Assembly: GCF_014764505.1 (NCBI RefSeq)
Contig: NZ_JACXWX010000059.1
Location: 1-32,544 of the forward strand
From: Phormidium tenue FACHB-886
GTDB taxonomy: Bacteria > Cyanobacteriota > Cyanobacteriia > Elainellales > Elainellaceae
Length of the DNA: 32,544 nucleotides
Reading direction: 5' to 3'
Part shown: piece by piece, positions 1 through 32,544 of the stretch
Numbering within the stretch: position 1 is the first letter of the stretch
Layout of the letters: each line of letters opens with the position of its first letter
Program-made: the position numbers and the translations under genes
Notes under the pieces: model-generated
What the model was told of the DNA's origin: nothing
What the model saw: only the letters and a program-made list of their open reading frames with translations
The model's database searches: none

Positions 1-90
1 GCCCCACCTCTCACAAACTATTTCACAGCTCAAATAAGGTCGCCATAACACGGTATAAACTCGCTAATTGAGAGATTCATCACCACTTGT

Positions 91-120
91 CTTCAAGATA
101 AAAGTCTTCAAGATAAAAGT
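91..120. repeat. Two perfect 15-bp tandem copies
   Basis: The unit cttcaagataaaagt occurs twice head to tail upstream of the hydrolase gene. It is probably a simple slippage duplication. It could sit in the hydrolase promoter region, but no protein-binding role can be assigned. Confidence 0.8.
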
Positions 121-251
121 GTCCAAAATGAAACAAGACAAAATCGGCTGGATCTCCCGTTTTCATCGTTAGCTGTAAGATCCTCCCGTTTGTCGGTGGA
201 AGCAATCGATCGAATTGAAATAATGGGGCAGGCACTATTCAGGCTGGACTT

Positions 252-1523
252 GTGAAACTAAACCGTAAACGCTTGGGGCTATTGTTACTGGCAATTCTGC
301 TGATCGTCTCCTCTTGGCTGGGAATTACGTCAGCCCGTTGGGGTAGCCCTGCTTTGGGTGAACCGGTCAGTGTGCGATCGCTTCAACGGGAAGATCTTCC
401 CCTGCTCTATCTTGCCCCTCAGCAAGCAAAGGCTGTTCCGGGTGTTCTAGTTGCCCATGGCTTTGCTGGCTCTAAGCAGTTGATGCTGGGCTATGGACAT
501 GTTCTGGCTCATGCAGGGTATGCGGTCATGCTGTGGGATTTTGACGGGCATGGGGCAAATGGGACGCGCCTACAGCGGTATGAGCTACAGCAAAATCTTG
601 ATGTTGCCCTGCAAGCTTTATTAGAACAACCAGAAGTTGATCCGGCTCGTCTGGCGCTCTTGGGGCATTCAATGGGCAGCGGCATTGTCATGACGGCTGG
701 AATTCGTAGTCCCGATCGCTTTGCCGCAACGATTGCCGTCTCCCCAACTGGAGCAGCCATCACGCCGCGATCGCCTCGTAACCTGCAGCTTCAAGCAGGC
801 AGCGGTGAGGGGCGATTCGTCGCCAATGCCGAAAAACTGCTGGCAGAGGCAGGCGGCGCAAATTCTAATCTGGCACAGGGAGCAGGCAGAGAACTGGTCG
901 TTGTGCCCAACGTAGAACACATCACGATTTTGTTCAGCGATGGTAGCCATCAGGCGGCACGACGGTGGCTGGATGCAACCTTTGGAACCACAAACAACAG
1001 CCAGTACGTTGACCGCCGCATGGGCTGGTATGGCTTACATTTGCTGGGCTGGCTCGTAGGTTTGGCTGCGGTGGCTCCACTCCTTGCAGCATCCGAAAAG
1101 CCAGTTGTCATTGCTTCTATCCAGCGGTGGGCAGGTTTGCTCATTGCGCCGCTAGTGGCAGTGGCAGGGCTGGTGCTGCTCGCTCCCAGGATCGAACTAC
1201 AAGATTTGGGCGGGGTTCAGGTTGGTGGAGCAGTTGGAGTCTGGTTCTTGATTGCCGGATTGACCTGGCTGGCAGTGCTTGCTCGTTTGCCTCGTCCCAC
1301 GTTCCGCGCAGTCGGGTTGGGGATTGTACTGTTTGGAGTTCTGTGGGTTGCCTTCGGCGCGATGGCGCAGGTTGTTTGGCTGCAGTGGTGGTTAATCCCA
1401 ATTCGATTGAGGCTATGGCTGCCGCTGGCGATCGCCTGTCTTCCCTGGTGGGATTTTGCAACTCGGTTCACCAGTTTGCAACTCGACCCACCAATTTGCA
1501 ACTCGACCCACCAATTTATATAA
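252..1523 (+). CDS. Membrane-anchored alpha/beta hydrolase, C-terminus cut by transposon end
   Basis: Starts at GTG 252. An N-terminal hydrophobic segment (residues about 8-25) anchors or exports the protein. The hydrolase domain has an HGF oxyanion-type motif near residue 69 and the nucleophile elbow GHSMG near 138-142. An H near 222 (VEHITIL) is the likely catalytic His. After about residue 260 there are several hydrophobic helices, so the C-terminal part is in the membrane. The last roughly 20 codons are read out of a 20-bp tandem repeat (1455-1514), so the tail is not native. I infer that the original gene continued and was interrupted by the Tn7-like element. The substrate is unknown; the fold resembles serine hydrolases or esterases. 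This gene is probably the host side of the insertion junction. Confidence 0.75.
   Translation: MKLNRKRLGLLLLAILLIVSSWLGITSARWGSPALGEPVSVRSLQREDLPLLYLAPQQAKAVPGVLVAHGFAGSKQLMLGYGHVLAHAGYAVMLWDFDGHGANGTRLQRYELQQNLDVALQALLEQPEVDPARLALLGHSMGSGIVMTAGIRSPDRFAATIAVSPTGAAITPRSPRNLQLQAGSGEGRFVANAEKLLAEAGGANSNLAQGAGRELVVVPNVEHITILFSDGSHQAARRWLDATFGTTNNSQYVDRRMGWYGLHLLGWLVGLAAVAPLLAASEKPVVIASIQRWAGLLIAPLVAVAGLVLLAPRIELQDLGGVQVGGAVGVWFLIAGLTWLAVLARLPRPTFRAVGLGIVLFGVLWVAFGAMAQVVWLQWWLIPIRLRLWLPLAIACLPWWDFATRFTSLQLDPPICNSTHQFI
1455..1514. repeat. Three 20-bp tandem repeats, putative TnsB-binding transposon end
   Basis: Three contiguous 20-bp units begin at 1455, 1475 and 1495. Units 2 and 3 are identical (tttgcaactcgacccaccaa) and unit 1 differs at a few positions. 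They lie between the truncated hydrolase and tnsA, where Tn7-like elements carry multiple TnsB sites. A TGT trinucleotide at 1437-1439, 15 bp before the first unit, could be the terminal TGT of the element, but no target duplication can be checked without the other end. The third unit contains the -35 box of the tnsA promoter, so TnsB binding could repress its own operon. Confidence 0.6.
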
Positions 1524-1524
1524 T
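1496..1524 (+). promoter_or_regulatory. Putative tnsA promoter
   Basis: TTGCAA (1496-1501), a 17-bp spacer and a perfect TATAAT (1519-1524) form a sigma-70-type promoter. Transcription would begin near 1531. That makes an ATG at 1527 unlikely and favours the ATG at 1554 for tnsA. The -35 box lies in the third end repeat, and the likely start point falls in the GTACC/GGTAC inverted repeat. Confidence 0.55.
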
Positions 1525-1528
1525 AAAT

Positions 1529-1550
1529 GTACCTCATAACAAGATGGTAC
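1529..1550. promoter_or_regulatory. GTACC-N12-GGTAC inverted repeat at tnsA start
   Basis: GTACC (1529-1533) and GGTAC (1546-1550) flank 12 bp, just downstream of the -10 box and immediately before the tnsA ATG at 1554. The position fits an operator. A similar pair occurs in the cas promoter at 14572-14591. The binding protein is unknown. Confidence 0.35.
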
Positions 1551-1553
1551 TTC

Positions 1554-2396
1554 ATGAGACCCAGTACAAGCCGCGCTCTCGATCGATGGTGTGCCTCAAC
1601 ATTTAAGAATCATCTTGATGAGGCCAGAGGATTTGGTGAAGGGTTTTCTTACCGCCCTTGGCACAGGGTAGAAGAATTTTCTTCAGAGGGGCGCGCTTCC
1701 CGATATCCCGGTTGGAAAACTGAAAAAAGGGTCCATCACCTTTTTTCCGACAATGAAAAACGTTTCTTCCTCCTATGCGAGTGGTCCGATAAGGTTCTTG
1801 ACATTCGTGAACAGTACCCATTGCTTGACTATGAATTGGGGATGAAAATAGCACGTGATATGGGTATAGAGTATCCACGTGCTCAAGACGGTACACCTTG
1901 GATCTTCACTACTGATTTTATGCTCACTATTAGAGATGGTGAGAAAATTAAGCAAATTGCTCGAACTATGAAGCCCGAAGGTAAATTATCCAAGGATCTT
2001 GTAAGTCAGAATTTTGAATTAGAGCGCCGATACTATGCTCATTTTGGTACTGATTGGGATGTTATTACAGAAAAGAGAGTCTCTCGCACTTTAGCCGGTA
2101 ACCTTGAGTGGATTCATAATGACTACTGGCTTGAAGATGAAGGTGACATAAGTGCAGCGGATTTACAAGCTACCGCTAATATGCTGAAAATTCGCCTCCA
2201 AACAAAAGGTGTAAAAATTAATCAAATAACTGAGCAACTGGACAAGGAATTGAACCTTGCTGGAAGTGCAACATCACTACGCTTGTTTCGTTATCTCCTT
2301 GCTCGCAAGGAGGTTCAGATGGATTTGTTAAACACAAAAATCAGCGGTTATTTGCTAACAGACAAAATTACAGACTTCACGCCGCCTAACACGTAA
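1554..2396 (+). CDS. tnsA: TnsA, Tn7-like transposon endonuclease
   Basis: A 280-aa protein that cuts the 5' strands at the transposon ends, giving cut-and-paste transposition together with TnsB. It has the TnsA PD-(D/E)XK-like core: SDNEKRF with E near 68, the conserved REQYPLL segment near 85-91, TDFML with D near 121, and K near 140 in TMKP. The C-terminal half, rich in charged residues, matches the domain that contacts TnsB and TnsC. The start at ATG 1554 is chosen because the promoter places transcription start near 1531. It is separate from tnsB rather than fused, and the intergenic gap is 21 bp. With an intact active site, simple insertions rather than cointegrates are expected. Confidence 0.93.
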   Translation: MRPSTSRALDRWCASTFKNHLDEARGFGEGFSYRPWHRVEEFSSEGRASRYPGWKTEKRVHHLFSDNEKRFFLLCEWSDKVLDIREQYPLLDYELGMKIARDMGIEYPRAQDGTPWIFTTDFMLTIRDGEKIKQIARTMKPEGKLSKDLVSQNFELERRYYAHFGTDWDVITEKRVSRTLAGNLEWIHNDYWLEDEGDISAADLQATANMLKIRLQTKGVKINQITEQLDKELNLAGSATSLRLFRYLLARKEVQMDLLNTKISGYLLTDKITDFTPPNT

Positions 2397-2417
2397 TCAC
2401 TCAATAAGAATAACCTT

Positions 2418-4823
2418 ATGGAATCCTATTTATTCGAGCGAGAAGTCATACGCTGGAGTTGTGAGTCTGGTTCACCGCTAATTGAGCGAGTGATTTGGAC
2501 TGACGATACATTAGCTTTTACATTTGACATTTCTGCGAAGAATGGATTTCCAGAACCTCGACGTGTATCCGATATCTTGGATGCACTAGCTACAGGAACT
2601 GCCGAGCGCATTCCCGACCCATGGGCACGAATAATTCGTGATGAAGACTTGAACAATAGAGAGCGAGAAGTTCGTGATAAAGCTTGGAGAATTGTTCATG
2701 CTTTAGCCATTAACGAACCTGAGATATATGACCGAAAAACGCGCGGTCAGTTGATAAAACAATTTGTTCAAAGTTATAACGATGGGAAACAGAAGAACAA
2801 ATTAGATATCAAAACGGTTCATGACTACCTTCGACGGTACTGGCAGCGAGGTAAGACAATAAATGCTTTAGTGCCCGATTACGCTAATTCTTCAGGAAAA
2901 GGTACTTCTAGAAAACCAGGTACCGCGAAAATGGGTAGACCGCGACAGTTTAAGGATGACAAAGACGTCGGTGAAGGAGTAAACACATCCGAAGATGATA
3001 AGAGAATTTTCCGTTCGGCTCTTATCCGCTACTACCTCAATACTAAAGAAAATTCAATGGAAACTGTTTATCAATTAATGGTAGCAGAGTCCTACGCACA
3101 ACAATCGTACTATGACGAATCAGGGAAAAGGCTTACGGAGATTAGACCTCCAAATCAGATTCCTACAATTCATGAACTTCGCCATTTCTACTACAAACAT
3201 ATCCATCCAAACGTTAAAAAAGTCACCTCAGCACGACAGGGGAGTAAGTATTTTGCACTTAATCACCGAGCCGTGACAGGTTCATCGAAAGCAGAAACGC
3301 GCGGAGCAGGGTCCCGTTTTCAAATCGATGCAACGGTCCTAGATATTTACATCTGTTCCAAATTCAATAGAGTTTGGATTATTGGACGACCAGTTCTCTA
3401 CGTCGTGATTGATGTTTTCAGCGAAATGATTGTTGGGCTGTACGTAGGTCTTGAGGGACCTTCATGGACAGGCGCGATGATGGCATTAATGAACTGCGCT
3501 GAGGACAAAGTAGAGTTTTGTAGGCGATATGGAAGAGAAATTGCCCCTGAAGAATGGCCTTGTCACCACTTGCCAAGTACGATTTTAGCTGATCGCGGAG
3601 AGCTAGTCAGAAGTCCCATTGAACAACGATATATCCCAAACCTTCATGTTGCGATCGAAAATGCCCCTTCAGGTCGCCCAGACTTTAAAGGACTGATTGA
3701 AGGCTGTTTTCCAAAATTTCACAAGCACACGAAGCCATTTACTTCAGGTTTTGTCAATCCTCGCTACCGTCAACAGGGCAAACGTGATTATCGATTTGAC
3801 GGGGACATCGACCTCGACCAAATTACAGAGATGGCAATCGAAATTGTTTTGTACTATAACAACAAGCATCCTCTCGACAATTATGAACGAGACGAGGAGA
3901 TGATTGCAGCAAACGTTCCTAAGATTCCAAGAGAGATATGGAACTGGTCACTGACTCGACGTTCTGGAGGTTTACGTCCGGTCAAGGATGACCTAAACTT
4001 TGTAAAATATTGCCTACTGCCTACGTTTCCAGTCACGATCACAGAAAGTGGACTCAAGCTTAAACTCAGAAATTTACCTATATACAACATCAATCATCCT
4101 GTGGATTTGTACTACACCTGTGAGAAAGCCTACAAGGAGCAGTGGTTTGAGCAGGTAAGAAGTAGTTCAATGCCTAAATCGAAACGCAATCTGATAGGTT
4201 GCTTAGATATTAGAGCACCTGAGATGCTCTACCTTCCCAACGCCGATAATAAGACCTTCGAGCCTTGCGACCTGATTGATGTTGAAGAGCGGTATCATAG
4301 CAAGCACTTTGAGGATATTATATGTCTATTTGCTCATGAGAAGCTAGACCGTCAACGATACCAAGGTACAGATTTACAGGCAAAAGTTGATTTAAATACT
4401 AGATTAGCCCAAATTGCTTCTCAAGGTAAGGAAATGACTCAGGCTGCGCTAGATGCTACTCCAACCAGTGGTCACAAGCGCATAGCAAGTATGGGGGATA
4501 AGAGAGCAATTGAACGGCAAATTCGGCATGGAGAACAAGCATTCAAATCACTACAATCTAAGCCGCAGTTTGCAAACTCAGATTTGCCAGAAACTCCAGA
4601 ATCTTCAACCGAAGCATCAATTGCCTCAAGTGGGCTTGAATTGCTACGAGAAACGTCAGATGCCCCACCTCAATCTACGGAGTCTGAAGTAGCACAAACT
4701 TCTACAGATTCATCTAAGCCATCAATCGATTCAGACGTGTCTGAACCCTTGCAATTAGATCAGTTAAGTGATTTGGAACTTCTGTTGGAGATTCAAAAGG
4801 GGGAGAATCGTGGTCGTAGCTAG
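2418..4823 (+). CDS. tnsB: TnsB, DDE transposase
   Basis: An 801-aa transposase that binds the repeated sites at the ends and joins 3' ends to target DNA. N-terminal helical DNA-binding regions precede an RNase H-like catalytic core with D304 (FQIDATV), D392 (ILADRGE) and E428 (GLIEGCF). A beta-barrel-type region follows. The last 100 or so residues are rich in S, T, E and P, probably a flexible linker, and end in a short acidic-hydrophobic helix (SDLELLLEIQ). In relatives such a C-terminal tail contacts TnsC. It lies downstream of tnsA in one operon and overlaps tnsC by 14 bp when tnsC starts at GTG 4810, suggesting translational coupling. The gene appears complete. Confidence 0.95.
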   Translation: MESYLFEREVIRWSCESGSPLIERVIWTDDTLAFTFDISAKNGFPEPRRVSDILDALATGTAERIPDPWARIIRDEDLNNREREVRDKAWRIVHALAINEPEIYDRKTRGQLIKQFVQSYNDGKQKNKLDIKTVHDYLRRYWQRGKTINALVPDYANSSGKGTSRKPGTAKMGRPRQFKDDKDVGEGVNTSEDDKRIFRSALIRYYLNTKENSMETVYQLMVAESYAQQSYYDESGKRLTEIRPPNQIPTIHELRHFYYKHIHPNVKKVTSARQGSKYFALNHRAVTGSSKAETRGAGSRFQIDATVLDIYICSKFNRVWIIGRPVLYVVIDVFSEMIVGLYVGLEGPSWTGAMMALMNCAEDKVEFCRRYGREIAPEEWPCHHLPSTILADRGELVRSPIEQRYIPNLHVAIENAPSGRPDFKGLIEGCFPKFHKHTKPFTSGFVNPRYRQQGKRDYRFDGDIDLDQITEMAIEIVLYYNNKHPLDNYERDEEMIAANVPKIPREIWNWSLTRRSGGLRPVKDDLNFVKYCLLPTFPVTITESGLKLKLRNLPIYNINHPVDLYYTCEKAYKEQWFEQVRSSSMPKSKRNLIGCLDIRAPEMLYLPNADNKTFEPCDLIDVEERYHSKHFEDIICLFAHEKLDRQRYQGTDLQAKVDLNTRLAQIASQGKEMTQAALDATPTSGHKRIASMGDKRAIERQIRHGEQAFKSLQSKPQFANSDLPETPESSTEASIASSGLELLRETSDAPPQSTESEVAQTSTDSSKPSIDSDVSEPLQLDQLSDLELLLEIQKGENRGRS

Positions 4824-6516
4824 CCAGTCAGCAGAACTTGTCAAAATTCCTAATGGTTACTGGGCAATGGTTGCTCAGTATCAGAATCATAAGCAACCGG
4901 AATATAACTATAATCCGATGAGCCGTGCATTACCTCTTTCATTGTCGTCTCTAGAGTTTAGTCAATATGGGAAGATTAAGCCTCTATTCTCTGTTGATGA
5001 AATCCAATGGGAACCACACGAACGGCTTGATTGCATTGAGCGTTTATCCCGTTACTTTGAAATAGAGGCAAAGACAATTGATCTGTATCATAAAATTCGA
5101 ATTCTGCTGTTGAGCGGCTATTTGGGAGCAGATCGTAATCCTTCAAATCCAGAACATGCAAGGCGGGCTTTACAGCTTTACAAAGCAATTCAGGACGGAG
5201 CTGGAAATAAGCTGGAAGAATATATCGGATGTCCTACAGTAGCGCCTAGCCTGACCCTGTGTGGACCATCGGGTATAGGAAAAAGTATGAATATTGAAAA
5301 TATACTGCGGTTGTATCCTAGAGTCATCATTCATCCTGAATTGGGTGGATTGTGTCAAGTAGTCTGGATAAAAATCGATTGCCCAACAACTTCATTGAAA
5401 GGGCTATGCATTGAGATCTTTAGGGCGTTTGACAACCTACTTGGAACTAGCTACCTTAAGGAGTTTGGCTCAAATAGTAATTCGGTTGATTACATGCTAG
5501 CTCAAGTAGCTCAGCTAGCACACAAACACCATCTTGGTCTTTTGGTCATAGACGAAATGCAAGAGTTTTTCAAGCTCCAAACAGATCGTCAACAGGTTCT
5601 GAGTTTCCTCACCAAGTTAGATAATACTTTGGGTGTTCCAGTAATTCGGGTTGGAACAAACGAAATGGAAGAACTATTTAGTACGTTTGTTACTGCTCGA
5701 CGAGCCACGGGGATGCAATTCACGATATGGGATAGGATTGTGAATCCTATGCAGTGGTCCTTGTTCATGACTGGTATGTGGTCCTTTCAGTGGACTAAGA
5801 CTCTTGTACCCCTCTCAGAGGAACTGAAGTCAGTCTTTTATGAGATCACACAGGGCATTATTGATATTGCTATCAAACTGTACAAGATGGTGCAGTGGAA
5901 AGCAATCTCTCTACGTGGAAAAGAAATCATCACGATCGACCTAATAAGGCAGGTGGCGGCTGATGGATTAGGTCCATTATTGCCAATGTTGGAATATATT
6001 AGACAGGGACACAAAGATTGGAAGCTTCGATACGGTAGTATTAAGCCCTTGAAAACAGATATCTATTACAACAATTGCCTGGCTGAATTAGAGAAAGCCA
6101 AACTAGATGAATATCAATTAATGCTCGAACTTCAATCAAAACGTTCCCTCTATTTAACAGCAGAAATCCGGTTGGTTATTATTGAACTGCTTGATTTAGG
6201 AGTAGAACCTGCTATAGCCAAAGTCTGTGCAGAAAAAGCTATGGCTAATAGTGAAGATAAATCTGATATCTCATCTTTGACAAAATTGGCATATAAACTT
6301 GCATTAAAGACTGAACCGATAGTCGAAACTGAACCAACCCAAAAGGGTGAGAAACCGCAACAGCAACAAAAAGTAAAACCAATTTACGGAGACTTGGATA
6401 TGCGATTAGTGGCTGACCAAGCAACAAAAAATAAAATGACGGTCTACGAAGCTTGGATCGCTGCAGGATTAATTCGTGACAATCCAATGTACGATTTATT
6501 TGACATTTGTGAATAA
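4810..6516 (+). CDS. tnsC: TnsC, AAA+ transposition regulator
   Basis: A 568-aa ATPase that links target recognition (TniQ/Cascade) to the TnsA-TnsB transposase and likely mediates target immunity. Walker A is GPSGIGKS at residues 152-159, Walker B is LLVIDE at 244-249, and a sensor-like stretch VIRVGTNE follows. The N-terminal and C-terminal extensions are expected to contact TnsA/TnsB and TniQ. I chose GTG 4810 because a purine-rich ribosome-binding site (gggggaga) lies just upstream; an in-frame ATG at 4768 would give a longer overlap with tnsB and has no clear site. Its length is close to the long TnsC of I-B and Tn7 elements and much longer than the compact V-K TnsC. Confidence 0.93.
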   Translation: MVVASQSAELVKIPNGYWAMVAQYQNHKQPEYNYNPMSRALPLSLSSLEFSQYGKIKPLFSVDEIQWEPHERLDCIERLSRYFEIEAKTIDLYHKIRILLLSGYLGADRNPSNPEHARRALQLYKAIQDGAGNKLEEYIGCPTVAPSLTLCGPSGIGKSMNIENILRLYPRVIIHPELGGLCQVVWIKIDCPTTSLKGLCIEIFRAFDNLLGTSYLKEFGSNSNSVDYMLAQVAQLAHKHHLGLLVIDEMQEFFKLQTDRQQVLSFLTKLDNTLGVPVIRVGTNEMEELFSTFVTARRATGMQFTIWDRIVNPMQWSLFMTGMWSFQWTKTLVPLSEELKSVFYEITQGIIDIAIKLYKMVQWKAISLRGKEIITIDLIRQVAADGLGPLLPMLEYIRQGHKDWKLRYGSIKPLKTDIYYNNCLAELEKAKLDEYQLMLELQSKRSLYLTAEIRLVIIELLDLGVEPAIAKVCAEKAMANSEDKSDISSLTKLAYKLALKTEPIVETEPTQKGEKPQQQQKVKPIYGDLDMRLVADQATKNKMTVYEAWIAAGLIRDNPMYDLFDICE

Positions 6517-6937
6517 TGAGTTTTTTCCTAATTCCTCTTGAAAGAATTTAGGTTCCAGTCTCAAGAGTGGGACAAGTTTTGATTAAGCCTTTAAATAACT
6601 TTTTTATCACTTGATGAAAAAATGCTATTGCAAATGGTTCTTGAACACAGCAAGTCTAGTTGCATCAATGATAGCGATGTTTAGGCAAATTGTGCCGTTG
6701 AGTATAACAACCGAACACCTTTCACTTATGCTGCATTTACATAATCTTGACGCCATATATCAACAACCTGAATCATTACAGGAGCAGCAGGTGTTTATAA
6801 AATTCATTTTTGGTTCTGCTGTGTTTTTACTTCATTAAATTGCACTAAGTAGGTAGTCGTAAGTAAACGTAGTTATAAACTGCTCTAACCCTTATCTAGC
6901 CATTGTCGATCCCTCAGAAACTCAAGGCTCTCTACTT
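6517..6937. other. Gap between tnsC and tniQ, no supported gene
   Basis: A 421-bp AT-rich stretch interrupts what is normally a tight tnsC-tniQ/tnsD pair. A 7-bp inverted repeat with arms CTCTTGA/TCAAGAG sits near 6535-6570, just after tnsC. A 75-codon open frame at 6611-6838 shows no recognisable domain and looks fortuitous. The gap may be remnant sequence where a second TniQ-family gene would sit in other I-B elements, but no homology is visible to prove this. Confidence 0.5.
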
Positions 6938-7885
6938 ATGTTGACCCTACCAAAGCCATATGTAGATGAGTTGTTATATAGCATTTTGGTAAGGTATTAC
7001 ATTCGGAGCGGTTACCGTAAAGTTAAAGAAGCGCAAGTCAAGTTATTTGATACCTTACCTCAACAACCTTGGGATATTCTCCTTCCAAGTAACCTTAAGC
7101 GTTTAACTAGAAAACTGTGGACTAAAGCGAACTATACGCCAGACTATTTCATTCAGGGTCATACCTTGTACCCCTTCTATGCACAATTTCTAATACCAGT
7201 AGAAACAGAGCTGCTGAGACAAGTGATGGTTCAACAGGGTAGGGCTTCAGTTCCAACAATCGCAAAAATTCCGCTGAATGTAGAAAAGGCTTGTCATAGC
7301 TACTTAAAATTCTGTCCGCAGTGTTTTGAGCAGGAATCTGACGAATTGGGAGAAGCCTATTGGCACCGGACTCATCAAATTCCAGGAATTGTGCTTTGCC
7401 CAGATCACGAAGTTCCATTGCTAAATAGTACAGTCTGCCTTAACTCAAAAGCCTTGCATTACATAGCGGCAGACTCTGACACCTGTCCCATCAACAATAA
7501 TGTACCTTCTTATACGGACTTGACAAAGCATAGAATGACTGCCTATACAGAATCCCTTGAGCGGTTGATAGATAGACAGATCCCGTTCAGGGGATTAGCT
7601 TGGCTTCGTAAGCGTTATCACCACTATGCTGCTCAGAAGGGTTTTCTGAAGTTTGATACTGCGACGAACTTTACATTCGACGAAACGAAGTTTTTTGAGG
7701 AGCTTTGTGATTTCTATGGCGAGGAATTTCTGGATAACATCCTACCTGTTTCATTTCAAAGCTCAAAACATCAGTTTATCCAATGCCTGCTTGCATGCGA
7801 TCTTGAGCAGACGATCGATCGAGTAAGACATATTCTACTGATCAATTTTCTGTCTGATTCATTACAAGATTTCTTCGCCTATTAG
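6938..7885 (+). CDS. tniQ: TniQ, short target-selection adaptor
   Basis: A 315-aa TniQ-family protein. In CASTs TniQ docks on the CRISPR effector and nucleates TnsC at the target. The N-terminus LPKPYVDELLYSILVRY is the family signature. A zinc-binding region follows: C126-x2-C129, the conserved YWHRTHQIPG near 141-150, then C154-x2-H157. The rest is helical. At 315 aa it is well below the usual size of site-specific TnsD proteins, so I call it TniQ rather than TnsD, although it sits next to tnsC, where TnsD is often found. No other TniQ-family protein is visible in the window. Confidence 0.9.
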   Translation: MLTLPKPYVDELLYSILVRYYIRSGYRKVKEAQVKLFDTLPQQPWDILLPSNLKRLTRKLWTKANYTPDYFIQGHTLYPFYAQFLIPVETELLRQVMVQQGRASVPTIAKIPLNVEKACHSYLKFCPQCFEQESDELGEAYWHRTHQIPGIVLCPDHEVPLLNSTVCLNSKALHYIAADSDTCPINNNVPSYTDLTKHRMTAYTESLERLIDRQIPFRGLAWLRKRYHHYAAQKGFLKFDTATNFTFDETKFFEELCDFYGEEFLDNILPVSFQSSKHQFIQCLLACDLEQTIDRVRHILLINFLSDSLQDFFAY

Positions 7886-7944
7886 GTTCTATCAAGACAG
7901 TAAAAATAGAGTTAATTTCAGGAATCGCTTGTACTATTGCGCTA

Positions 7945-7998
7945 TGCCATTCTAGTCAAGACCTGCTACTGGATGGCACCCTATGTCAGCCTATTTTT
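7945..7998 (+). terminator. Possible terminator after tniQ
   Basis: The arms TGCCATTC (7945-7952) and GGATGGCA (7971-7978) can pair over 8 bp with one G-T, and a T-run (tattttt) follows near 7992-7998. It lies between the convergent tniQ and the minus-strand operon ending at 8058. The loop is long (18 nt), so the call is tentative. Confidence 0.35.
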
Positions 7999-8057
7999 CA
8001 TTTTCTTCAATGATGAATGCATTGCTCGCTGGTCGATGATTGGAAATGGGTTTATCC

Positions 8058-8423
8058 TCACTCCATCCTAATAACATCTTCCTGTGATTTGTCTCGTGGT
8101 ATGTACAGCTCATGTAAAACCACGTTGTATCGACCTTCAGCTTCCAGTGCTTTCAGGTCTTTCAAGTATTCCGCCGTAGCCTCATCTAAGAAAATTTCTC
8201 CTTCTGTAAACGATCGCTCTAAAACCTGAAATGTCACATGGCACAATCGTTTTTGCTCTAATGCCCAAGCCTGCAACAACCAACTCTGAACTTTAAGGGC
8301 GTATTTGTAAGGCAAGATTTGTCGAAACAACAGGAATTTATTCCAGCCCAGTAACCGAGCTAGAAACATCGAAATATAAAAATACCGTCTACACGGTAAG
8401 CGTAGTGAATCTTTCTTGAACAT
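8058..8423 (-). CDS. Uncharacterised 121-aa protein of the GmrSD-like operon
   Basis: The last gene of the minus-strand operon. I do not recognise the family. The N-terminus is basic and aromatic (RRYFYISMFLARLLGW) and could be membrane-associated. The C-terminal half is helical and acidic (TEGEIFLDEATAEYLKDLK). It follows the 141-aa gene by about 20 bp, so the two are probably co-transcribed. It ends opposite tniQ. With no domain visible, its association with the DUF262/HNH nuclease upstream is the only functional hint. Confidence 0.5.
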   Translation of the reverse strand: MFKKDSLRLPCRRYFYISMFLARLLGWNKFLLFRQILPYKYALKVQSWLLQAWALEQKRLCHVTFQVLERSFTEGEIFLDEATAEYLKDLKALEAEGRYNVVLHELYIPRDKSQEDVIRME

Positions 8424-8442
8424 GAGTTAAACACCGTACTAT

Positions 8443-8865
8443 CTATCTACGTCTACGACTAATGCCCGTACTTCTAGAGGAAGTTGAGCAGTGTAGGGTG
8501 TTGATCTGTTTAGACTGCTCAGTGTGCAAACTAACTAACCGGGCAATACAACCAACCAGTTCTAAGATGACTTCTAGCTGTTGGGTTAAATTGAGTTCCG
8601 CCCGATTCAACTGTTCTGCTAGCTTGCAACATTGCTGCCGTAGGTCTTCCATTGATGTGGGCGACGTCACTTCTTTGCTTGGTGGCAGGGTCAATGGCAC
8701 ATCTTGTGCGATCGCCTCTACCAACAGCAAGTACAAGCAGAGGATTGCCTCTTCCGCTAACCGCATCGTTTGCGAGAAGTGCCACCGTATCGATTGATTG
8801 CTATCCCGGATGTTTCGCGATCGCTCCAACAACGCAACTCGGTAATCATCCAACGATTGAGACAT
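8443..8865 (-). CDS. Uncharacterised 140-aa helical protein
   Basis: The protein is predicted to be helical, with long leucine-rich stretches (LAEEAILCLYLLLVEAIAQ; LNLTQQLEVILELVGCIARL), two Cys before position 90 (QQCCKL), and an Arg/Ser-rich tail ending in RRRR. The start at ATG 8865 (MSQSLDDYR) is chosen over ATG 8880 as the more typical N-terminus; both are possible. The coding strand contains HIP1 sites, in keeping with resident cyanobacterial DNA. It sits 35 bp downstream of the DUF262/HNH gene on the same strand. The function is unknown; it could be a regulatory or scaffold partner of that nuclease. Confidence 0.5.
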   Translation of the reverse strand: MSQSLDDYRVALLERSRNIRDSNQSIRWHFSQTMRLAEEAILCLYLLLVEAIAQDVPLTLPPSKEVTSPTSMEDLRQQCCKLAEQLNRAELNLTQQLEVILELVGCIARLVSLHTEQSKQINTLHCSTSSRSTGISRRRR

Positions 8866-8900
8866 GGAAAAACACTCCATTTAGAGGGCGATCGCCTTTA

Positions 8901-10727
8901 TCAAGCACTTTCCCGCTGAGAGGAAGAAGGCGAGGTAATTTCAAGCAAATTACTAACAGGTGTTTTCCCCATCGCCCGATTGACCAATTCCATTAAGGTC
9001 TGGGCACGCTTACTGAGAAAAGCATCAAAGTCATCACCTCGTAGTGTTTCCGGGTCTATGAGATGCGAGCGCAGAATCTCGTCCATCCGCCGCCGACTAA
9101 TTCCCTCTGCCTCCAATGCCCGTAAATACTGGCTGGGAGCTTTTCCCCCAATCTTTTGATTCGACAAACGAGATAGCGGGGTCAAGTTGACCAAGCTGTT
9201 ATAACGGTCTTTAGGAATTCCCTGTTTTTTGCAATAAGCCACTGGGAAAATATGATGGCTGTCGATCGGATCATTGAAAAGATTGATCTCCGCCAATGCC
9301 TCTCCGGCGGCAAAGTCGATCGCCCCATGTTTGCGTAGCAAAGCATTGATCGCTTTGTAAACAGCTCCATGTCGCCGCCGAACCATTAGTAATCGCTCAG
9401 CCTGCAAATGTGCCATCTGAACCGTGTTGGGTAACTCACCGCCTTCATTCAACCAGGCAGGTACTTCCACCATGTCCCGGGATGCCCGACGTTCATGCCA
9501 GGAGGTGTATAAGGCGGCACAACTTCCACACCAAAACCACTGTTCTAGCTTGGCGCGTACCCAATCTTGGGGATAACCCACAACTGCGAGAATTGCAGCT
9601 AAAGCAACCAACTGAATTTGGTATGGCAAATCACCAGCCGTTTGAATCTTTTGGCCATACAAGAACCGCGCAGCTTCTTCATAGCCTGCAATGGCTTGGT
9701 CAGCATACTTCTGGTAATCCGCTAACGACAGATCCAGCACCTCTTCTCGACTACAAGCCACGGCGGGTAGCTTTTGAGGAGGCACCCCTGCTGCGATCGC
9801 TTGTTGGCGTTGATGATAAGCAGCAACCAAGGCAACACAAGCGAGGTAGTCCGTTTCCTTAACCGTCTCAAGTACCCGATGCTGCTTGAGACGCTGCTCC
9901 CGCTTAGCCCAGTCATCGCGAAGTGAAAAGTCCTGGCTAGCAAAACAGGCGGTTGCTAAATCGAAGAAGTTCAACTGCTCCGATTGGGTATTCACCTTTT
10001 CAAAAACCCTGCACACTGCGGCTTTGGGTAGCCCTGGTTTAAGACGAATCACGGGCACTTGAAAATGCTCATATCGCTTAATGACCTCACGCTCAAATCG
10101 ATCCAGAAGCTCTAACCTGGTGGGATCGTACTGCCAGTATTTGGAATACCCCTGCCGCCAAGCTGCGTAACTAAACACCTGGGATAGGGGAAACAACCCT
10201 AATTCATATTCCTGTTCTGGAGCAGAACAATTGATGGCAGGATGCCCTGCAAAACCAGGGCGAATGCGACGATTGTTGAAGCCCAGAATACACTGTTCTC
10301 GCTCGATTTCAGAATCAAGGGCTTTTTGAATGTCGATGTAATACCAGCGATCGCTCATTTTGCCATTTCGACGACTCTGCACCCGCACAGGGCGATTGGA
10401 AAACAAACACATGAAGAGCGTGGTACACCGTTGCTGCCCATCCAGAATAAGTTCGGTAGGAATTGGAACTTGCTCCAACTGCACTCCTTCAACCAACCGA
10501 GAACAAACTTTCCAGGAACCGTTGCTTACTTCTTGCAACAAGATGCCGCCGATCGGCCATCCTTGACTGACACTCGCCAGCAAATCGATTACCAGGTCAT
10601 CATGCCAGCAAAAGCTGCGTTGAAGATCGGGGAGTTGAATAAACCCTTGCTGAATTTTTAGGAGCAAATCCGGCAAAGCTTCCTTAGACAGATCGAAGGC
10701 GGAAATAGGTGTGTTCATTGTTGCCAT
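8901..10727 (-). CDS. GmrSD-like DUF262/HNH defence nuclease
   Basis: A 608-aa protein with the architecture of GmrSD-type modification-dependent nucleases. The N-terminal DUF262 domain has LPDLQRSFCW near 32-41 and the NTP-binding signature DGQQRCTTL near 96-104. The C-terminal HNH domain has DSHHIFPVAYC from about 489, followed by SLVNLTPLS. Family knowledge: these proteins hydrolyse nucleotide and cut phage DNA, often with modified bases, and the single-chain form fuses both subunits. The start at ATG 10727 (MATMNTPIS) is chosen; an upstream in-frame ATG at 10826 adds 33 residues that do not look like the family. Five minus-strand genes flank and include it, so it is the likely effector of a cargo defence operon. 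Both domains look intact. Confidence 0.85.
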   Translation of the reverse strand: MATMNTPISAFDLSKEALPDLLLKIQQGFIQLPDLQRSFCWHDDLVIDLLASVSQGWPIGGILLQEVSNGSWKVCSRLVEGVQLEQVPIPTELILDGQQRCTTLFMCLFSNRPVRVQSRRNGKMSDRWYYIDIQKALDSEIEREQCILGFNNRRIRPGFAGHPAINCSAPEQEYELGLFPLSQVFSYAAWRQGYSKYWQYDPTRLELLDRFEREVIKRYEHFQVPVIRLKPGLPKAAVCRVFEKVNTQSEQLNFFDLATACFASQDFSLRDDWAKREQRLKQHRVLETVKETDYLACVALVAAYHQRQQAIAAGVPPQKLPAVACSREEVLDLSLADYQKYADQAIAGYEEAARFLYGQKIQTAGDLPYQIQLVALAAILAVVGYPQDWVRAKLEQWFWCGSCAALYTSWHERRASRDMVEVPAWLNEGGELPNTVQMAHLQAERLLMVRRRHGAVYKAINALLRKHGAIDFAAGEALAEINLFNDPIDSHHIFPVAYCKKQGIPKDRYNSLVNLTPLSRLSNQKIGGKAPSQYLRALEAEGISRRRMDEILRSHLIDPETLRGDDFDAFLSKRAQTLMELVNRAMGKTPVSNLLEITSPSSSQRESA

Positions 10728-10838
10728 GTAGCAATGGGTAGAACTCAATGTTGGCAACAATAGATCGCTTGTACTGAACAAACAAGGTCTTTCCAGAAAA
10801 AACCGACAATTGTCGGGAAGATTCAAAACTAGTTACAG

Positions 10839-11183
10839 CTATTCAGTTGGAGGATAAAGAATTGCCCGATCCGCTTCCGATAAAGGGCAAATAATGCTCC
10901 ATAAGTCCGGTGGGATATGATGATAGCACCGCAGCAAAAAATAAAACTCACTCAATCGGCGAAGGTAAACCTCTTTGACCATTTTGGGTTCTTGCCCCTG
11001 GCTCATCCACCGCTCGATCGTCCGGGTTGTGCAGCCTGCAATAAAAGCAAGTTCTTCATATGACAGATCATATTCACTCTGAAGTTGTCGGGGATGCTCC
11101 AAAGCTAGATCGCAGTTGACATACAGCCGAAACAGGGTTCTTTCCTGTGGACCGAAAGGTCTAGGTCTAGGTGTACGACTCAC
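10839..11183 (-). CDS. Helix-turn-helix protein of cyanobacterial cargo operons
   Basis: A 114-aa protein with a clear helix-turn-helix at about residues 40-65 (LSYEELAFIAGCTTRTIERW). This resembles a small-protein family common on cyanobacterial plasmids and islands, in which a short HTH domain is followed by a helical tail. It overlaps the end of the upstream 128-aa gene by 4 bp, indicating translational coupling, and lies 111 bp upstream of the DUF262/HNH gene. It is a plausible transcriptional regulator of the operon. The DNA target is unknown. Confidence 0.65.
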   Translation of the reverse strand: MSRTPRPRPFGPQERTLFRLYVNCDLALEHPRQLQSEYDLSYEELAFIAGCTTRTIERWMSQGQEPKMVKEVYLRRLSEFYFLLRCYHHIPPDLWSIICPLSEADRAILYPPTE

Positions 11184-11566
11184 TGAGAACCCTCCCAGGT
11201 AGTCGAGGAAGTTGAGCTGGTGTTTGATGTTCGTAGTACCTCGATGTCATCTTCCCCTGCCCACTCCGCTACAACCCAAGAGCGGGAAGGACTATCAGAA
11301 TCCAAAAACACTAAATAGAGCCAACTCCAACTCAGACATCCCTGTTCTGTCTTCCCAAATGGCACAAATGCTCGCCCAATGATTGTTCCCCTGTCTGTCA
11401 GCTCAGTGGGAGGAACCCACTGACAGCGGGATCCGATGTCGTATTTAGGAACCTCTAATTCTTGAGGCAAACATTCGGGTAAATTGACTAACTCCAGGTC
11501 TTTCACCCGCAAAGACACCAGATTCCAATGACCCCGAGAAGGTTGTGAAGATGAACTAGGTTCCAT
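11180..11566 (-). CDS. Uncharacterised 128-aa protein, first gene of the GmrSD-like operon
   Basis: No known domain recognised. The protein has a predicted beta-rich centre (SWLYLVFLDSDSPSRSWVVA) and a Ser/Thr-rich C-terminus. The start is taken at ATG 11566 (MEPSSSSQPS); ATG 11587 upstream is also in frame. It overlaps the HTH gene by 4 bp, a pattern that often marks partner proteins made in fixed ratio. It is divergent from the ribbon-helix-helix gene at 11658, sharing an intergenic region with three aatttgcaaa repeats. Confidence 0.5.
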   Translation of the reverse strand: MEPSSSSQPSRGHWNLVSLRVKDLELVNLPECLPQELEVPKYDIGSRCQWVPPTELTDRGTIIGRAFVPFGKTEQGCLSWSWLYLVFLDSDSPSRSWVVAEWAGEDDIEVLRTSNTSSTSSTTWEGSQ

Positions 11567-11606
11567 AAAAAGCCGATTCTCAAGCAATGGGGATTGCTAG
11601 AAGTAT

Positions 11607-11641
11607 AATTTGCAAATTTGCAAAAGTGACAAATTTGCAAA
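11607..11641. promoter_or_regulatory. Three iterated aatttgcaaa operators between divergent genes
   Basis: The 10-bp sequence aatttgcaaa, itself largely palindromic, occurs at 11607-11616, 11615-11624 and 11632-11641 in the 91-bp divergent intergenic region. A TATAAT overlaps the first copy (11604-11609). Iterated short sites beside a ribbon-helix-helix gene are the usual arrangement for cooperative autoregulation. Confidence 0.55.
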
Positions 11642-11657
11642 AACTTAACATTTTCAA

Positions 11658-11915
11658 ATGTCGTGGGAAAATGACCCATGTGACTTCATGTGTTATTACC
11701 CCGCAACCTTGGCTAGCAAAGCAGAAGATCCAAACTACATTCAGGTGAGAGGGCATGTCCAAAAGCGCATAGCCCGCAGGTTTAAGGCTATTTGTAGTGA
11801 AAGAGGTATTGACTTTGGGCAGGGAATGGAAGAGGCATTTCTTCCCTGGATTGAGCAGCAGGAAAAACTCCTCCGAGAAGAAGAGCTAGACTCTAAAGAC
11901 CAGCCGCAAAGCTAG
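11658..11915 (+). CDS. Small ribbon-helix-helix protein
   Basis: An 85-aa protein. After an N-terminal tail of about 27 residues, a predicted beta strand (YIQVRGHVQKRIARRFKAIC) leads into two helices (RGIDFGQGMEEAFLPWIEQQ), the pattern of Arc/CopG/ParD-like ribbon-helix-helix DNA-binding proteins. The C-terminus is acidic. The start could also be ATG 11688. It is probably a dimeric repressor acting on the adjacent aatttgcaaa repeats; no toxin gene follows it. An ORF-poor region of about 1 kb with repeats lies directly downstream, so an alternative role is binding DNA there, as plasmid partition proteins do. Confidence 0.6.
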   Translation: MSWENDPCDFMCYYPATLASKAEDPNYIQVRGHVQKRIARRFKAICSERGIDFGQGMEEAFLPWIEQQEKLLREEELDSKDQPQS

Positions 11916-12300
11916 TCAAGTTTTCGATGAGTAGTAAAAGGTGGAATTTCTAGCTTCCTTGAGTACAAGCTTTTTGCTTCCAAGTCTTTTAGGGTTTTCC
12001 CCCTTAAAGCTCCCCATCTCTTGGTCTGGAGGAGTTTTAAGACCGCATGGTAAAGCTCTTAAATTCTTCTTAGACTTCTAGGTAATCAGGGTTAGTCCAT
12101 GGTCAATATTCTGCAAGTTTAGAAAGACCCGTGCCCTAAAACGTCCTTCAAGTCCAGCATCCAGGGTTTATAGCTTTTATACCTGCCGAGAGAGCATTAC
12201 TTCCTAAATGTTGCAAATTCCAACTCGGTCTCCAGTCCCTCTAACTCCTGCCGGTCATATCAACCCTTCTAAGTTGTTAGCCAGTAGTATTCTGCATTTT

Positions 12301-12660
12301 CTAAAAAGACCCTAGCCTTGAAGAAGCTGCCGGATAAGGAATGCAGCCATTTCAGCCATCCCTTTTTAGAGAAAACCTAAGTCCTCCCAGTCCTCCAAAA
12401 GACCTTCACCTTCTAATCTCCAAAAACCTCACTCCGCCAACTCTAACATCCCAAAGACCTAAAAGCCTTTTCGGGTGAGCTTTTCGGGGTTTTTGCCGCA
12501 GCTTTTCTAATCAAAGCCATGGGTCTAACCAGTGAGGTTTTTCATCCCCTAAAAACCCCCTGGCCTTGAAGCCGCCGCCAGATAAGGAATACAGCTATTT
12601 CAGCTACCCCTTTTTAGAGAAAACCTAAGGTTTCTCTAAAAAACCTTTATCTTCTAATCT
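12301..12660. repeat. Diverged direct repeats of about 120 bp (offset 248 bp)
   Basis: Copy A (about 12301-12420) and copy B (about 12549-12660) align without a gap over the stretch from ccttgaag (12316 and 12564) through ataaggaat (12334 and 12582) to tttttagagaaaacctaag (12363 and 12611). Some paired changes occur (cagccatttcagccat against cagctatttcagctac), hinting at constrained structure. Confidence 0.75.
12611..12642. repeat. 12-bp inverted repeat with 8-bp spacer (loxP-like)
   Basis: The arms tttttagagaaa (12611-12622) and tttctctaaaaa (12631-12642) are perfect inverted copies around the 8-bp acctaagg. This geometry matches tyrosine-recombinase core sites. A half-site (arm plus acctaag) recurs at 12363-12381. 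It lies about 280 bp upstream of the recombinase-like gene. It could instead be a transcription terminator hairpin, but no T-tract follows. Confidence 0.55.
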
Positions 12661-12923
12661 TTAAAGGTCTTTAAAGCCCAAAAACCTGGAAGTCTTTCGT
12701 AATGGGCTTTTTGGGTCTTTTGCTACAAACTCCCCAGCAAAGACCTACAATTCTAAGAAGAAAGAAGATTATTACTAGATGAGTTTATGGACTTGTTATC
12801 CTAGAAAGCTGAAACCTGCTCTATTCAAAGCTTTGAGTACTTGTCGGACTGACAGTGCGTTATCAAGCCTAGTCTTTGAGTGACTTGATTCAGTGTATTT
12901 GACAGGGGTTTTTGGGGAAGATT

Positions 12924-14354
12924 ATGGAGTCCAAAAAAACAGATCCTCCCACTAAAAAAGGTAAACCCGTCAAAACAAGGGCATTAGGAGATCCTGAAGT
13001 TCCTAAAGATGCAAAAAAGACCCGGAAGGGCAAGCAAAGGCTCAAAACAAGCTTTTACTCTGCATCGGAAGATGAGTTGCCTGCTTTTTTAAAGGAACAA
13101 CTAAATCAGCTAGAGGAATTCTGGACTAGGACTGAAAACTCTCGACGCCGCGAAAAACCAATTCGCCCAAAAACCTATAGAACCTACAAGAATCATATTC
13201 TGAGCTTTTTAGGGTGGTTGACCTGTGTTCGCGCAACAAACCTAAAAGACATTAAATTAGAGGATCTGACCAATCAGGGTTTGCTGTCCGATTTCATCGC
13301 TTGGGGATTGGAACAGCGTGGAAACTCGCATGGCTGGGCATTAAATGTTGCTCAATCTGCAATGCTGATTGCAGCGTGGCAACATGCTGATGTGCAAACT
13401 AATCCCTCTCAAGATTTACCGGCGATCGCTCAACTTCGGAACTACATCAGCATTTTGAGACGCCAATACAATGACGAACTAGTAGCTAAAAAAGGTGAAA
13501 AAGCTAGGTTAGCCGAGGATGCTTATGAGCTAACGGACGAACTTCGCCAAAAAATTAGTGCGTATCTGCGCCAAGATTGCACAGAAATTGATTCTGCTGG
13601 AAAAGAGCGATCGGAAATTGAGCTTTTGAGATCGTGGCAACGGTATCTCATCACGAGTATCCTGCTGTTTTGTCCAATTCGGTTACGGACCCTGTGTCAA
13701 CTTGTGCCAGCACATAATCTCCTCCGTGAATCCGATGGTTCTTGGGTGATCGTGACAGAAACTCAGCACAAAACTGGTTACTCTGGAATACCAGTCAAGC
13801 TGCACCTGCCTCAGTTAAAGGACGATTTGACAACTTGGATAGAGAAGTGGAGACCAAGGATTAAAACAAAAAATAATTTTGCATTTACCAAATTAGGGTC
13901 TAATCGACTTCCATCGGCCTTGGGGCAACCTTTAACTGAACGAGATGCGTGGGAACTTGTAGCCCGAGCTACTGAGAAGGCAACAGTAGCAATTCTTGGT
14001 ACTCCGGTGCGAATCAATCCAAGTATGCTTCGTCGATCGCATATACCTCTCGTACCAGAACGACTAAGTGCTTGCGATCGAGACTTGTCTTCATCTCAGA
14101 AGAATTCCAAACATATAAGCGTGACATGGCCTTGCACATCACTTAAAACTTCGATACAACAGCAAGATATTAAACAAGTTGCCAAATTCTTCAAGGATTT
14201 AGGAATAGCACTAGAAAACTATAATCCTGATTCACAAACTCTAACAAATTTGATTCAGCAAATAGAACATTTGAGTGCAAGCAAATCGTTAAGAGTAGTA
14301 AAACACCTCGAAGCTATCTTGCACATTCTTGAAAAGGATACACCTGCGGAGTAA
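12924..14354 (+). CDS. Tyrosine-recombinase-like protein, catalytic tail possibly frame-disrupted
   Basis: 476 aa from ATG 12924, preceded by ggggaag. The N-terminal 45 residues are very basic. Residues about 60-190 resemble a SAM-like core-binding domain (RTYKNHILSFLGWL). The catalytic region shows a candidate Arg I in PIRLRTLCQL (about 251-260), a beta-hairpin Lys in QHKTGYSG (about 283), and Arg II in INPSMLRRS (about 370), with N or S where the usual His of HxxR lies. No convincing Tyr motif follows in this frame. A different frame at about 14040-14145 reads EEFQTYKRDMALHIT, which resembles the active-site Tyr segment. The gene may therefore contain two small shifts or be a diverged, inactive relative. 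Confidence 0.6.
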   Translation: MESKKTDPPTKKGKPVKTRALGDPEVPKDAKKTRKGKQRLKTSFYSASEDELPAFLKEQLNQLEEFWTRTENSRRREKPIRPKTYRTYKNHILSFLGWLTCVRATNLKDIKLEDLTNQGLLSDFIAWGLEQRGNSHGWALNVAQSAMLIAAWQHADVQTNPSQDLPAIAQLRNYISILRRQYNDELVAKKGEKARLAEDAYELTDELRQKISAYLRQDCTEIDSAGKERSEIELLRSWQRYLITSILLFCPIRLRTLCQLVPAHNLLRESDGSWVIVTETQHKTGYSGIPVKLHLPQLKDDLTTWIEKWRPRIKTKNNFAFTKLGSNRLPSALGQPLTERDAWELVARATEKATVAILGTPVRINPSMLRRSHIPLVPERLSACDRDLSSSQKNSKHISVTWPCTSLKTSIQQQDIKQVAKFFKDLGIALENYNPDSQTLTNLIQQIEHLSASKSLRVVKHLEAILHILEKDTPAE

Positions 14355-14737
14355 GGTAACTCCTTGCAATCCATAACCAATAGCGAACTCGTCACATAGA
14401 AAAATTTTAAAGATGCCCTGATTACTGTAAATCTTGGGCATTAGCTCATTATGCTGAAGATTTGTCAGAACTGGCTGTATTAAGTTCTGCAAGAATTTGT
14501 TGAGAATTGTTAATTTTACTAGCGATTTTTGTCATCGCATCTTCGTAAAGCAAAAAGTTGGCAGTTTGAATGTACCTTTTTAAAAAGGTACGTTAACTAG
14601 TGGCTTGCATCAGGTTAAAGATGAACTTCAACCTTTGGTGCTTTCAGCATTGGTCCTATACCGAGCAGTAAACGGGGAACGAGCTTCAACAGACACAAAC
14701 GATGCTTGGGTATCAGTAATTTGTTGTGTATCTACAG
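14355..14737. other. Intergenic region upstream of the cas operon
   Basis: This 383-bp region separates the recombinase-like gene from cas6. It holds the putative cas promoter and a perfect 20-bp palindrome (14572-14591), then an untranslated leader of about 145 nt. A 68-codon open frame at 14605-14811 runs through the leader into cas6 in another frame; it has no recognisable domain and I do not call it a gene. Confidence 0.6.
14558..14591 (+). promoter_or_regulatory. Putative cas promoter with 20-bp palindromic operator
   Basis: TTGGCA (14558-14563) and TAAAAA (14581-14586) are 17 bp apart. The -10 box lies within the perfect palindrome gtacctttttaaaaaggtac (14572-14591), so a dimeric protein bound there would block the promoter. 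Its outer GTACC/GGTAC halves resemble those at the tnsA start. Confidence 0.5.
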
Positions 14738-15424
14738 ATGGAACAAATATTTTTAGACAATGTACCAGTACAAAATTCTCAGCAAGAATACTCCTTTCAT
14801 CCTTTTTATGATGAAGTTGTTTCTCCTTTGCCCCATGTGGATCTAAACTTCCGGGTGCAGGGTAAGGTACTACCCTCTGACCATAGCTATGCCCTGTATG
14901 CAGCTCTTTCACATTTTCAGGATCGAATCCATTCTCTAGAAGATATTGGCATTCAACCAATCACCGGGATACAGACAAAAGAGGGCGTTCTTACTCTAAA
15001 TGACACCTCTTGCCTTAGGATTCGTGTACCTGCGGAATTAGTGCCCCTACTATACCCACTGGCAGGAAAGCAGTTAACTATCGGTAAGCATGAGATCTGG
15101 TTGGGAATTCCTGAAATTCATCTCCTCAAACCAGCAACCAAGCTGTACTCACGTATCGTCACGATCAGAGGCTTTCAAGAACCAGAGCCGTTTTTAGAAG
15201 CAGTGGAGCGACAGCTTCAACAACGGGGTATTCGGGGGCGTGTTAGTTTATTTACGAATACAGAAGGTATTCCTAGGCGAAGAACACTTCAGGTTAAGAA
15301 GTACACCATTGTGGGTTTTGGGGTTGAAATAGAAGACCTGTGTGAAGAGGATTCACTCCTGCTACAAACCTATGGAATTGGTGGCAAGCGGAAGATGGGT
15401 TGCGGCATATTTTTGAAGCATTAG
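14738..15424 (+). CDS. cas6: Cas6 (I-B/MYXAN), crRNA-processing endoribonuclease
   Basis: A 228-aa protein of the Cas6/Cmx6 group. It cleaves the CRISPR transcript within repeats to give crRNAs for the transposon's Cascade. The N-terminal strand DLNFRVQGKVLPSDHSYALYAALS (split here: DLNFRVQGKVL then PSDHSYALYAALS) is the family signature; H49 is a candidate catalytic residue. The C-terminal glycine-rich loop is GIGGKRKMGCGIF. Start at ATG 14738; a GTG at 14726 is in frame but less likely. It is first of four co-directional cas genes, with cas8 starting 14 bp after its stop. Confidence 0.9.
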   Translation: MEQIFLDNVPVQNSQQEYSFHPFYDEVVSPLPHVDLNFRVQGKVLPSDHSYALYAALSHFQDRIHSLEDIGIQPITGIQTKEGVLTLNDTSCLRIRVPAELVPLLYPLAGKQLTIGKHEIWLGIPEIHLLKPATKLYSRIVTIRGFQEPEPFLEAVERQLQQRGIRGRVSLFTNTEGIPRRRTLQVKKYTIVGFGVEIEDLCEEDSLLLQTYGIGGKRKMGCGIFLKH

Positions 15425-15438
15425 GGGTAGTGCAGCAA

Positions 15439-16968
15439 ATGAGTGCCAAAATGCTTCAAATTCATCTACATGACCCTGGGGCGACTTGGCTCCACAATGC
15501 TGGTGTTGTTGGATTGTGGATGTCTCTCCACCAGCTACAGGAGAAGTATTCACTAAAAGCGCAGCGGGAAGGCGGGTTGGATTGGTCGTTGTCATCCGAC
15601 TCAATATGCCTTAAGTGGAATGGAGCAGATTTTGAAGTTTTTGACTGGTTGCTGAAGCAATCTTTCCAGATAAGTCAGGAAGGCTTCGTTGAGCTGAGTG
15701 GACTCAAGCCACATCAGATGAGCATTCAAGCCCGACTGGCAATCCACAGAGGTATGATTAATACCTTTCTTCAGCACCCTACATCTGTCAAATCAGATGG
15801 AACAGACCATATAGTGGTTGAGATTGGCGATCGCCCAGTCAAACTTTTCTATAAGAGGGTGCGATCCTACGCCCATCAAAATTTTGCCAAGCAATTGTGT
15901 GACGATCAAGGGAATTTGCGGCGGGAGGGAATTGGCATTGTGGGGTGGTTATACCCAGGTCTAGCAGTACGTCACTACGCTTACCGCCACCATACTAGAT
16001 TTGAAGAGTCTGTAGAGCGCAGCTTCGCATTACTATTTGCTCCACTATCCTGTTTCTATTTTGCTTTGCCATCTCAGACTAAGTCAACTAGAACTCCTTA
16101 CGCGCTCGTAGTTCCAGAGGTTGAGAATATATTAGATTTTACTGAATCTTGTTGGCAAATTAAGCAGAAAACATCTGATTTTTTCCTTGCCACATGTATC
16201 AGTGATGCAGGGTTAAAGTTTCTGCTACAGGAAGCTTCAACAAACTTATGTACAAAGTTTGTTGTTCATAGAAGATGCTATGTGGTTTTGTTTAGAGCAA
16301 CTCTGTGGTCTCCTCAACAATCAAGTCGTGCTGCCACAAGTGAAATAGCAGTGACACAGGAAAACCTCAATACTTATCAGATACTTCAGAAAGTTTTGGT
16401 TGATCTAAAGGCTTCCAACATTAGACAAACCGACACTTTGCTCTTTGCTCCTGTTCAAGTAGTGATTTCTAATAATTTAGTTGCAGGGAAGCCTTGGTGG
16501 TCCAACTTGTTTGAACAGCTTCAGGAGAAGAATGTAGTTGCAGAGAGCTTAAAATACACTGATTTTTTTATCGAAATGGCTGATCAAACATCATACAACA
16601 TAGAAGCCGAAAAGCTGTTCATCAAGGCGTGTCATGAAGCACTGAGAAAAACGTATGCCCAGGTTTACGATCGTGCAGGCGAGAATGAAATCGCACAGGT
16701 TGATCGAAAGAACCAGCAGATTATATCTCGCCTAAAGCAATGTCATAATGCCGATAGATTTCGGAGCTTTATTGCTGATTTCTTTGCGAAGGCCGGAATT
16801 ATCACAGTCTTTGAGGAAAATCAAGAAGAGTTGTTTCCCATCACCAGGGGAATAGCCGACTGGAGAGTTTCGAGGGACTTGTTTTTACTTGCAATGGCTA
16901 GTTATCCACGGAAGAAATCTTCAGACGGAGGAGAAAATTCAGCAGCAAGCAACAGTTTCAGAGAGTAA
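15439..16968 (+). CDS. cas8: Cas8 large subunit of I-B (MYXAN) Cascade
   Basis: A 509-aa protein matching the Cas8a1/Cmx1 group. It starts MSAKMLQIHLHDPG, followed by AGVVGLWMSLHQLQ, which corresponds to the family's opening LHDPG and AGxxGLWM motifs. In Cascade, Cas8 recognises the PAM and stabilises the R-loop; in CASTs it also contacts TniQ. A longer frame opens at ATG 15400 inside cas6, but ATG 15439 or 15451 fits the family N-terminus. The C-terminal tail (about 20 residues, S/K/E-rich) looks disordered. The absence of cas3 anywhere in the window means the complex can bind but not degrade DNA. Confidence 0.88.
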   Translation: MSAKMLQIHLHDPGATWLHNAGVVGLWMSLHQLQEKYSLKAQREGGLDWSLSSDSICLKWNGADFEVFDWLLKQSFQISQEGFVELSGLKPHQMSIQARLAIHRGMINTFLQHPTSVKSDGTDHIVVEIGDRPVKLFYKRVRSYAHQNFAKQLCDDQGNLRREGIGIVGWLYPGLAVRHYAYRHHTRFEESVERSFALLFAPLSCFYFALPSQTKSTRTPYALVVPEVENILDFTESCWQIKQKTSDFFLATCISDAGLKFLLQEASTNLCTKFVVHRRCYVVLFRATLWSPQQSSRAATSEIAVTQENLNTYQILQKVLVDLKASNIRQTDTLLFAPVQVVISNNLVAGKPWWSNLFEQLQEKNVVAESLKYTDFFIEMADQTSYNIEAEKLFIKACHEALRKTYAQVYDRAGENEIAQVDRKNQQIISRLKQCHNADRFRSFIADFFAKAGIITVFEENQEELFPITRGIADWRVSRDLFLLAMASYPRKKSSDGGENSAASNSFRE

Positions 16969-16991
16969 AAATCTAAACCTTGGTAGAAATT

Positions 16992-17885
16992 ATGTTTCAT
17001 CTATTTGGCAATATCTTAACTGGATACGGTGCAGCAGCAAATAATCATAGTGAAACTGAAGGGAATGTGGCTCAGCTACAAAAAATTTTCTGGAAGAATG
17101 AAGTTCACACAACTGTATCTGCCGAAGCTCTTCGATGGTCTTTACGATACTATTGGCAACAGTTAGGTCTTCCAGTTAATCGTCAATGGAATGACAACGA
17201 ACAGAACTACAAATTAATCAACAATGACTATGATGCTCTAGCATTTATTGATGACGATGTCCTAGGTTTCATGCGTGCAGAAGCAGCAAAAATTGACAGT
17301 TCAGACCAAGAGGATAAGCAATCTACAAGAAAAAGTAGGAATAAACCCAAAGGCACAAGAATAGCTAGGAGAGGGGCATTGGATGTTAGTCGTGCTGTTT
17401 CTTCACTTCGTTTTTTTGGAGAAACAACATTTAGTGCCAAATCTGGAGAAAGAAGCAGAACATCGCTCTACAGCACAGAGTTTCACGCAACCCGCTATCA
17501 ATATGGCTTTGCCCTGACTCCCGATCATCTCGAAGTCAAATCTCGTGTTTTGGCAGTGCTTGATGGCTTTGTCGCTCTTAGCAGAGTTGGGGGAAATCAT
17601 GGGCGTTTTCTATATGATTTTTCCCCTGAAGTTGTAGTTTTACGGTGGACGCATGATTTTGCTCCGCGAATCCTGTACTGCTTTGAAGAGGATGAGCAAT
17701 GTAATATTTCTGTCCCTGCATTGATTCAAAAAATCTCATCAGGCGATCTGAAGTCAGAAGACTTGTGGATTGGTGGATGCAATCTTGGGGGGTCTTTGCA
17801 GGAATGGGGTGTTCACATCTTTCCTGGAGTTCATGATGCGGTGGAAGCTGTTAAAGCCCGGATAGCTCAAGACCTTCAGGTGTAA
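16992..17885 (+). CDS. cas7: Cas7 backbone subunit (Cst2/DevR type)
   Basis: A 297-aa DevR-type Cas7, which polymerises along the crRNA to form the Cascade backbone. Family signatures: MFHLFGNILTGYGAAANN at the N-terminus and VHTTVSAEALRWSLRYYWQ soon after (both within the first 60 residues). A lysine/arginine-rich segment at about 95-125 (KQSTRKSRNKPKGTRIARRG) may form a loop contacting RNA. The TTG at 16980 would add four residues; ATG 16992 matches the family start. It sits 23 bp after cas8 and 12 bp before cas5, in one operon. It looks complete. Confidence 0.92.
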   Translation: MFHLFGNILTGYGAAANNHSETEGNVAQLQKIFWKNEVHTTVSAEALRWSLRYYWQQLGLPVNRQWNDNEQNYKLINNDYDALAFIDDDVLGFMRAEAAKIDSSDQEDKQSTRKSRNKPKGTRIARRGALDVSRAVSSLRFFGETTFSAKSGERSRTSLYSTEFHATRYQYGFALTPDHLEVKSRVLAVLDGFVALSRVGGNHGRFLYDFSPEVVVLRWTHDFAPRILYCFEEDEQCNISVPALIQKISSGDLKSEDLWIGGCNLGGSLQEWGVHIFPGVHDAVEAVKARIAQDLQV

Positions 17886-17897
17886 GTAGGTATAAGC

Positions 17898-18548
17898 ATG
17901 ATAATTTTGAGAGTTGAGGTGCCTGTTGCTTGTTTTCGGCAGTCTCGTGCCAGGGAGTACCTAGAAACCTACCTCGTCCCACCTCCTTCGACTGTCTACG
18001 GAATGCTACTGTCTCTAATTGGAGAAACCAACCGTTATCTCCACTGTGGTGTCCGCCTAGCGATCGCACTAACTAAGTTACCAGAGAAATCAACCGTTCT
18101 GCGGACAGTTCATCGATTTAAAAGGAGAACAGCAGATCCCTCAAATATTCGTCCTGACTATCAAGAAATCTTAACAGGCGTTGATTTTTTTGTTTGGATC
18201 AATAGTGATCTCGAAACAGCTAATCCGGATTTATCTTCTCGCCTTCACCAAGCATTTGATAATCCCTCCTTAATTACACGTTTTGGTGGATTAAGTTTAG
18301 GTGAAAGTCGAGACTTAGTTAATTCTATAGCTTTTGTTAATACAGAGGCAGTAGAAAAATATAATACTCTGTACTGGCTAGTAAAACGTGAAAATGGGCA
18401 ATTTATACTCCCTCATTGGGTTAATCACCTTGGTCAACATGGCACCTTTTGGAAACGGTACAATTTGCAACAACTTAAGCAGATAAGCCCATCTAGCAGC
18501 AATTGGATAGAAATTATTTCTTGCGAACAGTACAATGAACATCAATAG
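17898..18548 (+). CDS. cas5: Cas5 (DevS type) Cascade subunit
   Basis: A 216-aa Cas5/DevS protein that caps the 5' handle of the crRNA and holds Cas8. The N-terminus VEVPVACFRQSRAREYLETY followed by LVPPPSTVYGMLLSLIGE is the typical signature of this family. A ribosome-binding site (taagtaggt) precedes ATG 17898. It is the last gene of the cas operon and is followed by an AT-rich leader of about 245 bp and the CRISPR array. No Cas3, Cas1 or Cas2 gene follows, as expected of a transposon-encoded, interference-defective system. Confidence 0.92.
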   Translation: MIILRVEVPVACFRQSRAREYLETYLVPPPSTVYGMLLSLIGETNRYLHCGVRLAIALTKLPEKSTVLRTVHRFKRRTADPSNIRPDYQEILTGVDFFVWINSDLETANPDLSSRLHQAFDNPSLITRFGGLSLGESRDLVNSIAFVNTEAVEKYNTLYWLVKRENGQFILPHWVNHLGQHGTFWKRYNLQQLKQISPSSSNWIEIISCEQYNEHQ

Positions 18549-18793
18549 GAATTTCAGCTTAATTTTTTACACAAAAAAGTAAAAGTATTATAAACCTTAC
18601 CTCATTACTAGGTCAGAAAAACAAGTAACAATTTAGATGCTTACTAATGTTCTAATAGCCAAGAGAATTAGTTCATAGCCAACCCTATTAACTTTTATTG
18701 CTAATACTTTGTTTTTTGAACTTTAGCCATTAGATATTTGTACAATTACTTGTATATAAAAATTTTGTCGTGATTTAGTTTTGCGCTGTACAC
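18549..18793 (+). other. AT-rich leader of the CRISPR array
   Basis: 245 bp between cas5 and the first repeat are strongly AT-rich and lack ORFs. Position and base composition fit a CRISPR leader with the array promoter, and fix the array's direction as +. I could not pick a convincing -10/-35 pair with confidence. Confidence 0.5.
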
Positions 18794-18967
18794 CTAAGTT
18801 TGATGTCGTAAGGCGTTAAGAACATCATTTTTGAAAAAGAGTGAAGACCTAACATCGCAATTCTTTAAGTTTGATGTCGTAAGGCGTTAGGAACGCGCAA
18901 GTGGTTTGGCTTCACTGATGGCTCACCTCGGTGCTTTAAGGTTTGATGTCGTAAGGCGTTGAATATT
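18794..18967 (+). CRISPR. Mini CRISPR array, three repeats, last one atypical
   Basis: The 20-bp core gtttgatgtcgtaaggcgtt is perfectly repeated at 18798-18817, 18869-18888 and 18941-18960 (periods 71 and 72). Around the core, conservation runs from c(t)ttaag to tta(a/g)gaac, giving repeats of about 29-32 bp and spacers of about 39-43 bp. The third repeat has an extra G before the core and loses the tta(g)gaac end, reading gaatat instead. Two normal spacers are defined; a third, terminal guide may follow the atypical repeat. No spacer matches other sequence in the window by eye. The small array beside cas5 without cas1/cas2 suits a CAST. Confidence 0.85.
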
Positions 18968-19290
18968 GATTTACGAAGGAGTGGATGAAAATTTGGCACC
19001 CACGCCTTTCTTCTGATGCATTTTGCATTCAATTATTCTGTGCCGAGGCTGTCCTTAAGTTTTCAGCTTCATCAGCCCTAGAAACCTCCTACCAACCAGC
19101 ATCACAGTAAAATTTTTGGGTAGTCCTATTTTTTAAAGGCTAAAGAAAAATAGTCGTTTTCAGAAGTCTTGCTAGATAAAGCTTTCAGAACTTGGCTTTT
19201 TTTCTCTGACCTTTACGTAAGGGCACTACCAATTTTTGTAATCGTTCAAACGTATGGGTCCACTTCACTCCACCTAAAGCACAATTAGGT
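18968..19290. other. 323-bp region downstream of the CRISPR array
   Basis: No gene of useful length. A short palindrome atgca/tgcat lies near 19016-19028. I looked here for inverted copies of the 20-bp end repeats, since CAST right ends often follow the array, and saw none. T-rich runs near 19198 and 19233 may terminate transcription from either side. Confidence 0.5.
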
Positions 19291-20094
19291 TTAACTTACG
19301 GTGTAAGCTTTACTGTGCCCAAGTGAGTTAGCGCTATCAGAAGGTAATACTTGATTTGTTTCCCCTAAATCCAAAGTGCCTTGAACCCAATCTATTTCTT
19401 TAAGGGTACGGGAACGTAAATGCTTTACTAAGGTGTCCCATAGCCTGACATCACCTAAGGCTGTAAGGGATTTAATATCATTAATCTCATCTTTGTTCAA
19501 AATTATTGGTTGAGCCAGCTGGACATAGAAAGGCGATCGTAATTCAGCAGTAAAACTGACAGAATAGCTTTTAGTTTTATCGTTAGCGTTTAGATCGCCT
19601 ATGGTACGTACAATCGCTGTTACCTGCGATGAACCAAGAGATTTATTAGTTGTTAAGTTACGAAGATGATCTGGAGAAATGGATATATTCTCCTGCTGAG
19701 TTGTCAACTCTTTCTTTGAGTAACACACCAAAGCATAGTGGCTATCCTTTCTTCTGCCAGAAGGTAAGGAGGCTCGGCTTGTAATAAAACAATGGCTTGG
19801 CAATTGTCGTATTTGTCCTTGGGCATCAATCCATGCATTCCAAAGAACCACTTGCGTTGGTATTGTATCGATTGCTTTTGGCTTAGAGTGCATTGGTGAA
19901 AAAAGTGCACATATAGATGTTTTGTCGCGTGCAGCAGATTTGGCATTTGCTCCTAGAGACTGACCAATCCCCCAAAAAAAATACCCTTCCCCTAACTGGC
20001 GTTCCCATTCTTTGCGACGAATAATCTCTGCCAGTTCTTCACCGGACTCGGTCCCCATTTTTGTCCAGCAGAATATCGGTGGCAGTTTTTTCAT
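19291..20094 (-). CDS. Uncharacterised 267-aa protein with N-terminal FWGxG domain
   Basis: I do not know a named family. Residues about 9-48 read FCWTKMG, then ELAEIIRRKEWER and GYFFWGIGQSLG; the same order of motifs occurs in the 190-aa protein at 23404-23976 (LLFMKVG, IEDIVERKQREFEE, SIFWGYGGNT). A shared HYALV/RFALV strand follows in both. The remaining C-terminal half (from about 140) is not shared and contains mixed helices and strands (VQLAQPIILNKDEINDIKSL). It is monocistronic on the minus strand, divergent from the XRE gene at 20167 with a TATAAT at 20121-20126 on its strand. It may be a recognition or regulatory component of a defence system. Confidence 0.65.
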   Translation of the reverse strand: MKKLPPIFCWTKMGTESGEELAEIIRRKEWERQLGEGYFFWGIGQSLGANAKSAARDKTSICALFSPMHSKPKAIDTIPTQVVLWNAWIDAQGQIRQLPSHCFITSRASLPSGRRKDSHYALVCYSKKELTTQQENISISPDHLRNLTTNKSLGSSQVTAIVRTIGDLNANDKTKSYSVSFTAELRSPFYVQLAQPIILNKDEINDIKSLTALGDVRLWDTLVKHLRSRTLKEIDWVQGTLDLGETNQVLPSDSANSLGHSKAYTVS

Positions 20095-20120
20095 GACTAT
20101 AAGTAGCTTTGATTATGCAG

Positions 20121-20126
20121 ATTATA
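20121..20126 (-). promoter_or_regulatory. -10 box of the 19291-20094 gene
   Basis: TATAAT on the minus strand lies 26 bp before the start codon at 20094 in the 72-bp divergent region shared with the XRE gene. No good -35 box was found at the ideal distance. Confidence 0.4.
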
Positions 20127-20166
20127 ACACTATGCTATTCATTAAAAGCAAAACTTATTGTAGTTA

Positions 20167-20547
20167 ATGAATAGAACAAAGGATGCACAGGCTCATACAA
20201 CAGTACAGCAGCTACTATCCCACTTAAAGGCAGATAGCCGTTCTTCTAGTGAGATTGCAAGACTAACGTCTGTAAGCCAGCCTACTATCTCCCGTATGAG
20301 ACATTCGGATGGAAGCCGCCAGCGAATCACTAAATCATTCAATAAGCTATGCAATTTCTACAATGTACCCCTCGTAACCCTCACCAACATTCCCCAGGAT
20401 TACAATGAATTGCTTCAAGAGGCTATTATTGACGCATGGGACGGAACTGAAGCAGGGGCACAAGCCTTGTTGGTGATCATTAGAGGATTAAAGGGACTAA
20501 ACAAAAAAACAGGTAACGCAGCAGGAGAGCTACTTGACCACACCTGA
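20167..20547 (+). CDS. XRE-type helix-turn-helix regulator
   Basis: A 126-aa protein with an N-terminal HTH at about residues 18-45 (SSSEIARLTSVSQPTISRMR) followed by a helical dimerisation-type tail. Its stop overlaps the start of the ImmA/IrrE-family gene by 14 bp. XRE plus ImmA/IrrE peptidase pairs are known in mobile elements (ICEBs1 ImmR-ImmA) and as toxin-antitoxin-like defence modules such as RosmerTA. Here it probably represses the operon by binding the short divergent region, and may be cleaved by or paired with the downstream protease. The lysine-rich GLKGLNKKTG tail is probably exposed. Confidence 0.75.
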   Translation: MNRTKDAQAHTTVQQLLSHLKADSRSSSEIARLTSVSQPTISRMRHSDGSRQRITKSFNKLCNFYNVPLVTLTNIPQDYNELLQEAIIDAWDGTEAGAQALLVIIRGLKGLNKKTGNAAGELLDHT

Positions 20548-21559
20548 TCCCCAGATTGAAATGATTTTTGGGTCTCTGGAGTCTGCTGGTTATCCACGCA
20601 GTTTGCAGCATATGTTGCTGCCTGAGTGGGTAACACCCGAGGTTTTGTCAGATGCGGCAGCATCTTCAGAGATTGCAGCAATCTTGGCAAAGCGATTAGG
20701 TCTTCGTGCTAGTCCTCTTTTCAAAGCCCCCCCCCGTATTGAGTCACTTCGACGACGTGATGTAAAGTACAAGCGTTCAAATCCAAATAAGTCTAAAGAT
20801 CTAAAGGCAGCGACATCAATTGCACTGAGTGCCGCTGAATCAATTGCATCGGCTTGTCGCGTGGAATTTAATCCGTTTCCAAGGAGTGCTGAAGCCTTTC
20901 GCCAAGAGGTACGTACTTCTATTGGAGGCAATTGGTTGGGGTTGAGAGCTTTGCTAATAACCTGTTGGTCACATGGTGTACCTGTAGTTTATTTAGCAGA
21001 GCTGGGTTCTGGTGTATCAAAAATGGATGGAACTGTTGTACAAACAGCCAGCCGTCCGGTCATTGTTCTATCAAAAGCATCTCCACTCTGGGCATGGCAG
21101 CTCTTTATTCTTGCCCATGAAGTTGCTCACATTGCACTTAATCATGTTGCTCTAGATGAAATCCTAATCGATGAAGAATTGAGCGAGAACTCCTACGCTT
21201 TTAAGAACAACGACACTGACGAACGTGCAGCTGACAAGTTCGCGATCGAGCTACTAAATGGTCAACCAGATCCAACCTACAGCTTGTCAGACGAGCAAGC
21301 GAACTTCAGGGAATTAGCAGATGCTGCTTTTCATTATGGCAAGCAGCATTATATCGATCCTGGCCACATAGTCCTGAATATTGCAAATCAGTCTGGAAAC
21401 TGGGGGCGTGGGGTTGCCGCAGCGCAGGTTTTACAGGCTGGAGAGGCATCTGCACTAGAGATCATTGATGAAGCGATGTGGCGAGAAATTGATGTTGAGG
21501 CGCTACCATCAGACACCATAGAGTTTCTTAGCCGAGTTACTGGTTCCCTCAACAAGTGA
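20534..21559 (+). CDS. ImmA/IrrE-family metallopeptidase
   Basis: A 341-aa protein with the zinc-peptidase signature HEVAH at about residues 195-199 (FILAHEVAHIALNH) and a downstream acidic segment DERAADKFAIELL that supplies the third ligand. The N-terminal domain is helical. It starts at TTG 20534, supported by ggagag a few bases upstream and by overlap with the XRE gene; ATG 20561 is a fallback. Family members cleave cognate repressors after DNA damage or act as toxins in XRE-paired modules. It contains a run of nine C (20727-20735) that could slip during replication and switch the frame. Confidence 0.85.
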   Translation: MTTPDPQIEMIFGSLESAGYPRSLQHMLLPEWVTPEVLSDAAASSEIAAILAKRLGLRASPLFKAPPRIESLRRRDVKYKRSNPNKSKDLKAATSIALSAAESIASACRVEFNPFPRSAEAFRQEVRTSIGGNWLGLRALLITCWSHGVPVVYLAELGSGVSKMDGTVVQTASRPVIVLSKASPLWAWQLFILAHEVAHIALNHVALDEILIDEELSENSYAFKNNDTDERAADKFAIELLNGQPDPTYSLSDEQANFRELADAAFHYGKQHYIDPGHIVLNIANQSGNWGRGVAAAQVLQAGEASALEIIDEAMWREIDVEALPSDTIEFLSRVTGSLNK

Positions 21560-21566
21560 GGTCATC

Positions 21567-22196
21567 GTGGATCGAACTATTCTCATCGATAATGATGCCC
21601 TACTTAAACTTGCGCGCTACGGGTTGCTTAATGAAGTTGTAGTTTTATTTGGTTGTATTCCTAGTAATGTGCGTGTCCTTGCCACAGCTAAATATTCTCT
21701 TTTGCCTGCTAGCAATCGTTTACGTCTTTGCAAAGACGAGGAGAGTGCTTCAAGGCTAGAAGAATTTCTAAAAGTCTGTACACCGCTTGATGTTAAACCT
21801 GCTGATTTAGAGCTGTTTGACATGCTCAATGCTAATCAAAACATTGATGCTGGAGAGTCCTTGCTGCTTACGGTAGGTGCTAGAGACGAAAATACATTGA
21901 TCATTACCGGCGATAAACGCTCTTTAGCAGCACTCTGCTCTGATGAGTCGATCGCTCATATTTCTAATGCGTTACTAGGTCGTATTATTTCAATGGAGAT
22001 ACTATTTCTGAACTTAATTAAAAGCAACTTTGTTCATATTCAAAAGTGTGTGAGATCTAAACCAGGTGTGGATAAAGCAATCAATATTGCGTTTGGTGTC
22101 ACTGTTCCTGCTGATCTCAGCTCAGTTCGAGAAGGGCTTCACTCCTACATACAGCACTTACGCTATGTGACAGGAGATTTGTTGTACCCATCTTAA
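21567..22196 (+). CDS. PIN-like putative ribonuclease
   Basis: A 209-aa protein with spaced acidic motifs of PIN-domain nucleases: IDNDALLKLARYG at the N-terminus, DAGESLLL near 96-103, and ITGDKRSLAAL near 114-124. Metal-dependent RNA cleavage is the usual activity. It starts at GTG 21567, 7 bp after the peptidase gene, with gtgagg as ribosome-binding site, so it is co-translated with it. XRE, ImmA/IrrE and PIN in one operon suggests a three-part toxin-antitoxin or abortive-infection module, in which the PIN protein is the toxic arm. The C-terminal third is unrecognised. Confidence 0.7.
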   Translation: MDRTILIDNDALLKLARYGLLNEVVVLFGCIPSNVRVLATAKYSLLPASNRLRLCKDEESASRLEEFLKVCTPLDVKPADLELFDMLNANQNIDAGESLLLTVGARDENTLIITGDKRSLAALCSDESIAHISNALLGRIISMEILFLNLIKSNFVHIQKCVRSKPGVDKAINIAFGVTVPADLSSVREGLHSYIQHLRYVTGDLLYPS

Positions 22197-22287
22197 TATT
22201 GTTCTGTTTGAATTTTTAATAAGGAATATTAAGAGCAATTTAGACAGCAGAAGAGTTTTGTCTTGAAATGGTAAGAGGTGTTTGTAG

Positions 22288-23364
22288 ATGGATTTGATCG
22301 CACGAGCGAATCGTTTTATAGAGAGTGGTCATGTAAGTGAATTGAATCCCCTACTTTTTGATTGTGTTAATTCCAGAACTGTAGAAGGATTTATAGCTAT
22401 AAAAAGATTGGCACGTGATATGTATGATGGAGTTACTATTAACGGCTTCTTTAAAACTCCTGCATCCTACTGCTTACTTGCCTGGCGCGAAGAAGGACTC
22501 AAAGCTTTGGTAGAAAATGCTTTAGAGGAAAACACATTAAAAAACTTTTCACTTGCATTTCAGATTCTTGGGAGCCTTGCTTCAGGAGGTTCACCGTCAC
22601 GAATGACTAGTCTCACAATAGAACCTTCTTTACTTCAGTTGATTGAGGATGCAGTTGGCAATTGGGCTGATCTTACTCCATTAGCACAACAGCAACTTAA
22701 CAAGCTTATTATGAGTATCAATGATGACGAAGATGCAGCGCTTTTTACAGGATTTAGTTTGATGACAGATTCCTCCGCTGCAAAACATGTAACTCTTGCA
22801 CTCTCGCTCAGATGGATTTCTGTTGGGCCTGTTGCACTGAGGAATTATGAACAACTAATTTCTGAACAAATAGATAACGAGCCAGCTTTTCAAGCCTTCC
22901 TTTCAAGAAATCCCTTATTTCTCGACCCTATGGCATTCAATGTTTAGGCGCAACCTGATTTCCATGGACAGAAAGAGCCAGATTTTGTGATTCAGCGGTC
23001 TGACAATTCGTATGTTGTTGTTGAAATTGAGGTTCCATCCAAACCGATTATGACAAGGGGAAATCAATTGAGTGCAGAGGCTACCCATGCTATTACACAA
23101 GTTTTAGAATATCGTTCATTTCTGCTTGAACGTTTTTCTGATGCAAGTATGACATTTCCAAACTTCAGCGTACCAACAGGACTTGTCGTCATTGGGATGG
23201 AGCGATCGCTAAATAGAGAACAGTTAAACGCTCTGCGTCGGGAGAACGAGGTTCGTCATGGTATTACGATCGTAGGCTTTGACACCCTAGCCGCAAAAGC
23301 AGAAGCAATTTCGCAGAACATGATCTACGGTAAGCATTCAGCACATTCAGGGCGGCTACGCTAG
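22288..23364 (+). pseudogene. Shedu-like (DUF4263) nuclease gene with in-frame amber stop
   Basis: Frames 22288-22947 and 22948-23364 are the same frame, separated only by TAG at 22945-22947. The first 219 codons give a helical N-terminal domain ending SRNPLFLDPMAFNV. The next 138 codons carry the nuclease: QPDFHGQKEPDFVIQ then VVVEIEVPSK, the DUF4263 PD-(D/E)xK-like core, and ATHAITQVLEYR. The match continues smoothly across the stop, so TAG probably replaced a sense codon (TGG, CAG or another single-base neighbour). A GTG restart at 22987 would lack the PDF aspartate. It is probably inactive unless the stop is read through. Shedu systems block phage as single nucleases; neighbouring genes are also defence-like. 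Confidence 0.75.
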
Positions 23365-23403
23365 TGGTTTATGCAACTCACAACTCAGTTAACAAATTTC
23401 AGA

Positions 23404-23976
23404 TTAATTCTTCAAAAGCACTGCATAGGGAGCTTTCACATGGGCTACAAGACCAATGCGCTTCACAACCCTCTCCGTTTCTATGATTGGCTGTTCTGGA
23501 TGTGTATAGATGAAGCAGCCTTTATCAGCTTGCCCCACTAGATATTGGTCAGCCCTCCGTCCACGGCTCGGACCCACCCCAACTTGTAGTTCACCTAAAT
23601 TTAAATCAAATTCCTCAACCCGAAGCTCATTTAGAACTAATGCAAACCGAGATCCGCGAACTTCTATCCCCTTGGGAATCGGCTGCCAGTTGATACCGTC
23701 ATCTGAGTACTGTTTAGCAATTTCGGGTGGAGCAGCATGCCGAGAGTTCATCTTCTGCATCACAATAAGAACCTGGTTGCCGCTTTTCTCTACTTCTTTT
23801 GCAAATGGCTGAACCATGCTTAAGGGGTGGCAGGTGTTTCCGCCATATCCCCAAAAGATTGAACCTGTCTCCTCAAATTCGCGCTGCTTCCGCTCAACGA
23901 TATCTTCAATTTTTTCCTGGGCATGCAGCCCTACCTTCATGAAGAGAAGCCCTGACCGCTTAATTTCATCATTCAT
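23404..23976 (-). CDS. Uncharacterised 190-aa FWGYGG protein paired with methyltransferase
   Basis: Homologous by eye in its first 50 residues to the protein at 19291-20094: LLFMKVG, a helix with RKQREFEE, then SIFWGYGGNTCHPLSMVQPF. The middle has SRHAAPPEIAKQYSDDG and a strand SRFALVLNEL; the C-terminus has LVAHVKAPYAVLLK. No catalytic motif is obvious. It overlaps the end of the methyltransferase gene by 8 bp, and a ribosome-binding site (ttgaggtg) precedes ATG 23976, so the two are translated together. It may bind the methyltransferase or its nucleic-acid or polyamine product. It converges on the Shedu-like gene. Confidence 0.7.
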   Translation of the reverse strand: MNDEIKRSGLLFMKVGLHAQEKIEDIVERKQREFEETGSIFWGYGGNTCHPLSMVQPFAKEVEKSGNQVLIVMQKMNSRHAAPPEIAKQYSDDGINWQPIPKGIEVRGSRFALVLNELRVEEFDLNLGELQVGVGPSRGRRADQYLVGQADKGCFIYTHPEQPIIETERVVKRIGLVAHVKAPYAVLLKN

Positions 23977-24805
23977 GATTCACCTCAAGTTTTTCAAGGG
24001 TATAGAGAAAGTCGGACTCCATGCCTGTGTCGAGTGTTTTACGTTCACGTATATACCGGAAGCGCAATGGCGAACTTTTACCATAAAAATTTTCTAGCCT
24101 TGCTGGTTCAAGCGGCTCTGAGATTACCTGCATACAACTAGGATCAATTCGGCGGAATAGGCAAGAGCATGACCTTAAGTCTGGAGCATCGTCAAGATGG
24201 TAAAGATGAAGCTGTGGCAACATTTCGGACACTACATATCCCAGTTCAAAGGCGCGTCGCTGAGTATCACGGAGCACTTCCTGAGTCCATAATAGGTCAG
24301 GGTCATCGGCAATGACGACAATACCCAAGCTTTTCTCTTTCGTTGCTTGGCTACCTCTCTCAAAGAAAGCCGTCACACTTTCCCCTCCATTACTGGCTCC
24401 CCAAGGTGGATTGATATGAAATCCATCATAGGCTCCGAAATGCTCGGGAGGCAGGGCATCCGCTACGTTGTAGAGGTGGGCTGAAATTTCAATTTGGGGT
24501 TGGAGCTTCTCGCTAAACCGTCGCACAGAGTTAACAATCCGTTCGTCAAAATCAAGCAAAGTAATAGATTTTGGACCATAAGGAATAACGTTCTGAGCTT
24601 TTAAGTGGGCAGCAGATAGGGCAATGCCATCACCGTCGCCAACAAACACAACGTCTTTATTATTGAAGACACGAGCTACATACTCTGCTTGAATCACCAT
24701 ATCGGCGACTTTCATGTATATCTGGTCAAACTCCCGGAGCGGAGACGGTCGGTTGTGCACGACATCTGAAATTGCGTTAAGTGCTTTTCGCAGGTCAAAT
24801 TCCAT
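23969..24805 (-). CDS. SAM/aminopropyl transferase of the BpsA-like (DUF43) fold
   Basis: A 278-aa Rossmann-fold transferase. Motif I is VVFVGDGDGIALSAAHL, the acidic motif is ITLLDFDERIV, and motif IV is HINPPWGASNGGESV. This order and the GDxD and DFDER forms resemble bis-aminopropyl-spermidine synthase (branched-chain polyamine synthase), although NPPW also fits amino-methyltransferases of DNA or protein. The start at ATG 24805 is chosen because ggaggg lies at the right spacing; ATG 24808 and 24820 are in frame. It forms a two-gene operon with the FWGYGG protein. The substrate is not known. Confidence 0.75.
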   Translation of the reverse strand: MEFDLRKALNAISDVVHNRPSPLREFDQIYMKVADMVIQAEYVARVFNNKDVVFVGDGDGIALSAAHLKAQNVIPYGPKSITLLDFDERIVNSVRRFSEKLQPQIEISAHLYNVADALPPEHFGAYDGFHINPPWGASNGGESVTAFFERGSQATKEKSLGIVVIADDPDLLWTQEVLRDTQRRAFELGYVVSEMLPQLHLYHLDDAPDLRSCSCLFRRIDPSCMQVISEPLEPARLENFYGKSSPLRFRYIRERKTLDTGMESDFLYTLEKLEVNHE

Positions 24806-24928
24806 CATGCCCTCCAGCAAATGTTCCTACAGAAAGTCATACCTGAGAACTCCAAGCCTGATTTCTCTTCATCATTGAATTTAGGATTTGATTCCTATCC
24901 TACTTTTGTAAATTCTTAAGCTGGCTAG

Positions 24929-24944
24929 CAAGTTTCCAAACTTG
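24929..24944. repeat. 16-bp palindrome upstream of methyltransferase
   Basis: caagttt (24929-24935), cc, aaacttg (24938-24944). It lies between the WYL regulator (ending 25046) and the methyltransferase start, and may be an operator or a weak terminator for the regulator gene. Confidence 0.4.
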
Positions 24945-25045
24945 GCAGAATCCTTACCTGTCTTAATTCCTGGTCACTTTGCTAGACGGAACATAGAATA
25001 CCAATTTGTACCGGAGTCAAGAGTTTCAATAAATTCCCAACTGAA

Positions 25046-25900
25046 TCAAACATAGTGCTTATATAACCCCTCCAATTTTTGTTTAAACCTAGCCTGTGCT
25101 ACTTCTGGTGCAACGATGATGCAGTCTTCCCCATAGCGCAGCACTTCCCTAAAAAACCAGAAGGTATTTGAAATTTTTCGTATGACTCGCCGGACTGGTG
25201 GGTCGCGATCGCTCATCCACTCACTACTAACATCGGTACTTTTTGGTTCATAGGCAAAGGCGAGACCCTTGAGCAAATGTATCTCGACTTGAAGTGTATC
25301 CAGTGTTGGGTGCCATTGTCCTCTAATCGTATTGAGGGCAGCCTCAGAGATTCGGTCTAATCGAAGTGTCCAATTGTGCTGTAGCTCTGAAATATCCCGA
25401 TTTCCGTCAGTTTCTTCACACCAACATTCCAAATACTGTCTCCGTTCGTAAGGGGTAATCCTGGCATGGCGGATTGTAAAACTCCAGGGATGATCTGCGG
25501 CATCTCGGTAGGTGAGTCGAAAGGGAGTCTGGCGCTGAATACACTGGTCAATGGCTGTCCGCCAGGAGGGAAGTGGCGTGTTTAAATCGCGTTCCAACTC
25601 AGTTCGTAACGGAACTGGTAGTTCACTCCGCTCAAGCAAAAGTTGAGCGATAATTTGAGCAGAGTCAGGGTGTCCGGCGTCGATTAATGCCTGAATAGAC
25701 TGTTGTAGTGCCCTGATGCGAGTTTCTGACCAGTCATTGTTTCGCCCAATCAAAAGCTCTTGGCGGGCGATCGCTTCCATCAAGCGGGAAATGTTGGGGC
25801 GGGTGCCCCACAGCATTCCCTGCTCATCGGCGATCGCCTCTAATCGGGCTTTGTCTTGCTCTGACAGGGAAAGCGTAATGGATTGTCCCTTGCGTCCCAT
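25046..25900 (-). CDS. WYL-domain regulator with N-terminal ribbon-helix-helix
   Basis: A 284-aa protein beginning MGRKGQSITLSLSEQDKARL, a ribbon-helix-helix-like DNA-binding segment common in cyanobacterial WYL proteins. A WYL sensor domain follows (TPFRLTYRDAADHPWSFTIRHARITPYERRQYLECW, here broken as RLTYRDA, SFTIRHARITPYERRQYLECW), then a C-terminal extension. WYL proteins bind nucleotides or nucleic-acid ligands and repress defence operons until infection. It is divergent from drmD. The start at 25900 is chosen over in-frame ATGs up to 25966 because it gives the family N-terminus and leaves two tttgtac repeats (25911-25931) upstream as a possible operator. Confidence 0.85.
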   Translation of the reverse strand: MGRKGQSITLSLSEQDKARLEAIADEQGMLWGTRPNISRLMEAIARQELLIGRNNDWSETRIRALQQSIQALIDAGHPDSAQIIAQLLLERSELPVPLRTELERDLNTPLPSWRTAIDQCIQRQTPFRLTYRDAADHPWSFTIRHARITPYERRQYLECWCEETDGNRDISELQHNWTLRLDRISEAALNTIRGQWHPTLDTLQVEIHLLKGLAFAYEPKSTDVSSEWMSDRDPPVRRVIRKISNTFWFFREVLRYGEDCIIVAPEVAQARFKQKLEGLYKHYV

Positions 25901-25910
25901 AAATACCCAT

Positions 25911-25931
25911 TTTGTACGTACACTTTGTACT
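25911..25931. promoter_or_regulatory. tttgtac repeats and tgtacgtaca palindrome upstream of WYL gene
   Basis: tttgtac occurs at 25911-25917 and 25925-25931, 14 bp apart, and the palindrome tgtacgtaca spans 25913-25922. The sites lie just upstream of the chosen WYL start and about 175 bp from drmD, suitable for autoregulation. Confidence 0.4.
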
Positions 25932-26106
25932 TGTCGCTCTTCTATTGTGAATGCCATCATGGGCATATCGCAATCTTTTAGAGGTTTTTCAATAAAGTGG
26001 GCAACCTAATTAGGGGCGATCGCGCTCTAAAGGGTGGTGATGCCTAATATTTTCGGCTGAGATTTGGACTGAGCACTGTCTGATTACTGTTCATTAAGGA
26101 GTAAGG

Positions 26107-29100
26107 ATGACATCTACGACTCTCGAACCAGGGCAAATTATTCGAGTTCGTTCGCGCCAGTATCTGGTCGAAGATGTGATTCCTGCGGATTCTCCTGTCG
26201 GTGATACCAGAGTGCGTTTAGCCTGCCTGGAGGATGACGCTCAGGGTGACATCCTGGAGGTCTTTTGGGAGCGGGAAATTGATGCTCAAATCCTTGAGGC
26301 AAGTTCCTGGGAAGCGGTTGCTAAGCGAGGGTTTGATGATCCCCGCTATTTCTCGGCGTACCTCCATGCTCTGCGATGGAACTGTGTTACCTCCACTGAC
26401 CCAAAACTATTCCAGGCTCCCTATCGTGCTGGAATTGAAGTGAAGGCGTACCAGCTAGAGCCGTTACGGAAAGCTCTACGAATGCCGCGAGTCAATCTCT
26501 TTATTGCAGATGACGTGGGTTTGGGCAAGACAATCGAGGCTGGTCTGATCTTACGTGAGATGCTGATGCGGCAGAAGATTAAGCGAGTCGTCATCTCCTG
26601 CCCTCCCTCTGTAGTGCGCCAGTGGAAAGATGAGATGGAAAGCCGTTTTGGTCTAACCTTCATCATCTATGATCGCGACTTTGTGGCCTCCAAACGACGC
26701 GAACGAGGCTACGGCATCAATCCCTGGAAAACCCATACGCGGTTCATCATTTCCCATTCCCTGCTACGGGATGAGACTTATGCAGCGCCATTAAGAGACT
26801 GGTTGCAAGACTTTTCAGCCGGGTCAATGTTGATTCTGGATGAAGCTCACAATGCGGCTCCCGCCAGTGCGTCTCGCTATGCGATCGATTCCCAGTTAAC
26901 CCGAACGGTGCGTGACTTAGCACCCCGGTTTGAGCACAAGTTGTTTCTCTCCGCCACGCCCCACAACGGACACTCGAATAGCTTTGCGGCACTGCTCGAA
27001 ATCCTCGATCCACAGCGGTTTTGTCGGGGTGTACCTGTACGAAGCAAGAAGCTATTAGATGCCGTGATGGTGCGGCGACTCAAGCAGGACTTGCGGGAAA
27101 TTAACAATGCGGATTTCCCAAAACGCGAGATTATCCCGGTCATCGTTAACGACTTACCCGAAGATGCTCCTGAGCTGAAGCTCTCTCAACTGCTTCAGGA
27201 GTACCGACAATGTCGGGAGGAGCGGTTGAAGGATGCACCGAAATCCACCCAAACAGCCGCCCTGTTAGTTCTAACTTCCCTTCAGAAACGGTTGCTGTCA
27301 TCCATTGAGGCGTTTGCTCACACATTGAAAGTACATCGTCGAGCGATCGAGCGGCAGGCGGAACAACAATCCACTGCCCAGCAGAACTATTCTCTACTGC
27401 AAGAATCGCCAGGTAACGATGACGATCGAGCGGATTTGGATGAGGATGAGGTGCTGAAGGAAGAAGCCGCCCAGATGGAAAAGGCAACTCAAGTAGCAAG
27501 TGCCGCTATCTCACAGCGCGAGCTTGATCTGCTGAAGGAAATGACCCAAATTGCAGAGCAGGCAAGACACGAATCCGATAGCAAGGTGAAGAAGCTGGAG
27601 GACTGGATACGGCAGCACCTCTGTCCGGATTTAGGTAAACCAGGAGCAACCTGGCTCAATCGACGGGTCTTAATCTTCACTGAGTATACCGACACCAAAC
27701 GCTATCTAGAGCAGCAGCTTGGAGCCATTATTGCCAACTCAGATCGGGATCGTGAACGCATCGATACCTTTCACGGCGGGATAGGCGAAGAACAGCGGGA
27801 GTATATCAAACAAGCCTTTAACACTGACCCGACTCGTCATCCTCTCAGGATTCTGATTGCGACGGATGCAGCACGGGAGGGGGTTAACCTCCAAAACCAT
27901 TGTGCCGACCTGTTCCACTTTGATGTGCCCTGGAATCCCAGCCGGATGGAGCAGCGCAATGGACGCATTGACCGTAAGCTTCAGCGTGAGGCTACAGTTC
28001 GCTGTCACTATTTTGTGCTGGCTCAGCGGGTGGAAGACAGGGTGTTGGATGTATTGGTGAAAAAGACCAGGCAAATTCAGGAGGAATTGGGAAGTTTGTC
28101 TCCTGTAGTGGAGAAGAACGTCTCGAGGCTATTGGATAACGGAATTCGCAAGGCGGAAATCCAAAAGCTGACGGAGGCGATCGCCACCTCAGATCAATCG
28201 GATTCAGACTCCACTGATCGCACCAGCACCATTACTGAAGAGTTGGAGGCGATTCGATTACGGCAGGACAAACTGCGCCAGCAGCAAGTAGAACTGGAAT
28301 CGATGCTCAGGGACTCCAAACTGTGGCTAGGGCTGGACGATCGCCATTTTCGAGATACACTGTCGGTGTCTCTGGAGTTGATGGGAGCAGAACCACTCAA
28401 ACCATTAGATGCAGCGGCAGCGGTTGGGGATGAAGAACGCAGTCAGTGGATTGTACCAACTCTCGACCAACAGGCAGGGGCTGATCCAACCTGGGCAACG
28501 ACACTAGACACCCTTCGGGCACCCCGGCAGAAGACCCAGAAGCTATGGGATTGGCGGAAAGAAGCACCCATTCGTCCGGTGGTCTTTCGAGATCCGGGTT
28601 CACTGGATGGTCAGGTTGTGCATCTGCATTTAGAACATCGGATTGTACAGCGGCTTTTGGGTCGATTCCTCTCGCAGGGATTTCTGCATGATGAGTTGAC
28701 CCGTGCTTGTGTTTGTCGAACTGATGACCCCATTCCACGGGTGCTGATTCTCGGAAGGTTGTCGCTGTATGGCGATCGCGCGGCTCGTCTACATGACGAG
28801 ATCGTTATTGTCGCCGCCGAGTGGATTGACCCAGATGCCAGAGGCAGAGGTAAGCTTCGCCCCTTGAGTGAGGGTGAGAAAAAGGATGTGTTGCAGATTT
28901 TGGAAGATTCACTGGCGCATCCCCGATTAAGGGAAGTGCCTAATGCCTTAATCGATAAGCTGAAGGTTCATACGGCGAGGGATGTTGAGGATTTATTGCC
29001 TCACCTGGAGCGTCGTGCCACAGAGCTAACCGATCGCGCAAAACGCAAGTTGGAACAACGCGGTGAGAAGGAAGCCGCAGAAATGAAGACGTTGCTGGAG

Positions 29101-29337
29101 GAACAGCGCGATCGCATTCTCAAGCAAGTGAAGCAATACGAAATCCAACAATTATCTCTATTCAATGCTGATGAGATGCGACAGATTAATTCGGATCGTC
29201 AACATTGGGAGAAACGAGTCCGTGAGCTTGAGACAGAAATTTTGCGTGAACCAGAGCGCATTCAGCAGGCATATCAGGTGAAGGCTGAACGGATTGAGCC
29301 TGTTGGCATCGTCTACCTATATCCAGTCTCCAATTAG
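26107..29337 (+). CDS. drmD: DrmD, SNF2-like helicase of class 1 DISARM
   Basis: A 1076-aa SNF2-family ATPase. Walker A is DDVGLGKT at 135-142, the DEAH box is at 245-248 (LILDEAHNAAP), motif III is LSATPHNG, and the C-terminal lobe has ATDAAREGVNLQ and WNPSRMEQRNGRIDR. Acidic coiled-coil stretches separate the lobes (residues about 420-520) and continue near the C-terminus. DrmD defines class 1 DISARM, a methylation-linked system that restricts incoming phage DNA with DrmMI, DrmA, DrmB and DrmC. It is transcribed away from the WYL regulator. A gene of unknown function follows 16 bp later, before drmMI. Confidence 0.9.
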   Translation: MTSTTLEPGQIIRVRSRQYLVEDVIPADSPVGDTRVRLACLEDDAQGDILEVFWEREIDAQILEASSWEAVAKRGFDDPRYFSAYLHALRWNCVTSTDPKLFQAPYRAGIEVKAYQLEPLRKALRMPRVNLFIADDVGLGKTIEAGLILREMLMRQKIKRVVISCPPSVVRQWKDEMESRFGLTFIIYDRDFVASKRRERGYGINPWKTHTRFIISHSLLRDETYAAPLRDWLQDFSAGSMLILDEAHNAAPASASRYAIDSQLTRTVRDLAPRFEHKLFLSATPHNGHSNSFAALLEILDPQRFCRGVPVRSKKLLDAVMVRRLKQDLREINNADFPKREIIPVIVNDLPEDAPELKLSQLLQEYRQCREERLKDAPKSTQTAALLVLTSLQKRLLSSIEAFAHTLKVHRRAIERQAEQQSTAQQNYSLLQESPGNDDDRADLDEDEVLKEEAAQMEKATQVASAAISQRELDLLKEMTQIAEQARHESDSKVKKLEDWIRQHLCPDLGKPGATWLNRRVLIFTEYTDTKRYLEQQLGAIIANSDRDRERIDTFHGGIGEEQREYIKQAFNTDPTRHPLRILIATDAAREGVNLQNHCADLFHFDVPWNPSRMEQRNGRIDRKLQREATVRCHYFVLAQRVEDRVLDVLVKKTRQIQEELGSLSPVVEKNVSRLLDNGIRKAEIQKLTEAIATSDQSDSDSTDRTSTITEELEAIRLRQDKLRQQQVELESMLRDSKLWLGLDDRHFRDTLSVSLELMGAEPLKPLDAAAAVGDEERSQWIVPTLDQQAGADPTWATTLDTLRAPRQKTQKLWDWRKEAPIRPVVFRDPGSLDGQVVHLHLEHRIVQRLLGRFLSQGFLHDELTRACVCRTDDPIPRVLILGRLSLYGDRAARLHDEIVIVAAEWIDPDARGRGKLRPLSEGEKKDVLQILEDSLAHPRLREVPNALIDKLKVHTARDVEDLLPHLERRATELTDRAKRKLEQRGEKEAAEMKTLLEEQRDRILKQVKQYEIQQLSLFNADEMRQINSDRQHWEKRVRELETEILREPERIQQAYQVKAERIEPVGIVYLYPVSN

Positions 29338-29353
29338 TCATGGTACTTCTCTA

Positions 29354-31030
29354 ATGAAATCCCAAGAATATAAGACTGCACTATTTCAATACTTCAATGT
29401 GACTTCTCTCAAGGAATTGCGCGCCAATCAACAGTGGCAAGAGATTGAAGCAAGAGAGGGTATAACTAACTTACGTACTGTGCAATCTCTGGAGAAGGCA
29501 TACCAATCTGTTTTTGGATGTACTCAAGATTCTTCAAATGCAGATGATACTACTGATTCAATATCTAAGGAAGAGGACACTATATCTAGAATTGTGGATT
29601 TAGTTGAAAATAAATCCACTGATTCAAAATTCGATTCAAATTCTGAAGAGACTGGTTGCTTCCATGTGATGGAGGATAACCAGGGAAATATGGTTGGTGC
29701 CTTATTAGAATACTCATCAGAACAAAGCCAGAAGCTAATTCAGCATTTCAAGAATCTAGAATTACATTCGCCTCAACCTTGGCATCAAGGTAGCCTTCAC
29801 TCGGCTGTTGTTGATCAACTCGGCGCAACCTCTGCTCTTGTTGCAACCGGACTCCAGGCGGGTCAGCTTTTTAGGGTCGTTGGACCTCCTGACTTAGTTG
29901 CTAAGGTGGCATCTGGAGCTTATCAAATGATGCAAACTAGCACAGGTGCTTTGGGTACTGTGACGAATGGTGCAGGGAAAATTGCAGGTCAGTTACGCTT
30001 CGCTTCTGGTAGCTCCGCATTGCCCGTTCTCGCGCCTATTGCTGTTTATCAAGTGCTGCATGCGATCGTTGGGACACAGCAACTCAACGAAATCAATCAA
30101 CGATTAGCCAAAATTGAACATACCTTGCAGGAACTGTATGTTCGACAAGAGGCAACCGTTCTAGGAGAAATCCATTACGCAGTTACCGTTTTGGATGACA
30201 TCTTAGAAAGCCGGATGAAAACAGGAATTTTTACACCGGATGCGATCAGCCGTTTGGCATTGGTTGAAAAAACAATCCTTTCAATCCTTGAAAGAAATCG
30301 ACTATTGACGGAACGTTTTCGGGACAAGGCTTCTTCCGTCAAAAAACAATCAAAAAGAAAGGGTGCGCGGAATACTGCTGAGTTACTTAAAACCGATGGA
30401 CCGCAAGCCGCCTACGATATGCAATGTTTAGTCGGACTCATAGCAGCCGACCTGAAACTAGAGCAAGCCTTGCTGCTCCTGGTAATGCAAAATAACCCAA
30501 CCGATATTGGTAGGAGACAAGAGCGAATCCGCTCAAAAATGGAGTCTCACCATGCGGTCGTCGAAAATCTTCCATCCATACAGGAACTAGAGAAACATGC
30601 TCAGGCTTGCCTGAAAGCAATGGATTGGTGGGAAAAACTATTTGATTTTGGCAAGACCAAAGGTGAGGTTAAAGCTGCCCAAAAGTTGAATTTAAAAGAC
30701 ATTCGCCCTTCAACAGATGAGCTGCAGCCAAGCCTCAATGGATATGTTTTCTGGCGTGATGCAGATGGAATTCATGCCTTTGCAATGTCCGGCGATGACT
30801 TGGCGGTGCAAGAAAGTACCTTACAGCTTACAGTGAAGTCGATCTTATCGCCTGGAAGTACTCACAAGATTCGGTTGCCTGGAAGTTCTGAGCTAATCCA
30901 GATTTTTGTCGAGAAGGAGATAGAAACTGGGTTGTGGTTTGGCTACCGCACTGATGGAACTAGCCAAGATAAGGTGCTGATTCAGCACAAAGACCTCTAC
31001 AAACCATGCTTAATTCAAGAGGGTGTTTAA
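29354..31030 (+). CDS. Uncharacterised 558-aa protein inserted between drmD and drmMI
   Basis: Starts at ATG 29354, 16 bp after drmD. I do not recognise the family. Residues about 40-100 are acidic and S/T-rich. A region at about 150-245 is hydrophobic, glycine- and alanine-rich (ATSALVATGLQAGQLFRVVG; LPVLAPIAVYQVLHAIVG) and could insert in or lie on a membrane. A coiled coil follows (NEINQRLAKIEHTLQELY), then a helical domain to about 460 and a C-terminal beta-rich domain. It overlaps drmMI by 25 bp if drmMI starts at 31006, so it belongs to the operon. Class 1 DISARM does not normally carry a gene here, so it may be an accessory effector. Confidence 0.75.
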   Translation: MKSQEYKTALFQYFNVTSLKELRANQQWQEIEAREGITNLRTVQSLEKAYQSVFGCTQDSSNADDTTDSISKEEDTISRIVDLVENKSTDSKFDSNSEETGCFHVMEDNQGNMVGALLEYSSEQSQKLIQHFKNLELHSPQPWHQGSLHSAVVDQLGATSALVATGLQAGQLFRVVGPPDLVAKVASGAYQMMQTSTGALGTVTNGAGKIAGQLRFASGSSALPVLAPIAVYQVLHAIVGTQQLNEINQRLAKIEHTLQELYVRQEATVLGEIHYAVTVLDDILESRMKTGIFTPDAISRLALVEKTILSILERNRLLTERFRDKASSVKKQSKRKGARNTAELLKTDGPQAAYDMQCLVGLIAADLKLEQALLLLVMQNNPTDIGRRQERIRSKMESHHAVVENLPSIQELEKHAQACLKAMDWWEKLFDFGKTKGEVKAAQKLNLKDIRPSTDELQPSLNGYVFWRDADGIHAFAMSGDDLAVQESTLQLTVKSILSPGSTHKIRLPGSSELIQIFVEKEIETGLWFGYRTDGTSQDKVLIQHKDLYKPCLIQEGV

Positions 31031-32457
31031 CTATGGCAACCGATCTAGACATCCTCAGGCATAAAGAGTGGCTTGGACTACTTCAGCCAGTCGGTTTGGT
31101 CGTTTCACCACCCGCGTTGATTAAGGCACAGGCGGTAATCGATCGTGGCAAACTCGTTGATCTGCAGGAACATCTACTGACAGTAATTTCTACAGAACCT
31201 ATTTCTCGTCACAAGGATGACAGGGTCGCCTGGATTGAGAATTTTCCGGCGTTTACTCAAAAGGTTTTGGGTTGGCGCGATCGTGACTTAGTTGGTGCAG
31301 CAAGTCAGGAGGAATTGCCGGAGGAGTTATCGGTAGCTCTGCCCAGTTATGGGGAGGTGTTGAAGCCGACCTATGCTGTCTGCGATCCAGACACGCAAAA
31401 ATGGGTGTTGTTGATTCAAGAGACTGCACCAGGGTTACCCTTTGATGAGGATGATCCAGCAACAGCAACGGGGCAGGGTTGGCAAGCCAGTATTCAGGCA
31501 AAGTTTGAGCGGTTGCTGCGAGAAACAGGTGTGTATGCCGGATTGCTCGTGAATGGAACAGAGCTTCGGTTGGTCTATGCGCCCAAGGGTGAGTCTTCTG
31601 GGCATCTAACCTTTTCCGTACAGGCAATGACGGAGGTGCCGGGTCGGTTGATTTTAGGTGCCCTTGATCTGCTGATGGGTGAGGATCGGCTGTTTAATGT
31701 GCCGGAGAATCAACGGCTGAATCGGTTGTTAGAGGATAGCCGGAACTATCAAGCGGAAGTTTCAACCAAGCTATCGGGTCAGGTTTTAGATGCGTTGTGG
31801 GAACTGTTGCGAGGATTTCAGGCAGCGGATGCGGCAGTGAATGGAAAGATCCTCAGAGAGTTAGCTGAAACTGACCCACAGCATATCTATGGGGGACTGA
31901 TTGCCACGTTGATGCGGCTGGTGTTTCTGCTGTATGCCGAAGATGAAGGGCTGATGCCAGATGATGAGGTGTATCAGCGCAACTATGCGGTGTCGGGGCT
32001 GTACGAGAAGTTGCGGGAAGATGCAGGCAACTACCCAGACACACTGGATCAGCGGTATGGAGCATGGGCGATGCTGTTGAGTCTGTTTCGTCTGGTGTAT
32101 GACGGAGGTGGACCCACCGAAGAGTATCTTCCGGCGCGGCATGGGCAGTTGTTTGACCCGGATGAGTATCCGTTTTTGGAAGGTCGCCCGATCGCTTCTC
32201 ACTTTGCCACATTCGGCAGGATTGAAGCCCCTCGCGTTTCAGATGGGGTGATTTACCGGATGCTGGATAAGCTGCTGGTGCTGGATGGAGAGCGGCTGTC
32301 CTATCGTGCCCTAGATGTTGAGCAGATTGGCTCGGTCTATGAGGCGATCATGGGCTATGAGGTGGAGATCGCTCACGGACGATCGATCGCCGTTCGTCCG
32401 AAAGATGTGGTGGTGGATGTAGACAAGATCCTGGCAGGATGCCTGTCTAGGTGTTAA
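31006..32457 (+). CDS. drmMI: DrmMI-like DISARM adenine methyltransferase, truncated
   Basis: The 483 residues correspond to the N-terminal part of a class 1 DISARM methyltransferase: LRHKEWLGLLQPVGLVVSP at the start, LSGQVLDALWELLRGFQ near 255-275, and YGGLIATLMRLVFLLYAEDEGL near 295-318. The catalytic NPPY methylase core, expected several hundred residues later, is missing. Similarity stops at about VVVDVDKILA (near 32440) and the frame closes within eight codons. ATG 31033 is an alternative start giving MATDLDILRHKEW, which avoids the overlap and fits the family better. The rest of the gene lies beyond an apparent insertion or deletion. DISARM host-DNA methylation is thus probably lost or encoded elsewhere. 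Confidence 0.8.
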   Translation: MLNSRGCLTMATDLDILRHKEWLGLLQPVGLVVSPPALIKAQAVIDRGKLVDLQEHLLTVISTEPISRHKDDRVAWIENFPAFTQKVLGWRDRDLVGAASQEELPEELSVALPSYGEVLKPTYAVCDPDTQKWVLLIQETAPGLPFDEDDPATATGQGWQASIQAKFERLLRETGVYAGLLVNGTELRLVYAPKGESSGHLTFSVQAMTEVPGRLILGALDLLMGEDRLFNVPENQRLNRLLEDSRNYQAEVSTKLSGQVLDALWELLRGFQAADAAVNGKILRELAETDPQHIYGGLIATLMRLVFLLYAEDEGLMPDDEVYQRNYAVSGLYEKLREDAGNYPDTLDQRYGAWAMLLSLFRLVYDGGGPTEEYLPARHGQLFDPDEYPFLEGRPIASHFATFGRIEAPRVSDGVIYRMLDKLLVLDGERLSYRALDVEQIGSVYEAIMGYEVEIAHGRSIAVRPKDVVVDVDKILAGCLSRC

Positions 32458-32544
32458 ACCGGGGTGAGAGGGAAATTGATTCATCATCATCATGGTTCAC
32501 CCTCCTGGAATTGGCGCTAAGGTTGAGCTATAGCGTCTGGCAAG
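32458..32544. other. Non-coding sequence after drmMI break, possible IS end
   Basis: The last 87 bases do not continue drmMI in any frame. The abrupt end of similarity near 32440 suggests the end of an insertion sequence or a deletion junction. Too little sequence is present to identify terminal repeats. Confidence 0.35.

Follow-up and report, generated by a model that had tools for sequence, protein, structure and literature searches.

A motif-rich non-coding region upstream of a recombinase-like gene in a cyanobacterial type I-B-like CAST

The window analysed here is a 32,544-nucleotide stretch of DNA, the whole of contig C211 of an 8.9-Mb, 255-contig cyanobacterial genome. Between a small gene and a recombinase-like gene, it contains about 1 kb (11916-12923) with hardly any open reading frame. 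What could such a region be for? A sequence-only reading had offered two answers, a structured RNA or a recombination array.

A non-coding region inside a Tn7-like element

We recognised tnsA, tnsC/TniB and tniQ in the window by profile matches. A tnsB-like gene matched no Pfam or NCBIfam family and was assigned by its position and by eye. The gene order is tnsA, tnsB-like, tnsC/TniB, tniQ, two small genes, a GmrSD-type gene and three small genes, followed by the non-coding region and the recombinase-like gene. Next comes a cas6-cas8-cas7-cas5 set that matches I-MYXAN/I-B models, with three CRISPR-like repeats at 18795-18966 after it. This order indicates that the region sits inside a Tn7-like, CRISPR-associated element of the type I-B kind, and we conclude that its host element is a type I-B-like CAST.

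The region is non-coding. Its longest stop-to-stop frame wholly inside is 53 codons, in line with the earlier statement that no 60-codon frame is open on either strand; in 300 first-order shuffles the longest frame averaged 81 codons, and just 2% of them had one that short. The strong C-over-G skew that had been described was also recovered (-0.129 over the region, reached by 1.1% of the contig's 1008-base windows), and it is strongest at 12250-12499 (-0.29, reached by 0.7% of 250-base windows). We considered whether the region is the decayed N-terminal coding part of the recombinase and rejected this: when eight recombinase proteins were compared with 11601-14500 by tblastn, no match within the non-coding part was better than E 0.6, which agrees with the remark that the region is unlike decayed coding DNA. 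A search of the genome itself for other copies returned just one 18-bp match (E 0.66). In literature searches on Tn7-like elements, cyanobacterial recombinases and plasmid origins, I-B2 CAST intergenic regions, TnpI-type sites and small DNA-binding proteins that accompany cyanobacterial recombinases, the titles and abstract openings among the matches listed did not describe the region. We conclude that this is a real, modestly unusual non-coding region, the features of which are collected in Table 1.

Table 1. Features of the non-coding region and its surroundings (positions in the window)
Feature	Position	Strand	Remarks
12-9-12 bp inverted repeat	11609..11641		between the divergent 135-aa and 85-aa genes
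85-aa small protein gene	11658..11915	+	ribbon-helix-helix-like by eye
Left part of non-coding region	11916..12300		94% identical to G027 over 373 aligned bases; 12 deleted in G027
Partial third copy of unit's start	12091..12130	+	~40 bp
AAARACC cluster	12123..12745	+	starts 12123, 12305, 12398, 12422, 12453, 12551, 12639, 12680, 12739
AAARACC, minus-strand sites	12488, 12536, 12666, 12714	-	also 12907, beyond the cluster
Copy 1 of ~248-bp tandem unit	12277..12524	+	core 12278-12381; outer limits approximate
Copy 2 of unit	12525..12760	+	core 12526-12629; outer limits approximate; G027 has one copy
Perfect 12-bp inverted repeat, 8-bp spacer	12611..12642		AT-rich; not terminator-like (by eye)
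476-aa relative of plasmid tyrosine recombinases	12924..14354	+	ATG 12924 chosen as start; TTG 12912 in frame list

A duplicated unit, its homologue and its motifs

Two blocks of roughly 120 bp at an offset of 248 bp had been noticed before, and we find them as a repeat of 79-80% identity over 104-119 bp: a direct repeat between the two cores (104 nt, 80%, offset 248) and a blastn pair at 12301-12419 and 12549-12660 (79%, E 5e-23). The third block suspected near 12090 exists as a ~40-bp match to 12276-12312 and not as a full copy. Against copy 1, its score is equalled by only 0.2% of 500 shuffles, while the score against copy 2 is within chance (71% of shuffles as high); the partial copy is also present in G027 (0.4% of 500 shuffles as high). 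Of short-period tandem arrays the region has just one, with a 10-bp unit repeated 1.9 times.

We searched for homologues by blastn, and few were found. Among the 36 genomes of the order, matches came from the genome itself, G027 and G022. The one true homologue lies on contig C100 of G027, which belongs to another genus; the G022 match is a single 53-bp piece at 79%. A shallow search of the class (388 genomes, two candidates scored per genome) matched 15 genomes, 12 of them with only 21-32 bp pieces at E 0.001-0.01. The region had no match in the plasmid collection at E 1e-5 and was not found in viral contigs searched with one pattern. A search of genome contigs with a single pattern, its two ends fixed and its gap variable, returned one record, FACHB-471, which is probably the G022 piece. 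The collection of homologues that had been suggested thus yields G027 and otherwise only a 53-bp fragment.

G027 has the same gene order: a GmrSD-type gene, small genes, the 85-aa gene, the non-coding region and an interrupted recombinase gene. Its unit is single, with a left flank that matches that of copy 1 (95%) and a right flank that matches that of copy 2 (88%). The "array" is therefore a tandem duplication in the window or a contraction in G027. Copy 1, copy 2 and the G027 unit are related in a star-like manner (79%, 77% and 75% identical). The two copies differ by 21 transitions and 6 transversions. The earlier claim of parallel substitutions that look constrained is not supported: the neighbouring non-coding stretch compared with G027 has a like bias (18 transitions, 3 transversions).

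We then followed the identity to G027 across the locus. In 100-base bins it lies at 91-100% between ~10.8 and 12.3 kb. The highly similar tract (10840-12300) is shared by two genera, and further out, on both sides, third positions are 52-57% identical. To the right, the unit can be aligned at 12301-12425 and 12650-12790, where 188 of 236 bases agree (80%), compared with 57% at 12791-12923 (129 bases; Fisher p 1e-5) and 52% at recombinase third codon positions (167 positions; p 6e-9). To the left, identity is 87% in the 114-aa gene, 71% at the right end of the GmrSD-type gene and 57% at the third positions of that gene overall. This profile indicates that a tract of three small genes and the first ~385 non-coding bases was shared recently between lineages, and that the repeated unit either is constrained to some degree or belongs to an older tract, two options that a single homologue does not separate. 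Successive recombination tracts can also produce the identity step at the unit, and the fall is staged on both sides of 11.5 kb.

The repeated A-rich/ACC motifs remarked on earlier were confirmed by counts. AAARACC occurs 14 times in the region (9 on the plus strand and 5 on the minus strand, with 0.45 and 0.46 expected), a total reached by none of 1000 shuffles, and this 1 kb contains 14 of the 24 AAARACCY sites in all 32.5 kb. The G027 homologue has 6 sites against ~0.5 expected, again unmatched in 1000 shuffles. Since that homologue has a single unit, the excess does not arise from duplication alone. The spacing of the motif in the window is irregular.

The region also contains a perfect 12-8-12 inverted repeat, which none of 25 shuffles of the region equals; its counterpart in G027 is imperfect (10 of 12 pairs, spacer 9; 8% of shuffles as good). 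With the 12-9-12 repeat upstream, it makes up the only two places in the contig with this geometry (arms of 12, at least 11 pairs, spacer 6-9). At the upstream repeat, the 9-bp centre between the arms is inverted in G027 relative to the window, which suggests a micro-inversion by template switching or recombination.

The flanking genes and their plasmid relatives

The 85-aa protein, which we take to be ribbon-helix-helix-like, matched no Pfam, NCBIfam or PHROGs family at the limits used. It is 99% identical in G027 and was not found in a scan of viral contigs. In the class, 23 of the 388 genomes, its own included, encode relatives with E of at most 1e-5. Its gene belongs to a recurrent module (10839-11915), in which a small ribbon-helix-helix-like gene diverges from two others, one of ~90-135 aa and an HTH-like one of ~85-115 aa. 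Relatives that diverge from two window-like small genes occur on G465:C13, on G005:C60 and, by eye, on G000:C229; the latter two contigs look plasmid-like by eye.

The recombinase-like gene does lie directly downstream of the region, as had been noted, and it is degenerate. In alignment with its relatives, the 476-aa protein keeps Arg-I and the HKTG lysine, has Ser for the His of box II, and has no N-terminal domain; nothing matches past the "LRR" of box II, including the H..Y end. The H..Y end is also missing in two relatives, Planktothrix H2 and Geminocystis H3. By this alignment, the 476-aa protein is not a catalytically complete recombinase. Pfam gave only SAM-like matches below threshold and unrelated ones, no PDB entry was matched up to E 1 by the single sequence, and a structure predicted without an alignment had a mean pLDDT of 36 and was set aside.

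Relatives of the 476-aa protein are found on nine plasmid records (Allocoleopsis, Planktothrix, Geminocystis, Nostoc, Aulosira and Crinalium; H1 to H9 here). Protein scans of genome contigs and viral contigs found none, and a scan of 386 genomes of the phylum at E 1e-10 found two genomes, its own and G179. We examined the gaps upstream of the gene in eight of the nine records (H1 to H7 and H9). These gaps are 506-843 bp without an annotated gene, whereas the other gaps in these loci (46, of which 7 are at least 500 bp) have a median of 186 bp (Mann-Whitney p 2e-4); the plasmid gene tables are incomplete, the H6 (L057) gap is overstated (homology from 4001, annotated start 4199) and the H9 (L058) gap is cut at the start of the record.

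The upstream gaps show no clear repeat enrichment over other gaps of these loci. For direct repeats, 3 of 8 upstream gaps and 3 of 20 other gaps of at least 200 bp surpass all 40 shuffles; for inverted repeats, the counts are 2 of 8 and 6 of 20. Clear repeats are present in some upstream gaps, and the motifs vary from plasmid to plasmid: a 20-bp palindromic tandem in H1, three copies of a 15-16 bp motif in H2 and a 38-bp pair in H3. The Nostoc plasmids H5 and H7 have in common an inverted GTCATAAATA site ~320-330 bp 5' of the recombinase gene and, by eye, a further half-site downstream. In H4, H6 and H9 the palindromes resemble ordinary terminators, and the paralogue on G000:C229 has no upstream repeats.

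Possible roles of the region

We tentatively favour the view that the region is a DNA-level binding and control region of the plasmid-type recombinase-like gene in this CAST. The region is non-coding and duplicated in part, has the AAARACC excess in both homologues and has an inverted repeat that is rare in the contig; the unit is better conserved than the sequence downstream, the plasmid relatives follow long gene-free stretches, and H5 and H7 share an inverted site. The AAARACCY motifs and the 12-8-12 inverted repeat would form a cluster of predicted protein-binding sites, and the candidate binder is the recombinase-like protein, the 85-aa protein encoded upstream, or both. Binding would control expression of the recombinase gene or, in intact relatives, mark the DNA on which the recombinase acts, and the tandem repeat would be a 248-bp duplication of part of the control region. 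Speaking against a control region, conservation is thin (one true homologue and the fragment), the inverted repeat is imperfect in G027, the plasmid motifs differ, the spacing in the window is irregular and the plasmid gaps lack clear repeat enrichment. Nearly as likely, and the main rival, is drifting spacer DNA, a long 5' region that lost its function with a decaying recombinase gene and gained its repeat by chance tandem duplication. The catalytically incomplete protein, without its C-terminus in the window, and the interrupted gene of G027 suggest that the unit may be decaying. Copy number is not kept (two against one), the left part (94% identical) is more diverged than the 85-aa and 135-aa genes (97.6% and 98.5%, all codon positions), and homologues are few among the 388 class genomes, namely the region itself, G027 and one fragment; all of this favours drift. 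Drift accounts poorly for the strong motif excess in both homologues, for the perfect inverted repeat and for a unit better conserved than the sequence directly downstream.

A structured RNA, either a leader or a small RNA made from the repeated unit, is unlikely. The consensus fold of three sequences pairs GGGTCTTTTGC with GCAAAGACC downstream and is more stable than 150 column shuffles, which do not keep dinucleotides (z -2.3 on the plus strand and -3.6 on the minus strand; -3.8 for columns 171-300 of the plus strand, 0 of 150 as low). Such an excess on both strands fits palindromic DNA as well as RNA. The alignment has 7 two-sided pair changes, as many as only 4 of 500 letter shuffles, in a test whose structure was derived from the same three sequences. 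Re-folded column-shuffled alignments have a mean of 5.6 and 31% of 150 reach 7, which places the covariation of these three sequences within the column-shuffle range. Folded singly, most 120-base windows depart by no more than 1.7 sd from their 60 shuffles. Those that go beyond are two overlapping plus-strand windows (z -2.2 at 12576 and -3.3 at 12636) and one on the minus strand (-2.1 at 12443); the matching plus-strand windows of G027 reach only about -1.2, and the lowest value anywhere in G027 is -2.0. The whole window matched none of 4227 Rfam families at gathering thresholds, a relaxed search of 11600-13000 gave five weak matches, all far below gathering scores, and 11500-14700 has no plus-strand terminator-like site. 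The RNA proposed by the sequence-only reading is thus unsupported. It is improbable, more so than an RNA, that the region is a former plasmid origin or partition site, an iteron or centromere array that entered the transposon along with its small DNA-binding gene. Iteron-type origins carry ~17-22 bp direct repeats spaced regularly, in step with the helix. The region resembles them in that a short motif recurs many times in a part of a plasmid-type module that has no genes; the module recurs on the contigs named above, and one plasmid has the recombinase together with a ParG-annotated and a DUF3854 gene. It differs in its irregular AAARACC starts and in having no recognised replication protein gene beside it. 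The gaps beside the small gene in G005:C60 and G000:C229 have no blastn similarity to the region, and AAARACC is absent from the former and occurs 3 times against 0.75 expected in the latter (5% of shuffles).

Does the region act as a recombination site? Xer/dif-type sites and TnpI-IRS are recombinase-adjacent recombination and control regions of plasmids and transposons, and in tyrosine recombinase sites a short spacer separates inverted arms of 11-13 bp. The 12-8-12 repeat has this form (spacers of 6-9 bp tested), and the likeness extends to extra half-sites and to the position upstream of a tyrosine recombinase gene. The window differs in its irregular motif spacing, in a protein without the catalytic C-terminus and in that no recombination product was seen. 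With its motif cluster, inverted repeat and duplication, the region may be a recombination array in a looser sense, as DNA bound by protein next to a recombinase-like gene. The least probable reading is that the CAST took in a catalytically dead tyrosine-recombinase protein along with the protein's own DNA control array, whose AAARACCY sites and 12-8-12 palindrome would be where the protein assembles, steering transposition, as TnsF does by protein, or silencing the adjacent cas operon. TnsF of Tn6022 is an inactivated tyrosine recombinase that serves as a target selector (PMC10293859). The window is alike in having a catalytically incomplete tyrosine-recombinase relative inside a Tn7-like element. 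TnsF is recognised by an operon with a short tniQ, whereas the recombinase-like gene is 5 kb from tniQ (6938-7885) and outside any operon with it, the genes between being mostly on the opposite strand.

The region is of little importance if it is drifting spacer DNA. Should its motifs be binding sites, they would offer a handle on what the recombinase-like proteins of nine cyanobacterial plasmid records bind, and on how a plasmid-type module came between the tniQ and cas genes of a CAST.

Elsewhere in the element, spacer 2 of the short CRISPR array (18895-18934) matches 28 of 40 positions at 1365-1404, in a hydrolase gene by the presumed left end of the transposon; several of the mismatches are six bases apart (by eye), and the next best site in the contig matches 23 of 40. 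This imperfect site was absent from the blastn list of the genome searched with spacer 2. Spacer 2 may serve the CAST as a homing guide. Immediately 5' of tnsA (1455-1517), a 20-bp repeat stands about three times in tandem, which may provide binding sites at the transposon end. At 26107-32457, the window carries DISARM-like cargo, namely DrmD and a 483-aa protein that matches the first half of DrmMI.
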